Below are positions 1-64,000 of a DNA stretch of 64,000 nucleotides, one piece after another. The translations under genes were made by a program, and so were the position numbers. Every line of letters starts with the position of its first letter. Positions within the stretch are counted from its first letter, which is position 1. This DNA is from Planctomycetota bacterium (GTDB lineage: Bacteria > Planctomycetota > Phycisphaerae > Phycisphaerales > SM1A02): positions 1 to 64,000 of the forward strand of contig RFON01000003.1 of the NCBI GenBank assembly GCA_009926625.1. Reading direction: 5' to 3'. The notes below the pieces were generated by a model. That model was not told the origin of the DNA. It ran no database searches and saw only the letters and a program-made list of their open reading frames with translations.

Positions 1-172
1 GCCGCCGCTCTCGCTGGCGAACGACTACCTCACGACCCTCGCCCCGCTCGGACTGCTGCGATGGGACCTTGCAGTGCCACCAACCCGCACAGGTGAGGAC
101 GGCACGGTCGTGTCGTGGCGAACCGTGGTGAGCCGACCGAAGGAACTGGAGATCACTCCCCTGCCGCAGTGA
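1..172 (+). CDS. 3' end of an unidentified protein (partial)
   Basis: An open frame (codons starting at position 2) runs without a stop from the window edge to TGA at 170-172, about 56 residues. It ends in ELEITPLPQ, with typical high-GC third positions. The visible tail (NDYLTTLAPLGLLRWD and after) matches no family I recognise. The stop lies 17 bp before the ATG of the next gene, so the two are probably co-transcribed. Function cannot be named from this fragment. Confidence 0.6.
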   Translation, partial: PPLSLANDYLTTLAPLGLLRWDLAVPPTRTGEDGTVVSWRTVVSRPKELEITPLPQ

Positions 173-189
173 ACTGCGAGGGCGAAGCC

Positions 190-1659
190 ATGTCGTACAT
201 GTCATTCATGTCCTTCACAATCATGTTGCTGCCAATTGCGGCGAGCGTGCCCTTCATGCTGGTGCCGAGTCAGTCCACCGTTCCGTCGGCAGCCACGGCA
301 CCGCCCGCTGCGTCGAATGCGGTCGCGGCAGATTCAGCGACGACCGAAGCCAAGCCACCGCGCCGAGTCCATGTCATCATCGACCGAAAGTCAGGAGCAA
401 GTGGAACGGTCATCTCGGAAGATGAAACGCGCCTCGTCATCGAACGCGCTGGAAAGCGAACGGACTTCAACAAGGATCATGTGATCGATGTCATCGATCT
501 CGTCGATGTGTCATCGCCGACTCCTGCCCTGGTGTACCTGCGCGACGGCGGCGTTCGGCGGATTCAGTTGGTCGCCGATGACTTCGATGAAGTCCGCCAT
601 GTGATCGGCACCGCGCCGCGCAGCATTCCCCGCGAGGAGGTGTACCGCGTCGTGCTGGTGCGCCCCTTCGATGAACAGTTCAAGGCGCTGCGGGAATCCA
701 TCGACCCCGAGGACTTTGCGCGGCGGCTGGCGCTCTGTGACTGGCTGTTCTCGCAGCGACAGTATGCGCTCGCGGAGCAGGAACTCATTCCGCTGGTGGA
801 AGCGAGCAAACTGCCGGAAGCGGTCGCGCTGCTCAAGCGGGTTCGGTCGCAACTGAAGCTCGATACGGCGCGTGCCGCGGCGGCGACCACCCGCGCCGAT
901 GGCAAGACGGAACGAGGGGCGATGCCGCCGACAGCAGCAGTGGACTTGAAGGGACTCCGCCTTCTCAACGATGCCGAGGTCAACATCGTTCGCGTGTACG
1001 AGATCGACTTTGATCGCCCGCCGCGCATCGCCATCGCCCCCGCGGACGCGCGCCAGCTGTTCGCGGATCACGCATCGAATCCGCGGGTTCCGCAAGACCC
1101 AGCCGAACAAAGTGCACTCGCTGAAGGTGATCCGCTGCGAGTCGTTCGGCTTGCCTTTGACCTGAAGGCACGGGACTTTTACCCGCGCATTCGCGTCCTG
1201 ACGGAGCCGGAGTCGATGCTTCGATTCCGCCGTGATGTGCACGACAGTTGGCTCATTCCCAATTGTGCAACAAGCGGCTGCCATGGCGGTCCTGATGGCG
1301 GCTCGCTGTTCCTTCATGTCGGCGAGCGCGGCGACACCCAGATAGCAACCACGAACATGCTGCATGTGCTGCTCGGCCGGACGGGCGATCGCCCCCTGCT
1401 CGACTTCAGTGACGCGGCGCGCTCGCCGCTTCTCCAATATGCGCTGCCCACCGATGAGACCGCGACCCCGCATCCTCCCGTCAAGGGCTGGAAACCCGCG
1501 TTCGGGCGGCGCATGAATGAGTCAAGGCTTGCCGAATCGGTCGCCTGGATCAAGTCGCTCTATCAGCCGCGCCCGACCTACCCCGTGGACTACGAGCCTC
1601 CCGATTTCCGACTGCCGCCCGCTGGCAGCGACGCCGATCAGGATGAACCGTCTCGCTGA
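190..1659 (+). CDS. Secreted cytochrome-c-like protein with CX4CH haem motif
   Basis: This is a 489-residue exported protein. I chose ATG 190 because it opens directly into a hydrophobic segment (MSFTIMLLPIAASVPFML) that looks like a signal peptide; an upstream GTG at 115 would overlap the preceding gene. After a low-complexity Ala/Pro linker, residues about 60-350 form a domain I cannot assign. Residues 359-365 are CATSGCH, a CX4CH haem-binding motif followed by GGPDGG. A C-terminal helix (MNESRLAESVAWIKSLY) could supply a Met axial ligand, as in cytochrome c. Such large proteins with one C-terminal haem motif are common in Planctomycetota. A role in periplasmic electron transfer or an oxidative enzyme is inference; the substrate is unknown. 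Confidence 0.65.
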   Translation: MSYMSFMSFTIMLLPIAASVPFMLVPSQSTVPSAATAPPAASNAVAADSATTEAKPPRRVHVIIDRKSGASGTVISEDETRLVIERAGKRTDFNKDHVIDVIDLVDVSSPTPALVYLRDGGVRRIQLVADDFDEVRHVIGTAPRSIPREEVYRVVLVRPFDEQFKALRESIDPEDFARRLALCDWLFSQRQYALAEQELIPLVEASKLPEAVALLKRVRSQLKLDTARAAAATTRADGKTERGAMPPTAAVDLKGLRLLNDAEVNIVRVYEIDFDRPPRIAIAPADARQLFADHASNPRVPQDPAEQSALAEGDPLRVVRLAFDLKARDFYPRIRVLTEPESMLRFRRDVHDSWLIPNCATSGCHGGPDGGSLFLHVGERGDTQIATTNMLHVLLGRTGDRPLLDFSDAARSPLLQYALPTDETATPHPPVKGWKPAFGRRMNESRLAESVAWIKSLYQPRPTYPVDYEPPDFRLPPAGSDADQDEPSR

Positions 1660-1672
1660 GTCGTTGCGGGCG

Positions 1673-1678
1673 TACACT
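1673..1678 (+). promoter_or_regulatory. -10 element TACACT, near-leaderless promoter
   Basis: TACACT ends 11 nt before ATG 1690. With a transcription start about 6-8 nt downstream of a -10, the 5' leader would be only a few nucleotides. No Shine-Dalgarno sequence is visible. The same hexamer recurs at the same position before several other genes in the window. Confidence 0.5.
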
Positions 1679-1689
1679 CCCACGCTTCC

Positions 1690-3684
1690 ATGAAGAGCAC
1701 ACTTCTTCGCCTCTCGGTGACCGTGGCGGCGACCTGCGTGACGATCGGGTGCGAGGACCCGCAGCTCGCCGAACGAGACGCGGCGGCGCGTCAGATTCGC
1801 GATGGCGGCGCGAAAATCGCCCAAGCGGCGAGGTTGGCGAGCACCGATCGAATTGCCGCGGCGGAAGCTCTTCGAGCGGCTGGATCGAACTTGGGACGCG
1901 TTTCGAATGCAACAAGTGCGCAGAAGCAGGCTGCTGCGGGTCTCGCGGCGAGCGCCCTGACGCAGGCGGCGCTGCTCGAGCTCGGGCGGGTCGATCAACT
2001 GGAAAGCGAGAACCGCGCAGCGCGGACTGTTGCTGCGGGACTCCTCTCAGTCATTGACTGGCTCCAGATCGCTGCAGCATCGGAAGGCGGCGCGCCCTCG
2101 GGCGACTTGGGGTCGGATCTCACGGCTGCGTCGGCAACTCGATCAAGCTTGGAAGGCGAGCGAGAGCAGTTGGAAGAGCAGGTCGCTGGCTTGCAGGCCG
2201 CGGGCGCTGATGCGCTCAACCGTGCGCAGGCGCTCTTGGAGGAAGCGGAGGCAATTCGTCAGCGTGCGGCGAGTGCTGGCCCTGGAGAGATCACAGCGAT
2301 CGCAGAGGAAGCGGCTGAACAGCGGAATCTCGCGATTCCGTTGCAAGCCGAGGCATCGACGGCCGAGTCAACGGCGGCGATCCAGCAGTCGCTCCTTCGC
2401 ATTCGAACCGCAGAGGCGACCGGCGCAGCAACGCGCGTGGAAGCGATCGAGCGGGCCATCGATTCACTCGAGCGGCTTGGATCCTCACGCGAGCGGACAG
2501 CGCAATCCTCCGCGGAACTTGCTGCTGAGTTGGAGCGGCGAATCGAGGAACTGCTGAATGCCGCCGATCCGGAGGCTGATGCAGGGCTCCGCGGATGTGC
2601 GGAGCGAGCGCAGCAGGACCTTGAGAACGCACGCAGTTCATCGCAGCTGATCGGCGCGCAGGCGAGTGTTTCGTTCCAGATCCAGGCTGCGGTCGCACGC
2701 TCCCACCTCAGCAGGAGCCAGTCTGAGTTCCAACATGCTCTCCTGCTGCATGCGCTCGCCGAAAGCCCTGCGATGACCGAGAAGGCCGGCGCCTATCGCT
2801 CCAAGGCGAACGAGTGGCTGGCGAAGGCGCAGGCATCGACCCAGGCGGCCTTGGATGCTTACACCGAACTGCAGTCCATGCTCGCGTCGGGCGGCGAGTC
2901 CGATGGCAAGCGCGCACTCGGAGAAACCGTGGCGCGAGCCCTGCAGTCGATCAAGAGCCCGAACTTCGATGTTCCGCCGATCCGTTCAACGACGGAAACC
3001 GCAGCGGCATCCGCGTCTGAGGGAGGCGAGTCGCCTGCGGCTGATGCGGGCAGTACCGCGGACACCTCGACGGGTGCGGGGGAAGCGGCGCCGCCTGGAC
3101 CACCGTTTGCAACGGCGGATGCCTTGGCGGCGTTCATGGGTGACCCGAACAAGGATCCAGCTGCGATGGCGGCAGTCGATGAGTTCACCATCGCGGAGAC
3201 GGACGAAGGACGACAGGTCGCCAGCATCCTCATCGCCCCGATGCGTTCACTCGGCGCGCTTCAAGTGGCAATGCGCGACAAGTTCGGATCGGCGGATCTC
3301 GGTGCGATGCGGGCAGCTCTTGGTGGTGGCGGGAAAGTCAGCGTTGTGGAAGCGACCGAGTCCGCCGCCACACTCGAACTCCGATCGCAGATGGGTGCGC
3401 TCGCGATGCAAGCGTCAAAGGCGGAGAACGGTTGGAAGTTGGACATGGATGCAACGAGTCAAGCGATGCCCGATCAAGTTCGGATGCAGTTGACCGCTGC
3501 GAAGGCGATCATCGGGCCACTGCTTGGTGCGATGGACTCGGTGCGGCAGAAGGTGGAGTCGGGGGAGATCACGACGCCTCAAGAAGTGCAAGCGGCGCTT
3601 GGCATGGCGATGCAGAGGGCGATGGGAGGTGGCCGCGGCGGACCACCGAGCGGCTCGGGCGGCGACGAACCGCAGGAGCCCTGA
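1690..3684 (+). CDS. Large Ala/Glu-rich coiled-coil lipoprotein
   Basis: A 664-residue protein whose N-terminus (MKSTLLRLSVTVAATCVTIGC) is a lipoprotein-type signal with Cys21 as likely acylation site. Residues about 25-410 are strongly helical, rich in Ala, Glu, Gln and Arg, with long heptad-like stretches, so an extended coiled coil is likely. An acidic/Ser-Ala linker (about 430-475) precedes a compact C-terminal domain (about 475-640), and the end is Gly-rich. I do not recognise a named family. It probably sits on the inner face of the outer membrane or on the inner membrane, as a structural or scaffold protein. It has its own TACACT -10 element 11 nt before the start codon. Confidence 0.6.
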   Translation: MKSTLLRLSVTVAATCVTIGCEDPQLAERDAAARQIRDGGAKIAQAARLASTDRIAAAEALRAAGSNLGRVSNATSAQKQAAAGLAASALTQAALLELGRVDQLESENRAARTVAAGLLSVIDWLQIAAASEGGAPSGDLGSDLTAASATRSSLEGEREQLEEQVAGLQAAGADALNRAQALLEEAEAIRQRAASAGPGEITAIAEEAAEQRNLAIPLQAEASTAESTAAIQQSLLRIRTAEATGAATRVEAIERAIDSLERLGSSRERTAQSSAELAAELERRIEELLNAADPEADAGLRGCAERAQQDLENARSSSQLIGAQASVSFQIQAAVARSHLSRSQSEFQHALLLHALAESPAMTEKAGAYRSKANEWLAKAQASTQAALDAYTELQSMLASGGESDGKRALGETVARALQSIKSPNFDVPPIRSTTETAAASASEGGESPAADAGSTADTSTGAGEAAPPGPPFATADALAAFMGDPNKDPAAMAAVDEFTIAETDEGRQVASILIAPMRSLGALQVAMRDKFGSADLGAMRAALGGGGKVSVVEATESAATLELRSQMGALAMQASKAENGWKLDMDATSQAMPDQVRMQLTAAKAIIGPLLGAMDSVRQKVESGEITTPQEVQAALGMAMQRAMGGGRGGPPSGSGGDEPQEP

Positions 3685-3723
3685 CGAAACCTCGGCTCGG
3701 AGCGATGGATCCTCGCGGCAACT

Positions 3724-4839
3724 TCAGGGAATCATGGCCAACACGCTTTCAGCGGCTTGCCGAACCTGTGGATCTTCGTTGTCGTTGGCAGTGATGGACT
3801 TCAACGCCTGGCGCAGCGGATGCTGCGGGTCGGTTCGGAGGACATCCAACGCGCACCACACTGCGTTTCGCCTGGCTTGGATCGCACCAACCCGCGTCAG
3901 CGCGCTGACGCCCATCGCAGCGCGCCTCGAGCGTTGATCCCACTGAAGGACTTCGTGCAATTCGAACGCAGCGCTGCGCCCATCCCACGCTGGGTCGACC
4001 CCCCGCCGCCGCGATTGCCGCGTTGGTTGGTTGTGCGGACACACTTCCTGGCAGATGTCGCAGCCGAACAGCCAGTCGCCGGCCCTCGAAGCGACATCCA
4101 CTTCGGGCAGTGACCGCTGCTCGATGGTGATGGTCGTGATGCAGCGCGATGCATCAACACTCCACGGGGAGATCGCCGAGGTCGGACACGCATCGATGCA
4201 GCGCGTACAGGTGCCACAAGGATCCTGCGCAGCAGGCTGCGCCGTGGGTTGCAGCCGCGCGGTGGTGAAGTACGAGGCGAGCACGGTCCACGATCCAACA
4301 CCCTCGGTGATCAACAGGGTGTTCTTTCCGATGCGCCCGATGCCTGCACGCTCTGCGAGTTCCCGTTCCGGCACCGGCTCGATGTCGCAGCACACCTTTC
4401 CGCGGGTGCCGGGCAGGGCAGCCTCGAGTTCATGCTGCAGGATCCGAAGCCGCCGCTTCATCACACGGTGATAGTCCTCGCCGCGTGCGTAGCGCGCCAC
4501 GCGACCGCGCGGACTTCCCTCGACGGCATCCTTGCGCGCAGGCCGTTCATCTGGTCGTCCATCGTGATACCTCGCAGCCACGACAAGCACACTCTGCGTT
4601 CCTGGAACGATGCGCGCTGGATCAACCCGAACATCGAAGTGCGACAGCATCCAACGCATCGGCCCATGCCGGCCTTGTTCCAGCCAGGCGCGAAGTTCCG
4701 CACCACGCCGACTCGGCGAGGCATCGCAGACGCCCGCTGCGGCGAAGCCCAACTCGCGCGCCCTCGTCAGGCACCACTCAGTACAGCCACGGGGGTCGGT
4801 TGGAATCACTCGCGTACCGCCGCCTTGCATGGCGTTCAC
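3724..4839 (-). CDS. queG: Epoxyqueuosine reductase QueG
   Basis: A 371-residue cobalamin-dependent iron-sulfur enzyme that reduces epoxyqueuosine to queuosine in the wobble base of GUN tRNAs, the last step of the pathway. Family signatures are clear: ARYARGEDYH near residue 120, RAGIGRIGKNTLLI near 170, and two 4Fe-4S cysteine clusters, CGTCTRCIDACPTS and CDICQEVCPHNQP. The C-terminus has a HEAT-like helical tail as in characterised QueG. The GTG start at 4839 forms a 4-bp GTGA overlap with the stop of hpnE, so translation is likely coupled; ATG 4830 is an alternative. Its place at the end of a squalene operon appears to be passive operon membership. Confidence 0.93.
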   Translation of the reverse strand: MNAMQGGGTRVIPTDPRGCTEWCLTRARELGFAAAGVCDASPSRRGAELRAWLEQGRHGPMRWMLSHFDVRVDPARIVPGTQSVLVVAARYHDGRPDERPARKDAVEGSPRGRVARYARGEDYHRVMKRRLRILQHELEAALPGTRGKVCCDIEPVPERELAERAGIGRIGKNTLLITEGVGSWTVLASYFTTARLQPTAQPAAQDPCGTCTRCIDACPTSAISPWSVDASRCITTITIEQRSLPEVDVASRAGDWLFGCDICQEVCPHNQPTRQSRRRGVDPAWDGRSAAFELHEVLQWDQRSRRAAMGVSALTRVGAIQARRNAVWCALDVLRTDPQHPLRQALKSITANDNEDPQVRQAAESVLAMIP

Positions 4840-6242
4840 AGTCCGAGCCAGCGCGCCAGCGGCGCCGCGGGAACATCTGGCACAAGGGCGTCACCGCTCG
4901 GTTCGCCCGAGGCGCTCGGTACGGCCGCAGCCGCGAGGTAGCCGCTGCGAACCGCCCCTTCCATGGTGGCGGGCCAACCCGTTGCGCACCAATCGCCCGC
5001 GAGAAGGAGATTCTCCACGCCGCCGCGGATGCCATCCGGTCGTGCCGTCGGTCGCAGCGCATCGATGCCAGGCACGCCAGCAAAGGTGGCACGCTTCTCC
5101 TTCACCGCACGAAACGCAGCTGGCTGCAGCCCGCTCGCGCGCGGAAGTGCCCAGTGGACATCGCGCATCACGCGGTTGACGATTGTCTGCTCATCGAGAT
5201 CGACCCATGAATCAGCCGCGCTGATGACTGCATGCACTTGGTGACGACCCTGCGCATCCCGTTGCTTGCGGAACAACCACTGCGTGTCTCGACCCGGCAA
5301 GACAAGATGCGGCGTGTCCATGATCGGCGCATCAAAGGCCAGGTGCACCCCAAGGATTGGGCTGAACGCGATCTCATCCAGGCGCTTCAGTCGAACATCC
5401 GCTGCCACCAAGGCCGTGGAGCAAAGCTTTGCGAGTCGATCGGGTGGCACGGAAGCGATGACTGCGGATGCTTCGACCACGCCCTCGTCGGTCACCACCC
5501 CGGTCACGCGTCTCCCGTCATACGAGATGGCGAGGGCGCTGACACCAAGCCTCATCGCGCCCCCACGCGACTCGATGAACTGCTGTGCGGGGTCGTAGAG
5601 TTCCACGAGCGGACGAAGCGACAGCCCCATCACGGGGCTCCACGAATCCTGCAAGAATCCCGCCTGAAAGACATACATCGCAAGCGACGCTTCAGTCTTG
5701 CTGCACGGCATGTTGCAGGCGCTGACGACGACCGGCTCCCAGAAATGCGATCGAGCGCGCTCCGTCTGCCGCGTCTCATCGAGGAACTCGCCGAACGATC
5801 TTCCCTTCCAACGCGCTCGCCCCTCGCGGCCGAGCCGGATGAGGCGCCACATCGCGCGAGCGACCGCGCGCTTGTCCTCCTGCCGCAGAAATCGCATTCG
5901 CAGGAAGCTGCTCGTGAAATGCGCGGGTGCCGGCAATCGGCACGGGGTCATCTCGTCCGGATCACTCGGTGGATTCGCCCACCAAATGGTTCGGTGCCAT
6001 TCGATCATGTCCAGCACGCCGAGCCGACCGTACAGGTCAAGCAAGTTGGTGCAACTGCCCATCAGGACATGCTGGCAATTGTCGAGCATCTCGCCAGTGC
6101 GCGGATCGACGAAACTGGTAGCGCGCCCGCCGAGCTTTCGCTTCGATTCGAGAACGACGACCGACCGTCCTGCCTCGGCCAAACGCACTGCAGCGGCAAG
6201 TCCGGCGAGACCGCCACCGACGATGACGATCGGCGGTCCCAT
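4836..6242 (-). CDS. hpnE: Hydroxysqualene dehydroxylase HpnE
   Basis: A 468-residue FAD-dependent amine-oxidase-family protein. It starts with the dinucleotide-binding motif IVGGGLAGLAAAVRLAEAG and has the family's RKLGGRATSF and NCQHVLMGSCTNLLDLYG segments. It ends with the FAD-contact motif LLLAGDWCATGWPATMEGAVRSG (quoted in part: AGDWCATGWPATMEGA). In the HpnCDE pathway it converts hydroxysqualene to squalene with reduced flavin. The frame stays open far upstream, but ATG 6242 is the right start: it precedes the FAD motif directly and shares its A with the stop of hpnD (TGATG). Confidence 0.93.
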   Translation of the reverse strand: MGPPIVIVGGGLAGLAAAVRLAEAGRSVVVLESKRKLGGRATSFVDPRTGEMLDNCQHVLMGSCTNLLDLYGRLGVLDMIEWHRTIWWANPPSDPDEMTPCRLPAPAHFTSSFLRMRFLRQEDKRAVARAMWRLIRLGREGRARWKGRSFGEFLDETRQTERARSHFWEPVVVSACNMPCSKTEASLAMYVFQAGFLQDSWSPVMGLSLRPLVELYDPAQQFIESRGGAMRLGVSALAISYDGRRVTGVVTDEGVVEASAVIASVPPDRLAKLCSTALVAADVRLKRLDEIAFSPILGVHLAFDAPIMDTPHLVLPGRDTQWLFRKQRDAQGRHQVHAVISAADSWVDLDEQTIVNRVMRDVHWALPRASGLQPAAFRAVKEKRATFAGVPGIDALRPTARPDGIRGGVENLLLAGDWCATGWPATMEGAVRSGYLAAAAVPSASGEPSGDALVPDVPAAPLARWLGL

Positions 6243-7129
6243 CAGCGCACGCCCGAAAGACGCGCGCCAAGGATGACCAGCAACTTCTGCAGCTTCGGCA
6301 CGGAGACGCGGCATTGCACGACCCGCTCTGGGCGCGCGGCCATTCGCTCCAGCAACGCGCGGTACATGCCGGTCAGCCCGCGCAGCGTTGGTCGGCAGGA
6401 CGGCTCGATCAGTGAATCGAGCTGCGCACTTGCCTCGAATCGTTCCCGAGCCGCCGTGATCATGCCGTCCATGAGTCGGTGACAACGCGGTGGATCCTGC
6501 CAACGCAGCAGCGCGTCGACATCGATCCCCGCCGCGTCGAAATGATCCTGTGGAATGTAGACACGCCCCATTCGTGCATCTTCCGCCACATCGCGGATCA
6601 CGTTCACCAACTGGAACGCAACACCGCGTTCGGACGCGAGCACCAGTGCATCGGGGCTCTGGTATCCCCAGATTCGCACACACACCCGACCGACGGAACT
6701 GGCGACTTGCTCGCAGTACCGCCGCAAGTCCGCGCCATCCTGCAACCGCCGCGTTTGGAGATCCGCGATCTGTCCATCGATCATCGCTTCGAAATCCGAC
6801 GCATCAAGCGGATACGCACGCGCCACTGCCGCAAGCGCACGCCACAGGGACTTGGAGTCCCCCGCCTCGCCCGCGAGCGCGGCGCGCGTCTGCACACGGA
6901 ATGCGTGGATGCTGCGTGCCGCATCGCTTCCCGCCGATGCACCGTCAACGATGTCGTCGGCCTCGCGCATCCATGCGTAAATCGCGTACATCGCAGAGCG
7001 CTGCGGTTCAGGGGTCAGGCGGAGTCCCCAGTAGAAGTTCGCGGCGCGGGTTCGCGTCACCTCACGGCAGTACGCGACCGCATCACGAAGGTCATCGTGG
7101 AGAAGCAGTGTCCCTGCGGCTGCACTCAT
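6242..7129 (-). CDS. hpnD: Presqualene diphosphate synthase HpnD
   Basis: A 295-residue trans-isoprenyl diphosphate synthase-like enzyme that condenses two farnesyl diphosphates to presqualene diphosphate. The first Asp-rich motif is MREADDIVDG and the second is NVIRDVAEDARMGRVYIP; both bind the Mg-diphosphate. The C-terminal hydrophobic segment (KLQKLLVILGARLSG) fits membrane association. ATG 7129 is chosen because it begins just before the fold (TLLLHDDLRDAVAYCREV) and overlaps the hpnC stop as ATGA. It acts between farnesyl diphosphate and HpnC in squalene formation. Confidence 0.93.
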   Translation of the reverse strand: MSAAAGTLLLHDDLRDAVAYCREVTRTRAANFYWGLRLTPEPQRSAMYAIYAWMREADDIVDGASAGSDAARSIHAFRVQTRAALAGEAGDSKSLWRALAAVARAYPLDASDFEAMIDGQIADLQTRRLQDGADLRRYCEQVASSVGRVCVRIWGYQSPDALVLASERGVAFQLVNVIRDVAEDARMGRVYIPQDHFDAAGIDVDALLRWQDPPRCHRLMDGMITAARERFEASAQLDSLIEPSCRPTLRGLTGMYRALLERMAARPERVVQCRVSVPKLQKLLVILGARLSGVR

Positions 7130-8106
7130 GCGGCGCGCGGCTCCCTCCGCTGTGTCCGCACCGCCGAAGCGGCGCTCCACCGCGCCTGCAGGAGCAGTCG
7201 GATCTTGCTGAACGCAGTGAGTTTCGGACGCGCGAGGCATGTCTCGAAGTTCCACGACTCGATCAACTGCAGCGTCTGGACCCCGCCTTCGCGAAAGAGC
7301 CAGATCAATGGTCGATGCCTTGGTTGAAGCCGCTCGATCAACTCGCCGCCCCTCTCGAAGAGCGGCCAGGTGCGATCTACGAGGGATCGGATGGTTTCGC
7401 GGTACTCGCCGAGAAAGCTCCGATCCGGCGCGAATCCTCGCTGGCATGTCAGCGAGAGTCGCTCGACGAAGAGTTCCCCTCGCCAGCATTCGGCAGGAAG
7501 GTAGATGCGGTCACGCTCGAGGAGGTCGCGACGCACATCCTGCCAGTGGTTCACCAATTGGAGGCCCGTACAGATGGCATCGCTTGCAGCGAGCGACGCT
7601 TCGTCTCGCGCCTCATCGAGCAACATGAGCACGATGCGACCGACGGGATCCGCGCTGAGTCGGCAGTACCCGATGAGCTCATCCCATGTCGCGTACTGCG
7701 TGACCTTCTGATCCATCTCGAACGCTCGGATGAGGTCCAGAAACGGCTTCCGCGGCAGCGCGTGCCGCGCCACGACTGGCGCAAGGGCGGTGAACACTGG
7801 ATGAAACGACCGCCCAGTGCCCATCACCTCGGTCCCCTCGCGCCACCATGCAAGCAGTGAAGTCGCTTGCTCGCGCGATCCGCTCTCATCACCAAGATCA
7901 TCGGCGCAGCGGCAGAACGCATAGACCGCAGCAAAGTCGTCGTGCAGATGGCGTGGCACGAACCCGCTGAGCACGCTGAAATTCTCCCCGTGCCCGCGCG
8001 CGAGACGCAAGCACCACGCCTGCGCTTCCGCCAGTGTGCATGCGCAGTCCAGCCCCGGTCCATAGCGCCCAAGTTCAAGCGTGCGGTCGGCTTTCGTCGA
8101 TCCCAT
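7126..8106 (-). CDS. hpnC: Hydroxysqualene synthase HpnC
   Basis: A 326-residue squalene/phytoene synthase-family protein that converts presqualene diphosphate to hydroxysqualene. The Asp-rich motifs are FCRCADDLGDESG near residue 65 and LVNHWQDVRRDLLERDRIYLP near 185. It is the promoter-proximal gene of hpnC-hpnD-hpnE-queG. A TACCCT -10-like hexamer (8121-8116, minus strand) ends 9 nt before the ATG. Gene order and the separate hpnD and hpnE neighbours distinguish it from a phytoene synthase. No squalene-hopene cyclase is in the window, so the end product (hopanoid, sterol or squalene itself) is unknown. Confidence 0.92.
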   Translation of the reverse strand: MGSTKADRTLELGRYGPGLDCACTLAEAQAWCLRLARGHGENFSVLSGFVPRHLHDDFAAVYAFCRCADDLGDESGSREQATSLLAWWREGTEVMGTGRSFHPVFTALAPVVARHALPRKPFLDLIRAFEMDQKVTQYATWDELIGYCRLSADPVGRIVLMLLDEARDEASLAASDAICTGLQLVNHWQDVRRDLLERDRIYLPAECWRGELFVERLSLTCQRGFAPDRSFLGEYRETIRSLVDRTWPLFERGGELIERLQPRHRPLIWLFREGGVQTLQLIESWNFETCLARPKLTAFSKIRLLLQARWSAASAVRTQRREPRAA

Positions 8107-8115
8107 GCCATCGAG

Positions 8116-8121
8116 AGGGTA
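8116..8121 (-). promoter_or_regulatory. -10 element TACCCT of hpnCDE-queG
   Basis: On the minus strand TACCCT ends 9 nt before the hpnC ATG at 8106. It lies 25 bp from the divergent ispH -10, so both halves of the isoprenoid locus are driven from one short intergenic region. Confidence 0.4.
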
Positions 8122-8146
8122 CCGCAGAGTTCAAATGCGGCGCGGA

Positions 8147-8152
8147 TATGAT
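8147..8152 (+). promoter_or_regulatory. -10 element TATGAT of ispH
   Basis: TATGAT ends 9 nt before the ispH ATG at 8162. There is no clear Shine-Dalgarno between them, consistent with a near-leaderless transcript. Confidence 0.45.
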
Positions 8153-8161
8153 TGCTGGCAG

Positions 8162-9232
8162 ATGAAGATCATCCTGGCAAATCCGCGCGGCTTCTGTGCA
8201 GGCGTCTACATGGCGATCGATGTGGTCGATCAGCTCTTGGAAATCTGCCCCGACGAGCCGATCTTCGTCTATCACGAAATCGTCCACAACCGCCATGTTG
8301 TCCAGCGATTTCAGCGACGCGGCGTGCGCTTTGTCGAGTCCGTCGAGGAAGTGCCCGACGGTTCCATCGTGGTGTTCAGCGCGCATGGCGTGAGTCCGGA
8401 AGTCCGCCAACTTGCGAAGGCGAAGAAACTGCTTTCCGTTGATGCGACATGCCCGCTGGTCACCAAGGTTCATGCCGAGGCGATTCGCTACGCGCGCAAA
8501 GGCTTCCAGATCCTGTTGGTCGGCCATCGCCACCATCAGGAGGTCGTCGGCACGCTTGGCGAGGCTCCAGAGGTGATGCAGGTGGTCGAGAGTCCGGCCG
8601 ACATCCCCTCGCTGAAAGTGGACGATCCGGAGAAGCTCATCTACCTGACGCAGACCACCCTGTCGCTTGACGATGCAGGCGTCATCATCGAGGCGCTCAA
8701 GCGAGCATTCCCGCAGATCAAGGAACCGCCCGCAAGCGACATCTGTTATGCAACGACCAATCGTCAGATGGCCGTGCGTGCGATCGCCCCTCAGTGCGAT
8801 CTGGTCCTCGTCGTGGGCAGCGCAAACTCCTCGAACTCCGTTCGCCTCACGGAGATCGCCATGAACATGGGCACGCCGGCGCGGCTGATCGATGATCGCA
8901 GCGAGCTGAAGCGCGAGTGGTTCGTCGGTGTGCAAACACTCCTCGTGACCGCGGGAGCGAGCGCTCCGGAAGACTTGGTGCACGAACTGATCGAGGAACT
9001 CGTCCGCACGCATGGCGCCGAAGTGGAGCAGCACGATGTGCGGCATGAGGAAGTGGAGTTCGGCCTTCCAGGCAGCCTCAAGTCCCTGATGCGGGAACGT
9101 GGTATCGACCCAGAAGGTCGGCGAATCGTGCGAGGCGACGAGGGAAGTCGGTTGCGTGAGTGGTTCGGCGCCCACAACATCCCATTCCGCATCGTCGACC
9201 TCACGGTGCAGGGCACGGCGGTCGCGCCTTGA
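8162..9232 (+). CDS. ispH: 4-hydroxy-3-methylbut-2-enyl diphosphate reductase IspH
   Basis: A 356-residue 4Fe-4S enzyme, the last step of the MEP pathway, giving IPP and DMAPP. The three cluster cysteines are visible: NPRGFCAGV at the N-terminus, SVDATCPLVTKVH near residue 97, and DICYATTNRQ near 193. The SANSSNSVRL substrate-binding segment follows. ATG 8162 is chosen since MKIILANPRGFCAG is the family N-terminus; an upstream ATG at 8081 would invade hpnC. It is divergent from hpnCDE, which use its products after chain elongation. It is translationally coupled to rlmN. Confidence 0.96.
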   Translation: MKIILANPRGFCAGVYMAIDVVDQLLEICPDEPIFVYHEIVHNRHVVQRFQRRGVRFVESVEEVPDGSIVVFSAHGVSPEVRQLAKAKKLLSVDATCPLVTKVHAEAIRYARKGFQILLVGHRHHQEVVGTLGEAPEVMQVVESPADIPSLKVDDPEKLIYLTQTTLSLDDAGVIIEALKRAFPQIKEPPASDICYATTNRQMAVRAIAPQCDLVLVVGSANSSNSVRLTEIAMNMGTPARLIDDRSELKREWFVGVQTLLVTAGASAPEDLVHELIEELVRTHGAEVEQHDVRHEEVEFGLPGSLKSLMRERGIDPEGRRIVRGDEGSRLREWFGAHNIPFRIVDLTVQGTAVAP

Positions 9233-10437
9233 ACGACCAACGCGAGGGAAACGAGGACCGCGCGGAGGCAGCGGGTGAGCGCGCACAGCACCCACCGCAG
9301 CAGCACGGCGAGTCGCCCGAGACTGGGATCGACTGCGATGCGCCGCACTTCTTCAGCCTCCACCGCGATGCACTGCGCGAGTGGTGTGGCGAGCGGGGAA
9401 TGCAGCGCCACACGGCCGACCAGATCGTCGACTGGGTCTACCGAAAGGCGTGCGCGGATCCGCTGCAGATGACCAACCTCTCCAAGCGCAACCGCGAACT
9501 GCTCGCGCAATCGATGCGCTTCACGACGGCTCGGCGGATCGACCATCGCATCGCAACCGATGGAACGCAGAAGCTCCTGATGGCATGGGAACGCGGCGCG
9601 TCGAACACGGACCCTGCCTCGCTGCCGGTGCTGAACGCTGCGCCCGTTGCCTCGGGGCGACAGACGGAGTGCGTCATGATTCCCGCCGACCCGCGGCGCA
9701 CCGCGTGCATCTCAAGCCAGCTGGGCTGCCCCGTCGGCTGCCGCTTCTGCGCATCAGGCATCGGCGGGCTCGAAGGCAACCTCACTGCAGGACAGATCAT
9801 CGAACAGGTCTTTCACCTCTCCACGCTCGATGCAGTCGAGCGCATCTCCCATGTGGTGTTCATGGGTATGGGTGAACCGCTCGCGAATCTCGGCGCGGTG
9901 TCGGACGCCATCCGAGTCCTCCATGCCGAGTGGGGTTTCGGGATCAGTGCCCGCCGCATCACGGTCTCGACGGTCGGGCTTCCGACGGCGATTCGCCGCT
10001 TCTGCGACTTTGAACTTCCAGTCACGCTTGCGCTGAGCCTGCATGCACCGAATGACGAGATCCGCCGGAACATCATCCCCTGGGCTGATTTCAGCACGAT
10101 CGACGAGCTCCTCGATGCCTGCGACGAGTGGTTTCACAGAACGGGACGCGAGATCACGCTCGAATACATCCTGCTTGGCGGAGTCAACGACCGCGAGGAG
10201 CACGCTGCGGAGTTGGCTGAGCATGCACGGCGCATCCACGCGAATGTGAACCTGATTCGCTACAACGAAGTTCGGGGGATGCCCTTCCAGCGCCCCAACT
10301 CCGACAGCGTTCTTCGCTTCCAAGAGGTCCTCCGCGAGCGCGGCGTGAACACGCACATCCGTGCCAGCCGTGGACGGGACATTGCGGCTGCCTGCGGGCA
10401 GCTGAGGCATGAGCACGCGGCGGCTACTCGGCAGTGA
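9229..10437 (+). CDS. rlmN: 23S rRNA (A2503-C2)/tRNA methyltransferase RlmN
   Basis: A radical-SAM methyltransferase of about 402 residues that methylates C2 of A2503 in 23S rRNA and of A37 in some tRNAs. It has the CX3CX2C motif (CPVGCRFCASGIGG), HVVFMGMGEPLANL, ISARRITVSTVGL, LALSLHAPND, and ITLEYILLGGVND. The cysteine near the C-terminus (AAACGQL) is the methyl-accepting residue. No ATG lies before the conserved core. TTG 9229, overlapping the ispH stop as TTGA, is the most plausible start, giving a hydrophilic N-terminal extension of about 45 residues. Its 3' end overlaps the convergent neighbour by 14 bp. Confidence 0.94.
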   Translation: MNDQREGNEDRAEAAGERAQHPPQQHGESPETGIDCDAPHFFSLHRDALREWCGERGMQRHTADQIVDWVYRKACADPLQMTNLSKRNRELLAQSMRFTTARRIDHRIATDGTQKLLMAWERGASNTDPASLPVLNAAPVASGRQTECVMIPADPRRTACISSQLGCPVGCRFCASGIGGLEGNLTAGQIIEQVFHLSTLDAVERISHVVFMGMGEPLANLGAVSDAIRVLHAEWGFGISARRITVSTVGLPTAIRRFCDFELPVTLALSLHAPNDEIRRNIIPWADFSTIDELLDACDEWFHRTGREITLEYILLGGVNDREEHAAELAEHARRIHANVNLIRYNEVRGMPFQRPNSDSVLRFQEVLRERGVNTHIRASRGRDIAAACGQLRHEHAAATRQ

Positions 10438-13400
10438 CTGGCCGAACGATCGCACCGCTCTCCATCGCCAGTTGACGGACATCAGCATCCGTCATCGCAC
10501 GCAGCGTGCCAGCCATCGCTCCATCGTGCATGCGACGCGCCCATGCGATCCAGGTCGCGCTCCGTTCGGGCTCGCCAGCCGCCCGAGTCAGCAGGTCGGT
10601 CATCGTGTCGCGAAGCGCACGGCTTTGCAGATTGCCGCGCACTTGCAGCGGCACGAAAGGCCTCGTGAAACGCAGGATTCGGTCGGGCCAATCGCTCGAT
10701 CGGAACTCCACCACCCAGCGGTGCTCGCGGACACGCAACTCCAGTCGGTGCAGGTAGCGACGGCGAATCTCGTCGCCGCGCGCGAGCCGCACGCCGAGCG
10801 TCTCTCGGATGCGGTGGCTTTCGTCCACACTGGTCGTGAGCGTCCCGATGTACCAAAGGTCCCTGATCAGGAACGCCTCCGCGAGCGGCAGGATCGCAAG
10901 TCGCGGCAATTCAAGGGTCGGGTCGGCGCGGCACAGGTCCGTGATGGTCTCCGCGTAGCGAAGCGCATAGTCGAGCCCGCCCCACATCTCGCATCGACGC
11001 ATCGCGACGGCAAAGTCCTGCAGCGCTTCATGTCCGTGGCGAGTCGAAAGGAGCCCCGACAACTGCTGCAGCGCTGCACCCACGCGCCTTCGCATGCGCC
11101 GAGCATGCGTCCGCTCGCGGCGACTGCCGATCTGTCGCGCAGCAGTCGCCACACGCACAAGCCGAAGCAATGCGCGCTGCCCCGATCGGTCCGCATCGTC
11201 CACGGCCGCGCGAGATGTCGATGCTGTCGAGCCATCCCCCGCCCTCTGCAATCCAACCGCAATTCGACGACCCAGTTGAACCCCCTCGCGGACCGCCGCA
11301 ACACCCAACCCTTCGACATGCGCGATGCCCTGCTCGAATGCTTCGACCGAGAGCGGGATCCAACCGCGCTGAAACGCGATCCCAAGTGCGATCACATCGA
11401 CAGGCCGATCCGTGAGAAAGGTCGCGCGCGCCGCTTCGGCGAGGTCGATCAGGTCGGTGCGGCTGCTGTTGCATGTTGCTTCCACCACGGATGCAAGCTG
11501 CTTCGCCGTCCGACGGACCTGATCGGAAATCTGGTCATCAAGCGTTCCGCTGTTGGCCACGATTGCAGTGCGCGGCGGATCTGCAACCCGCAGCCGCAGG
11601 TCAGTGGCCAGCGCGCGAATGGTCTCGAGCGGATCGACGCCAATCACCAGGTCCGCCTCTCCGTACGGAATCTGCGTGGTGAAACGCTGTTCATGTGCTC
11701 GCGCCGACGGCTCGGTCGATTCAGGAGCGCTCGTCTCCCGCTGGGTGAACACCACCTGCGCCCAGGCGCTCCTGCCTGGACCAAGCGGTGTGCTGCGGTG
11801 CGTCCACGAAACATCGAAGCCCATGTGCCGCCCGGCCGCCGCAAGCAGCGCACCGACGACTCCTGGTGCATCGCCGCGATACCCACTGAGGTGCGCACGC
11901 CACAACCCTTGATCACCGTGGATCGGTTGTGGCACGGGCAGGCGGTCTCCCGTGCGAAGCGCATCGAGCCCAGGAGGTGGACGGGTGCGGATGATCTCCA
12001 CTTGCTCCAGCAGCGGCTCGAGCCGAAAGAAAACGCCGCGCGCGCCTGGCACGAGCGACCGAGTGACGAGCGGCTCCTGACGAAGCGGATCACTCCCGCG
12101 CAGCGATCCCCGGGCGATTTGTGCAGCCAATCCAGGATCGCGGAGATCGCAGGCATGATCGCCCGGCAAGATGAATCGCTGGAAGCGCAAGAACCCGTCG
12201 CGGTCCACCTCACGCGCCGTCCGCTCGAGCGCCGCCACATCGCGCCGCGGAGGCGGTCCGTCACGCGCGATCACCAGCGTGAGTGCATCCTGACCCGCGG
12301 CCGTCACAAGCGCATCACGCAGCGTTTCACTGTCGTTCACATCGAGCGTCACGACGCGCAGCCGCTGCTCACCCTCCGCACCCACGGCTGCGCGAGCCAA
12401 TCGTTCGACATCAATCCGCTCCGAGCCTCCAAAGTCCATGACCACAAAAACGCGGCGCATGCGATCCACCGATGCCTGCCGCAGGGCAAGAACGCCGTCG
12501 CGAAGGAAACGCTGCACCTGCCAATGCTCCACGACACAGGCACGAGCACCCGCACGGACACCTTGCCGACCACTGACGAGAGCGAAGGCATCGTCACCCT
12601 CCTGCGTTCGCTCGGCCAATTTGACATCCGCTTCATGAATCGCCGAGCGCAGCAGCCGCTCTGCCGACTCGACGCCGATGTCCTCGCCGCGCCTGCGGAC
12701 CTCCAAGGCTGCCAACGAAGCGGGAATCCGTGCGAGCCTGTCTTCCAGTTGAAGTCCAGGGCGCATCTCGTGCAGCAGTCGAATCACGCGGCGCGTCAGA
12801 AGGCTCGTGACCAGGGCGTCGTTCACGCCAAGCGGCTCGACATCCCCAGCCGCAGGCGGGAGGCGGCTCCACCACACGCGCGCGGAATCGCCTCCGGATG
12901 CTCGCAGCGCCTCGGCGGCAGCCACGATTCTCGGCGCCACGGAACCAGGGCGCGCCTCCAGGACCACCACATGATGGCAGCGTTCGAGAATTCGTCCCAC
13001 CGCCGCTTCATCAAGCGGCTCTGGCACACCAATCCCAAGCACGGGAACGCGCCCCGTCATGCCAAGTTCATCAAGCATGTGTCGCACCGACACAATGGCA
13101 GGACCGATGGCGATGAATCCGTACTGTTCGCGTTCACCTGGACTCGGCAAGTGCTCGACGCTGTTCAGTTCCAGCACGCGGATGATCCGAAGTGGATCCG
13201 CCGATTCTCCCGTTCGGGCGAGGCGGCGACGGCGCAGCCAGGCATCGTGATCGACGCGCGCGACGCGGCGGTTCGGCAGGGCATGCAGCGTTGCCCCCGA
13301 GCGAAGCACGGAGATGTGCGCCACCAGGACCGCGGGTCGGCGCGTCGCACGGGTCAGGCGGAGCGCCACATCGCAGCCACTCCGAAGCCCATCCACATCG

Positions 13401-13909
13401 GCCGCCTCGATGGCAGTGAGTCCCGCACGACGACACACGCGCCGCGGACAGGTCGTCGGCACCGCAATGGGATGGTCCTCAAGCACGAGCACGATGCCTC
13501 CGCCCTCGCTGAGGGGCAGTCGTCCGATCTCCTCCATCTGACCCACCAGTCCGTCCAGTTCATCATTGGGAATGAGCACCACACTCCGTCGCCCGCGCGC
13601 CGACTCCTGCGCAGCAAGTTCGAGTGCGCGCGAACCACTCACCACACTGGTGACATCGAGCGCATTGCGCTCAAGGACCGCCATGGAGCCCGCATCCGCA
13701 GCCGCGGCGATGACCGCCTCGAAGGGCGGACACCGCACCACAATGAGCCGATGGACATCCAACTCTGCCTCAAGGAGTCCTTTGAGGAGTGCCTGCGCAG
13801 CGGAAAAGAGCGCCGCACCATCCACGAGATCGAGTGGCGAACGAGAACTGTCTGCGAGGACCTGCGCGGCCGCCTCGCGTGAAGCTCGCGCGTCTTCCAC
13901 CGCATCCAT
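10424..13909 (-). CDS. Degenerate indolepyruvate/2-oxoacid:ferredoxin oxidoreductase-like protein (DUF6537 architecture)
   Basis: A 1161-residue multidomain protein resembling the fused IorA/IorB family. Residues about 20-390 match the pyrimidine-binding half of IorA (VVSGSRALELAAQES, GIVLVLEDHP, FIAIGPAIVSVRHML). Residues about 430-560 align with the TPP half (FVVMDFG then TLDVNDSETLRDALV and LTLVIAR). Residues about 670-850 are the gamma subunit (GVVGALLAAAGRHMGFDV, PLGPGRSAWAQVVF, IPYGEADLVIGVDPLETIRA). The tail (FQRGWIPLSVEAFEQGI onward) is DUF6537-like. The CXGCPH, GDG...N TPP and 4Fe-4S cysteine motifs expected of active IORs are not visible; RDG replaces GDG. It may be a catalytically altered or dead paralogue. 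It is monocistronic, with TACCAT 8 nt before its start. Confidence 0.7.
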   Translation of the reverse strand: MDAVEDARASREAAAQVLADSSRSPLDLVDGAALFSAAQALLKGLLEAELDVHRLIVVRCPPFEAVIAAAADAGSMAVLERNALDVTSVVSGSRALELAAQESARGRRSVVLIPNDELDGLVGQMEEIGRLPLSEGGGIVLVLEDHPIAVPTTCPRRVCRRAGLTAIEAADVDGLRSGCDVALRLTRATRRPAVLVAHISVLRSGATLHALPNRRVARVDHDAWLRRRRLARTGESADPLRIIRVLELNSVEHLPSPGEREQYGFIAIGPAIVSVRHMLDELGMTGRVPVLGIGVPEPLDEAAVGRILERCHHVVVLEARPGSVAPRIVAAAEALRASGGDSARVWWSRLPPAAGDVEPLGVNDALVTSLLTRRVIRLLHEMRPGLQLEDRLARIPASLAALEVRRRGEDIGVESAERLLRSAIHEADVKLAERTQEGDDAFALVSGRQGVRAGARACVVEHWQVQRFLRDGVLALRQASVDRMRRVFVVMDFGGSERIDVERLARAAVGAEGEQRLRVVTLDVNDSETLRDALVTAAGQDALTLVIARDGPPPRRDVAALERTAREVDRDGFLRFQRFILPGDHACDLRDPGLAAQIARGSLRGSDPLRQEPLVTRSLVPGARGVFFRLEPLLEQVEIIRTRPPPGLDALRTGDRLPVPQPIHGDQGLWRAHLSGYRGDAPGVVGALLAAAGRHMGFDVSWTHRSTPLGPGRSAWAQVVFTQRETSAPESTEPSARAHEQRFTTQIPYGEADLVIGVDPLETIRALATDLRLRVADPPRTAIVANSGTLDDQISDQVRRTAKQLASVVEATCNSSRTDLIDLAEAARATFLTDRPVDVIALGIAFQRGWIPLSVEAFEQGIAHVEGLGVAAVREGVQLGRRIAVGLQRAGDGSTASTSRAAVDDADRSGQRALLRLVRVATAARQIGSRRERTHARRMRRRVGAALQQLSGLLSTRHGHEALQDFAVAMRRCEMWGGLDYALRYAETITDLCRADPTLELPRLAILPLAEAFLIRDLWYIGTLTTSVDESHRIRETLGVRLARGDEIRRRYLHRLELRVREHRWVVEFRSSDWPDRILRFTRPFVPLQVRGNLQSRALRDTMTDLLTRAAGEPERSATWIAWARRMHDGAMAGTLRAMTDADVRQLAMESGAIVRPVTAE

Positions 13910-13917
13910 GGTGCGCG

Positions 13918-13923
13918 ATGGTA
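13918..13923 (-). promoter_or_regulatory. -10 element TACCAT of the IOR-like gene
   Basis: On the minus strand TACCAT ends 8 nt before ATG 13909. It fits the window-wide near-leaderless pattern. Confidence 0.35.
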
Positions 13924-13939
13924 ATCCACCGCGCAGCGA

Positions 13940-14815
13940 TCAGGCTTCCCGCAACAGGCGGTCCACCACCCACGCAATTGCATCTGCATCGTTGCTTGGT
14001 GCAGTTTCGTTGGCGTACACGGCGACATCAGGCATGGCATTTGCCACGGCGAACGAAAGTCGCGAGTTCCGAAGCATGCCGATGTCATTCAGTCCATCGC
14101 CGACGGTCGCGACCATTCCCTCGTCGATGCCCAGCATCGTGCAGAGCCGCTGCACCATCGTCCACTTGTCGACCGCCGCGTCGAAAATCTCCAGCAGGTG
14201 CGTGTCTGCGCCGGCCTTCCCCGCAGAGACGAGCGCAGGCCAATGCTTGATGGACAATCGTTCGGGCACCTCTCGAAGCAGCGCAGCGGTGACCTCGCCC
14301 AACTCCGACTTGTGCGCCACCGTGCCGACGCGCAGGACATGCGCAAGCTGCGTGTGCCGCTCATCCGCATCGGCCGCGAGCACTGCCAGCGAGCGCGTTG
14401 ACACAGGATGGATATCGAACCACCAGCGGCTTGCTGCATCCAGTTCACGGTCCCCCACGAGCAGATAGTCGTAACCGCTCAACGAGGCATCCTTCAGGAG
14501 GTGTGCGAGATGCCCATGCATCAGGAGGCTCTCGGTGCAGTGGTGAACCAAGTCATGCGAAATGGTGATGCGGTCCTCGCAGCGACCCGATGCGATGTCA
14601 TGCAGCGCGGCTCCCCCAGCCGTGATGATTCGCCCCTCACCGAGGATGGTCTGCGCGATCGATCGGCACTCGAGCCATGATCGTCCAGTGGCGAACACCA
14701 CTTCGATCCCTGCATCACGCGCACGAGCGATGGCGTGCCGATTGCGCTCCGAGGCGCGACCCTCGCTGTCGAGCAGTGTGCCGTCGAGGTCGCTCACCAG
14801 CATTCGCATGGGCAT
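13940..14815 (-). CDS. Cof-type HAD-IIB family sugar/flavin phosphatase
   Basis: A 291-residue haloacid-dehalogenase phosphatase. Motif I is LVSDLDGTLLDSEG with the nucleophile and acid/base Asp pair. Motif II is VVFATGRSW. The Lys is in the DAAVDKWTMVQ region, and motif IV is VATVGDGLNDIGMLRNS. The roughly 100-residue insertion between motifs II and III is the type C2B cap of the Cof family. Substrates in this family are usually phosphosugars or pyridoxal/flavin phosphates; this one cannot be assigned. It is divergent from the gene at 14848, and their -10 hexamers overlap. Confidence 0.85.
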   Translation of the reverse strand: MPMRMLVSDLDGTLLDSEGRASERNRHAIARARDAGIEVVFATGRSWLECRSIAQTILGEGRIITAGGAALHDIASGRCEDRITISHDLVHHCTESLLMHGHLAHLLKDASLSGYDYLLVGDRELDAASRWWFDIHPVSTRSLAVLAADADERHTQLAHVLRVGTVAHKSELGEVTAALLREVPERLSIKHWPALVSAGKAGADTHLLEIFDAAVDKWTMVQRLCTMLGIDEGMVATVGDGLNDIGMLRNSRLSFAVANAMPDVAVYANETAPSNDADAIAWVVDRLLREA

Positions 14816-14827
14816 TTGATTGCAAAA

Positions 14828-14837
14828 ATGCTACACT
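14828..14837. promoter_or_regulatory. Overlapping divergent -10 elements (TAGCAT / TACACT)
   Basis: ATGCTACACT holds TACACT on the plus strand (14832-14837, ending 10 nt before ATG 14848). It also holds TAGCAT on the minus strand (14833-14828, ending 12 nt before ATG 14815). The two hexamers share one TA step. One polymerase at a time could open this site, giving a simple bidirectional promoter. Confidence 0.45.
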
Positions 14838-14847
14838 TCGAAGCCTC

Positions 14848-15741
14848 ATGGATCGCAAACGGCTCGCCAATGTGCAACAGTCCGACCTCACCGAGAGTCG
14901 GATCAATGACGACTTCCTGTACTGGCTGAAGAACAGCGGTCCGAATTGGCTGCTCGCGGTGCTCGTGGTGCTTTGCCTCGCGATGGGGTGGAACTGGTGG
15001 AAGAACAAGCAAGGTCAGGCCCGCGATGCCGCCTGGAGCGAACTTTCCGATGCGGACATTCCCGCCTCCCTCCGCGATGTCGCGGCGAAGCATGGCGATG
15101 TCGATGGAGTCGCATCGCTCGCGCTGCTCTCCGCGGCAGACCGCTACCTGCAGAGCGTGGTCAGCGGGCAACGCTTCGACCGTGAGGCCAGCGCGGCCGA
15201 TGCTGCGGTGACGCCTGAACTGCGCAGGGAATGGCTGCTGGAGGCGCGAACGCTCTACAGCGAAGTGCTGGCGCGCGCCGAGGCATCGAACGATGCGAAT
15301 GCGGTCTCGTTCGAAGTTGCTGCGCTGTTTGGGCTCGCAGCGGTTGCCGAGTCGCGCGGCGAAGTTGATACGGCGAAGTCGTCGCTCGAGCGGATCGATT
15401 CCAAGACATCGGAGAGCCATCCGTGGATCTCCAAGCAAGCGAAGGCACGCATCGCCACAATCGCCCTCGTGTCGTCGCCCTATCAGATTCCCGATGCGCC
15501 GATGCCGCAGGGAATGCTGCCGGATGGAACGCGATTCAACTTGCCGACGGGTGCATCGGTCACCGATCAGGAGGCGATGCGCGCGCTCATCGGCGGCCTT
15601 CAGGGTGCCGCGTCGACGCCAGCCTCAGACCAGCCGATCGCGCCGACACCAGCCGGTCAGCCAGATTCATCGGCCCCAGCGCCATCTGCTCCAGCGCCAT
15701 CGAGCCCCGCGGGATCGAGTGGCGATGCCCCAAAGCCCTGA
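14848..15741 (+). CDS. Single-pass membrane protein with TPR-like periplasmic domain (YfgM-like)
   Basis: A 297-residue protein with a cytosolic N-terminus (MDRKRLANVQQSDLTESRIN) and one transmembrane helix at about 31-51 (GPNWLLAVLVVLCLAMGWNW). It has an Ala-rich helical domain resembling the TPR-like region of YfgM/BamD-type proteins (LLEARTLYSEVLARAEA, GLAAVAESRGEVDTAKSSLERI). The Pro/Ser/Ala-rich tail is probably disordered. ATG 14848 is used because the longer open frame runs into the divergent HAD gene and the promoter. It is followed after 6 bp by the pseudouridine synthase gene. A chaperone-like or envelope-assembly role is inference from architecture only. Confidence 0.6.
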   Translation: MDRKRLANVQQSDLTESRINDDFLYWLKNSGPNWLLAVLVVLCLAMGWNWWKNKQGQARDAAWSELSDADIPASLRDVAAKHGDVDGVASLALLSAADRYLQSVVSGQRFDREASAADAAVTPELRREWLLEARTLYSEVLARAEASNDANAVSFEVAALFGLAAVAESRGEVDTAKSSLERIDSKTSESHPWISKQAKARIATIALVSSPYQIPDAPMPQGMLPDGTRFNLPTGASVTDQEAMRALIGGLQGAASTPASDQPIAPTPAGQPDSSAPAPSAPAPSSPAGSSGDAPKP

Positions 15742-15747
15742 GATGCC

Positions 15748-16932
15748 GTGAACGGATCCGAGGACCCGCCGAAGGGGGACGCGGACGAGCGCGCAGACAT
15801 TTCCGATGCCCTGCCGCTCATGACCGCTGCGGGCACGGTCGACCGCGATGCGCTGCTTGCGGTGTACGAGCGCTCCGCAGCGAGCGACGACGATCAGCCG
15901 ATCCGAGTCACATTTTGCATCAATCACCACCTCTCCAAGCGTCTCGACCGTTACCTCGTTGACCGCGTTCCGTTCCTCAGCCGCACGGCATTGCAGCGGC
16001 TCATCGACGAAGAGGCCGTGACGGTCAACGGGCGGATTCCAAAGTCGAGTACCCGACTGCAGCACGGCGATGTCGTGGTGGCTGCACTTCCGCCGCCGCC
16101 GAGCAACGAGATCGCACCCGAGGAGATCCCGCTCGACATCCTCTTCGAGGATGATGAACTGATCGTCATCAACAAGCAGCCTGGCCTGATCGTGCATCCA
16201 GCGCGCAGCCACAAGTCAGGCACGCTCATCAACGGACTTGCCTGGCACTTCCTGCACCGCTCGAGTGGGAAGTTGTCGGAGGTCGGGCGCGACATGGCAC
16301 GGCCAGGTGTCGTGCACCGTCTCGACAAGCACACGAGCGGTGTGATGGTTGCCGCCAAGACCGAAACAGCGCATTGGCGGCTCGGGAAGCAGTTTGAGAA
16401 GCGCACGACGCAGAAGCGTTACATCGCGCTTGTCGAAGGGCACCCTGATCCACTGGCCGATCTCATCGACCTTCCTCTCGGCAAGCACCCATCGATCCGC
16501 GAGCGGTATGCGGTGCGGTTCGACGACAGTGGCAAGCCTTCACAGACCTACTACAGGACGCTCGAACTCTTCGAGGGCTTCGCACTCGTCGAGCTGGAAC
16601 TTCGCACGGGACGCACGCACCAGATTCGCGTTCACATGTCACACATTGGGCATCCCTTGGCGGGCGACGACATGTACGGCGGAACGCACCTGCGCGAGTG
16701 TGATGTTGGAGGCACCACGGATGCTCCTCTGTTGACGCGACAAGGTCTGCATGCAGCCATGCTCGGCTTCCGCCATCCCATCACCAACGATCCGATGCTC
16801 TTCGAGGCGCCGCTGCGAAGCGACCTCAAGCGCACGGTGGACTTGCTGCGGACCCACCGATTCATCCGCGCAGTGGATGGAGGCGGCAACAAGGTTTCGG
16901 TTCCGCGTGACGGTGACGGCGCGGCGCCCTGA
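15748..16932 (+). CDS. rluD: RluA-family 23S rRNA pseudouridine synthase (RluD-like)
   Basis: A 394-residue enzyme with an N-terminal S4 RNA-binding domain (LSKRLDRYLVDRVPFLSRTALQRLI) and the RluA catalytic domain. The catalytic Asp lies in VVHRLDKHTSGVMV near residue 195. Further signatures are QKRYIALVEG, LELRTGRTHQIRVH and LHAAMLGFRHP. By family it isomerises uridines in helix 69 of 23S rRNA. The first 50 residues are an acidic extension without homology that I can see. GTG 15748 lies 6 bp after the previous stop, so the two genes form an operon. The exact target position is not provable here. Confidence 0.9.
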   Translation: MNGSEDPPKGDADERADISDALPLMTAAGTVDRDALLAVYERSAASDDDQPIRVTFCINHHLSKRLDRYLVDRVPFLSRTALQRLIDEEAVTVNGRIPKSSTRLQHGDVVVAALPPPPSNEIAPEEIPLDILFEDDELIVINKQPGLIVHPARSHKSGTLINGLAWHFLHRSSGKLSEVGRDMARPGVVHRLDKHTSGVMVAAKTETAHWRLGKQFEKRTTQKRYIALVEGHPDPLADLIDLPLGKHPSIRERYAVRFDDSGKPSQTYYRTLELFEGFALVELELRTGRTHQIRVHMSHIGHPLAGDDMYGGTHLRECDVGGTTDAPLLTRQGLHAAMLGFRHPITNDPMLFEAPLRSDLKRTVDLLRTHRFIRAVDGGGNKVSVPRDGDGAAP

Positions 16933-16956
16933 GCCGCTCGCTCGGTGCATGTCCTG

Positions 16957-17949
16957 TCAAAGCCGCTCTTCGCCGCTCGTGCGCCGCATCAACTCCTGCA
17001 GCGCATGCTGCGGTGTTTCGCCTCCAAACAGCACCGCGTGCACGGCCGATGCAATCGGCACTTCAACACCAAGACGCCGCGCGAGTTCCACGACTGCGCG
17101 GCATGTATCGACCCCCTCCACCACCGCGTGCATGGATCGAAGGGCGGACGCGAAGTCCTCCCCGCGCCCGAGGCGTTCACCCAGTGTCCGATTGCGCCCA
17201 TCCGTGCTGAAGCAAGTCGTGGCAAGGTCTCCCACGCCTGCAACACCAAAGAATGTCTCGCGGCTGCCGCCGAGGGCCATGCCCAGTCGCGCCATCTCTG
17301 CCGTCCCGCGCGCGAGCAGCGTGGCCTTCGCGTTGATGCCGAGTTGCATCCCATCGACCATGCCTGCGGCGAGTGCGATCACATTCTTCAGCGCGCCTGC
17401 TGCTTCCACACCCACTTGGTCCGACGACAGGTAGACCCGCCATGCGGAGGTCGCCATGGCATGCTGGACCTCCCTCGCGGCGACCGCTTCGCCTGCCACC
17501 ACCATCGCCGTCGGCAACCCCAGTGCAACCTCGCTTGCCACGGAGGGGCCAGAGAGCGTGACGACCACGCCGCCAACACCGAGTTCGCGCAGCACTTCAC
17601 TTGGGCGCTTCAGCGACTGCACCTCGAACCCCTTGGCAAGGCTGACGACTGTGGCATCGCGTGGGCACGCTGCGCGCAGAACCGTCCACACATTTCGCGC
17701 GTACTGGGATGGGATTGCCGTGATGACGATTCGGGCGCCGCTCATGGCGGCCTGCGCGTCCGTCGTGATGACAACCGAATCAGGAATCACCAACCCTTCC
17801 ACCCGCGTGCTCCGTCGATTTCGCAGCAGCCCCTGCACCTCCTCATCGTTCCGCCCCCAGAGATGCACTGAATGCCCAGCCCGAGCGCAATGACTCGCGA
17901 CAACGCTGCCGAACTGTCCACACCCAATGACGGCGACCGCAACCGACAT
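16957..17949 (-). CDS. gpsA: NAD(P)H-dependent glycerol-3-phosphate dehydrogenase GpsA
   Basis: A 330-residue enzyme that makes sn-glycerol-3-phosphate from dihydroxyacetone phosphate for phospholipid synthesis. It has the Rossmann motif AVIGCGQFGSVVASHCARAG, VVTLSGPSVASEVALG, the catalytic Lys in GVEAAGALKNVIALAAG, and FFGVAGVGDLATTCFS with GRNRTLGERLG. Length is normal for the family. It is monocistronic and convergent with the pseudouridine synthase gene. A TAGGGT -10-like hexamer lies 6 nt before the ATG. Confidence 0.96.
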   Translation of the reverse strand: MSVAVAVIGCGQFGSVVASHCARAGHSVHLWGRNDEEVQGLLRNRRSTRVEGLVIPDSVVITTDAQAAMSGARIVITAIPSQYARNVWTVLRAACPRDATVVSLAKGFEVQSLKRPSEVLRELGVGGVVVTLSGPSVASEVALGLPTAMVVAGEAVAAREVQHAMATSAWRVYLSSDQVGVEAAGALKNVIALAAGMVDGMQLGINAKATLLARGTAEMARLGMALGGSRETFFGVAGVGDLATTCFSTDGRNRTLGERLGRGEDFASALRSMHAVVEGVDTCRAVVELARRLGVEVPIASAVHAVLFGGETPQHALQELMRRTSGEERL

Positions 17950-17955
17950 GGACGC

Positions 17956-17961
17956 ACCCTA
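17956..17961 (-). promoter_or_regulatory. -10 element TAGGGT of gpsA
   Basis: On the minus strand TAGGGT ends 6 nt before ATG 17949. It is a weak match to a sigma-70 -10 but sits at the position typical of this window. Confidence 0.3.
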
Positions 17962-17987
17962 CCACGCCAAGGGCGCGCAGTGGGTGC

Positions 17988-17993
17988 TACCCT
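17988..17993 (+). promoter_or_regulatory. -10 element TACCCT of the P1B ATPase gene
   Basis: TACCCT lies 60 nt upstream of GTG 18054. The intervening leader carries a Shine-Dalgarno (AGAGGA, about 18039-18044). This is the conventional leader type, in contrast to most promoters here. Confidence 0.35.
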
Positions 17994-18053
17994 TTCGCCG
18001 CGAGCGACCCATGCGGTCTCGCGGTACGACATGAGCGACAGAGGAACAACACA

Positions 18054-20084
18054 GTGACCACCATGGAGGCACGAGGTCAGGTGGCTGAGCGCACCACCGA
18101 TGAAGATTCTTCGCAGGGTGGTGCACGCCTTGAGCGCAGGCTCTTCGTGGCGCTCTGCGGCGGCGTTCTCCTGCTCGTGGCCGCCGTTGGGCAATCGTTC
18201 CTCGGCATCGAACCCGCCGTGGCACAGATCCCTGCCGTTCTCGGCGCGATCATCCTGACCATCCCGATGGCCACGGGCGCGGTCCGAGAGTTGCGCGCGG
18301 GCCGCCCGTCGAGCGATTCGCTGGCCACGCTCGCGGTGCTCGCGGCGATGGCAAACCAGTTGTATCTCGCAGCAGGATTCCTTGCGTTCTTCCTGTGGCT
18401 GTCGGAACTCATCCTCTCGCGCACGGCGTGGGGCGCGCAGCGAGCGATCCGTGAACTGCTCGAACTCACGCCGGATGTCGCTCGAATCGTCGACGCCAGC
18501 GGCGCGGAACGGGAGGTGCGGCGCAGCGCGCTGTCGGTCGGACAACTGGTGCGCGTGCGTCCCGGCGAAAACCTGCCCGCCGATGGGCGCATCGTGCGAG
18601 GAACGACGAGCATCAACCAAGCATCACTGACGGGCGAAGCCGTCCCCATCGAGGCGCAGCCGGGCAGCGAGGTGTATGCGGGAACCACGAACCTCACGGG
18701 GCAGATCGACATCGAAGTGACCGCGGTCGCTGGCGAAACGACCATCGGCAAGGTGGAGTCGCTCATCCGCGAGGCGGAGAATTCCCGCAGTGATCGGCAA
18801 GAAATGATCGAGCGCCTTGCGGCATACTACGTGCCCGTCGTGCTGATGGTCGCCGGACTCGTGTGGTTCTTCACCACGAAAAGCGCATCGGCGGAAGTGC
18901 GCAGCCAAGCGGCGGTCCGCGCCATCACCGTCCTTGTCGTGACATGCCCAGGCGCCTTGCTCATCTCGCATCCGACCGCGATGGTGGCTGCGTTCGCGGC
19001 CGCGGCTCGGCTCGGCATCATGATCAAGCAGACGCGCACGCTCGAAGAGGCTGCGCGGATTGATACGGTGGTGATGGACAAGACCGGCACCCTCACGACT
19101 GGCCGCTTCTCGGTCAGCCGCCTGGCACCAGCCGAGGGCACCGAAGGAGCCGCACTCCTGCAAGCTGCTGCAGACTGCGAGCAGTCGAGCAATCATCCGC
19201 TCGCACGGAGCATCCTCGAAACAGCTCAGCGTGCGCGCATCGTTCCGTCCGCAATCGAGTCGTACGAGGAGATCCACGGTCGCGGCGTGCTTGCGCGCAC
19301 GAATGGCGGCGCCGTGCTGCATGCGGGGCGTTCCCAGTGGATTGCCGAACTGAATCCAGGCGCGATGGAGCAGATCAAGCAGGTGGAGCAGCGAATCGAA
19401 GGCATGTCGAGCGTGCATGTCATGCAGGACGGGCGCTACCTCGGTGCCGTGGGACTCGAGGACAAGCTTCGGCAGCATGCATCCGAAGCGGTCACGCGCC
19501 TGCGCCAACTTGGCGTGCGGCGAGTCTGCATCTTCACGGGAGATCGACTTGGGGTTGCGCAGCGCGTCGGCGAAGCGGTTGGCGTCGACACGATCGAGGC
19601 CGAGTGCCTGCCCGAGGAAAAGCACGAGGAGCTGAAGTACCTGATTCGCAGGGGAAACCGCGTGCTCGTCGTGGGTGACGGCATCAACGACGGACCGATC
19701 CTCGCGAGCGCCGATGTGGGGGTTGCGATGGGGCTCTCAGGATCGGACATCGCCACCAACAGCGCAGGCGTGGCACTGATGAACGAGGACCTTCGTCATA
19801 TACCGTTCCTCGTCGAACTCGCATCGAAGGCCAAAGGCATCATCGCGGCGAACATCGGGATCAGCCTCCTGCTCGCGACCATCGGACTCGCGCTCGCGGC
19901 CACTGGGCAAATCGATATCTGGGTGACCCCCTTCTATCAAGCCGCCGCCTACATCTTCGTGATCGCCAACAGCCTTCGGCTCGTGCGATTTGGCGAGGAG
20001 TACGCCGATGCCGAAGAGATTCGGCGCGCAGCGCAGACTTCGCTTGCCCCCAAGCCAATCCGCGCGGCGCAGCAGCCCGCGTGA
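18054..20084 (+). CDS. P1B-type heavy-metal ATPase with CPG membrane motif
   Basis: A 676-residue P-type ATPase without an N-terminal heavy-metal-binding domain. It has two to four N-terminal membrane helices, the actuator motif SLTGEAVPIE near residue 195, the phosphorylation motif VMDKTGTLTTG (Asp near 342), the P1B marker SSNHPLA, and the hinge VVGDGINDGPIL. Two C-terminal helices follow. The ion-path helix reads VLVVTCPGALLISHP (near 297), CPG where classical P1B pumps have CPC. Ion specificity is therefore uncertain; Zn/Cd, Cu and Mn are all possible. GTG 18054 is preceded by AGAGGA at suitable spacing, one of the few clear Shine-Dalgarno sites here. Monocistronic. Confidence 0.88.
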   Translation: MTTMEARGQVAERTTDEDSSQGGARLERRLFVALCGGVLLLVAAVGQSFLGIEPAVAQIPAVLGAIILTIPMATGAVRELRAGRPSSDSLATLAVLAAMANQLYLAAGFLAFFLWLSELILSRTAWGAQRAIRELLELTPDVARIVDASGAEREVRRSALSVGQLVRVRPGENLPADGRIVRGTTSINQASLTGEAVPIEAQPGSEVYAGTTNLTGQIDIEVTAVAGETTIGKVESLIREAENSRSDRQEMIERLAAYYVPVVLMVAGLVWFFTTKSASAEVRSQAAVRAITVLVVTCPGALLISHPTAMVAAFAAAARLGIMIKQTRTLEEAARIDTVVMDKTGTLTTGRFSVSRLAPAEGTEGAALLQAAADCEQSSNHPLARSILETAQRARIVPSAIESYEEIHGRGVLARTNGGAVLHAGRSQWIAELNPGAMEQIKQVEQRIEGMSSVHVMQDGRYLGAVGLEDKLRQHASEAVTRLRQLGVRRVCIFTGDRLGVAQRVGEAVGVDTIEAECLPEEKHEELKYLIRRGNRVLVVGDGINDGPILASADVGVAMGLSGSDIATNSAGVALMNEDLRHIPFLVELASKAKGIIAANIGISLLLATIGLALAATGQIDIWVTPFYQAAAYIFVIANSLRLVRFGEEYADAEEIRRAAQTSLAPKPIRAAQQPA

Positions 20085-20102
20085 TCAGCTGGATCAGCGC
20101 GA

Positions 20103-21200
20103 TCAGGCGATCGTCACCGCAGGATCGAGGTAGACATCCTGGATCGCGTTCAACAGGCGCACGCCCTCAGCCATGGGACGCTGGAACGCCTTGCGACCAG
20201 AGATCAGACCCGTACCGCCCGCGCGTTTGTTGATCACCGCTGTGCGCACGGCCTCGGCGAGGTCGTTCCCCCCGCTGCTGGCGCCTCCTGAGTTGATCAG
20301 TCCACTGCGACCACTGAAGCAATTGAGCACTTGGTAGCGAGTCAGGTCGATCGGGTGATCGCTGCACAACTCGGTGTAGATCCGCTTGTCGAACTTTCCG
20401 TAGCTCGAACCGCCCATGTTCAGCGCTTCGTAGCCGCCGTTGCAGTCCGCCTGCTTCTGCTTGATGATGTCGGCCTGGATGGTGACGCCCAGGTGGTTCG
20501 CCTGCCCAGTGAGGTCGGCGCTCGTGTGGTAATCGCGTCCGTCCTTCACGAATGCCTTGTTGCGGAGGTAACACCAGAGCACGGTCACCATCCCAAGCTG
20601 ATGCGCTTCGTGAAACGCCTCAGCCACTTCGATGATCTCGCGGTCCGCATCATCGGAGCCGAAGTAGATGGTCGCACCAACCGCCGCTGCACCGAGATTC
20701 CACGCCTCGCGCACCGATCCGAAGAGAATCTGCTTGTGCTGGTTGGGGTAGGTGAGCAGTTCGTTGTGGTTGATCTTGACCAAGAAGGGAATCTTGTGCG
20801 CGTAGGTTCGTGCGACGCTGCCGAAGACGCCGAATGTCGTCGCGACCGCGTTGCACCCGCCCTCGATCGCGAGCTTGATGATGTTGCCGCCATCGAAGTA
20901 GAGCGGATTGCGCGCGAAGCTCGCCCCCGCCGAATGCTCGATGCCCTGATCGACCGGCAGGATGCTGCAGTAGCCCGTGCCTGCGAGCCGGCCATGCCCA
21001 AAGATCGCCTGCATGTTGCGGATCACCTGCGGATTTCGGTCTGTTTGAACGACCGTGCGGTCAATGAAGTCGGGACCTGGCAGGTGCAGCAGGTCCTTGC
21101 TGACCTTTGGCTTGAAAGTGAGCAGCGCCTGCGCCTCGGCACCCAGGATCGACTCGGTGGATGATGCAACGGCGGATGGGCGGGCTGGTGCTTGCGTCAT
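20103..21200 (-). CDS. fbaB: Class I fructose-bisphosphate aldolase (DhnA/FbaB type)
   Basis: A 365-residue Schiff-base aldolase that cleaves or forms fructose 1,6-bisphosphate in glycolysis and gluconeogenesis. Family features are [44 protein letters not shown] with the conserved Lys, [21 protein letters not shown], and [12 protein letters not shown] for phosphate binding. ATG 21200 is chosen because AAGGA lies 7 nt upstream, and the longer open frame extends into the divergent gene. A TATCTT hexamer (21243-21238, minus) would give a leader of about 30 nt. The strong Shine-Dalgarno fits a highly expressed gene. Confidence 0.92.
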
Positions 21201-21237
21201 GTGGATTCCTTGTTGATGAATGGGTCCGACGAGCAAA

Positions 21238-21243
21238 GATAGC
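21238..21243 (-). promoter_or_regulatory. -10 element TATCTT of the aldolase gene
   Basis: On the minus strand TATCTT lies 37 nt before ATG 21200, with the Shine-Dalgarno AAGGA between them. This is a leadered transcript, unlike most in the window. Confidence 0.35.
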
Positions 21244-21265
21244 CGACAACGATCACAATGCATCG

Positions 21266-22240
21266 ATGCTCTATGCGGGGATCGATGAGGCTGGCTACGG
21301 GCCGCTGCTCGGACCCTTGTGCGTCGGCTGCTCTGCATGGCAGATCGAATCGGGGGCTGACATCGACGCGCCACCAGATCTGTGGCAGCTCTTGAAGGGT
21401 GCAGTCTGTCGGAAGGCACGCGATCGACGCGGACGAATCGCCATCAACGACAGCAAACAACTCAAGGGATCGGGGGCGGGCGGAAGGCATCCACTTGCCG
21501 ACATCGAGCGCGGCGTGCTCGCGGCACTCAGCACACTGCACGCTGCCCCCTGCTGCGGTGATGCCGATGTATTCGAACGGCTCGGGAGCGCTGCTCCGCC
21601 CGAGTCAGAGCCGTGGTACGCGGGGGGCGTTCCACTGCCCTTTGCGTGCGATGCGCCACACCTTTCGCTCGGTGCGAGCATGCTTCGACGCGACCTCGCG
21701 AAGGCAGGTGTTCGATTGCTCGGGCTGCACTGTGCAGCCGTCGATGCTGGACCAATCAACGATGCGGCGCGTCGCGGGGCGGTGAAGTCGAGCATCCCAT
21801 GGACACTCGTGATGCAACATGTCCGTCACCTTCGGGCTGCAGCCAACGGCAGTCTGCTGCGGGTCGCCGTGGATCGGCAAGGTGGTCGCATGAGGCATGT
21901 CGATGAACTGCTCCGCGAGTTCCCGAGCGACCGTTTGAAAATCGAGCAGGAGGATGAGACGGAAAGTCGCTACCGCCTCAAGGGGGCATCGGGGACGCTC
22001 GTGATCTCATTCACGGTTGATGCGGAGGCGGCGCACCTGCCTGTTGCACTGGCATCGATGACGGCGAAGTATGTCCGCGAACTGTGGATGCTGCGGCTGA
22101 ACCGCTTCTTCATATCAAGGGTCGATGGGCTGGCGCCGACCGCCGGCTATGTCACGGATGGTCGGCGTTTCATGGATCGAATCCGCCCCGCGCTCGACCG
22201 CGAAGGCATCGACTGCGCACGCTTGGTTCGGTCGGTCTAG
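21266..22240 (+). CDS. Divergent RNase HII-like protein
   Basis: A 324-residue protein whose N-terminus, [19 protein letters not shown], matches the RNase HII active-site strand (consensus GIDEAGRGPLAGP). INDSKQLKG matches the conserved DSK motif near residue 75. The arginine of the GRG ribonucleotide-recognition motif is Tyr here. The protein is also longer than the usual 200-220 residues, with a Cys/Pro-rich insertion around 90-130. The C-terminal [18 protein letters not shown] resembles the family's SIxAKVxRD helix. RNase H activity is plausible but substrate preference may differ. It is divergent from the aldolase gene. ATG 21266 begins just before the motif. Confidence 0.65.
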
Positions 22241-22322
22241 CCGTTCCCCGCGAACCCCTTTCGGGCCATCGAAAGCAACGGCTGACCGACTGCGTTCTGT
22301 TTGAAACTTCGAGGTCCCCTGC

Positions 22323-22328
22323 TAGACT
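22323..22328 (+). promoter_or_regulatory. -10 element TAGACT of fusA-ribD
   Basis: TAGACT lies 46 nt before ATG 22375. The leader contains GAAGGAAC, a good Shine-Dalgarno ending 5-6 nt from the start codon. Together these mark a conventional leadered, strongly translated gene. Confidence 0.4.
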
Positions 22329-22374
22329 CCCCGACTTTCCACACAGGCACGCTCTCCCCATCGAAGGAACTCCA

Positions 22375-24488
<2,114 letters not shown>

Positions 24489-24489
<1 letters not shown>

Positions 24490-25673
24490 TGGATGGCGGC
24501 ATCGGAGCGTCGCGAAATGTGACGAACCCGATGCTCCTGCGCACGAGTCAGTCGCGTGCGCGGGAGTTGTTGGATCGCGCGGCGCGATTGGCAATCCGAG
24601 GCCACGGGGCCGTCGAGCCCAATCCGATGGTTGGCTGCGTTCTGCTCGCGGCCGATGGCAGCATCGTGTCGGTCGCGCATCACCGCGCCGTTGGCGGTGA
24701 TCATGCCGAAGCTGCTGCACTTTCACACGCAGGTGAACGCGCCCAAGGCGGCACGGCGCTCGTCACCCTCGAGCCCTGCAACCACCACGGACGAACGCCA
24801 CCCTGCTCGCTCGCGCTGTGCCGCGCGGGCGTCCGCGAGGTGATATTCGGGGAGTGCGATGCGAACCCCGCGGCAGCCGGCGGTGCCGAACAGCTGCGGA
24901 GTGCCGGCATTGATGCGTGGCAGTGCTCGACCGACTTGACGCGGTGGCTGCACGCCCCCTTCCTTCTTCGCGTTCGCGAGCAGCGACCTTGGGTCATTGC
25001 CAAGTGGGCGCAGGATTGCACAGGTGCGACGGCTGCGCACGACGGCACGGATCGGTGGATCAGTTCGCCGCGAAGCCGTGCGATGGTGCACCGTGAGCGC
25101 GCTCGGGTCGATGCCGTGCTCGTGGGGATCGGCACGGTGCTCCACGATGACCCGCACCTGCTGCCGCGCACCTGCAGTCGTAGGCGAACGCCCGTGCGCG
25201 CGGTCATCGATCCATTTCTGGCCGTTCCGCTGGACTCGAAGCTTGTTCGCACGGTTGCGGATGGACCAGTGACCGTACTCACTTCAGTTGAAGCGCTCAC
25301 CACGCGCTCCAACGAGGCGGAGCAGTTGCGCCGCGCCGGCGTGATTGTTCGTCCACTGGATCTGCAGACGGGTCGGTCGTCGCCGCTGCGGGGGGTGGCC
25401 ACGGAACAGCTTCGCAAGTGTCTCGAAGCGCTCGGAGCCGATGGGGTGTCGACCGTGCTTTGCGAGGGCGGTGCGCGGCTGATCGGTGCCCTGCTCGCTG
25501 CGGATCTCGTCGACGATGCCTGGGTGTTTTCGTCATCACACCCGCTCGACCGCGCCGCAGCGGATCCGAAGCGCATCACGCTCCCACATGAAGGCACCTT
25601 TGCGCTGCATGCCTCGGTCACCCGTTGCAGCGACCGCGTGGAGTTCTGGCGGCGAATGCGTCAGCGCGACTGA
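24489..25673 (+). CDS. ribD: Bifunctional riboflavin biosynthesis deaminase/reductase RibD
   Basis: A 394-residue enzyme for the second and third steps of riboflavin synthesis. The N-terminal deaminase has the zinc site GGDHAEAAAL and LEPCNHHGRTPPC with VEPNPMVGCVL. The C-terminal reductase has VIAKWAQDCTGATA, WISSPRSRAMVH, DAVLVGIGTVLHDDP, and VLCEGGARLIGALL. The start is ATG 24489, overlapping the fusA stop as TGATG; GTG 24486 is also possible. The first 16 residues are not conserved. Coupling of a riboflavin gene to fusA is unusual but looks like simple operon packing. Its 3' end overlaps the convergent DUF4340 gene by 13 bp. Confidence 0.93.
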
Positions 25674-27103
25674 GGCATCGGCTGCGGGACGGGGGTCGCC
25701 TGCGGCGCTGCGGGCAGGCACGATGCGCTATCAAGACGCAGTGCCAAGGACGATGGGTGAATCCGAAGGACACCACTGCCATCGTCGATCCCGAACCTCC
25801 CATTGTTGCGCTCCTGCACGATGGCGAGAGCGGCAATATCACGACCGTCAAACGACTCTGCGACGATCCGCCCTGCGACCAATTCGGCCGACGGACGCTC
25901 GAGCGTCACCTCTGCCGCTCGCGATGTGCAGAGTTTCGCCAGCAGGGACTCTGCCGCCGCCTTGTCCGCTGCCGCTTCGCCTTGTGCGCTCACCACCTTC
26001 CACTCCCCCGCCATGCGCTGCAACCGCCACTGCTCTCCGCCCACCGGATCAACACGAAGCGCCGCGATGTCTTCCGCGCGGCAACCCGTTGCCGTCGGAT
26101 CCACCAGAAGCAGGCCGATCGGCACCGCTGCAGCAACCGCGGTTGCATCGATCTCCAAGACCGCCTCGGGTCGATTGGTCAGGCGCGCGAATCGCTCGGC
26201 TGCACCGCTCCGAACTGGCGAACCAATCTCGAGGCGTTCCATCTGGTCCGTTCGGTGCACCGTGCCATCGACCGCAATGCTCTGCCGCTCGCTGTGGACC
26301 TCCACAGCCGAGCTCGGGCGGTCGAGCCCAAACGGCAGCAGTTCCGCTGGATTGTCCGCCACGAAACCGCTGGTCTGCGCGCGCTCGAGGGCCTCGAGCC
26401 ATCGTTCAACCGCACCACGATCGGCGCGGGTGTTCAGCGGCGAGACAAGACGCCACCGCGGCCCCTCTCGGACGACCTCGATTCGCTCGACCCCGCCCTT
26501 CGCCCGCTGCTCGCACACCAATCGCGTGCACTCGACATCCGCACGCGAGAAAAGGAATGGCGTACGCCACTGTCGAAAGTCGCCAAGCAGTGCTGCATCG
26601 TGAAAGGTGGATCGCGCGACTTTTGGCTGCGGATCGGCATCGCTGCACATCCATGCAAAGCCAGCCGGCAGCCGTGCGCCGAGCCGCAGCGTCAATCCGC
26701 CCGAGGCCCAACGGAACTCGACGGTCGGTGCATCAGCGGTCAATCCAGTGACGACGGTTGCATCGACAACATCTGCGCCCGTGGTGCCGTCGCGCACCTG
26801 CACCTCCGCCGCGCGCGCGAGCAGCCCATCGACTTCCGCGTCCTGCATCGGGTACTCGAACGGCTTGGACTGCCACCAGTGCCCTCCGCGCCTCACGAAC
26901 TCGATGACGCTGCCGGCACCGCGCCGAACGGTGATGCGTTCCACATCGGCCCAAGGCAGCGACCCCACAGCGATCATGCGCCGCAATCCGCCAACAGCGG
27001 CCGCGCGCGACACTGCAGGCGCTGTCGACAACCACACAACGCTCGCCAGTGTTGCACACACCACGGCGGCGATCCAAAGGCGGAGCAGCGGACGAGCCAT
27101 CAT
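25661..27103 (-). CDS. DUF4340 protein of a Gld-type ABC locus
   Basis: A 480-residue protein with an N-terminal membrane anchor (MARPLLRLWIAAVVCATLAS). A series of repeated beta-rich modules follows: WADVERITVRRG, FEYPMQDAEVDGLLARAAEV, RWRLVSPLNTRADRGAVERW. This is the DUF4340 pattern, in which a lipoprotein-like anchor carries repeated segments predicted to face the periplasm. These proteins are usually found beside GldA/GldF/GldG-like ABC systems, as here. ATG 27103 overlaps the stop of the permease gene as ATGA. Biochemical role is unknown. The Pro/Gln tail overlaps the end of ribD. Confidence 0.72.
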   Translation of the reverse strand: MMARPLLRLWIAAVVCATLASVVWLSTAPAVSRAAAVGGLRRMIAVGSLPWADVERITVRRGAGSVIEFVRRGGHWWQSKPFEYPMQDAEVDGLLARAAEVQVRDGTTGADVVDATVVTGLTADAPTVEFRWASGGLTLRLGARLPAGFAWMCSDADPQPKVARSTFHDAALLGDFRQWRTPFLFSRADVECTRLVCEQRAKGGVERIEVVREGPRWRLVSPLNTRADRGAVERWLEALERAQTSGFVADNPAELLPFGLDRPSSAVEVHSERQSIAVDGTVHRTDQMERLEIGSPVRSGAAERFARLTNRPEAVLEIDATAVAAAVPIGLLLVDPTATGCRAEDIAALRVDPVGGEQWRLQRMAGEWKVVSAQGEAAADKAAAESLLAKLCTSRAAEVTLERPSAELVAGRIVAESFDGRDIAALAIVQERNNGRFGIDDGSGVLRIHPSSLALRLDSASCLPAAPQATPVPQPMPQSR

Positions 27104-29856
27104 CCGCGTGACCTCCACCAGCGGATCGCGACGCCGATGATCAGCAGTGCGCTCGGCAAGAGGATCGACAATCCAGCGGTCCACTGCAGGCGATCACGCA
27201 CGGAAATCTCGCCAATCCGGGATGCCTGGCGCGCGCTTCCACTGTCACCGAGTCGGGCATCGAGACCAGCAAGCCACAGTGCCCCGTTGACCGCCAGTTC
27301 GCGGTTGCCTGGCGTGACGAGAACATTGCCGGAGCCGGCAACGGTGCGCGCCTCGTCGACCACCGATGTAAGCATCCATGATGGCGATCCAACCACCAAC
27401 GCTCGAGCACGCGTACCGCCAACGACACTGCGCTCCGATGCCACCGCCACGCTGATGCCTGCATCGAGCGGTGCCGCAGATCGCGGATCTGGAGCGCGTC
27501 GTCGCCAGTCGCGCTCGATCGACCGTGCAGGCGCGGCAGGCGCGTCCAGTATCGGGACGGCGACGGCGTTTGCCCCCGCAGGCATCACGGGCACTGCCAC
27601 CTGAACGCCGACCCGCTGACCAACGAGGGCTCGCACGATCGGCAGGTCGCCAGCGCCGGCAAGCAGTTCCACACGAGTCCGTCGCTCGGTCTTGCCCTCG
27701 CCCACTGGAATGTCATCAACGATCACCGAATCCGTCTGCGCAGCAGCACCCAACTTGAATGCTGCTTCAGCCCACGGATCAGGGCGGCCCGCGAGCGGAC
27801 GCAGACTCGGGCCAATCGACAGCAGCAGCGGCTTTCCCTCGGCAATGATGCTCGCAAGGGCCTCGAGGAGCGCGCGCTCGCGAGCGTCCCGCTCAAGCGA
27901 CACGGTGCGCGGCGGAATCACCATCCAGACGCTCAGCGGACGCGCAATTGGCTGCGGTGCGGCGGTCACCTGCCATTCGCGCACATCGATGCGGGCGGCG
28001 CGGCACGCATCGGCAATGGCGGACACATCACTGCCGTCGCCGGTGGGCAGCAGCAGCGAGCGTTCCTCCGCATGAACGAGCAGCAGTTCCGGGCGCGCAT
28101 CATCCAGAATGCTGCGCATCGACGCATCGATGAGCTGCTCCATCCGGAATCGACGGTCGAATCGAACGACGCTCGATGCATCGCTGGAGTTCACCGCGAG
28201 CGCGCTGTCGGAAACGAAGGCAACACCATGCGGCGATTCAATGACGAGCCCACCTCCCACGGCCAGCCCCATGGAAACATCCTGCAGCGGATCACCCTCG
28301 AGTGCATCGATCGCATCGACCGTGCGCAACAGGGCACGCGCGCGAACACCCAACTCCGGGCGGAGGCGCTGCGCAAGCTCAACGATCTCGGGCGCAGCGT
28401 CGTTGGCGATGCCGCGTTCAACGAGCCATGACGAGAATGCACCCAGCTGTGTGCCCCAGTCGCGATTATGTGCGGCGACCACCAGCGCGGCTTCCCCCGC
28501 ATCAGGAAGCGCACGGTCTGGCCGACTGACGCGCATCGCCTCGATCGTTCGCAGGATGGCAGGCGTGCCGACCGCAAGCGCTCGCATGGCACTTCGGACG
28601 CGCTCGAGTTGGAGGCGATCCGCGGATCCATCGGCGAGCGTGTCGATCACTGCCCCGAGCCGCTCCGCCTCGCTGCCGGCAAATGAGGCGAGCCGCTCCA
28701 TCTCCGCGCAACCGTTGTCGACCGCAGCCCCGCTGTCCGCACTGGCCGATCGGTGGCGACGGACGAGCGCATCCGCCCACTTCGCGTACTCCGCAGCACC
28801 TTCCTGCTCCGTGGGATTGATTCGTGTGCACTCAATCACCCCGCCGTCCGCGGTCGTGAACTTCGCCATCGCCGACAGGACATCCTCGAGCTGAGCGCCA
28901 AGACTGCCGCTGAGCGAACCACCTGGGTCGATCCAGGTCACTCGCCATGATCCCGTCGCGCCCTGCACGAGCGCTTTCCATTGCGGCGCGACATCCCACT
29001 GCCGCCCCTTGGTCCAATCGACCGCGGTACGGAGAGCCGGAGCGCGCGCGACGACGCACACCGAGACCGCGATGGTCAGACCTGCGAGCACACCCGCCAC
29101 GATTCGAAGGTGCACGGCAAACGGGGTTCGGCCAGACGCGCGTTCGGCATCCGTGCGCTGAAGTGCCCATGCCCCCGTGAGAAACACGAATGTTGCCGCG
29201 AGAAAATAGGTCACATCCGCACTGTCAACGGCACCGACGAGAAACCCCTCAAGCCGTCGGATCGGATCTGCGGCGAAGAGCAGGTCGGCCTGATCCGCGG
29301 AGAGCGCAGGCGCAACCGAACGCAGGCCGATCAACAGCACGAGCCAGAAGAAGAAGGTGCTGAGAGAGGCCACCGACGCACTCGTCGTCAGCGATCCGAA
29401 GAACAACCCCGATGCAAGAGCAGCACTGCCGAGGAGCAAGACCCCGATGGCCGCGCACACGCACTCGCCGACATCGGGATTCGCCAGCGACTCAAGCACG
29501 GCGAACGGGCCACCGATGCCAACGATCACGAGCACGACGACCCCGATCATCCCAGCCAACCACCGCCCAAGCACCAGTGACGATGCGCCCGTTGGACTTG
29601 TCGCGAGCACCTCCCAAAAGCCACTGCGTCGATCCTCGGTCGTGGGTCGCAGCGAGAGCGCAGGCGCAACGAGCAGCATCGCCCAGCCCGCAGCGGCCGC
29701 GACCGCGCGAATCTCCGCGGGTGCGCCTGGAACGATTGTCGCAACGCCCGCGATGACTCCAGTCACGAGCGTGAAAACGGCAAGCGCGCCCCAGGCCGTT
29801 GCAGTCAGGAACAGCGCGCCTGCCTCGCGGCGCGCGATCGACAGCAGCGCCCGCAT
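27100..29856 (-). CDS. ABC-2 permease fused to a GldG-like auxiliary domain
   Basis: A 918-residue protein. Residues 1-270 are a six-helix ABC-2 permease of the NosY/GldF type (LLSIARREAGALFLTATAWG, RRSGFWEVLATSPTGASSLVLGRW, FFGSLTTSASVASLSTFFFW). After another membrane helix near 260-280, residues about 290-890 form a large soluble region like the ABC-transporter auxiliary domain of GldG (QWDVAPQWKALVQGATGSWRV, LSVWMVIPP, ALVVGSPSWML). A last transmembrane helix (LSILLPSALLIIGVAIRWW) precedes an Arg-rich tail. In Bacteroidetes gldF and gldG are separate genes; here they appear fused. It is preceded by its ATPase (TGATG overlap) and followed by DUF4340. The transported substrate is unknown. 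Confidence 0.75.
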   Translation of the reverse strand: MRALLSIARREAGALFLTATAWGALAVFTLVTGVIAGVATIVPGAPAEIRAVAAAAGWAMLLVAPALSLRPTTEDRRSGFWEVLATSPTGASSLVLGRWLAGMIGVVVLVIVGIGGPFAVLESLANPDVGECVCAAIGVLLLGSAALASGLFFGSLTTSASVASLSTFFFWLVLLIGLRSVAPALSADQADLLFAADPIRRLEGFLVGAVDSADVTYFLAATFVFLTGAWALQRTDAERASGRTPFAVHLRIVAGVLAGLTIAVSVCVVARAPALRTAVDWTKGRQWDVAPQWKALVQGATGSWRVTWIDPGGSLSGSLGAQLEDVLSAMAKFTTADGGVIECTRINPTEQEGAAEYAKWADALVRRHRSASADSGAAVDNGCAEMERLASFAGSEAERLGAVIDTLADGSADRLQLERVRSAMRALAVGTPAILRTIEAMRVSRPDRALPDAGEAALVVAAHNRDWGTQLGAFSSWLVERGIANDAAPEIVELAQRLRPELGVRARALLRTVDAIDALEGDPLQDVSMGLAVGGGLVIESPHGVAFVSDSALAVNSSDASSVVRFDRRFRMEQLIDASMRSILDDARPELLLVHAEERSLLLPTGDGSDVSAIADACRAARIDVREWQVTAAPQPIARPLSVWMVIPPRTVSLERDARERALLEALASIIAEGKPLLLSIGPSLRPLAGRPDPWAEAAFKLGAAAQTDSVIVDDIPVGEGKTERRTRVELLAGAGDLPIVRALVGQRVGVQVAVPVMPAGANAVAVPILDAPAAPARSIERDWRRRAPDPRSAAPLDAGISVAVASERSVVGGTRARALVVGSPSWMLTSVVDEARTVAGSGNVLVTPGNRELAVNGALWLAGLDARLGDSGSARQASRIGEISVRDRLQWTAGLSILLPSALLIIGVAIRWWRSRG

Positions 29857-30803
29857 CAGCGCGCTCCCCCAGGCGCGCCGACCAATCGCGCGAACACATC
29901 TTCCAGCGGAGGTGTGATTCGCTCAAAGCGTCGCACCGATGCGCCTGCGCGCTGCATGACCGCTGCAACCTGCGTCGTGAGAGTGGCCAAGTCGCGATCG
30001 CCGCTTTCCACGGTCACGAGCATTCGAGTCCACCCATCGCCGAGCGACTGCGACTGCACTTCGATGACGCCCGGCACCGCGCCAAGGGCCCCGACATCGC
30101 CGCCCGTGCACTCGATCTCCAAGCGCGTCGCAACGGCGCCGCGACGGCGAAGATCACTCGCGGTCCCCTGCGCGACCAGTCGCCCGTTGGACAGCAGCAC
30201 GAGGTGCTCGCAAGTCGCCTCGACTTCCGCGAGATTGTGGCTCGAAAAGAGGACGGTGTGCTCTCCCCGCAGCGACTGCACCAAGCCGCGAAACGCCTGC
30301 GCGGTCACGGGGTCAAGTCCCGTGGCGGGTTCATCGAGAATCACGACGGCGGGCGATGCAACGAGCGATGCGGCAAGTCCCACTCGCTGACGAAACCCGC
30401 GGCTCAGCGCACCGACAAGCTTGCGCCGCACCGACTGCAGTTCGCATCGCTCCACGACCCGCGCAACAGCTGCCGTTTGATCGCGCGGCGCGACTCCCCA
30501 CAGCCCGCAGCGGAAACGCAGGTACTCGTCGACGCACGCTTCAGGGGGCAGTGCGTTCGACTCAGGCAAGTAACCGACGGAGCGCCGCGCGAGCATCGGA
30601 TCACGCTGGACATCCGCAGTGCCCACGCGCAGCGAGCCTTCATCGGGCGCGATCGCACCCACGAGCATGCGAATGGTCGTGGTCTTCCCTGCGCCGTTCG
30701 GACCGAGAAATCCGCAAACCAAGCCGCGAGGCACCTCAAACGAGAGGTGGTCGACGGCGCGCGTGCGCCCGAAGGACTTGCTGACCCGATCAACACTGAT
30801 CAT
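29856..30803 (-). CDS. ABC transporter ATP-binding protein (GldA/NosF-like)
   Basis: A 315-residue ATPase that powers the adjacent permease-GldG fusion. Walker A is GFLGPNGAGKTTTIRMLVG, the signature is GALSRGFRQRVGLAASL (LSRG in place of LSGG), Walker B is VVILDEPATGLDP and the H-loop is FSSHNLAEVE. The C-terminal 80 residues form the small regulatory domain usual in this subfamily. ATG 30803 begins just before the ATPase fold (MISVDRVSKSFGRTRAV). It is first in a three-gene operon divergent from the gene at 30843; their -10 hexamers overlap. Confidence 0.9.
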   Translation of the reverse strand: MISVDRVSKSFGRTRAVDHLSFEVPRGLVCGFLGPNGAGKTTTIRMLVGAIAPDEGSLRVGTADVQRDPMLARRSVGYLPESNALPPEACVDEYLRFRCGLWGVAPRDQTAAVARVVERCELQSVRRKLVGALSRGFRQRVGLAASLVASPAVVILDEPATGLDPVTAQAFRGLVQSLRGEHTVLFSSHNLAEVEATCEHLVLLSNGRLVAQGTASDLRRRGAVATRLEIECTGGDVGALGAVPGVIEVQSQSLGDGWTRMLVTVESGDRDLATLTTQVAAVMQRAGASVRRFERITPPLEDVFARLVGAPGGAR

Positions 30804-30822
30804 GGTGGAAGAGGAACGGCGA

Positions 30823-30832
30823 AGCGTACACT
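30823..30832. promoter_or_regulatory. Overlapping divergent -10 elements (TACGCT / TACACT)
   Basis: AGCGTACACT holds TACACT on the plus strand (30827-30832, ending 10 nt before ATG 30843). It also holds TACGCT on the minus strand (30828-30823, ending 19 nt before ATG 30803). The two share one TA step, exactly as at 14828-14837. Confidence 0.45.
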
Positions 30833-30842
30833 CGGGTGTCCG

Positions 30843-32297
30843 ATGGCGAATTCGATTCCACCCGCCTCGCCGCTCAACATGCTTGACAATGTCGGTGCTG
30901 GCATCGGCATCGTCGATGCCTCCGGCGAGGTGACATGGATGACATCCCGCCTCGCCGAGCAGTCCGCCGAGATACTGCGGCTCTTTGCCCAACAGTGTGC
31001 AAGCGCGCTGCCGCAGTTCAGGTCCATGCCGACACTGCATCTTCGCAAGCGTCTTCGATCTGGCACGAGCACCTTCGAGTTGCTGATCTCACCCGCGCCC
31101 GGCGGCGGCGCATCCGGCGTCCTCTTCGACGTGTCGGCGCACACGCGGCTCTCGGAACGACTCGACGCGGTTGATGCGGCGGGTGCCGACCTGCTCGATC
31201 TCGACGCCCAGATCGTCAACCCCCTCAATGTGGCCGAACGCCTCGCGCTGCTCGAGGGCAAGATCGCGCAGGCCATGGAACGCGAGTTTCCTGGTGAACC
31301 CTATGAGGTACGCCTGCGGAATCGGAAGACCGATCAACTGGAGCTCGTCATCGGGCATGGGATCGATCCGCTGCGCATCGGCGAATCGATCTTTGCCCGC
31401 CCCACTGCCAACGGCATTTCGGGAATCGTCGCGAGTTCAGGGCAGAGCGTGATCTGCCGCGATACCGACGCCGACCCGCACTACTTGCCAGGTCTGCCTG
31501 GAGCGCGCTCGAGCCTGACCGCTCCGATGCTGCTTCGCGAGCGCGTGATCGGCGTCGTCAATGTGGAGTCGCTCCGAGCGGATGCGTTCAACGAAGATGA
31601 CTGCCTGGCGCTCGAGACCTACGGTCGCTACATGGCGATGGCGCTCAACATCCTTGACATGCTCATCGTCGAGCGCTCGTCGACGAGCGAGCGAGTCAGT
31701 GCGATCTTGCGCGATGAACTCGCGGTGCCGACGCAACGCCTTCGTGACGCCACGATGGAAGTCGCCATGGGAAAGCTCGGAGCCTTCGAGCAGCTCGAAC
31801 GGGCGCTTGAGATGCTCTCCGCTCGGATCAAGGGAGCGACCTCGGGCCCGCAGTCGGTGCTCGGCATCGATCGTCTGCCGCGAGACCGTTCGAGGGATCC
31901 TTGGATCGAAGGCAAACGCATCCTCGTGGCGGATGACGATGCAAATGTGCGCGAGACGATCCAGGGGCTCTTGCAGGAGGCGGGCGGGCTCGTGGAGAAC
32001 AGACCCGACGGGAGCGCCGCGCTTGAACTTGTTCGCCGTGCCCAGGATGAGGGCAAGCCCTTCGACTTGGTGATCTCGGATGTGCGCATGCCAGACCGAA
32101 ACGGGTACGAGGTGTTTCGGGGAACGCGCGAAGCATCGCCGAACTGTGCGTTCCTGATGATGACGGGTTTCGGCTACGACCCGAATCATTCGATCGTCCG
32201 CTCGACCCAGGACGGGCTCAACAACTTCCTGTTCAAGCCGTTCCAAGCTGGCGTCTTGCTCGAGGAGGTCCGCAAGGCGCTCGGCGCACCCAGTTGA
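30843..32297 (+). CDS. PAS-GAF-response regulator signalling protein without output domain
   Basis: A 484-residue cytosolic signalling protein. Residues about 8-115 look like a PAS sensor (MLDNVGAGIGIVDASGEVTW). Residues about 145-270 are a GAF domain (GISGIVASSGQSVICRD, SSLTAPMLLRERVIGVVNVES). A helical linker follows (AILRDELAVPTQRLRDATME). Residues about 360-484 are a receiver domain: ILVADDDANVRETI acidic pocket, VISDVRMPDRNGYEVF with the phospho-acceptor Asp, FLMMTGFG and FLFKPFQ. There is no histidine kinase, DNA-binding or cyclic-nucleotide output domain. The linker might act as a dimerisation or partner-binding helix, so it probably needs a partner elsewhere. The stop lies 1 bp from the convergent prmC stop. 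Confidence 0.8.
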   Translation: MANSIPPASPLNMLDNVGAGIGIVDASGEVTWMTSRLAEQSAEILRLFAQQCASALPQFRSMPTLHLRKRLRSGTSTFELLISPAPGGGASGVLFDVSAHTRLSERLDAVDAAGADLLDLDAQIVNPLNVAERLALLEGKIAQAMEREFPGEPYEVRLRNRKTDQLELVIGHGIDPLRIGESIFARPTANGISGIVASSGQSVICRDTDADPHYLPGLPGARSSLTAPMLLRERVIGVVNVESLRADAFNEDDCLALETYGRYMAMALNILDMLIVERSSTSERVSAILRDELAVPTQRLRDATMEVAMGKLGAFEQLERALEMLSARIKGATSGPQSVLGIDRLPRDRSRDPWIEGKRILVADDDANVRETIQGLLQEAGGLVENRPDGSAALELVRRAQDEGKPFDLVISDVRMPDRNGYEVFRGTREASPNCAFLMMTGFGYDPNHSIVRSTQDGLNNFLFKPFQAGVLLEEVRKALGAPS

Positions 32298-32298
32298 T

Positions 32299-33270
32299 TC
32301 ACGCTGCGCGATGCGCGCGAAGCAGTCGGGGCAGCTGCTCGAGGTCGCGCAGGACGACCGCATCGGTGAGCGCGGCCGATGCTGCAATCGCGAGGGCCGC
32401 GTGCTCTTGGCTCGCGGCGATCTCGCACAGCAGGACGCCCCCGGGGCGCAGCAGGCGAGGCGCACACTCGATCACGCGCCGCACCAGATCAAGCCCGTCG
32501 ATGCCTCCGCGGAGCGCGGATTCCGGCTCCCATTCGCGGACATTCCGCGGTACATCCGCCCACTCCGCATCACCGATGTATGGCGGATTCGCGCACAGCA
32601 CATCCACCGCACCATCGATGCCGCGGTCGGCAAGCGCACCGTCCAAGTCACCCTGCACCACCTCCACCACGGTCTCCAGCCGATGCGCAGCGACATTGCG
32701 TCGCGCCAGTTCCACCGCCGCAGGCACCACATCCGTGGCAACGATGCGAAGTCCGCGAAGCGCATCCTCTTCGGTAGCCCGTGGACCGTTCGATCCGCCT
32801 CCCGTCCACGCCAATTGCCGACGCCCCATGCGCTGTGCCTTGAGTGCACGCGCCACAGCGATGGCAACGCATCCCGTCCCAGTGCACAGGTCCACGATGC
32901 ACAGCGGCGTTGCAGCGACCTCACCCGTGGCCGTTGCACATCGGACCGCCTCCTCCACCAGCAGTTCGGTGCACGGCCTTGGGATCAGCGTCGCTGGTCC
33001 CACTTCAAGTTCGCATCCATGGAACGCCCACCTGCCGACGAGGTACTGCACTGGTTCGTGACGCCCTGCGCGCTGCACGAGCTCACGGAGTTTCGATAAC
33101 TGTTCAGGCGTGGGTACGCGGTCCGCGTCGAGATAGAGGGCGAGGCGTTCGCATCCAACGACATGCGCAAGCAGCAAGTCTGAACACAACTGCGGCGACT
33201 CAACCCCCCGCTCGGCGAGAAATGGGCTCATCCATGCGCGCAGGCGGCGAATCGACCATGGCTCGGTCAC
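32299..33270 (-). CDS. prmC: Peptide chain release factor N5-glutamine methyltransferase PrmC
   Basis: A 323-residue SAM-dependent enzyme that methylates the GGQ glutamine of release factors RF1 and RF2. The catalytic motif is VLCANPPYIGD and motif I is CIVDLCTGTGCVAIAVARAL. The N-terminal helical domain (ERGVESPQLCSDLLLAHVVGC, RAGRHEPVQYLVGRWAFHG, LIPRPCTELLVEEAV) is typical. A Gly/Arg insertion near 140-160 lengthens it. GTG 33270 is chosen because TACGAT ends 6 nt upstream and the residues after it begin the helical domain; the frame is open further upstream without homology. Confidence 0.93.
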   Translation of the reverse strand: MTEPWSIRRLRAWMSPFLAERGVESPQLCSDLLLAHVVGCERLALYLDADRVPTPEQLSKLRELVQRAGRHEPVQYLVGRWAFHGCELEVGPATLIPRPCTELLVEEAVRCATATGEVAATPLCIVDLCTGTGCVAIAVARALKAQRMGRRQLAWTGGGSNGPRATEEDALRGLRIVATDVVPAAVELARRNVAAHRLETVVEVVQGDLDGALADRGIDGAVDVLCANPPYIGDAEWADVPRNVREWEPESALRGGIDGLDLVRRVIECAPRLLRPGGVLLCEIAASQEHAALAIAASAALTDAVVLRDLEQLPRLLRAHRAA

Positions 33271-33276
33271 AACGGA

Positions 33277-33282
33277 ATCGTA
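33277..33282 (-). promoter_or_regulatory. -10 element TACGAT of prmC
   Basis: On the minus strand TACGAT ends 6 nt before GTG 33270. It helps fix the GTG start. Confidence 0.4.
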
Positions 33283-33295
33283 ACGCGGGCGCAGG

Positions 33296-33301
33296 TACAC
33301 T
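33296..33301 (+). promoter_or_regulatory. -10 element TACACT of the 33317 gene
   Basis: TACACT ends 15 nt before ATG 33317 and lies 14 bp from the divergent prmC -10. Confidence 0.45.
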
Positions 33302-33316
33302 CGTCGGTCCGATCCA

Positions 33317-33802
33317 ATGAGTACCGTCACCAACGCACAGATCTTGGATGCGATCGAGTCCGCAGCGCGTGAGGCCGCGGTTTTCGGCGCGATCACCCGC
33401 AGCGGCTCTCGCTTGGTGTGCGCTGCATCGGGGTCCGCTTCACCGGCGGAGTATGCCGTCGAAGCATCCAACGATGGCTGGCGGCTCTCCCTCGGCACGG
33501 CTGATCGCTGGCTCAGCGAGTCGATCGAATCGTCGCTTGTCGAGTCCCGCGACTCCATGGACGACTTGTTCCGTGAGGCGCTGCTCGACATGGGTTCGAC
33601 GGTTGAACCGCCACGCATCCGCCACTTCCGCGACGAGGCGAAGCGATATGTCTTCGAGGCGTTGATCCCAGGAAATCCTGGCGACGCGGAAGCCGCAGCC
33701 AAACTGCAACTGTTCCTGTTGGCGTTCGAGTCGATGTTCCGCCTGCTCGGCGACATGGACACCGACATGGACACCGACATGGACGGCGACCCGGAGGGCT
33801 GA
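33317..33802 (+). CDS. Small conserved-looking protein with Asp/Met repeat tail
   Basis: A 161-residue soluble protein of unknown function. Residues 1-145 read as an alpha/beta domain (ILDAIESAAREAAVFGAIT, AEYAVEASNDGWRLSLGTAD, RDEAKRYVFEALIPG, LQLFLLAFESMFRLLG). The acidic tail DMDTDMDTDMDGDPEG is encoded by three copies of a 12-bp repeat. The fold pattern is faintly like YbjN or type III chaperone-like proteins, but I would not assign it. TGATG coupling to the downstream glycosyltransferase suggests a related job, perhaps as a small partner protein. Confidence 0.55.
   Translation: MSTVTNAQILDAIESAAREAAVFGAITRSGSRLVCAASGSASPAEYAVEASNDGWRLSLGTADRWLSESIESSLVESRDSMDDLFREALLDMGSTVEPPRIRHFRDEAKRYVFEALIPGNPGDAEAAAKLQLFLLAFESMFRLLGDMDTDMDTDMDGDPEG
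33752..33787 (+). repeat. 3 x 12-bp tandem repeat (GACATGGACACC)
   Basis: Units at 33752-33763, 33764-33775 and 33776-33787 (the last ends GGC) encode DMDT DMDT DMDG in the acidic tail of the small protein. Perfect 12-bp units are prone to slippage, so copy number could vary between strains. Confidence 0.8.
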
Positions 33803-35358
33803 TGCACGCGCCATCGGTCCTGATGCTGGGATGGGAGTTCCCGCCGTTCATCACGGGGGGACTGGGCACTGCGTGTCATGGGCTCACGCGGGCGCTGAAG
33901 CACGCGGGTTGCGATGTGACCTTTGTGCTGCCGCGTGCGGTGGACCACGCGCATGCATCGCATGTCCGATTGGTGTCGCCGGACGAAAGCGGTACCGCTT
34001 CTTCGAGTGCGCAGGCGGGATGGGCAGCAGCACCCGCGGCTCGCGTCATCGAGTCAACAGCGGACTTGGTCGACAGCATCGATCTGCCCACAGGTGAAAC
34101 ACCCGCGTCTGCAGAGGCGCGCCGTGCGGCGCTCCTTCGTGGCACCCCTGAGCGCATCGACATCCTCCGCCTTGGCATCGCGAATCAGGGCGCGTACGGG
34201 TCGGTGCCGCACCGCACGGGCGCTCTCCGACAAGGTGCCCCAGTCCGCGACGACCAGCGCAGTGCCTGCGACGCGCAGACGATGGTGGCGCGTCTCATCG
34301 CGGCGGGTGTCGAGCCCGCCCTCGCGTGGGAGCAAGTGGTGATCGATCAAGTGCTCCCGGAGGCTGCAACGCCCCCTGCTCACGCATCACTTCAGCTGAC
34401 GGGCGGATACGAAGGCGACTTGGTGCTCGCCGCGGAGCGCTACGCACAGTTCTGTGTGCAATCGGCACGCGACCTGAACTTCGATGTCATTCATGCGCAT
34501 GATTGGCTCACCTATCCAGCGGGTTTGGCGCTCGCGCGCCTCACGGGGCGACCGCTCGTGGTCCATGTGCACGCCACCGAATTCGACCGCTCGGGCACGC
34601 ATGTCAATCAGCAGGTCTACAACATCGAACGGCGTGGGATGCACGGCGCGGTGCGAGTCATGGCTGTCAGCAACCTCACGCGGAACCTCCTGGTGAACCG
34701 CTATGGACTCTCGCCCAACAAGGTGGATGTGGTCTACAACGGCGTCGAACTGGAACCCGCGTCCTTCGGCATCAAGCGCATCGAGCGCAAGGAGCGAATC
34801 GTCCTCTATTTCGGGCGTATCACAATGCAGAAGGGACCCGAGTTTTTCGTCCGAGCCGCCAAGCGCGTGCTCGAAGTCGAGAAGAATGTTCGTTTCGTGG
34901 TGGCTGGGTCAGGCGACCTTGCGAGTTCCATGATCGAGATGGCCGCCAGCCTCGGGATCGGCGGCCAGATGACCTTCACCGGATTCCTTCGCGGTCGCGA
35001 CATCCCGCGCGTCTTCTCGATGGCTGACCTCTATGTGATGCCGAGCGTTTCAGAACCCTTCGGCATTGCACCGCTCGAAGCCATGGGACATCGCGTCCCC
35101 GTCATCATCTCGAAGAACTCGGGCGTCTCCGAGGTGCTCACCCATGCGCTCAAGGTGGACTTCTGGGATGTGGATGACATGGCGAACAAGATCGTTGCAG
35201 TCCTCCGTCACCCTCCGCTCCGCGCCGAACTCCGCGACCGCGGCCTCTTCGAGGTCCGCGGCATCACCTGGGATGGTGCGGCCAAGCGCTGCATCACTGC
35301 CTACGAGAGCGCGTTGAACGCCGTGCGGCGCATCCCAGCGGGTCCGCGCCACGCGTGA
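33802..35358 (+). CDS. Glycogen/starch synthase-like glycosyltransferase (GT5/GT4)
   Basis: A 518-residue GT-B glycosyltransferase. The N-terminal domain opens with VLMLGWEFPPFITGGLGTAC, the GlgA-type acceptor/nucleotide loop, and has the FDVIHAHDWLTYPAGLALA motif. A roughly 110-residue segment (about 55-165) rich in Ser/Ala separates them and looks like a lineage insertion. The C-terminal domain has VVYNGVEL, RIVLYFGRITMQKG, FVVAGSGD and the donor-site SVSEPFGIAPLEAMGHRVPV. Glycogen or another alpha-glucan synthesis is likely, but trehalose or cell-envelope glycan roles are possible. It is translationally coupled to the small protein upstream. Confidence 0.8.
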   Translation: MHAPSVLMLGWEFPPFITGGLGTACHGLTRALKHAGCDVTFVLPRAVDHAHASHVRLVSPDESGTASSSAQAGWAAAPAARVIESTADLVDSIDLPTGETPASAEARRAALLRGTPERIDILRLGIANQGAYGSVPHRTGALRQGAPVRDDQRSACDAQTMVARLIAAGVEPALAWEQVVIDQVLPEAATPPAHASLQLTGGYEGDLVLAAERYAQFCVQSARDLNFDVIHAHDWLTYPAGLALARLTGRPLVVHVHATEFDRSGTHVNQQVYNIERRGMHGAVRVMAVSNLTRNLLVNRYGLSPNKVDVVYNGVELEPASFGIKRIERKERIVLYFGRITMQKGPEFFVRAAKRVLEVEKNVRFVVAGSGDLASSMIEMAASLGIGGQMTFTGFLRGRDIPRVFSMADLYVMPSVSEPFGIAPLEAMGHRVPVIISKNSGVSEVLTHALKVDFWDVDDMANKIVAVLRHPPLRAELRDRGLFEVRGITWDGAAKRCITAYESALNAVRRIPAGPRHA

Positions 35359-35412
35359 CACACCGCGCGCCGTAACGCATCGCGCAAACAAACTTCGCAT
35401 CACCCGCGGTCC

Positions 35413-35418
35413 TATACT
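35413..35418 (+). promoter_or_regulatory. -10 element TATACT of putA
   Basis: TATACT ends 9 nt before ATG 35428. It is one of the best -10 matches in the window, with no Shine-Dalgarno between it and the start. Confidence 0.5.
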
Positions 35419-35427
35419 TCGTTCACG

Positions 35428-38400
35428 ATGGGTCTGTTCACTCGTGCGAAGCCCGCGCCCAAGCCGGCGCCTCAGGCTCCCTCCTCCCGCCCACCAACCG
35501 CTCCACACGGCGCCCATTCCACGGCAGACAGCGGATCGCCCGTGCCGCTGCTCGGCGATGCTGCGCTTGAACGCAGCGCACAGGACAACGCCCTCCGCAT
35601 CCTCAAGAGTGCGCGAAGCAGCGGCGACGGACTGCTGTCCGCCGCGTTCTGGTCCGACAAGTTGATGGCATGGTCCATGCGCGACCCGGACTTCAAGGTC
35701 CAGTTGTTCCATTTCGTCGACTGCTTCCCGGCTCTGCGAAACGCCGATGCGGTCTATGAGCATCTCGTCGACTTCATGTCGAAGCCAGGGCTTGCGCTGC
35801 CACCCGGCATGGACTTCGGACTGAAGGCGGGCGGGCTGGCAAAGGGGCTGGTTGCCCGCACGATGTCCTCGCAAATCGAATCGATGGCTGGGAAGTTCAT
35901 CGCGGGAACGGATGCCAAGAGCGCACTCCCGACGCTGCGGACGCTGTGGGACCGCGGGATTGCCTTCAGCGTCGACCTGCTTGGCGAAGCGTGCTTGAGT
36001 GATGCGGAAGCCGCTGCGTACCGCACGAAGTACGCCGACCTCCTTGAGCACTTGCCGGTTGCCGTCGCTGGTTGGCCGGCGCAGCCCGCACTCGAACGCG
36101 ACCATCTCGGTCCGATTCCGCGCACCAATGTGTCGATCAAGATCTCGTCGCTCTTTGCTCGTACCGATCCGATTGACGCGGAAGGATCGATCCGCGGGTT
36201 GGAGCACGCACTGCTGCCGCTGCTCGAGTCTGCGGCGCGGCGCGGCGTCTTCGTGAATTTCGACATGGAGCAGCAGTCGCTGAAGGACCTGACGCTTGAT
36301 TTGTTCATGCGCTGCTGCGAACGCGTTCCCTTTGAAGCGGGCATTGCCATGCAGGCCTACCTTCGCAGCGGCGAGTCCGATGCGCAGCGGGTCATCGACT
36401 GGGCGCGGCGCACCAATCGCGTCGTGACCGTCCGCCTCGTGAAGGGCGCGTACTGGGATTCGCAGACCATCCTCTCCGAGCAGCAAGGGTGGGCGAACCC
36501 ATGCTGGAGCTTCAAGCGCGACACGGATGCGAGCTTCGAGCGGATGGCTGCCCGCTTCATCGAAGCAACGCCGAAGTCGGCGGGCAACGGTGGAACGCGA
36601 CTCGCGCTTGGTTCGCACAACGCGCGTTCCATCGGCGCGGCGCTGGCGCTGCTTGAGCGACACCGCCTGCCGCGCGAAGCGATCGAACTGCAGATGCTTC
36701 ATGGCATGGCGGATGCGCTCAAGGCGGCATGCATCAAGGAAGGGCTCCGCGTGCGCGAGTACCTGCCCGTTGGCGAGATGATTCCGGGCATGGCGTACCT
36801 CGTTCGACGCCTGCTCGAGAACACCAGCAACGAAAGTTGGCTGCGGTCTGGGTTCGCGGACGCCGCGGACGACAGCCAACTCGTCGCAACACCCCACCGC
36901 TCGGCGGGCGCCGGGTCGGGCACGGATGATGGTCTGCTTCGCATCGAAGGCTCGGCGCAGCGCCACGCGCTCAGCGGGGCACACCCCGATGTGGCCGATG
37001 GCTTGCCGTTCTTCACCGAACCACTGCGTGACTTCGCGGATGCCGCGACTCGGACCGCATTTGCCGCAGGCGTTCACGCTGCGCGCGTCCCGCGCGTTGC
37101 CAACGACACAACGGTCGAGCAGGCGCGCGCCGAGATCGGCCGCCTGCATGCTGCGTTCCCTTCGTGGCGGGAGACGCAACTCGCCGAACGCGCCGCGGTC
37201 CTGGTTCGCGCTGCGGCCGCCATGCGCGCGCGGCGCGACGAACTTTCGGGCGTCATCATCCGAGAATCGGGCAAGACGTGGCGCGAGGCGGACGGCGATG
37301 TGTGCGAGGCAATCGACTTCTGCGAGTACTACGCGCGGGAAGCGACCCACCTGTTCTACCCGCGGCGACTCGGTCACTTCACCGGCGAACTGAATCAGGA
37401 GTGGCACCAGCCGCGCGGCGTGGCGGTTGTCATCAGCCCATGGAACTTCCCCTTGGCGATCTGCTGCGGCATGACCGTCGCTGCGCTGGTCACGGGCAAC
37501 ACCGTTGCGGTGAAGCCCGCTGAGCAAACCCCGGGCATCGCGCGAATCCTGTGCGAGATCCTGTGGAGCGCAGGCGCGCCGCGCGACGCGCTGGCGTTCC
37601 TGCCGGGCGCGGGCGAAAGTGTCGGGGCCGCGCTTGTGCGCGATCCGCGCGTGGCGATCATCGCATTCACGGGCTCGAAGGCGGTCGGCCTCGACATCAT
37701 CGCGGCAGCGGGCCAGACTCCGCAGGCGCAGGGATTCGTCAAGAAGGTGATCTGCGAGATGGGAGGCAAGAACGCGATCATCATCGACGAGAGCGCGGAC
37801 CTCGACGAGGCGGTCCTCGGCGTCCGACAGTCTGCGTTTGGCTTCTCAGGGCAGAAGTGCTCCGCGTGCAGCCGCGCCATCGTGGTTGGATCGGCGCTCG
37901 AGCCGTTCCTTCACCGACTCGTTGATGCAACGAAAACGCTCACCGTTGGCGACCCGCTGCTGCCTGGGACGGACATCGGACCAGTGATCGACGACGAGGC
38001 CGCGTGCCGTATTCGCGCAGCCATCGAAGCGGCAAGCCGCGAGGGGCGAGTCGCCGTCCATGTTGCAGTTCCCGAGGGGCTCGAGGCGCGCGTCGGGAAG
38101 CCGTTCATCGGCCCGACGGTCATCCGCGATGTCCGCCCCGACCACCGCATCGCCCAGGATGAGATCTTTGGTCCGGTGCTTGCCGTCATCGCGGCACGCG
38201 ACTTCACCGAAGCGCTCGCGATCGCCAACGGCAGCGACTACAAGCTGACGGGCGGACTGTTCAGCCGCCGGCCATCGCATCTCGAACGCGCGCGACGCGA
38301 GTTCCGTGTCGGGAACCTCTACCTCAACCGCGGAATCACCGGCGCACTCGTCGGTCGGCAACCATTCGGGGGCTTCGGCATGAGCGGAGTCGGCAGCAAG

Positions 38401-38493
38401 GCGGGTGGTTCGCAGTACTTGCTGCAATTCGTCGAACCGCGGAGCGTCTGCGAGAACACGATGCGCCGCGGCTTCGCGCCGGGACTGACCTGA
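35428..38493 (+). CDS. putA: Bifunctional proline dehydrogenase/P5C dehydrogenase PutA
   Basis: A 1021-residue enzyme that oxidises proline to glutamate in two steps with substrate channelling. The proline dehydrogenase barrel (about 110-490) has VRLVKGAYWDSQT, LALGSHNARSI, ELQMLHGMADALK and REYLPVGEMIPGMAYLVRRL for FAD and proline. The aldehyde dehydrogenase half (about 550-1010) has VVISPWNFPLAICCG, FTGSKAVGLDI, VICEMGGKNAII with the general-base Glu, and GFSGQKCSACSR with the catalytic Cys. No N-terminal ribbon-helix-helix domain is present, so it is not a self-repressor. The first 45 residues are a Pro/Ala-rich tail. Monocistronic; glutamate is the expected product. Confidence 0.96.
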   Translation: MGLFTRAKPAPKPAPQAPSSRPPTAPHGAHSTADSGSPVPLLGDAALERSAQDNALRILKSARSSGDGLLSAAFWSDKLMAWSMRDPDFKVQLFHFVDCFPALRNADAVYEHLVDFMSKPGLALPPGMDFGLKAGGLAKGLVARTMSSQIESMAGKFIAGTDAKSALPTLRTLWDRGIAFSVDLLGEACLSDAEAAAYRTKYADLLEHLPVAVAGWPAQPALERDHLGPIPRTNVSIKISSLFARTDPIDAEGSIRGLEHALLPLLESAARRGVFVNFDMEQQSLKDLTLDLFMRCCERVPFEAGIAMQAYLRSGESDAQRVIDWARRTNRVVTVRLVKGAYWDSQTILSEQQGWANPCWSFKRDTDASFERMAARFIEATPKSAGNGGTRLALGSHNARSIGAALALLERHRLPREAIELQMLHGMADALKAACIKEGLRVREYLPVGEMIPGMAYLVRRLLENTSNESWLRSGFADAADDSQLVATPHRSAGAGSGTDDGLLRIEGSAQRHALSGAHPDVADGLPFFTEPLRDFADAATRTAFAAGVHAARVPRVANDTTVEQARAEIGRLHAAFPSWRETQLAERAAVLVRAAAAMRARRDELSGVIIRESGKTWREADGDVCEAIDFCEYYAREATHLFYPRRLGHFTGELNQEWHQPRGVAVVISPWNFPLAICCGMTVAALVTGNTVAVKPAEQTPGIARILCEILWSAGAPRDALAFLPGAGESVGAALVRDPRVAIIAFTGSKAVGLDIIAAAGQTPQAQGFVKKVICEMGGKNAIIIDESADLDEAVLGVRQSAFGFSGQKCSACSRAIVVGSALEPFLHRLVDATKTLTVGDPLLPGTDIGPVIDDEAACRIRAAIEAASREGRVAVHVAVPEGLEARVGKPFIGPTVIRDVRPDHRIAQDEIFGPVLAVIAARDFTEALAIANGSDYKLTGGLFSRRPSHLERARREFRVGNLYLNRGITGALVGRQPFGGFGMSGVGSKAGGSQYLLQFVEPRSVCENTMRRGFAPGLT

Positions 38494-38500
38494 AGCGACC

Positions 38501-38513
38501 CCGCCGCAGGCGG
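38501..38513. terminator. Short GC hairpin between convergent putA and comM
   Basis: CCGCC-GCA-GGCGG (5-bp stem, 3-nt loop) lies in the 23-bp gap between the stops of putA and comM. It has no U-tract on either strand. It may serve as a bidirectional stop or pause, or be chance in GC-rich DNA. Confidence 0.3.
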
Positions 38514-38516
38514 CCG

Positions 38517-40100
38517 TCAGCCCATGCCAAGCGCGCGGTACTGCAGCGCCTCCGACACATCCTCCGCGTGCACCTCCGTGTGGTTTTCAAGGTCGGCAAT
38601 CGTCAGCGCGACTCGCCGGATCTTGTCGTATGCACGCGCGCTGAGCGCAAGTTCATCGAGTCCATGCGACAGCAGGTGCGTCGCAGCCGCATCCAGTCGG
38701 CACGCGCGATCAAGCAACTCCCCCGGAAGGCGCGCATTCGGCAGCGAACCCTGACGACTTCTCGCGCGCGCACGAGCCTGCAGCACCTGCGTGCGCAGCG
38801 ACGCACTGTCTGCACCGGGCTTTGCGCGCGAGAGATCGCGTGCGCCGACACGCCGCACCTCCACATGGAGGTCGATTCGGTCGAGCACCGGACCCGAGAG
38901 CCGCCCGAGGTACTCGCCCATCAGCCGTGCGCCACGCACGCCACCAAGTCGCTCCCCCTGTGCCGACGGGTTCATCGCGGCCACCAGCATCGCCGCCGCG
39001 GGCCAACGAACACTGCCACTCGCACGCGCGATCGACACTTCGCCGCCTTCGAGCGGCTCGCGCAGCGACTCCAGCACATCACGGCGGAACTCTGGCAGTT
39101 CATCGAGAAAGAGGATGCCATGATGCGCGAGCGTGATCTCGCCAGGTCGCCCTTGTGGTCCGCCCCCGACGATTGCCGTCGCGCTCGCCCCGTGGTGGGG
39201 CGCTCGAACAGGGCGAGCGACATCCAACCGGCCCGAGCGCAATCGACCATCCATGCCGACGCCCGCGCACGACGAGATGCGCAGCACCTCAAGCGCCTCC
39301 TCGGGAAGCAGCGGCGGCAAGATGCCAGCGAGCGCACGCGCGAGCATGGTCTTTCCACAGCCGGCTGGGCCCAGCATCAGGACATTGTGCCCACCAGCCG
39401 CAGCAATCAGCATCGCGCGCTTGGCGGTGGTCTGTCCCTTGATCTCGCGAAAGTCAACGGGTGCGAGACCAGCCGGAGGGGCGGCGTCCCCCACCGCCTC
39501 CCCTCCGACTTGATCCTCGCTGCTGCATCCATGCCCCGATTGGATGAGCAGCGAATCCCCGCAGTACAGGGACCGTTCCCCCCGAAAGAAGTCCACCGCA
39601 TCCGACAGCGTTTCGACCGCCGCAACCCGACTGTCCGGCACGAGCCGAGCCTCTCGGGCGCTCTCGGCGGGCAACAGGATTCCCCGCCCCATGTCACGCG
39701 CCATCAGCGCCGCGCTCACCGCGCCGCGCACGGCTCGCACCCGCCCGTCAAGCGCCAACTCGCCCGCCACGAGCCACTGCTCAGGATCAAGACTCGACCC
39801 GCGTGGAGCAGCGTGGGCATCTGCGGCACGCAGCAGCCCGAGCGCAATCGGCAAGTCATAGACGGCCCCCTCCTTGCGTGTTCCCGCTGGCGCAAGGTTC
39901 ACCACCGCATGGTGCCGCGGAACCTCGAATCCTGAACTTTCGATCGCGCGCCGCACCCGCTCGACGGATTCACGGATCGCCGCATCAGGCAATCCAACCA
40001 CGGCGATCTGCGGCAATCCATGCGCGGACAGGTGGACTTCCACCTCGCATGGACTTGCATCGATGCCTCGCAGCATGAAGGAGTGGATCCTCGCCTGCAC
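38517..40100 (-). CDS. comM: ComM/YifB family Mg-chelatase-like AAA+ helicase
   Basis: A 527-residue AAA+ protein. In naturally competent bacteria ComM is a hexameric helicase that extends heteroduplex during transformation. It has the N-terminal Lon-like domain (IHSFMLRGIDASPCEVEVHL, IAVVGLPDAAIRESVERVRRA), VDFREIKGQTTAKRAMLIAAAGGHN, Walker A MLGPAGCGKTMLARALAG, Walker B GILFLDELPEF, the Mg-chelatase insert, and LSARAYDKIRRVALTIADLE. GTG 40100 gives the family N-terminus QARIHSF, and TATGTT sits 8 nt upstream. Longer in-frame extensions lack homology. Natural competence is not proven by this gene alone. Confidence 0.92.
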   Translation of the reverse strand: MQARIHSFMLRGIDASPCEVEVHLSAHGLPQIAVVGLPDAAIRESVERVRRAIESSGFEVPRHHAVVNLAPAGTRKEGAVYDLPIALGLLRAADAHAAPRGSSLDPEQWLVAGELALDGRVRAVRGAVSAALMARDMGRGILLPAESAREARLVPDSRVAAVETLSDAVDFFRGERSLYCGDSLLIQSGHGCSSEDQVGGEAVGDAAPPAGLAPVDFREIKGQTTAKRAMLIAAAGGHNVLMLGPAGCGKTMLARALAGILPPLLPEEALEVLRISSCAGVGMDGRLRSGRLDVARPVRAPHHGASATAIVGGGPQGRPGEITLAHHGILFLDELPEFRRDVLESLREPLEGGEVSIARASGSVRWPAAAMLVAAMNPSAQGERLGGVRGARLMGEYLGRLSGPVLDRIDLHVEVRRVGARDLSRAKPGADSASLRTQVLQARARARSRQGSLPNARLPGELLDRACRLDAAATHLLSHGLDELALSARAYDKIRRVALTIADLENHTEVHAEDVSEALQYRALGMG

Positions 40101-40108
40101 AGCGCGGC

Positions 40109-40114
40109 AACATA
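40109..40114 (-). promoter_or_regulatory. -10 element TATGTT of comM
   Basis: On the minus strand TATGTT ends 8 nt before GTG 40100. It supports that start over in-frame alternatives further upstream. Confidence 0.4.
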
Positions 40115-40325
40115 TGCACGCGCACGTGCACGCCAGCAAACAGCCCCATTTTTCCCATCTTCGCGGCCGCCCAAGGAAGTCACGGTCGCCACCGCACTCG
40201 CCAACGGGATCGCCGGCGGCACGCTCAGCGCCCCGTTGGTGCACCACCAATTGCCACGACGGGTGCCGGCGATGGGCGTTGGGCGTACGCTGCCGCGCCT
40301 TCGCCGCGCGCATGCTCGGCTGGAC

Positions 40326-41075
40326 ATGATGCGCAACATGTCGTCCCCAGTTGAAACCGCTCCAAAGCCAGACCGCTCGCCGCGAACGCCTTGGTTGGTG
40401 GCGCTCGCAGCCGCCTGGATTATCACCCCAATCGTGCTCGGCATCACGCTGCTCACACAGATCGGCGCCGCATCCGATTGGCTGCGCGCACATCCAGACA
40501 TCGCCGTTCCGACCTGCATCGCCGTCCTCGCGATTTCAACGGGATTCGGACTCCTCCCTCCCTATGTGCAGTCCATCATTGCCGGCTGGACATTCGGCGT
40601 CGTGACCGGCACCGCCGCCGTCCTCGCTGGGCTCCTTGGCGGTGCGACGATCGGATTCTTCGTCGCGAGAGCACTCAGCGGCGATGCCCTCATGCGCCTC
40701 ATTGCTGCGAACCCACGGGCGAGCGCGATCCACCACGCGCTCATCGAAGCGAAGCAGCGCCGCACATTCCTGCTGATCCTACTGCTGCGGCTTCCCCCCA
40801 ATTCGCCCTTCGCGCTCTTCAACCTCGCCATGGGCGCAGCGCGCGTTCGCTACGGACCGATGATCGCTGCAACCGCCATCGGCATGCTTCCGCGGACGGC
40901 GTTCCTCTGCTCAGCCGCGGCCGCTGCCGCTGCCACGGGCGCTCATGACATCCAGGATCTCGTGCGCCGACAGAGTTGGCCTTGGCTGATTGTCGGCATC
41001 GGAAGCTTCATCGCGGCGCTGCTCATCATCCGCGTGTTGGCGGTGCGCGCACTCCGCGCCGCTGGGCTGGGCTGA
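40326..41075 (+). CDS. TVP38/TMEM64 (DedA/VTT) family membrane protein
   Basis: A 249-residue inner-membrane protein with about six hydrophobic segments. The VTT-domain signatures are LLPPYVQSIIAGWTFGVVTG (a re-entrant loop with Gly/Pro) and LILLLRLPPNSPFALFNLAMG, followed by GMLPRTAFLCSAA. DedA-superfamily members act in lipid scrambling or undecaprenyl-phosphate recycling; the role of this one is not known. ATG 40326 is chosen, with further in-frame ATGs at 40329 and 40338. TACGCT at 40286-40291 is the best upstream -10, 34 nt away. Confidence 0.8.
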   Translation: MMRNMSSPVETAPKPDRSPRTPWLVALAAAWIITPIVLGITLLTQIGAASDWLRAHPDIAVPTCIAVLAISTGFGLLPPYVQSIIAGWTFGVVTGTAAVLAGLLGGATIGFFVARALSGDALMRLIAANPRASAIHHALIEAKQRRTFLLILLLRLPPNSPFALFNLAMGAARVRYGPMIAATAIGMLPRTAFLCSAAAAAAATGAHDIQDLVRRQSWPWLIVGIGSFIAALLIIRVLAVRALRAAGLG

Positions 41076-41122
41076 TTCCACCATGGATCGTCAGGAGCCG
41101 GCGCGGGCGCAGGCGCGACCAA

Positions 41123-41746
41123 TCACTTGGGCGGTTCGAGCGGCTGCTGCGTCGGTGACACGGGTGCCTCCACCGGCGTCTGGCGCTGCTGAGGACTCGG
41201 TTCATGCGCAATCGGTGCCTCCAACCCGCCGCTTGTCTCGACGCTTGCCGTTGGCGGCGTCAGTCCCTCGTGCATGGTCGGATGCTGCGCGAGTCGAACA
41301 TCGATCTGGCGGAAGAACTGATCGCTCTGCGAGAAGAATGAACCACCGCGCAACCGACCGCGCGGCTGCATGATCACGCGCGGGATTCGATCGCTCGCAT
41401 CGACCTCCACGGAAAACGACCAGACTTCGGTCTGTCGCCGAACTGCCTGCCCGTTCATCACATCTCGCTTCAGTTCTCGGTGAATCTCGATGCGGTGGGT
41501 CGCCTCATCCACGAACACGCCATTCTCCGTCACGAACCAGTCCGTCAGCTCGGGCTGGCGCGCGGCAAGGACGGTGGCCGACCACAATTGCTGCTCACTG
41601 ACGCCGGGATAGGCGCGCGAAACGCTGCCCAAGCGACAGCCGCCGCACAGCGGCAGCACCAGCAGCAGCAGGCATGTCAGGGCACGCGCACCCCGCGGCA
41701 CGCCGCACGACGACCAAGCGGCACGGTCAATCAGGAAATGCGGCAT
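41123..41746 (-). CDS. Putative lipoprotein at the end of the nusA operon
   Basis: A 207-residue protein with a lipoprotein-type signal (ALTCLLLLVLPLCGGC; the acylated residue is probably the last Cys of this segment). The mature domain begins GSVSRAYPGVSEQQLWSATVLAAR. A beta-rich stretch follows (EATHRIEIHRELKRDVMNGQ, TEVWSFSVEVDASDR, FFRQIDVRLAQHP), and then a Pro/Gln-rich tail. The size and the 'SEQQLWSA...A' opening recall small planctomycete lipoproteins of unknown function. The start at 41746 overlaps yebC by 20 bp and has AGAAGG upstream. GTG 41701 would give a more compact signal peptide and remains possible. Confidence 0.6.
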   Translation of the reverse strand: MPHFLIDRAAWSSCGVPRGARALTCLLLLVLPLCGGCRLGSVSRAYPGVSEQQLWSATVLAARQPELTDWFVTENGVFVDEATHRIEIHRELKRDVMNGQAVRRQTEVWSFSVEVDASDRIPRVIMQPRGRLRGGSFFSQSDQFFRQIDVRLAQHPTMHEGLTPPTASVETSGGLEAPIAHEPSPQQRQTPVEAPVSPTQQPLEPPK

Positions 41747-42452
41747 TGGAATAAACCTTCTGCACATCATCAAGTTCCTCCAGTCCGTCCACCAGTGCAC
41801 GAATGCGCTCTGCCAACGCAGCATCCACATCCACATCCACCTGCGGCAGCCAAAGTACCTGAGCCTGCTCAGGTGCGACGCCTGCCCCTTCGAACGCATC
41901 GCGCACCGCAGCGAGGGATGCGGCCGGGCAGGTCAATTGCCATGCATCGTCGTGTCTGACCACATCATCGGCGCCTGCATCAAGACCGATCTCCATCACA
42001 CGCTCCTCGGGGAGCGCCTCGCGCGGCAGGATCACGACACCGCACTGGCGAAACGAGTGCGACACGGAACCGTTCACGCCCAGATTGCCGCCATGCTTGT
42101 CGAAAAGCGTCCGTACTTCGGGCGCGGTGCGATTGATGTTGGAAGTCAGGCACTCCACGACGATCGCCACACCGCCGGGACCATACCCCTCGTAGCGGAT
42201 CGCCTGGTACTCCTCGCCCTCGAGCGCACCGCTCCCCTTCTTGACCGCCTTCTCAATCGTGTCGCGCGGCATGTTGACGCTTCGCGCCTCATCGATGGCC
42301 ATGCGCAGCGATGCGTTGAAGCGCGGATCAGCGCCCCCGGTGCGAGCCGCCACGATGATGGCACGCGACGCCTTCGACCAGACTTTGCCGCGCTTGGCAT
42401 CCACCGCTGCCTTGCGGTGCTTGATGTTCTTCCACGCACTGTGACCGGCCAT
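41727..42452 (-). CDS. yebC: YebC/TACO1 family translation-associated regulator
   Basis: A 241-residue YebC-family protein, complete from MAGHSAWKNIKHRKAAVDAKRG (quoted in part: AGHSAWKNIKHRKA). It continues through NMPRDTIEKAVKKGSG, YEGYGPGGVAIVVECLTSN and NLGVNGSVSHSFRQCGVV. The family has long been called a transcriptional regulator, but work on TACO1 and YebC points to translation of polyproline and similar stretches. Its place in the nusA-infB-rbfA operon supports a translation role. It starts 20 bp after the HhH-like gene. Confidence 0.93.
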   Translation of the reverse strand: MAGHSAWKNIKHRKAAVDAKRGKVWSKASRAIIVAARTGGADPRFNASLRMAIDEARSVNMPRDTIEKAVKKGSGALEGEEYQAIRYEGYGPGGVAIVVECLTSNINRTAPEVRTLFDKHGGNLGVNGSVSHSFRQCGVVILPREALPEERVMEIGLDAGADDVVRHDDAWQLTCPAASLAAVRDAFEGAGVAPEQAQVLWLPQVDVDVDAALAERIRALVDGLEELDDVQKVYSNAAFPD

Positions 42453-42472
42453 GAAAGCGAACTCCCATTCGA

Positions 42473-43213
42473 TCAAGAACGCACTGCACTGGATCGGCCG
42501 CCGCGGCGCACCTTCTTCGCGCGTTCCATCGCCTGCCGCACCGCACCGCGCGGCTTCGGCTTCGACTCACGCTCCTTCCGCGCCTCCTCCGCACGCCCCG
42601 AGGTGTGGAAGTGGTCGACCGCTGCGGTCAGCGCATGATGAACCTGCAGCGCGCGTTCGAGGCTGAAGCGGCGCTCGAGGGCGGCCGCGAATTCAGCGGG
42701 GGTCGCATCATCGACAAGCACCTCCGTATGGCGCATCAGGTCGACGGTGGTCTGGTCGATCGGCACGAGCGCCACCTCGAAGCCGACAAGCATCATGCGC
42801 GACGACACATAGGTCGGCATGCCGTCGAGGTGCTCGAGATAGGTGCGCACATCGCGCTTGGGCTTGCCAACGAGCTGGTCAAGGCTGACCTTGTGGTGGC
42901 GGCGAAAGACATCCGCGAGCGTGGATCGCACTCGACGCATGCGGCTGAACGCCTCCGGAAACTTCGGGTTGATCGTCTGCACCATTTCTTCCACGAGATT
43001 CACGCGGAACTCGTTGAAGTCCACATTGCGGCTGCGGATGCGCGCGAGCGCGGCATCGGCCTGCTCGAGCGTCGCGTCGTAGAGCAGCGACGAATGCAGG
43101 AAGAGCGCAACGAGATCGCCGCTGTTGGGCTCCTCGGTGCGCGCCTTCGGCGTCCACTTCTTGATGAGCGAGTTGAAACGATTGATGTTGAAGTGCGTCT
43201 TCCGATCTTTCAT
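42473..43213 (-). CDS. HhH-GPD (endonuclease III-like) superfamily protein, catalytic Lys absent
   Basis: A 246-residue helical protein. Residues 55-200 follow the endonuclease III layout: EFRVNLVEEMVQTINPKFPEAF, VGKPKRDVRTYLEHLDGMPTYVSSR, VALVPIDQTTVDLMRH. LDGMPTYVSSR sits where Nth has the LPGVGRKTA hairpin, so the catalytic Lys becomes Tyr. IDQTT matches the VDTHV Asp. No C-terminal iron-sulfur cysteines exist, and a basic tail (RAKKVRRGGRSS) follows. It could be a monofunctional glycosylase or a non-catalytic nucleic-acid-binding protein. ATG 43213 overlaps the rbfA stop as ATGA, giving tight coupling with translation factors. This assignment is my alignment by eye. Confidence 0.5.
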   Translation of the reverse strand: MKDRKTHFNINRFNSLIKKWTPKARTEEPNSGDLVALFLHSSLLYDATLEQADAALARIRSRNVDFNEFRVNLVEEMVQTINPKFPEAFSRMRRVRSTLADVFRRHHKVSLDQLVGKPKRDVRTYLEHLDGMPTYVSSRMMLVGFEVALVPIDQTTVDLMRHTEVLVDDATPAEFAAALERRFSLERALQVHHALTAAVDHFHTSGRAEEARKERESKPKPRGAVRQAMERAKKVRRGGRSSAVRS

Positions 43214-43668
43214 GGTTCCGTCTCCTGCTCGTTGTGATGCGTTTGTTGGTCGGCATCGGCGGGGTTGGCAACGCCCTCGATTGGCGTCAAAGGCGAACGC
43301 AGTTCAAACGCCAGTTCCGGCACGCGCCGCAGTGTCGTGGAGTCGCGGAGCGACGATCGCAGGAAGCCTGCAGCGCTGCGCAGGGCCGCGAGCGACAGCG
43401 CGCCGCGGTCCGATGGCAAGACCGATACCGCTACGCGCGCATGCATCAGGTCTGGGCTCACGGCAACCTCCTGGATCGAAACCATCCCCTGCAGCCGCGG
43501 ATCGGCAAGTCCGCGCGTGATGCGTTCCTGCAGCGCCCGCTGCAGGACGCTCGCCACCTGCGCGGGACGCGAACTCGGCACCGCCTCGCGCAGGCTGCCA
43601 TCGGGCGCGAACGAGAGTCCTGGCGGGAGTCGAGGTCCCTTCCCGCGGCGCTCACGCATTCCCGCCAC
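43210..43668 (-). CDS. rbfA: Ribosome-binding factor A
   Basis: A 152-residue protein of the RbfA family, which helps mature the 16S rRNA 5' end in 30S assembly. The conserved region is RPAQVASVLQRALQERITRG, then VSIQEVAVSPDLMHARVAVSVL and LRSSLRDSTTLRRVPELAFEL. The family Ala-X-Gly kink region is not sharp. The first 35 residues are a basic Gly/Pro extension. GTG 43668 overlaps the infB stop by 17 bp; ATG 43659 is an alternative. It stands directly after infB, the usual order. Confidence 0.85.
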   Translation of the reverse strand: MAGMRERRGKGPRLPPGLSFAPDGSLREAVPSSRPAQVASVLQRALQERITRGLADPRLQGMVSIQEVAVSPDLMHARVAVSVLPSDRGALSLAALRSAAGFLRSSLRDSTTLRRVPELAFELRSPLTPIEGVANPADADQQTHHNEQETEP

Positions 43669-46657
43669 CCAGCGGACGCACCATCGTCGTGCGATAGCAC
43701 TCGAGAATGTCGCCCTCGCGAATGTCGTCGTAGCCGTTGATCTTCATGCCGCACTCGTTGCCGGAGCGGACTTCCTTCGCGTCATCCTTGAACCGCTTCA
43801 GCTGTTCGAGCCGTCGATCCTTCTCGACCACGATGCCGTCGCGGGTCACGCGGATCTGCGCATTGCGTTCGATGGTGCCGTCCGTGACATAGCAGCCAGC
43901 GACCGCGCCGACCTTCGAGATCTTGAACACCGCGCGGACCTCGGCATGACCGAGCACCTGCAGGCGAACCTCGGGCTCGAGCAGTCCGCGCACCGCCTTG
44001 TCCATGTCCTCCGTCAGCTGATAGATGATGTCGTAGAGTCGGAGGTCGACCTTCCGCACCTCCGCGAGCTGCCGCGCCTTTCCACTGCTCGTGACATTGA
44101 ACCCGACGACGACGGCTCCAGTCGTGGCCGCGAGTTCAACATCGCTCTCATTGATGCCGCCGACCGCTGCATGCTTGATCGAGATGGTCACATCATCCGC
44201 CTTGATCTTGCCGAGCACCGCCTTCAGCGTTTCGACCGAGCCCTGCACATCGCCCTTGACCACCAGCGGCAACTCCTTCCGCTTCGACTTGGCCATCGTC
44301 TCGAAGATGTTGTCGAGCGTGACCTTCGGCGCGGACAGTTCGCGCTCGCGTTCATGCGCGCGCCGTTCGAGCGCCGCCTGCTCCGCCGCTGCAAGGGAAT
44401 CCACGACATAGAACTTGTCGCCCGCATCGGGGAGGATGTCAATGCCGGAAATCGCCACCGGCATCGTTGGATCCGCGGACTGCGTGCGCTTGCCGTGGTC
44501 GTCCACGATGTCGCGCACCCGACCGAAGGCACGCCCAACGACCACGAAATCGCCGCGCTTGAGGGTTCCTTCCTGGACGAGCAGTTGCGCGACGGCGCCG
44601 CGCCCCTCTTCCATTCGCGCCTCGAGCACCGTGCCCTGCGCATGACCGCCCCAATCCGCCTTCAATTCCAGCACATCCGCCTGCAGCGCGATGAGCGCGA
44701 GCAGGTCGTCCACCCCCGTGCCTTTCAGTCCACTCACTTGCGCGACTTCGACGGAACCACCCCACGGCACGGGATTCAGTTCGTTCGCAGCCATTTGCCC
44801 ATAGATCTTCTGCAGTCCCTGCTCGCTGAATTCGGGGCGGTCGATCTTGTTGAGCGCCACGATCATTGCGACCTTTGCGGCGCGCGAATGGTTGATGCTC
44901 TCGACCGTCTGCGGCATGATGCCGTCGACCGCATCCACCACCAGCACGACGATGTCCGTCACTCGTGCGCCGCGCGCGCGCATGGCTGTGAATGCCTCAT
45001 GACCCGGCGTGTCGATGAATGTGATCGGGCGCTTCTGTCCGCCCACATCGACATGCACTTGGAACGCCCGCGTCGACTGCGTGATGCCGCCTGCCTCGCC
45101 CGCCGCCACATTGGTCGAACGGATCCGATCCAGCAGGGTCGTCTTGCCGTGATCAACATGACCGAGGATCGTGACCACCGGTGGACGCGCGCGCTCATCG
45201 GTGCGCTGTCGGTCGGCGAAGCGCTCCACGATCTCCTCGGATGCGGTTTTCGTGCGGTCGATCTCTACCTCCACGCCGAAATCCATCATCACCTCCATCG
45301 CTTGCTCCCCATCGAGCGCAGCGTTGATCGTGATTGGATTGCCCGCGAGCAGGAAGCGCTTCATGATCTCCGCCACCTTCACGCCGCTGATTTCCGACAG
45401 TTCCTTGACGGACACCGGATCGGGAACGCGAATGGGTCCTTGTGGCTTCGCCGCGGCACGGTGGGGAGCTGGACCGCTCGGCCGCCGCGAAGCGCTGTGC
45501 CGCTTGAAGTACCCGTCCGCGCCTTCCATCTGGCGCTTCTTCTCTTCGAGGTCACGGTCGCGGAACTTGTCGCGCTGCGCAGGACCCGCGCGCCCCGATC
45601 GCCCGCTGTCGGCGGGTCGTCGCGTTCCAGGACCGCCTACCCCCGCACCACCTGGCGCGGCTGGTCCTCCTGGACGCACGATTCCAGCCCCACCCCCGCC
45701 ACCCATCGGACCTCGTCCAACCGGCGGTCGCGACGATCCGAACGGGCTTCGGGGCCGAGGCGCCGCAATCTGATCGGCCTGCTCCACACGGATCACCTTG
45801 GGACCCGAGAGCGCAGTCTTCGCTGGGCGCTGAAGTTGCTCGCCGGGATTGCGCGGGCGCATGGGTCGCGTTGGAACATTCATCGGCGCGGGGACGATCG
45901 GCTTTGGTGGCGCCGGTGGGCGCGGCGGCGGAGCGGTCACGCGCGGAAGCGGCGGGACTGCAGTCGTTCCGCCACCACCGCTTGGTGGAGGCGGCATCGT
46001 TGCGCCACCTGAAGCGCCACCTGAAGTGCCACCTGAAGCACCACCTGAAGCGCTAGCTGACGGCACAACCGGCGTCACTGCGGCTGGCGCAACTGGTGCA
46101 ACTGGTGCAACTGGCGTCGATGCAACTGCGGGCGGGGCTGCGTGCGCCAATCGACCTGGGGACGCGCTCGTCACCGCTGCAGTCGCCGCGACGCTTGGCG
46201 CATTCGCGGCCGGCGCATCCATCACAGGCACTGCCTTCGCGGCAGGCTCCGCCGCAGCCGCGGCTGCAATGGGACCAACCGCAGCAACAGGTGTCGCCGG
46301 CGCTGTTGGCGCAACGGTTCCCGATGGTTGACCACCGCTTCCAACCGTGGCAACCGCCGTTGGTTCAGTCGTCGGCGGACCCTCATCCTTCGTTCGCTTC
46401 TTCGGCGCAACCTTCTTCGCCTTCTCGCGGAGCGCGTCGACATCGACGTGTTCGGTTGTCTCCATCGCACTCGACGTTGCTCCCCCGCCAAACCACTCCT
46501 TGATCGTCTCAGCGAGACCGAGCGTCACAGTGGCTTGTGGCGTGGTCACTCCCTCAACGCCCTCGCGCACGCACTTGTCGATGATGTCCTTGGCGGAGAT
46601 CCCGATGTCCTTGGCGAGCTGGGTGATTCGGACTTTTTTGAGGGTCTTGGTTGCCAC
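43652..46657 (-). CDS. infB: Translation initiation factor IF-2
   Basis: A 1001-residue initiation GTPase that brings fMet-tRNA to the 30S subunit. The N-terminal IF2N module ([21 protein letters not shown]) is followed by a long Ala/Pro/Gly-rich disordered linker (about 60-400) with internal repeats. A second IF2N module ([20 protein letters not shown]) comes next. The G domain near residue 500 has [25 protein letters not shown] and [10 protein letters not shown]. Domains II, III and IV are complete to the C-terminus. GTG 46657 has a GGAG Shine-Dalgarno. A 153-bp spacer separates it from nusA. Confidence 0.97.
46004..46051 (-). repeat. 4 x 12-bp tandem repeat in infB linker
   Basis: Units GCCACCTGAAGC at 46004-46015, 46016-46027, 46028-46039 and 46040-46051 (plus-strand reading, one or two substitutions) encode an SGGA/SGGT series. 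They lie in the disordered IF-2 linker, where length change is tolerated. Confidence 0.75.
46089..46115 (-). repeat. 3 x 9-bp tandem repeat in infB linker
   Basis: GCAACTGGT (plus-strand reading) occurs at 46089-46097 and 46098-46106, and GCAACTGGC at 46107-46115. It encodes APV APV APV on the minus strand. This is a second slippage-prone tract in the same linker. Confidence 0.7.
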
Positions 46658-46810
46658 AACTGGCTCCGTGTCTTGGGTTCAGTCTTTCAGGTCCGCCGTG
46701 ATCTCGATCCGTGTGTGCTCACTGTGTGCGTCTTGTTCGTTCCAACTGCGGGGAGGCTCGATCAGCGGCAAACGCCGCCGTCCAGCCCGTCCCGCCTCGT
46801 GTGTCGTGCT

Positions 46811-48139
46811 TCAGCCCTGACTCGGTCCACCTCCAAGGATGCTGTCCGCGGCTGCTTCGCTCTGTTCGTCCGTCTCGACGGCGGGTTCGCCGCCTGCGCC
46901 GCCGAGTACTGCATCCACCACGGCGCCCTCTTCGGCCTGCCGCGCCTCGGCTTCGGCTCGCTCGCGCTGCATCTCTTCGGCGACCACCTTGGCGCGGGCG
47001 GTGCACGCATCGACCACTTGCAGCGCCAGTTCCTCACTCATGCCGCACTCGCTGATGAGGCTCTGCTCACCGATCTCCTCGACATCGAACACGCTGATCA
47101 TGCCGAGCGCACCCATGCGGTCGAGCATCTCGTCGGTCACACCCTCCACTTCCTTGACTGCACCTTGCAGCGTCTGCAGTCCCTTCTCGAACTCGGGTGG
47201 CGTGAGGATGTCCACATCCCAGCCCGTCAACCGCGCCGCGAGGCGCACGTTCTGTCCGCGTCGGCCGATCGCGAGCGACAACTGATCGTCGCGCACGATG
47301 ATCGTTGCACGACCGAGTTCGAAGCAGAGGCTCACTTCCTCGACCTCGGCCGGCTTGAGCGAATTGGAGATGAGCACTTGGCTCGACTCGTTCCAACGCA
47401 CGATGTCGATCTTCTCGCCGCCGAGTTCATCCACGATGTTGCGGATCCGAGAGCCACGAACACCGACGCAGGCACCGACAGCATCCACCTTCGAGTCGAC
47501 CGACGACACCGCAATCTTCGTGCGGAATCCAGGCTCGCGGGCCATCGCCTTGATCTCGATCGTGCGCTCCGACACCTCTGGCACCTCCGACTCGAACAGT
47601 CGACGGATGAAGTCCGGATGGGCGCGGCTCATGACGATCTTGACCTGACTGCCAGCGTCGCGGACATCGAGCAGGATGCATCGAACCCGATCACCCGGCT
47701 GGAACTGTTCGCCGGGAATCTGCTCGCTCTTCGGCATGAACCCTTCGGTTCGGTCCACCTGCACGATGAGGGCGTTCCCCTCATATCGCAGTGCACTGCC
47801 CGTGACGAGTTCGCCCTGCCGCTTCGAGAACTCGTCGAGCAGCGAGACCCGCTCGTTTTCGCGGAAGCGTTGGATCATCACCTGCTTTGCGGTCTGCGCC
47901 GGAATGCGCCCGAGCTTCTCGAGCGGGATCATTTCGCGCCCGCCATCCTCGAGGTTGCGCCACAGCGAGATCGCACCCGTCTGGCGATCGATTGCGCAGC
48001 CGAACTCCTCGAGGTCCTCCGAGTTGAAGTGCTTGCGGACGGCGCTCACCATGGCTTGCTCAAGATCCAGCACAAGCAACTCGCGGTCGATGTTTCGCTC
48101 GCGGGCAAGGGTGTCGAGATGACGCATCATTTCGCTCAT
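46811..48139 (-). CDS. nusA: Transcription termination/antitermination factor NusA
   Basis: A 442-residue RNA polymerase-binding factor. It has the N-terminal polymerase-binding domain (LVLDLEQAMVSAVRKHF), an S1 domain (ELVTGSALRYEGNALIVQVDRTEG), and KH domains (VGACVGVRGSRIRNIVDELGGEKIDIV, quoted in part; SLAIGRRGQNVRLAARLTG). It ends in an acidic tail (about 370-442). One helix-hairpin repeat (DEMLDRMGALGMISVFDVEEI) remains of the usual C-terminal pair. ATG 48139 has a good Shine-Dalgarno (AAAGGA, 8 nt away). rimP, the usual upstream neighbour, is absent. It is first in the operon nusA-infB-rbfA-HhH-yebC-lipoprotein, after a leader of about 440 nt. Confidence 0.96.
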   Translation of the reverse strand: MSEMMRHLDTLARERNIDRELLVLDLEQAMVSAVRKHFNSEDLEEFGCAIDRQTGAISLWRNLEDGGREMIPLEKLGRIPAQTAKQVMIQRFRENERVSLLDEFSKRQGELVTGSALRYEGNALIVQVDRTEGFMPKSEQIPGEQFQPGDRVRCILLDVRDAGSQVKIVMSRAHPDFIRRLFESEVPEVSERTIEIKAMAREPGFRTKIAVSSVDSKVDAVGACVGVRGSRIRNIVDELGGEKIDIVRWNESSQVLISNSLKPAEVEEVSLCFELGRATIIVRDDQLSLAIGRRGQNVRLAARLTGWDVDILTPPEFEKGLQTLQGAVKEVEGVTDEMLDRMGALGMISVFDVEEIGEQSLISECGMSEELALQVVDACTARAKVVAEEMQRERAEAEARQAEEGAVVDAVLGGAGGEPAVETDEQSEAAADSILGGGPSQG

Positions 48140-48583
48140 GGTGTCAGTCCTTTCAGTCGTGGTCTTGGGATGTTGGGATGTACCGAGTTGTCACCGCGGA
48201 CAGCAAACGAAGGCAAACAGGCGAACCGATCCAGTCCAAACAAAAAACCATGCTCGCCGCGGTGCGAACATGGCCCGTCAACAAACCGGGGCTGTACCGA
48301 GAAGTCAGACCACGGTGGTCTCCTCGCGGCACGATGCCCCTGCTCCCGAAACCCGCAGTTGGACGCGACGGCGCGTCATGTGCGGCTTTCGACTGCCGAA
48401 CCGACTCGATCCGAGAAACAATGGATGGATGGTCGCATAAAGCAGATGCACCTTCGGGAACCTCTGAGGAACCGTTGCGAGCCTCGGACGACCAACGGTC
48501 GCGACAACGAGGCTCAAACGGCGCAAAGGTCCAGTCAGGAAACGGAACGGACGGACCCCCCAAGCTCACTTGGGAGATCAGAG
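48140..48583 (-). promoter_or_regulatory. Long structured leader of the nusA operon
   Basis: From the minus-strand TACACT (48589-48584) to the nusA ATG is about 445 nt. The region holds a nested hairpin at 48479-48515: outer arms GAGCCTCG/CGAGGCTC, inner CGACC/GGTCG. A 15-bp palindrome AGACCACGGTGGTCT lies at 48307-48321. A GTG-started frame of 138 codons (48569-48153) spans it. However, its T-rich third positions and Arg/Ser/Cys-rich product look non-coding, and it is unlike RimP. An autoregulatory RNA leader is the simplest reading. Confidence 0.45.
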
Positions 48584-48589
48584 AGTGTA
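48584..48589 (-). promoter_or_regulatory. -10 element TACACT upstream of the nusA leader
   Basis: On the minus strand TACACT is a perfect copy of the window's best -10 form. It lies 52 bp from the divergent dsbD TACACT. If used, it gives nusA a leader of roughly 440 nt. Confidence 0.4.
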
Positions 48590-48641
48590 GCGGCGCACGC
48601 CCGATTGAGCAAGCGATTTCAACGAGGTTGGGGCACGTTCG

Positions 48642-48647
48642 TACACT
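48642..48647 (+). promoter_or_regulatory. -10 element TACACT of dsbD
   Basis: TACACT ends 8 nt before ATG 48656, with no Shine-Dalgarno in between. This position also rules out the very long upstream in-frame extension. Confidence 0.5.
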
Positions 48648-48655
48648 CGTTTACG

Positions 48656-50641
48656 ATGCAAAGCGCCTTCTGGATGCTGCCTTGCGCTGCTGCCTTGGTC
48701 TGGGCGAACGCCCCTGCTGCAGCGCAGGCGCCAGACGACCCTGTGCGCGCGCGGGTTGTGCTCGCGTCGAACACCGCTGCGCCAGGGGCAGACCTGCCCG
48801 CGGTCATCGAGGTCACGGTCGCGCCGCAGTGGCACATCTGGACGCAGTCGGGAGCGTCCGTCGCGGGCGCGGCTGAGTTCGACGGCGCGGAGTGGACTTC
48901 CGTGGAAGCATCGGGTGTCGGCGGCGCCGTGCGCGCCGCGTCGGTCGCAGCAGGCACATGGATTCTCGAACCGACGGCGGCGTTCACACCGCTGCTCGCG
49001 CAGTGGCCACAGTCCCACCTGGTCACCGCCGATGTCGGCGATGGTCCGCAGAAGTACGCGGTCTTCGAGGGAACCTTCATCATCGGCGTGCCGCTTGCCA
49101 TCGCGCCCGATGCCCGCGAAGGCGAGCACAGTTTCACGATTCGGCTGCGCTATCAGGCATGCGATGCGACGACCTGCCTCGCACCAACCGAGATCGATTT
49201 TCCCGTCACGCTGCGGGTTGCCGCGAACGCGGCGATGCCAGCACCCGATGCGGCACTGAAGGACTTTGACTCAAGCATCTTCGCTGCGCTGAACAGCGGC
49301 GGCGCGGGTCCGCGCCCCATCGACTTCGACTTCTTCGGCTTGGCGTTCTCGATCGATCCCACGGGCACTGGCTTCCTGCTCGTGCTGTTGATCGCCGCAC
49401 TCGGCGGCATGCTGCTGAACTTCACCCCCTGTGTGCTGCCCGTGATCCCGCTCAAGATCATGGGACTCGCGCACAGTGCGGGCAATCGACGGCGCTGCCT
49501 GCTCCTTGGGGCGTCGCTGTCCCTCGGCGTCATTGCCTTTTGGGTCGGACTTGGCATCGCGGTGTCGCTCATCAGTGGATTCACGACGTCGAGTCAACTC
49601 TTCCAGTATCCATGGTTCACCATCGGCATCGGCGTGGTGATCGCGGTGATGGCAATCGGGATGTGCGGACTGTTTGCCGTTCGCCTCCCGCAGTCGGTTG
49701 CGGGCATCGACTTCCGTCACGACACGCTCGCGGGATCGTTCGGCTTCGGCATCATGACGGCTGTGCTGTCCACCCCGTGCACGGCGCCGCTGATGGGCGC
49801 CGCTGCCGCATGGGCAGCGACGCAGCAGCCGTGGGTGGTACTCCTGGTGTTCGGTGTCATCGGCAGCGGCATGGCTCTGCCGTACCTCTTGCTCAGCGCG
49901 TTCCCGCAACTTGTGCAGCGCGTGCCTCGAAGCGGTCCCGCAAGCGACTTGGTGAAGCAGGTGATGGGCATGTTGCTGCTGGCTGCCGCCGCGTACTTCA
50001 TCGGCGCAGGTGCTGCAGGCATGCTGGCCGCGCCCCCCGAGCCGCCGTCGAACGACTATTGGTGGATCGTGGCCGCGATCGGCATCGCCGCGGGTGCATG
50101 GATGAGCGTGCGCACCTGGCGCATCACGCCGCGCCTGCAGCCGCGGCTCGCGTTCGGATCGCTCGGGCTTGGGATCGTGGCGGCAAGCGCGGCCGTTGGC
50201 ATTGAACTGACCAACGACGGCAAGATCCCTTGGGTTTACTACTCGCCGCAGCGACTCGCCGAAGCCCAGGCGCGTGGTGATGCGGTCGTCGTGGACTTCA
50301 CCGCGGAGTGGTGCCTCAACTGCAAGACCCTCGAGAAGACCATCCTCGAGAGCGATGCCGTTGCGGCGCGGCTGACCAGCGCCGGCGTCACGCCGATCAA
50401 GGTCGACCTCACGGGCGACAACCCAGATGGCCGCGCGCTGCTGAAGCGCTTCGACCGTCTCACGATTCCACTGCTCGTCGTCCTGACGCCGCGCAGCGAG
50501 GAAGTCTTCAAGAGCGACACCTACACCCCCGCGCAGGTGCTGAAGGCGATCGATCAGGCATCGCTGCAGCCGCGCGCAGCATCGTCGCCACAGGCGTTGC
50601 CGGGATCGCCGCTCGCACCGCGGACCACCTCAGGGAACTGA
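48656..50641 (+). CDS. dsbD: Thiol:disulfide interchange protein DsbD
   Basis: A 661-residue inner-membrane electron carrier that moves reducing power from cytosolic thioredoxin to periplasmic thiols. It has a signal peptide (MLPCAAALVWANAPAAAQA) and an N-terminal beta domain with the reactive pair in YQACDATTCLAPTEID. The eight-helix membrane domain has cysteines in LLNFTPCVLPVIPLKI and VLSTPCTAPLMGAA. The C-terminal thioredoxin domain reads VVDFTAEWCLNCKTLEKT. All three redox pairs are present, so it should be functional. It would support cytochrome c maturation, matching the cytochrome-like protein at 190. Its end overlaps the convergent gene by 12 bp. Confidence 0.94.
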   Translation: MQSAFWMLPCAAALVWANAPAAAQAPDDPVRARVVLASNTAAPGADLPAVIEVTVAPQWHIWTQSGASVAGAAEFDGAEWTSVEASGVGGAVRAASVAAGTWILEPTAAFTPLLAQWPQSHLVTADVGDGPQKYAVFEGTFIIGVPLAIAPDAREGEHSFTIRLRYQACDATTCLAPTEIDFPVTLRVAANAAMPAPDAALKDFDSSIFAALNSGGAGPRPIDFDFFGLAFSIDPTGTGFLLVLLIAALGGMLLNFTPCVLPVIPLKIMGLAHSAGNRRRCLLLGASLSLGVIAFWVGLGIAVSLISGFTTSSQLFQYPWFTIGIGVVIAVMAIGMCGLFAVRLPQSVAGIDFRHDTLAGSFGFGIMTAVLSTPCTAPLMGAAAAWAATQQPWVVLLVFGVIGSGMALPYLLLSAFPQLVQRVPRSGPASDLVKQVMGMLLLAAAAYFIGAGAAGMLAAPPEPPSNDYWWIVAAIGIAAGAWMSVRTWRITPRLQPRLAFGSLGLGIVAASAAVGIELTNDGKIPWVYYSPQRLAEAQARGDAVVVDFTAEWCLNCKTLEKTILESDAVAARLTSAGVTPIKVDLTGDNPDGRALLKRFDRLTIPLLVVLTPRSEEVFKSDTYTPAQVLKAIDQASLQPRAASSPQALPGSPLAPRTTSGN

Positions 50642-52843
50642 CGGCTCGAGCACCTGCGCTGCGCGCGATTCGATTTCCGCCTCGATCGACTCCATTCGTC
50701 CAGGTCGAAACTGCCGCAGCGGATCCGCCGCAAAGGACTCGTTGCAAAGCGCTGCAGCACGGAGCGCATCGCGCGCCTCATCGAGGCGTCCTTGTGCGGC
50801 GAGCGCGACGGCAAGGCGCAACTGGCTGTCGCAGTGGCGCGGGTTGACGACGAGGACCGCGCGCAGGGACTGTTCAAGCCGCACCGCAGCGGCGCGGTCG
50901 CTCGGCGCTGCATCAAACGCATCGCTCGCTGCGAGTGACGCGAGTCGGAGCGCTGCGAAGCGGCTCCACGATGCATCGGCTGCAAGCGCAGCCCCCTCCT
51001 GCGCGCTTGCGCGGAACTGCTCCTGCGTGCGGGGATTGGCGGCATCCCGAGCGGCGGCGATCCACTGCTCCGCTGCACACAACGCGAGTGAACGCCGCTG
51101 CGGCACTTGCGTGGACGCCGCCGCCAACGCGCGCGCCGCATCGTGTCGCGCTGCGGCAAGCCGTTCGGCAGACCGTGGCCGCGCTTCATCGAAGAGCCGC
51201 TGCGCCGCCGCGACCGCGATGTCATCTTGCCGCGCAATGGCGGGCGCGATCCACACGACGAGCGCGAGTGCAGCTGCGCCCGCGATCGAAGCCCATGCGA
51301 TTGGAGCGATCCGCAACGACGGCCGTGGATCGCCGAAGTTCGGCGCAGGCGCGGCAGCGAGCACCAGCCACGCCCACAGCACGCTGCCTGGCAGCCAGAA
51401 CACCATGTCGATCTGTCCGTGTGTCGCCACGACACACGCCGCAGCAACGCCGCCAACCGCCAAACCATTGCGTGCGCGTTCATCGCCACTGCCGCCCTGC
51501 TGCGCGACTGCCCACGCCGCAGCGACTCCAGCGGCGGCGCCTGCGGCCCGCCAGAGCCACGAGTATCCGTCGAGCGCTGGTGCTTCGAACAGGGCCGCGA
51601 GGATCACGCCGAACACCACGCTCGCAAGCGCAATCTCGCGCACGATCCTGGCCTCGCCGACCGTCGCGTCCGCGGCATGGCGCATCCGCGCACCGCCGTG
51701 CCACAGCAGGCCGAGCACCGTACCGCCGAGGGCGAGTCCAGTGACGCCGAGTGCAGCAGCCCAGTCGGCGAACGATCCGTGCGCGCTGGTCACTTCCTCG
51801 ACGGCGCCGTCTGGTCGAACCAACATGAACGCCGCCTGAAAACCAGCGGGTCCGACGCCGAAGAGTGGCGCATCGGCGAGCGTCCGTACCGCACCCAGCA
51901 GGTAGTGCCAGCGGAACCAGAGGCTTTGCTCGCCCCAGCCTTCGCCGATGATCCCGCGCACGACGAGTGCGAGCAGTGCGGCAATCGGCAGGAGGGCAAG
52001 TCCATGCGCCCAGCGCTCGGAACGCCGCAGCAGCACCATCGCCACGGCACCCACAGCGAGTGCGCCGACGCCCCCCTTCGAACCACTCGCCACGACCAAG
52101 CCCGCGCACAAGAGCGCCGACAGCGCAAGGAGCGCGCGCACCACGATGCGCCCGCCGCCGAGCGCTGCGCTCGCCAGCAGCGTGGCGGATGCTGCCGCGA
52201 CCGTGGCGAAGACATTGGCGAATCCGAACCATCCCGTGGCCTCGTTCTGCAGCAAGCGGCGCTCGTAGGTCAGCACTTCCGCGGAGCCAGGCAACCACCC
52301 CTGCGCGCGCAGGAACACATCCCGCTGCTGCTCATAGAACGCGAGCGTCGCTTGGTGTTCGACGGTCATCTGCACGAGCCCACGCACCGCCAGTGAAACC
52401 CCGATGCCAGCGAGCGCGGCCAGCAGCGCGCGCCGCGTCATCCCCGACGGATCGCGAATCGAGAATCCACACACGCCAAGCGCCGACGCAACGGCTGCAA
52501 TCCATGTGGTGCAGCGCCACATTTGCTCGACATCCTGCATCGCATGCGCGGCTGCCACCGCACACGGCACGAGGCAGGCGCTCGCCATCCATGTCCACCA
52601 ACGCGGCAACCGTGCATGCTCCATGGCGCAGCGGACGAGCAGCCATGCGGCGGCGGCAAACGCGACGGCATCGAGCAGCACACTCTGCGCAGGCGTGGCA
52701 CCCACGAAAACCGCCGGCTGCTGCGCGGGATCCATGTCGAACACAGGCAACGACGCGAACGCGATCATGCACCGCGCGGCGCCGACCGCCAGGACGGCGC
52801 CAAGCGCCACGCGGTCACTGACAGGTGTGACAGGCTGCGACAC
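50630..52843 (-). CDS. O-antigen ligase/polymerase-like membrane protein (Wzy_C type)
   Basis: A roughly 737-residue polytopic protein with about 12 hydrophobic segments. The signature of the O-antigen ligase family is visible: VVASGSKGGVGALAVGAVAMV, and GVGPAGFQAAFMLVRPDG with a following periplasmic loop (EEVTSAHGSFADWAAALG) containing the key His. The C-terminal 200 residues are Ala-rich TPR-like helices (AVALAAQGRLDEARDALRAAALC). It may join glycans to lipid A or to protein, in line with lpxI nearby. GTG 52843 is used because TACGAT ends 9 nt upstream; a start at 52876 would run over the divergent gene. Confidence 0.8.
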   Translation of the reverse strand: MSQPVTPVSDRVALGAVLAVGAARCMIAFASLPVFDMDPAQQPAVFVGATPAQSVLLDAVAFAAAAWLLVRCAMEHARLPRWWTWMASACLVPCAVAAAHAMQDVEQMWRCTTWIAAVASALGVCGFSIRDPSGMTRRALLAALAGIGVSLAVRGLVQMTVEHQATLAFYEQQRDVFLRAQGWLPGSAEVLTYERRLLQNEATGWFGFANVFATVAAASATLLASAALGGGRIVVRALLALSALLCAGLVVASGSKGGVGALAVGAVAMVLLRRSERWAHGLALLPIAALLALVVRGIIGEGWGEQSLWFRWHYLLGAVRTLADAPLFGVGPAGFQAAFMLVRPDGAVEEVTSAHGSFADWAAALGVTGLALGGTVLGLLWHGGARMRHAADATVGEARIVREIALASVVFGVILAALFEAPALDGYSWLWRAAGAAAGVAAAWAVAQQGGSGDERARNGLAVGGVAAACVVATHGQIDMVFWLPGSVLWAWLVLAAAPAPNFGDPRPSLRIAPIAWASIAGAAALALVVWIAPAIARQDDIAVAAAQRLFDEARPRSAERLAAARHDAARALAAASTQVPQRRSLALCAAEQWIAAARDAANPRTQEQFRASAQEGAALAADASWSRFAALRLASLAASDAFDAAPSDRAAAVRLEQSLRAVLVVNPRHCDSQLRLAVALAAQGRLDEARDALRAAALCNESFAADPLRQFRPGRMESIEAEIESRAAQVLEPSVP

Positions 52844-52851
52844 GCGGCTGC

Positions 52852-52858
52852 TATCGTA
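52852..52858. promoter_or_regulatory. Overlapping divergent -10 elements (TATCGT / TACGAT)
   Basis: CTATCGTAG is nearly palindromic. TATCGT (plus, 52852-52857) ends 6 nt before ATG 52864. TACGAT (minus, 52858-52853) ends 9 nt before GTG 52843. The two hexamers share five bases, so only 20 bp separate the divergent start codons. Confidence 0.5.
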
Positions 52859-52863
52859 GGGAA

Positions 52864-53496
52864 ATGCAGGACGCATCCGCGCGACAGGCCGTCACGGTCT
52901 ACTGTGCCAGTGCACGCGGCGCGGATGAGCGGCACCTCGCTGCGGCAGCGGACTTCGGGCGCGCACTCGCCGAGGCGAACCTCAATCTGGTCTACGGTGG
53001 CGGCGGCATCGGGCTGATGGGCGAACTCGCACGCTCTGCACAGCGACACGGCGCGCATGTCACTGGCATCATCACGCAGCAGTTCCTGACGCTCGAGCAA
53101 GGCTGGAGCGGCTGCGACGAACTCGTTGTCGTCGGATCGATGCGCGAACGCAAGAAGCGCATGGAGGATCTCGGCAGTGCGTTTGCCGTCCTTGCGGGCG
53201 GACTGGGCACCTGGGAAGAGTTCTTCGAAACGCTCGTGGGCCGCGTGATCGGGCGGCATGCCAAGCCGATCGGCATCCTCAACACGAACGGCTTTGCCGC
53301 GCCGCTGCGCCAATTGATCGCGCACGGTGTCGAACATGGTTTCGTGCGTGATGCGGCGCTCGATCTCCTGCTCGTGCACGACGAACCGTCGCACCTCGTG
53401 CGCCAGCTTGCGCTCGCCCTCGAAGCGAGCGATCAGCTGCCGCATGACCCGCAGCGCATGCTGCCCATGCACGGGCCGCACGAGGGGCGCCGGTGA
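52864..53496 (+). CDS. LOG family (TIGR00730) nucleotide phosphoribohydrolase
   Basis: A 210-residue Rossmann-like protein of the LOG/YgdH family. It has VYCASARGA at the N-terminus, LVYGGGGIGLMGELA near residue 42, and FAVLAGGLGTWEEFFETL near 108. The usual motif is PGGxGTxxE; the leading Pro is Ala here, but the catalytic Glu remains. Family members release free cytokinin-type bases from the riboside monophosphate, or cleave AMP-like nucleotides. The physiological substrate in bacteria is often unclear. It is the first gene of LOG-lpxI-TlyA-like, each joined by GTGA overlaps. Confidence 0.85.
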   Translation: MQDASARQAVTVYCASARGADERHLAAAADFGRALAEANLNLVYGGGGIGLMGELARSAQRHGAHVTGIITQQFLTLEQGWSGCDELVVVGSMRERKKRMEDLGSAFAVLAGGLGTWEEFFETLVGRVIGRHAKPIGILNTNGFAAPLRQLIAHGVEHGFVRDAALDLLLVHDEPSHLVRQLALALEASDQLPHDPQRMLPMHGPHEGRR

Positions 53497-54398
53497 ACGC
53501 CGCCCGTGTCGACGGCGCCACGCGCGCGGACGCAGCGCGTGCACCGATCGGGCTCATCGCGGGCAGCGGCGTCTTGCCGCTGCTTGTGGCACAGGGCATT
53601 CGCGCAGCGGGGCTCCGCGTCGTCTGCATCGGACTGCACGACCACTTCCATCCTGACCTTCCGCGCCACTGCGATCGCTTCAGCCGCGCGGGTGTCCTGC
53701 AGATCGGGCGGTGGATCCGTCTGATGCGCGCCGCGGGCGCACGCGATGCGGTGATGGTCGGTCGCGTGAAGAAGGCGACGATGTATCGCCCGCTGCAGCT
53801 CCTTCGGCAACTGCCCGACCTTCGGACGGTGCTGCTCTACTATCGGCGGCTGCGCTTCGATCGGCGAAGCCCTGCACTCCTTGCCGCAGTGGCAGAGGAA
53901 CTCGCCGCGTCGGGCGTGCATCTGATGGACTCCACACGCTTCATCCCAGACCACATCGCCACCGAGGGAGTGATGGGTCGCACAGTGCCGACCGCATCAC
54001 AGCAACGCGACATTGACTTCGGCTGGCCCATCCTGCAGTCCGTTGCCAATCTCGGCATCGGACAGGCGATCACGGTGCGCGACTGCGATGTGATCGCCGT
54101 CGAGGCAATGGAGGGGACGGATGCGACGATCGACCGCACGGCGGCGATTTGCAGGCGCATGGGTTGGACGATGCTGAAGACCACGCATGACAGCCACGAC
54201 CTGCGCGCCGATGTACCGACCGTGGGCATTCAAACGGTGGAACGCATCGCCGCTGCAGGCGGTCGCGTGCTCGCGCTCGGTGCAGGGCGTGTGATCATGC
54301 TTCAGCGCGAAGAGCTGATCGCCGCGGCGGACCGGCTCGGCGTTGCGCTCGTCGGTATCCGCGGTGCCGAGCACGATCCTCGTCCGACGCTGCCGTGA
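53493..54398 (+). CDS. lpxI: UDP-2,3-diacylglucosamine pyrophosphatase LpxI
   Basis: A 301-residue enzyme of lipid A synthesis, converting UDP-2,3-diacylglucosamine to lipid X, the role of LpxH in enterics. The N-terminal domain opens PIGLIAGSGVLPLLVAQGIRAAG. The C-terminal domain has VTVRDCDVIAVEAMEGTDATIDR (quoted in part: VIAVEAMEGTD), KTTHDSHDLRADVPTVGIQT and GGRVLALGAGRVIML. The GTG start overlaps the upstream TGA (GTGA). Presence of LpxI is good evidence for an LPS-type outer membrane. The remaining lpx genes are not in the window. Confidence 0.93.
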   Translation: MNAARVDGATRADAARAPIGLIAGSGVLPLLVAQGIRAAGLRVVCIGLHDHFHPDLPRHCDRFSRAGVLQIGRWIRLMRAAGARDAVMVGRVKKATMYRPLQLLRQLPDLRTVLLYYRRLRFDRRSPALLAAVAEELAASGVHLMDSTRFIPDHIATEGVMGRTVPTASQQRDIDFGWPILQSVANLGIGQAITVRDCDVIAVEAMEGTDATIDRTAAICRRMGWTMLKTTHDSHDLRADVPTVGIQTVERIAAAGGRVLALGAGRVIMLQREELIAAADRLGVALVGIRGAEHDPRPTLP

Positions 54399-54973
54399 GC
54401 GATCCATCCCCTGTTCGGTTCGTGTCGCGAGCGGGATTCAAGTTGCAGCACGCGCTCGAGGCATTCGGCGTTGCGGTCACGGGGCTTGATTGTGCGGATT
54501 TCGGCTGCAATGCGGGTGGTTTCACGGACTGCCTGCTCCAGCGTGGCGCCCGACGAGTGGTGGCGCTCGACACGGGCTACGGGATGCTCGACTGGCGCCT
54601 GCGCAACGATGCGCGGGTGGATGTGCGAGAGCGCACCAATGCGCTGCACGCGCCCGCCCCGAGCGATGGGGTCGATCTTGTGGTGATGGATCTTGCCTGG
54701 ACATGCCAGCGCCACGCAGTGCCCGCGGCGCTCCGCTGGCTGCGTCCGAACGGTCGCATCATCACGCTCATCAAGCCGCACTACGAGTCGCAGGGCACCG
54801 AGCGAAAGGCGCTCGTGAAGGGTGCGCTGCCGCCTGCGATTGCGGCGACCGTCGTTGAACGCGTGCTCGGCTCGATGCCCGAACTCGGCGCGCGCGTTCT
54901 CGCAGACTCGCCCAGTCCCGTCATCGGCGGAGGCGGCAACAGCGAGCATCTCGCACTGCTTGCACCGCGTTGA
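54395..54973 (+). CDS. TlyA/FtsJ-like rRNA methyltransferase lacking the S4 domain
   Basis: A 192-residue SAM-dependent methyltransferase. FVSRAGFKLQHALEAFGVAV followed by LDCADFGCNAGGFTDCLLQRGA and ALDTGYGMLDWRLRNDARV is the TlyA signature, with GCNAGGFTDCLL binding SAM. LIKPHYES is the catalytic-Lys region. TlyA 2'-O-methylates 16S C1409 and 23S C1920. The N-terminal S4 domain found in TlyA is missing, and the protein starts at the SRAG motif. It could act on another RNA or rely on a partner. The GTG start overlaps the lpxI stop. Confidence 0.8.
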   Translation: MSDPSPVRFVSRAGFKLQHALEAFGVAVTGLDCADFGCNAGGFTDCLLQRGARRVVALDTGYGMLDWRLRNDARVDVRERTNALHAPAPSDGVDLVVMDLAWTCQRHAVPAALRWLRPNGRIITLIKPHYESQGTERKALVKGALPPAIAATVVERVLGSMPELGARVLADSPSPVIGGGGNSEHLALLAPR

Positions 54974-54991
54974 CGGACCATGGCTTCGCGG

Positions 54992-55012
54992 GCGTTTCAC
55001 GCCGTGAAATGC
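54992..55012. promoter_or_regulatory. Inverted repeat TTTCAC-GCC-GTGAAA upstream of gyrA
   Basis: TTTCAC (54995-55000) and GTGAAA (55004-55009) are perfect arms around GCC. With one G-T wobble the arms extend to nine bases. The repeat lies 16 bp past the TlyA-like stop and 50 bp before the gyrA -10. It may be a weak hairpin terminator or an operator. The half sites equal those of the ParB site parS, but three extra bases separate them. Confidence 0.4.
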
Positions 55013-55058
55013 GGGCACCTTTGCCGCCACATTGCCACCTGATACCGCCACTTTCGGA

Positions 55059-55064
55059 TAGGAT
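55059..55064 (+). promoter_or_regulatory. -10 element TAGGAT of gyrA
   Basis: TAGGAT ends 12 nt before GTG 55077, with no Shine-Dalgarno in between. It fits the near-leaderless pattern and supports GTG as start. Confidence 0.4.
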
Positions 55065-55076
55065 TTCCAGCTTCCC

Positions 55077-57749
55077 GTGAGCAGCGCGAACACCCCCTCT
55101 CCCGAACCGTCGTCCACGCTCGGACTGGTGATCGACAAGACCATCGACCGCGAACTCCATGAGTCGTACCTCGTCTACGCGATGAGCACGATCATGGACC
55201 GCGCACTGCCTGATGTGCGCGATGGACTGAAGCCTTCACAGCGGCGCATCCTCGTCGCGATGAACGACCTGAACCTGACGCCCGGGCGCAAGCAGATCAA
55301 GTGCGCGAAGATCTGCGGCGATACGAGCGGCAACTACCACCCGCACGGCGAGTCGGTGATCTACCCGACGCTGGTGAACCTCGGACAGGCGTGGAAGACC
55401 CGCGCCCTGCTCGTCGACAAGCAGGGCAACTTCGGTTCCATCGAAGGCGATCCCCCCGCCGCGATGCGTTACACCGAAGCACGCATGACTGGGGTTGCGG
55501 TGGCGATGCTGGAGGATCTCGACAAGGGCACGGTCGACTTCCGCCCGAACTACGACGACCGACTGATGGAGCCCATGGTGCTCCCCGGCAAGTTCCCCAA
55601 CCTGCTCGTGAACGGTTCTTCGGGAATCGCCGTCGGCATGGCGAGTTCGATGGCGCCGCACAATCTCACCGAGATTGCGAACGCCATCGCCGCAACGATC
55701 GACAATCCGGCGATCGGCCTCGAGGGGCTCATGTCGATCGTGCAAGGGCCGGACTTCCCGACGGGTGGAACGATCGTGGGGCGGCGCGGCATCATCGAGG
55801 CGTATGCCACGGGTCGCGGTCGCCTCACCGTGCGCGGCAAGGTTCGGCACGAGACGCGCGATGGCCGCGCGGTGCTGGTGATCGAGGAGATTCCCTACCA
55901 AGTCGTGCAGAGTGCGCTCATCGAGAAGATCGTCGAGGCCAAGAAGGAAGACCGCATCCCCGACATCGCTGATGTGCGCAACCACAGCGGCCGCGATGCG
56001 CAAACGCGCATCCTCGTCGTGCTGCGCAAGGGGGCGGATCCTGCAGTGGTGGAGCGGCAACTCTACGAGTTCACGCCGCTGCAGACCACCTACAGCATCA
56101 TGAACATCACGCTGGTGAACGGTCAGCCGCGCACGCTGCCCTTCACCAGCCTGATCGGGTGCTACATCGATCACCGACGCGATGTGCTTCGTCGTCGGAC
56201 GGAGTTCCTCCTTCGCCAAGCACGGCAGCAAGCGCACAAACTGGAGGGCTTGGTGTACGCGGTGTGCGACATTGATGCGGTGATCGCGATCATCCGCGGC
56301 TCGCGCACGCGGGAGGAGGCGATCGAAGCGCTGCTCGCACGGGCATTCCGCATCGCACCAGACCATCCGAATGCCCCGCTCGTGCCAGAGCGGATTGCCG
56401 AAGCATCGCGCCGCGGCGAAGGCGCGCGGCTGACGCGCGTGCAGGCCGAGGCGATCGGTGCGCTCCGCCTCATCCAACTCGTCGGACTCGAAATCGAGCG
56501 GCTGGCGCGGGAGTTCACCGAATTGCTCGCAGAAATCGACCGCCTCGAGGCGCTGCTGGCGGATGACCGACTGATCCTGCAGATCATCCGTGCCGATGTG
56601 CTGCAACTGGCGGAGCGTTTCGGTGACGCACGCCGCACCACGATCGAAGCGGGCGAAGCCGATGACTTCAATCTGGCTGAACTCATCCAAGAACACGATG
56701 TCGCCGTGACCGTGTCGCACGAGGGATTCGTGAAGCGCCTCCCCGTCGACACATTCCGGACGCAGGGGCGCGGCGGCGTGGGCATCCGCGGCTCCGACGC
56801 GAAGGACGGCGATTACATCGAACGCGTCTTCATCGCCAGCACGCATGACGACCTCCTGTGCTTCACGAACACGGGGCGCGTGTACCGCACGAAGGTCTGG
56901 CAGATTCCCGAAATGTCGCGGACGTCCAAGGGTCGCTCCGTGCAGAATGTGCTTGAACTCAAGGCGGGCGAGCGCGTGGTGGCGTACCTGCCGATCCGCG
57001 ACTTCGAGGCGCGCGAGGACTACCTCTTCTTCGCCACCGCGAATGGACGCGTCAAGCGTTCCTCCTTGAAGGACTACAGGAATGTCCACCGCACCGGGAT
57101 CATTGCGGTCCGGCTGAACGAAGGCGACCGCCTGGTGAATGTCGTCGAGACATCAGGGCAGGATCACATCCTGCTCGCCACCGCCGGCGGCATGGCCATT
57201 CGATTCGACGAGAACGATGCGCGCGTCATGGGGCGCGACACGGCCGGCGTGGGAGGCATCGACCTTGCCGAGGGCGACGAATTGGTCGGGCTCGTGCGCT
57301 GCGATGACACGGCGGAACTGTTCACATGCACGGAGCGCGGCTTTGGAAAGCGAACCTCCATGGCCGAATACCTCGTCCATCAGGACAACGGGCAGATGCG
57401 CGCCCAGTCACGCGGCGGCAAGGGGCGCATCGACATCAAGACCGACGAACGGAATGGCCGCGTGGTCGCGGTGCATCCGATCCACGAGGACGATGACCTG
57501 ATGTTCGTCTCGAAGGGCGGCATGGTGGTCCGCATCCGCGCCGCTGATGTGCGGCTCGTTGGTCGGAACACGCTTGGCGTTCGCGTGGTCAAGTTGCAGG
57601 AGGACGATGCACTCGTCGGTGCTGCGCGCTTTGACCGAGCCGATGAACCACCGCAGGATGCGGCTGCTGCACCATCTGCGGCACCGGCTGCGGACAATTC
57701 TTCGGCTGGTCCTTCGGCAGGAACTTCGGCTGGAACTTCCGAAGGCTGA
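55077..57749 (+). CDS. gyrA: DNA gyrase subunit A
   Basis: An 890-residue type IIA topoisomerase subunit. The breakage-reunion domain has YAMSTIMDRALPDVRDGLKP and the catalytic Tyr in AAMRYTEARM. The quinolone-region helix reads GNYHPHGESVIYPTL: Ser is kept at the E. coli 83 position, Pro stands at the 87 position, and Glu at 82. The C-terminal six-blade domain carries the GyrA box QSRGGKG, one substitution from QRRGGKG, which favours gyrase over topoisomerase IV. The Ser/Gly/Ala-rich tail is lineage-specific. GTG start; no gyrB nearby. Confidence 0.95.
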   Translation: MSSANTPSPEPSSTLGLVIDKTIDRELHESYLVYAMSTIMDRALPDVRDGLKPSQRRILVAMNDLNLTPGRKQIKCAKICGDTSGNYHPHGESVIYPTLVNLGQAWKTRALLVDKQGNFGSIEGDPPAAMRYTEARMTGVAVAMLEDLDKGTVDFRPNYDDRLMEPMVLPGKFPNLLVNGSSGIAVGMASSMAPHNLTEIANAIAATIDNPAIGLEGLMSIVQGPDFPTGGTIVGRRGIIEAYATGRGRLTVRGKVRHETRDGRAVLVIEEIPYQVVQSALIEKIVEAKKEDRIPDIADVRNHSGRDAQTRILVVLRKGADPAVVERQLYEFTPLQTTYSIMNITLVNGQPRTLPFTSLIGCYIDHRRDVLRRRTEFLLRQARQQAHKLEGLVYAVCDIDAVIAIIRGSRTREEAIEALLARAFRIAPDHPNAPLVPERIAEASRRGEGARLTRVQAEAIGALRLIQLVGLEIERLAREFTELLAEIDRLEALLADDRLILQIIRADVLQLAERFGDARRTTIEAGEADDFNLAELIQEHDVAVTVSHEGFVKRLPVDTFRTQGRGGVGIRGSDAKDGDYIERVFIASTHDDLLCFTNTGRVYRTKVWQIPEMSRTSKGRSVQNVLELKAGERVVAYLPIRDFEAREDYLFFATANGRVKRSSLKDYRNVHRTGIIAVRLNEGDRLVNVVETSGQDHILLATAGGMAIRFDENDARVMGRDTAGVGGIDLAEGDELVGLVRCDDTAELFTCTERGFGKRTSMAEYLVHQDNGQMRAQSRGGKGRIDIKTDERNGRVVAVHPIHEDDDLMFVSKGGMVVRIRAADVRLVGRNTLGVRVVKLQEDDALVGAARFDRADEPPQDAAAAPSAAPAADNSSAGPSAGTSAGTSEG

Positions 57750-57792
57750 CCGTCCGCGCGCGCAGCGGCTCGGTCCCGAAGTGGCGCGGTGG

Positions 57793-57798
57793 TAGCAT
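57793..57798 (+). promoter_or_regulatory. -10 element TAGCAT of the STAS gene
   Basis: TAGCAT ends 6 nt before ATG 57805, among the closest spacings in the window. It would produce a leaderless transcript for STAS-exbD-tonB. Confidence 0.4.
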
Positions 57799-57804
57799 CC
57801 CATC

Positions 57805-58143
57805 ATGGCATTGAACGAATGGTCTGATTCGATCTTGGTCGGGGAACTGACCGATGAGCCCGGGCTCGCCGACGACCTGCAACTGATCCTGCAACGGTCG
57901 GAGGGCAAGTCGAAGGACTTTCATGTCATCCTGGACTTTTCAAGCGTGTCCTATCTCAACTCCTCGAATCTCGCCCAAATCCTGCAGCTTCGGAAGGTGC
58001 TTGCGGCATCCAAGTCGACGCTTCACCTCTGCGGCGTGAAGGATGGCGTGTGGAGCATCCTGCTGATGACGGGACTCGATCGGCTCTTCAAGTTCACGGA
58101 TGACCTGCCGACGGCGCTTGCCGCCGCACAGACAGGCGCCTGA
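57805..58143 (+). CDS. STAS-domain protein (anti-sigma factor antagonist type)
   Basis: A 112-residue single STAS domain. The core FHVILDFSSVSYLNSSNLAQIL has the Asp followed by the Ser-Ser that is phosphorylated in SpoIIAA-like anti-sigma antagonists. LRKVLAASKSTLHLCGVKDGVWSILLMTGLDRLFKF (in part: LHLCGVKDGVWSIL) completes the fold. It might act in partner-switching with a kinase not seen here, or as a scaffold. It is followed 33 bp later by exbD, an unusual neighbour for a STAS protein. Confidence 0.8.
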   Translation: MALNEWSDSILVGELTDEPGLADDLQLILQRSEGKSKDFHVILDFSSVSYLNSSNLAQILQLRKVLAASKSTLHLCGVKDGVWSILLMTGLDRLFKFTDDLPTALAAAQTGA

Positions 58144-58176
58144 CCTCGCCACCTCCACCGCGGGATCGCCCCTCTC

Positions 58177-58677
58177 ATGCGCATCCGCCGAACAGCACAC
58201 GAACCGCGGATCGAACTGATCCCGCTGATCGATGTGATGATGTTCCTTCTGTCGTTCTTCATCTACTCGCAAGCGCTCGCCGTACGGGTCAGCGTGATTC
58301 CGATGGAACTGCGCAAGTTCCAGAGCGGGCAAGCCGCGAAGCCTGCGCCCGCGGCAACCATCTCGATCGCACTCGACGGCAAGATGTATTACAACCGCGT
58401 GCCGTGCGAGTTGGCGGAACTCGCGGGCCGCGTTGCTGAGTCGAAACAGGAAGATCCAAAGACGGTGATCTACATCGCGGTCGCCGATGGTCAGGGAACG
58501 ATCGACCGTGCACCCCTGATGCAGGCGGTCTGGGACAAGTTGCGCGGGTGCGGGCTTTCGGTCAACTTCGTCGGCAAGCCCGTTGAGACCGATGCAAATC
58601 CGCCGCGTTCTGCGCAGCCAGCCACGCAACCGGCGCCCGCGCCTTCCGTGCCGACGCCCACGGCACCTGCACCGTGA
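58177..58677 (+). CDS. exbD: ExbD/TolR family biopolymer transport protein
   Basis: A 166-residue protein with one N-terminal membrane helix, IELIPLIDVMMFLLSFFIY, in which the Asp of PLIDV is the conserved proton-pathway residue. The periplasmic domain (TISIALDGKMYYNRV, DPKTVIYIAVADGQGT, LMQAVWDKLRGCGLSVNFVG) is normal. A Pro/Ala tail follows. It would form the proton-driven motor with an ExbB/TolQ protein, but none is adjacent. The next gene, coupled by GTGA, is TonB-like, so this is an energy-transducing pair. Confidence 0.9.
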   Translation: MRIRRTAHEPRIELIPLIDVMMFLLSFFIYSQALAVRVSVIPMELRKFQSGQAAKPAPAATISIALDGKMYYNRVPCELAELAGRVAESKQEDPKTVIYIAVADGQGTIDRAPLMQAVWDKLRGCGLSVNFVGKPVETDANPPRSAQPATQPAPAPSVPTPTAPAP

Positions 58678-59993
58678 CGGAGGCTCGCCAGGAAAACGCG
58701 CCGCTTGTCTTCGGCTTCGTCATCGCCATTCTGCTGCACCTTCTTGTTGCGGTGCCCGCGCTGCAGGCTTCGTGGGGCGTGGGTGGCGCGAGTCCACTGA
58801 ACTCGTCGCTCGATGGTTCGAGCATGTCAGAGCAGAAGCTGCGCGAACGACTTGCCAAGGCATTGCAGGAGCAATTGGAACGCGCCGCGCAGGAGCAGCA
58901 GAACGAAGTCGTCCCTGGCATGGAGAAGGGCTCCGACGAGGGGATGACTTGGATCGGCTACGAGGAGTACCAACAGCATCTCGCTGCTCACGGCGAAACT
59001 GATCAGGCGGCGTTCACCGAAAAGGATGCGGGCGGTGGCGGTGCACCGCAGGCAGGCGAGCAGGCATCTGGCGCGCAGTCCACTCCTCCACAGCCCGAAC
59101 CGCAACCCCAAGCCGCACCCCAACCGCCGCAGCCCGTTGCGCAGCCGCAGGAGTTGCAGCCACAACCAGCGCAGCAGGCGCAACAACAACCGCCAGCGCA
59201 ACCAACGCAGCCGACGCCACCCGTGGAAGCCGTGTCGGCCGCGAGCCCGCGCCCGACGCCCCAACCATCCGACACCAAGGGCTTCGAACCGCAGCCCGCC
59301 GCCGACAATTTGCCGCCCACCGCGCCCGATGGAACGGATGCGATCCTGCCCCCCGCCGTGCGCCGCGACGACACGCAGACGAACCCATCCGCCGAATTGC
59401 CGCCGACAGCGCCGAAGCGCGAGGATGTCCTGCCAGAGCCCGTGCCTCGCGCGGAAACGCCGCCGGCTACCGCGCTGCCGCAATCGAGCGCTCCGCCCGC
59501 CACGCCACAACCGCCGCAAGCAGCTGCGCCGCAATCGCCGACGACGCCAGCACCTCAGACCCCGAGCCAGTCGCCCGCCACTTCGCCTGCGGTTGCGCCA
59601 GTTGCAGGACTGCCCGGCAGCGTTGGTCCGGGGCAGAGCCAAGGCGAACGCTCCGACCGCGAGTCGGATGCCACGAGCATTGCGGATGTCCCGCCATCAC
59701 TGTGGAAGAACGGCAAGCCGCTTGCCCGCAAGGGACTCGAGATCAAGACGAAGAAGCCCGCGCTGCCGATCCTCACACAGTTGACGACGCGGCCAGGCAA
59801 TCCCGTGTGCGAAATCCTCTTCGGGAAGGACGGCGTTCCCGTGTCGTGCAAGGTGCTGATGTCGAGCGGATATCCCGATGTGGACGGTCCCGTGCTCGAC
59901 GCGCTCTACCGCTGGCGCGCGAAGGGGTCGCAACTCGAAAAACTTGCGCCGGGAAAGACGCTCACTTTCCGCGTGCGATTCATCCTCAACTGA
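58674..59993 (+). CDS. tonB: TonB-like energy transducer with long Pro/Gln linker
   Basis: A 439-residue protein. One N-terminal membrane helix (LVFGFVIAILLHLLVAVPAL) carries the conserved His. A short helical stretch follows, then about 250 residues rich in Pro, Gln and Ala (about 115-330) that would span the periplasm. The last 65 residues (VCEILFGKDGVPVSCKVLMS, YPDVDGPVLDALYRWRA, TLTFRVRFIL) are a TonB C-terminal domain, with YPDVDGPVL near the usual YP motif. The linker is over twice the length of that of E. coli TonB. GTG start overlaps the exbD stop. It probably drives outer-membrane receptors. Confidence 0.85.
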   Translation: MTEARQENAPLVFGFVIAILLHLLVAVPALQASWGVGGASPLNSSLDGSSMSEQKLRERLAKALQEQLERAAQEQQNEVVPGMEKGSDEGMTWIGYEEYQQHLAAHGETDQAAFTEKDAGGGGAPQAGEQASGAQSTPPQPEPQPQAAPQPPQPVAQPQELQPQPAQQAQQQPPAQPTQPTPPVEAVSAASPRPTPQPSDTKGFEPQPAADNLPPTAPDGTDAILPPAVRRDDTQTNPSAELPPTAPKREDVLPEPVPRAETPPATALPQSSAPPATPQPPQAAAPQSPTTPAPQTPSQSPATSPAVAPVAGLPGSVGPGQSQGERSDRESDATSIADVPPSLWKNGKPLARKGLEIKTKKPALPILTQLTTRPGNPVCEILFGKDGVPVSCKVLMSSGYPDVDGPVLDALYRWRAKGSQLEKLAPGKTLTFRVRFILN

Positions 59994-60004
59994 TCCGCAG
60001 CTGT

Positions 60005-60793
60005 TCACCCCTGAAGGCGGCTTCGCCAGAGGCCAAGCGACGCATCGTCGGTCAGGTCGTACCACAGTGGCGTGACCGTCAGGCAGCGATCCATGAGTGC
60101 TTCGACATCGCTGCCCTCGGCGGTATGCACGAACTCCATGCCGCTTCCCGACGGCCAGTAGTAGGAACGACCATCGGGAGCTTCACGCCGCTCGTGTCGA
60201 TCGACACCCGCGGCGGTGTTCATGCGAACCACCTTGATCGGTGGCATCGGTGCATCGGGCGTCTCGGTGCGCGGGACATTGATGGACACGACTCGGTGCG
60301 CATCGAGCGGATGTTCAAGCACTCGGTCGATCGCCGCGCGCGCGATCTGCGCTGCGCGCCGCCATTCGATCCGAGAAAAGTCGCCGAGGTGCAGGCTCAC
60401 TGCAATCGCGGGCACGCCGAGGAAGGCAGCTTCGATCGCGGCAGCCACGGTGCCCGAGTAGATCACATTGATCCCGACATTCGCGCCGCCGTTCATGCCG
60501 CTGATGACGAGGTCGGGCGCCGTACCCGCGCCGAAGCGTTCCGGCCAGATCGTCCGTAGTCCGAGCTTCACGCAATCAGCGGGCGTTCCCTCCACCGCGA
60601 TGCCGCCGAAGGTGTCGTTCACTGAAACGCTGCGGGTCAAGAGCGGCTTGTGGAATGTGATGCCGTGACTCATGGCGGACTGTGCACCCGCCGGCGCGAC
60701 AGTGAAGACATCCCCGAGCGACGCGATCTCACGGTGCAGCGCCTCGATGCCCTGCGCCTCGATTCCATCGTCGTTGGTGAGGAGGATGCGCAT
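60005..60793 (-). CDS. surE: 5'/3'-nucleotidase SurE
   Basis: A 262-residue metal-dependent phosphatase that removes phosphate from nucleoside monophosphates and survival-related substrates. ILLTNDDGIEAQGIEAL holds the Asp-Asp metal site. VAPAGAQSAMSHGIT has the Ser/Asn metal ligands, VEGTPADCVKLGL and DLVISGMNGGANVGINVIYSGTVAAAIEA (in part: ISGMNGGANVG) are standard. A loop (RREAPDGRSYYWPSG) fits the family. TATGCT ends 9 nt before ATG 60793. The frame-shifted glycosyltransferase upstream would otherwise run into this gene. Confidence 0.95.
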   Translation of the reverse strand: MRILLTNDDGIEAQGIEALHREIASLGDVFTVAPAGAQSAMSHGITFHKPLLTRSVSVNDTFGGIAVEGTPADCVKLGLRTIWPERFGAGTAPDLVISGMNGGANVGINVIYSGTVAAAIEAAFLGVPAIAVSLHLGDFSRIEWRRAAQIARAAIDRVLEHPLDAHRVVSINVPRTETPDAPMPPIKVVRMNTAAGVDRHERREAPDGRSYYWPSGSGMEFVHTAEGSDVEALMDRCLTVTPLWYDLTDDASLGLWRSRLQG

Positions 60794-60802
60794 GGAATGG
60801 GG

Positions 60803-60808
60803 AGCATA
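60803..60808 (-). promoter_or_regulatory. -10 element TATGCT of surE
   Basis: On the minus strand TATGCT ends 9 nt before ATG 60793. It lies in the short gap left if the glycosyltransferase ends at 60858. Confidence 0.4.
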
Positions 60809-60857
60809 GGCAGGGAACGAAGCCGCTGCCGAGAGAGCGCGAGATGACTGCGTCGCG

Positions 60858-62088
60858 TCAGTCGCGCACGGGCGTCAGCACATACTCGCGCCCGCCCCAC
60901 CGCACTGGCTTGCCCGCGACGGAGATCGCGCGCAGCCTGCCACATGATGCCCGCCACTGCGATGGACCCATGTGCACAGGTCAGCGCGGCAATGCGTGGA
61001 ACGCCGATGAGCGCGAAGATGTGCATCAATGTCGACTGCTGAGCGAGCAGTGCGAATGCCCCGCAACCGATGCCCGCCCATCCAAGCGGCGCATCGCCAG
61101 AGCGCAGCGCCACGATGGCGCAGCCGATGCTGAGCAGCGCCGCGATGAACACCCCGGCGCCCGCGAGCGCGCATTCGGCGGCGTATCGGCGGAGCTTGTG
61201 CGGGCGTCGGCGCGCGGCCTCGATGAAGATTCGCCGCCAGCCGTGGCGAAACTGCCTGTAGGTCTCGTACATGCGCACATGCAGCATGTCGTCGGCAACG
61301 AAGAGTCCCGCGCGCAAGTGCGCAACTTGCACCGCTGCGCGGGCGAATGCGAGGTCTTCGAGCAGGTCATCCTTCACCGCCGCGTGACCGCCGATTGCGT
61401 CATATCCCTCGCGCGTGAACAGCATGAACTGCCCGTTGGCGAAGGGGCGCGGATGCGCCGCGTCGTTCGCCCGCGCGATCGGGAACAGCTTCATCAACTC
61501 CATCGCGGCGAGTGGTTGAACGGTCGCCTCGAAGAGGTGGCGGATGCTGACCCCGGGGAGCGCCGACAGCAGCGACAGTCCTCGATCCTCCAAGAGCGCC
61601 ACGGACGCGCGCACGAGCAGCGGATCGAAGAGCGTGTCGGCATCGGTGAACAGGAGGCGTTCACCCTTGGCCGCAGCCGCCCCCACCGCGGCAGCGTTGC
61701 ACTTGCCCGCCCAGTCCGCGGGGCAGGAATCATTCTCGATGATCCGAAGCGAAACGCCGCGGCGCACGGCATCGGGATGACGCAGCCACTCCCGCTCGAG
61801 AGCGGCGCGCGAGCCATCGGTGCAGCGATCAAGAACGAAGATCACCTCGAGCAGCGCGGGATACGACTGTGCCACAAGGCTCCGCAGCAGTTCGGGCGCA
61901 TGATGCTCCTCGTTGTGCGCGGGGATCACCACGGAAACCGATGGCCATGCGTCGAGTTGCAGGTCTATCCCGCTGCGCATCAGGGGGCGTCCACTGCCAT
62001 CGCGGTACACGCGCCAGCGCACGATCAGCCAGTATGTCCCTCCCGCGGCAGACATCGCAGCGAACAGCCAGACGGCAACCACGAGCAT
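60858..62088 (-). CDS. GT2 family glycosyltransferase (CrtQ/HpnB-like) with apparent frameshift
   Basis: A membrane glycosyltransferase of about 409 residues if repaired. An N-terminal helix is followed by the GT2 domain: PSVSVVIPAHNEEHHAPELL, EVIFVLDRCTDGS, SCPADWAGKCNAAAVGAAAA, LLFTDADTLFDPLLV, then DDLLEDLAFARA and three C-terminal helices. Near 60913-60915 the frame breaks. After DLRRG the assembled frame reads QAS and runs on to a stop at 60670 inside surE. One base fewer gives GKPVRWGGREYVLTPVRD and a stop at 60858, a typical ending of this family. Sequencing error or a real mutation are both possible. Substrate unknown; carotenoid or hopanoid glycosylation is a guess from similarity. 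Confidence 0.75.
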
Positions 62089-62095
62089 CGGTCAG

Positions 62096-62101
62096 AGGCT
62101 A
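62096..62101 (-). promoter_or_regulatory. -10 element TAGCCT of the GT2 gene
   Basis: On the minus strand TAGCCT ends 7 nt before ATG 62088. The divergent nnrE -10 lies 26 bp away. Confidence 0.35.
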
Positions 62102-62127
62102 CCCCCTGCCGCGATCCGATGGCGGAG

Positions 62128-62133
62128 TACGCT
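62128..62133 (+). promoter_or_regulatory. -10 element TACGCT of nnrE
   Basis: TACGCT ends 12 nt before ATG 62146. It lies downstream of an in-frame ATG near 62119, which favours 62146 as the true start. Confidence 0.4.
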
Positions 62134-62145
62134 TGGGGGTCCCCG

Positions 62146-62814
62146 ATGCAGACGCTTTCGCGAAGTCAAGCGGCGGAATACGACCGCCGGTGCAGTTCGC
62201 ACTGGGCGATCCCGTCGCTTGCGCTCATGGCGCATGCATCGGCGGAGTGCGCGCTCGCCGTGCTTCGCACGATGGATCCCCAAGCGCAGCGCGTTCTCGT
62301 GCTGTGTGGACCAGGCAACAACGGTGGTGACGGCTATGCGGTCGCGCGCGCGCTTCACTCGCATGGTGTCGCCGCGCGCGCATGTGCCGTCCTGCCACCT
62401 GCGACGGGGAGCGATGCAGCCCTCATGCACGAAGCGGCGCATCGCCTCGACCTGTTGCTGCCGTGGGCTGCATGCGATTCGTGGACATCGCATCCAGGCA
62501 GTGTGCTGATCGATGCGCTCCTCGGCACTGGGGTTTCCCGCGCACCCGCGGGCGAACTGCTCGCTGCGATCCGCTGGTTGAACGCGCGGCGCGCCGCCGG
62601 CGCCGAGGTCATCGCCATTGATGTGCCGAGCGGTCTTGATGCGGATTCAGGATCCCCCTTCGACGGTGGCGAAGCGGTCCATGCATCCCGCACGCTGACG
62701 ATGGTTGCCGCGAAAACAGGCTTTGCGGCAGCGTGCGCACGCAAGCACATTGGTGTCGTGGAGGTGCTTTCGATCGGCGGGCCACCGCTCGACCGCGTTC
62801 CCTCCGCATGGTGA
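62146..62814 (+). CDS. nnrE: NAD(P)H-hydrate epimerase (YjeF N-terminal domain)
   Basis: A 222-residue enzyme that epimerises the R form of hydrated NAD(P)H to the S form for repair. Signatures are LSRSQAAEYDRRC, VLCGPGNNGGDGYAVARAL, VLIDALLGTGVSRAPAGELLAAI (in part: IDALLGTGVSR) and AIDVPSGLDADSG. The C-terminal dehydratase (NnrD) domain fused to it in E. coli is absent, as in eukaryotic epimerases, so a separate NnrD is expected elsewhere. The next gene starts 7 bp after its stop. Confidence 0.9.
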   Translation: MQTLSRSQAAEYDRRCSSHWAIPSLALMAHASAECALAVLRTMDPQAQRVLVLCGPGNNGGDGYAVARALHSHGVAARACAVLPPATGSDAALMHEAAHRLDLLLPWAACDSWTSHPGSVLIDALLGTGVSRAPAGELLAAIRWLNARRAAGAEVIAIDVPSGLDADSGSPFDGGEAVHASRTLTMVAAKTGFAAACARKHIGVVEVLSIGGPPLDRVPSAW

Positions 62815-62821
62815 ATCGACA

Positions 62822-64000
62822 ATGTACGCGTCCCTCGTCTCCAACCGCTACCTGACATCACGGCTGATCCCCGTGATCGCCGTTGCCGCCGTTGCGCTGT
62901 GCGTGGCACTCGTCATCACGGTCGTTTCCGTCATGAGCGGGTTCCTCGACATGCTGAAGGCCTCTGGGCGCAGCATCGTCGGCGATGTGATCGTTTCGTC
63001 TGGCATCGGCGGCATGCCCTATTCGGAAGAATTGCTCGCCGAGCTTCGCGCGCTTCCAGAGGTCGCTGGTGCCACACCGCTCATCGACACCATCGGACTG
63101 CTCCGCATGCCCTATCCCGCAGGTCCACAGAAGGAGACCGCGCATGTCCAGGTGTGGGCCGTTGATCCCGCATCGCTCTCGGCTGTCACCGACTTCGCCG
63201 ATGATCTCTATTGGCGGGCTCCGAAGGATGCCGCCGCCGCGGCGTCGATGGCACCTGACGATCCGCGCCGCACGCTTGACCCAGCGATCCTCGAGGATGG
63301 AAAGCGGCTCATGCAGTCGCGCACCAACACCCCAGGCATCGCGCTTGGCATGCATGTCTCCATCGGCAACGCACGGCAGCGCGACGGTTCCTATCTGCCT
63401 CGGTACGGCTGGTTCATGCCTGGATTCGAAGTCACGCTGACGGTGGTCCCCGTCTCGGGCAAGGGCAAGATCGCAGAACCGCGCGAACAGATCTTTCCCG
63501 TCGTCAACGAGGTGCAGACGGGGCTCTTTGAAGTGGACCGCAACCGCGTCTACATCCCACTCGCCGAGGGGCAGCGATTGCTGCGCCTCGATGAAGCGCC
63601 GCTGTACGACCTCACGGCTGATCCCGATGCGTCGGGCAACTACCCGATCATCGGGCGCACCCCGGCGCGCGTGACCAAGTTGCTGCTGCGCGCGAAGCCC
63701 GGCTGTTCGGCGGATGCGCTGCGTGACCGAGTGCAGGAAACCTACGACGCATTCGCCGACCGCATCGAGTCGGACCGCACGCGAACCGCATCCATGCCGC
63801 GCTTCGTGCAGGTCTTGACCTGGGAGCAGCAGCTGCGCGACCTGATCGTCCCCGTGGAAAAGGAGCGCGAGATGATGCGCGTGCTCTTCTCGTTGATCTA
63901 CCTCGTCTGCGCAGGGCTGATTCTGTCGATCTTCTGGGCGATCGTCGTCGAGAAGACGCGCGACATCGGCATCCTTCGCAGCGTGGGCGCATCGCGCACC
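62822..64000 (+). CDS. LolC/LolE-type lipoprotein-releasing ABC permease (partial)
   Basis: The first 393 residues of an FtsX-like permease; the window ends inside it. The opening YASLVSNRYLTSRLIPVIAV and first helix (VAAVALCVALVITVVSVMSGF) match the MacB/LolC-E family. A large periplasmic domain follows (about 50-345; GDVIVSSGIGGMP, VNEVQTGLFEVDRNRVYIPL, SMPRFVQVLTWEQQLRDLIV in part). The second helix is VLFSLIYLVCAGLILSIFWAIVV (part), then VEKTRDIGILRSVGASRT, the permease-ATPase coupling region. A LolD-type ATPase is expected just downstream. It would send lipoproteins such as that at 1690 to the outer membrane. Co-transcribed with nnrE. Confidence 0.85.
   Translation, partial: MYASLVSNRYLTSRLIPVIAVAAVALCVALVITVVSVMSGFLDMLKASGRSIVGDVIVSSGIGGMPYSEELLAELRALPEVAGATPLIDTIGLLRMPYPAGPQKETAHVQVWAVDPASLSAVTDFADDLYWRAPKDAAAAASMAPDDPRRTLDPAILEDGKRLMQSRTNTPGIALGMHVSIGNARQRDGSYLPRYGWFMPGFEVTLTVVPVSGKGKIAEPREQIFPVVNEVQTGLFEVDRNRVYIPLAEGQRLLRLDEAPLYDLTADPDASGNYPIIGRTPARVTKLLLRAKPGCSADALRDRVQETYDAFADRIESDRTRTASMPRFVQVLTWEQQLRDLIVPVEKEREMMRVLFSLIYLVCAGLILSIFWAIVVEKTRDIGILRSVGASRT

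Follow-up and report, generated by a model that had tools for sequence, protein, structure and literature searches.

Does a gene with the domain order of an oxidoreductase, and apparently without the residues that hold its cofactors, still encode an enzyme, and if not, why has it been kept? The question is raised by a gene at positions 10424..13909, on the minus strand, of the window analysed here, a stretch of 64,000 nucleotides from a Planctomycetota bacterium. The gene, recognised from its open reading frame (ORF), from NCBIfam matches and from an hhalign comparison with fused indolepyruvate:ferredoxin oxidoreductases (IORs), encodes a protein of 1161 amino acids, which we designate pseudo-IOR. 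At a probability of roughly 0.6, we read it from its sequence as a scaffold or ligand-binding protein without cofactors, re-used from a fused IOR of the Phycisphaerales.

Throughout, f1 is the bacterial family of the source genome, and f4, f5 and f6 are other families of its order; g47 is the most divergent genus within f1, and g34 is a genus of f6. The loci that were read carry L numbers and the genomes carry G numbers, with G000 for the source genome (2.58 Mb, 91% complete), in which pseudo-IOR is present in one copy.

Descent from the fused oxidoreductase family

The reading frame of pseudo-IOR starts with the ATG at 13909 and ends with a stop codon at 10424 on the minus strand, with no internal stop. 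An ORF of 1157 amino acids on the plus strand (10409-13882), for which no Pfam match was obtained, was rejected as a gene. Among 18 genes examined, an antisense frame of comparable length (1151 amino acids) was present only in the pseudo-IOR of the window; the longest antisense frames in its three closest relatives were 341-497 amino acids, and the largest elsewhere was 851 amino acids, in L021.

The window protein matched two NCBIfam models of the fused IOR family over residues 736-953, PRK13029 (E 1e-12, 46.8 bits against a cut-off of 952 bits) and PRK13030 (E 1.4e-12, 46.2 bits against a cut-off of 816 bits), and the IOR_alpha model over residues 259-320 (E 0.0017). Two proteins of the fused IOR type from the same order, L056 and L060, which match the TPP_enzyme_C, POR and DUF6537 models, also stayed below these cut-offs (464.5 and 322.1 of 816 bits for PRK13030), which therefore do not separate dead forms, with their cofactor sites lost, from intact ones. 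A Pfam search of the window protein gave no match at E<=1, PF01558 and PF20169 included, and a phmmer search of it against the PDB gave one irrelevant match (E 0.77). When an alignment of 18 f1 rows was compared by hhalign with seven fused IORs of the order, one of which (L060) is partly eroded, the two families were aligned end to end over 1085 columns, with a probability of 100%, an E-value of 3e-104 and 22% identity. Some f1 members are also recognised by Pfam models. At the pseudo-IOR locus, PF20169 (DUF6537) matched in five of 37 f1 genomes, in two of them above the cut-off; the f1 relative L049 scored 29.7 bits against a DUF6537 cut-off of 27, and the pseudo-IOR of G035 exceeds the cut-off of PF01558 (POR gamma). 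These comparisons confirmed that the gene is a full-length descendant of a fused IOR, and the IOR/DUF6537-like architecture proposed in the preliminary description was supported by the NCBIfam and hhalign results. Descent from an unrelated family was ruled out by hhalign and by the fold matches described below.

The full-length AlphaFold model is weak (mean pLDDT 62.3, pTM 0.31), and any packing of the domains taken from it would be tentative; the C-terminal part modelled alone gave a pLDDT of 62.5 and a pTM of 0.45. Residues 33-207 (13289..13813, minus strand, as for all regions of the protein below) matched 9u8q_F with Z 19.3, rmsd 2.1 and 159 aligned residues, the fold being that of a TPP pyrimidine domain in which the catalytic Glu is replaced. 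It is followed by a region like domain III of IOR alpha (residues 236-400, 12710..13204), which contains the IOR_alpha match and many columns common to intact IORs; the name domain III for it is our assumption. Residues 406-440 (12590..12694) approximately mark the site at which the CPGCPH...GDTGCY part of the TPP-pyrophosphate domain was deleted, a gap in 31 of 31 f1 rows. The remnant of this domain, with E461, was assigned to residues 441-555 (12245..12589) from the alpha/beta pattern in the model; AHAS-type alignments extend to residue 555, but with an rmsd of about 32 Å over several domains. The former ferredoxin-type cysteine region, located by the Cys columns, covers residues 586-634 (12008..12154). 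A POR-gamma fold was assigned to residues 669-887 (11249..11905) from the model matches and the motif table; in the full-length model it matched the 3on3 gamma subunit with Z 16.9, and in a second model with Z 17.8, rmsd 2.6 and 165 aligned residues. The structure comparison recovered both the pyrimidine-domain and the gamma folds. The gamma motifs themselves are altered, from GVGGMGIG to GYRGDAPG and from RNGGVFSQ to PGRSAWAQ. Finally, residues 900-1150 (10460..11212) form a helical C-terminal region that aligned with the DUF6537 parts of L056 and L060. In VIA-align this region matched designed helical proteins with Z up to 10.6 and no natural relative stood out; such matches in a model may reflect just a common helical arrangement.

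Loss of the cofactor sites and its suggested order

In this group of oxidoreductases, TPP is activated by a Glu, and a GDG motif together with an Asn holds the Mg at the pyrophosphate, according to PMC5020499. We scored the catalytic columns in an alignment of 31 f1 rows and 16 typical intact rows. All 16 intact rows have the catalytic Glu, the GDG Asp and the Mg-binding Asn, as well as both Cys and the His of CPGCPH, the Asp and Cys of GDTGC, and the seven ferredoxin-type Cys. Among the f1 rows, the catalytic Glu and the Mg-binding Asn were found in 0 of 31 each, the GDG Asp column was Asp in one, and the CPGCPH and GDxGC columns were gaps in every row. Six of the seven ferredoxin-type columns were without Cys in 31/31; the remaining column, C587 in the window protein, was Cys in 25/31. 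In the window protein, the catalytic Glu, the GDG Asp and the Mg Asn are all substituted. Five motif patterns were each absent from all 43 f1 loci, and also from six f4 and four g34 loci, while 21 intact-type sequences had CxGCx(H/Q) in every case and the other patterns in 17-21. The loss of the TPP and iron-sulfur motifs, noticed in the preliminary description, is thus upheld by the alignment columns. It had also been proposed that an RDG triplet is the altered GDG motif, and this did not hold: RDG 470-472 aligns with HSG downstream of GDG, RDG 549-551 aligns with the DKE of ADKECGI, and neither triplet is invariant in f1. Compared with fused IORs (PRK13029/PRK13030; L056 and its relatives in the order and class), pseudo-IOR has the same domain order over the 1085 columns, but it is 75 amino acids shorter than L056 and lacks the TPP/Mg residues, the CPGCPH-GDTGC segment and nearly all Fe-S cysteines. 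TPP-dependent oxidative decarboxylation and electron transfer would both be beyond it, and the label of a working IOR should be avoided. An annotation as indolepyruvate ferredoxin oxidoreductase would credit the genomes with a reaction that is not expected of this protein.

Dead homologues with the same losses are found in f4 (L062-L066 and L069) and in g34 (L068 and L070-L072). In f4, the GDxGC segment is missing from 5/5 rows and CPGCPH from 4/5. In g34, the length of the TPP domain is kept, and every tabulated ligand is substituted. Four f6 sequences (L083, L084, L085 and L060) have TPP-motif residues changed to varying degree and keep all seven Fe-S cysteines. Trees were calculated from 868 columns outside the TPP/Fe-S region. 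The LG+F+G4 tree contained 60 rows, from which L088 and 14 near-copies or partial rows were left out, and L031-L048, duplicates of L002-L019, were excluded from all trees. The dead forms of f1, f4 and g34 made one clade with support of 99/99, which adjoins the four f6 sequences above. The same clade was obtained at 95/90, and in 92% of 200 bootstrap trees, under the site-heterogeneous C20 PMSF model with 35 of the 60 rows, g47 not among them. The support for f1 including g47 was just 75.9/49 in the LG+F+G4 tree, and several branches within f1 lack resolution. The branches that carry the dead clade are long, which makes the topology uncertain.

Sequences whose cofactor sites are intact, eroded in part or lost altogether thus occur within one order, in which the course of the loss can be studied. 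The sequences suggest that the TPP/Mg ligands were lost first, then the Fe-S cysteines, and that the deletion of the segment followed. We consider it almost certain that the dead forms are a pseudoenzyme lineage, which we read as retained and not as a decaying relic; the two related lineages were perhaps turned by the same ancestral event as f1. A divergent ketosynthase gene lies beside all four g34 dead genes, and also beside the intact or eroded L059, L073, L082 and L085, and 2 kb away in L074. Since this neighbour is common to g34 and the intact f6 IORs, the g34 gene stands at the old locus and is not a new paralogue.

Retention, selection and neighbourhood in f1

With the window protein as a query, 51 of 61 relatives matched, among them 36 of 37 f1 genomes with one match each (32-87% identical, the window's own excepted); the f1 genome without a match, G032, is 72% complete. 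With the intact L056 as a query, the search covered 301 genomes from the order and 248 from the class, and 114 of 117 f1 genomes matched, weakly, with an f1 maximum of 231 bits, and the best piece reached 523-2870 bits in 14 loci of the order that were read as intact or partly eroded. The three f1 genomes without a match, as counted among the genomes listed (ordered by kinship, f1 first), gave a fragment in G279 and no match in G271 and G293 when the window protein was the query. All of the 43 f1 loci that were read, one per genome, hold dead forms, with no intact fused copy. Each has an open frame, one of which ends at the contig end, and the frames are shorter in g47, g40 and g19 (1037-1078 amino acids from stop to stop). 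Fused IORs of about 1230-1280 amino acids are found in f5 and in several f6 genomes. Beyond the order, the full-length matches to L056 among the matches listed are 48-64% identical, and the fused IORs L075-L081 from outside the order are intact. Across the phylum, the window protein matched in 8 of 294 genomes, all of its own class, in a search whose first look may miss distant forms. Pseudo-IOR is kept in f1 near-universally, as a single copy, and is vertically inherited.

Pairwise dN/dS among the four closest genomes (L001-L004) was 0.07-0.11 in six pairs, as expected of the maintenance by selection that had been proposed, and was 0.08-0.16 in six further pairs, each from within one genus; dS was about 1 or above in most pairs, the values of distant pairs were close to saturated, and for one pair no dS was obtained. 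When three pairs were split by domain, the lowest values were those of domain III (0.03-0.06). Higher values were obtained from some pairs (0.16 and 0.26 in f1, 0.25 in f4, 0.35-0.39 in g34), and one intact pair gave 0.24. New constraint is seen as well. In 29 core f1 rows, E461, D569, R678, R94 and D838 are each found in 29/29 and R713 in 28/29, and none of the six is the residue of the intact relatives. R678 and D838 are retained in both g47 rows, which have a gap at E461, Ser in place of R94 and Trp in place of R713. Purifying selection, together with these nearly invariant new residues, contradicts a relic in the sense of decay.

Just upstream lies a gene for a Cof-type HAD-IIB phosphatase (13940..14815, minus strand), which matches PF08282 with E 2e-39 and HAD-SF-IIB above its cut-off, and scores 119.5 of 137 bits with TIGR00099. 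A same-strand HAD gene adjoins pseudo-IOR in 39 of 43 f1 loci, g47 included. It was not found within 0.7 kb upstream at L024, within 1.5 kb at L022, where another ORF stands, or within 2.8-3.6 kb at L049 and L053. A promoter of its own had been ascribed to pseudo-IOR. However, the HAD stop codon is separated from the ATG of pseudo-IOR by 30 bases, and a scan of 13700-15000 for the sigma-70 consensus gave no site, which is in itself not decisive. For these two reasons co-transcription is likelier than an own promoter, and the two genes are probably co-transcribed, as judged from their arrangement.

On the other side, a convergent plus-strand ORF (9160..10437), which is kept beside f1 loci and which we take to be RlmN-like, overlaps the stop of pseudo-IOR with its end, and serves as a synteny marker of the f1 loci. 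The f1 locus is not the old one that g34 holds; it lies between genes that are presumably RlmN/IspH-like and TPR/RluD-like. The dead genes of f4 and g34 have other neighbours: ORFs assumed to be Rho-like and McsA/B-like at the f4 loci L062, L065 and L069, and an E1-lipoyl-KASIII fusion downstream of the dead gene in g34. Because the neighbours differ among the dead lineages, none of them is a partner common to all dead forms, and an HAD partner cannot be general. The E1-lipoyl-KASIII fusion was considered as a replacement of the lost reaction and rejected, as it does not explain f1; some match to it was found in 60 of 61 relatives, often just to the E1 or the KASIII part, and among the matches listed E1 and KASIII share one frame in G041, G053 and G057 only.

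Possible functions and comparison with known systems

Retention in nearly every sampled f1 member despite the lost cofactor sites means that a new job has probably been taken on, and we hold with good confidence that pseudo-IOR was repurposed rather than left over. Of the three possibilities raised at the outset, namely a new role, a partner's cofactor or a relic, the first therefore survives, the second is unlikely, and decay is contradicted. In the role proposed here, pseudo-IOR would use the old scaffold of domain III and the gamma domain, in which the glycine and RNGG loops of the latter carry R678 and R713. The scaffold would bind an anionic metabolite, perhaps phosphorylated or CoA-linked, and would control the HAD phosphatase whose gene lies just upstream, or hand the metabolite on to it. 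Such a coupling of ligand binding to the HAD protein is a tentative part of the proposal. Equally conjectural is the wider course of events for the f1 lineage, in which a large TPP/Fe-S oxidoreductase would have shed its cofactors, gained a new site for catalysis or for a ligand, and come to work with the HAD protein. The candidate site would comprise the arginines of the gamma glycine and RNGG loops and E461 of the pyrophosphate-domain remnant.

The main rival reading is that a new, TPP-independent active site has arisen on the IOR scaffold and acts with the HAD phosphatase in a two-step pathway. E461, D569, E751, R678 and R713 are its candidate residues. The nearly invariant, f1-specific polar residues in the gamma domain and in what is left of the pyrophosphate domain, the purifying selection over the whole length and the adjoining phosphatase gene would all suit such an enzyme. 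We nevertheless regard it as rather unlikely, because the Pfam and NCBIfam searches recognised no catalytic motif from other families, g47 lacks both E461 and R713, and any shared pocket of these residues would be hypothetical, the model being weak (pLDDT 62.3).

A role for pseudo-IOR as a subunit without catalysis of its own, which would rely on the half of another 2-oxoacid:ferredoxin oxidoreductase that bears the cofactors, is improbable. The POR gamma fold is kept, a second POR-gamma match exists in G022, G025, G026, G029, G030 and G036, and G302 has a separate fusion of IOR alpha with a GltD-type part; however, 31 of 37 f1 genomes, G000 included, are without a PF01558 match outside pseudo-IOR. 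A structural relic that is being lost, or a gene without function, would agree with the lost enzyme motifs, with the shorter frames in g47, g40 and g19, and with the 3 of 117 f1 genomes without a match to L056, one of them with a fragment. It is very improbable in view of the open frame in 43/43 f1 loci and the low dN/dS, seen not only in the closest f1 genomes but also in g47 (0.05) and in close pairs of f4 (0.08-0.11). That the protein continues to work with TPP through unusual motifs, for which the retained pyrimidine-domain fold could speak, is hardly credible with the catalytic Glu, the GDG Asp and the Mg Asn replaced and the CPGCPH-GDTGC part deleted.

To our knowledge, pseudoenzymes of this size, 1,161 residues, are rarely seen as the near-universal single copy of a lineage. 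Among the papers listed in searches of the open-licence PMC literature, we found no description of a cofactor-less pseudoenzyme derived from an IOR. EdcC of Novosphingobium tardaugens is placed in the IOR family by its authors (PMC7793797), who propose that it decarboxylates a 2-oxoacid, in which it would differ from pseudo-IOR; deletion of EdcC impairs growth on estradiol. The 2-oxoacid:ferredoxin oxidoreductases of Sulfolobus tokodaii have a gamma fold like that of pseudo-IOR (5b46, Z 14.9, rmsd 3.3, 179 aligned). According to PMC5020499, these enzymes carry TPP, an Mg held by GDG and Asn, the catalytic Glu and a [4Fe-4S] cluster, and it is in this set that pseudo-IOR differs from them.

Antisense frame and neighbours of the window pseudo-IOR

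The pseudo-IOR of the window, a cofactor-less descendant of the fused indolepyruvate:ferredoxin oxidoreductase (IOR), is overlapped across its entire length by an open antisense frame of 1157 aa on the + strand (window 10409-13882). Among the 18 genes examined, an antisense frame of such length was found only in that of the window. Past RlmN, which adjoins the pseudo-IOR, window 4836-9232 holds an IspH-like gene together with squalene-synthesis-like genes, which we take to be of the HpnC, HpnD and HpnE type, and this arrangement was observed in many loci of the same family (f1) with long flanks.

Split and additional IOR-type genes in relatives

In genome G051, a dead IOR of the type of family f4 is carried by two overlapping frames (L069:3784-7798), with the break ahead of the DUF6537 part. 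The split may represent a frameshift, a sequencing error or gene fission. In addition to its pseudo-IOR, genome G302 (f1) has a separate fusion (L088:2623-6147) that joins an intact alpha subunit of IOR to a GltD-like 4Fe-4S and NAD(P)-binding protein.

Ketosynthase genes near intact and dead IOR genes

A ketosynthase gene was assigned by Pfam at L073:9042-10448, and tblastn detected homologues in L059, L068, L070-L072, L074, L082, L085 and L067; both intact and dead IOR genes have a ketosynthase gene nearby. This proximity hints at the intact IOR as a source of acyl-CoA starters.

All four dead IOR genes of g34, a genus of family f6, are followed downstream by a further fusion gene (P0003, L068:7279-10722; relatives in L070, L071 and L072), and the fusion is also present in G041 and G053, among the matches listed. 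In the L068 protein, E1 alpha and beta of 2-oxoacid dehydrogenase, a lipoyl domain and ketoacyl-ACP synthase III form a single polypeptide, which suggests that an acyl starter is handed directly to fatty-acid or polyketide synthesis.
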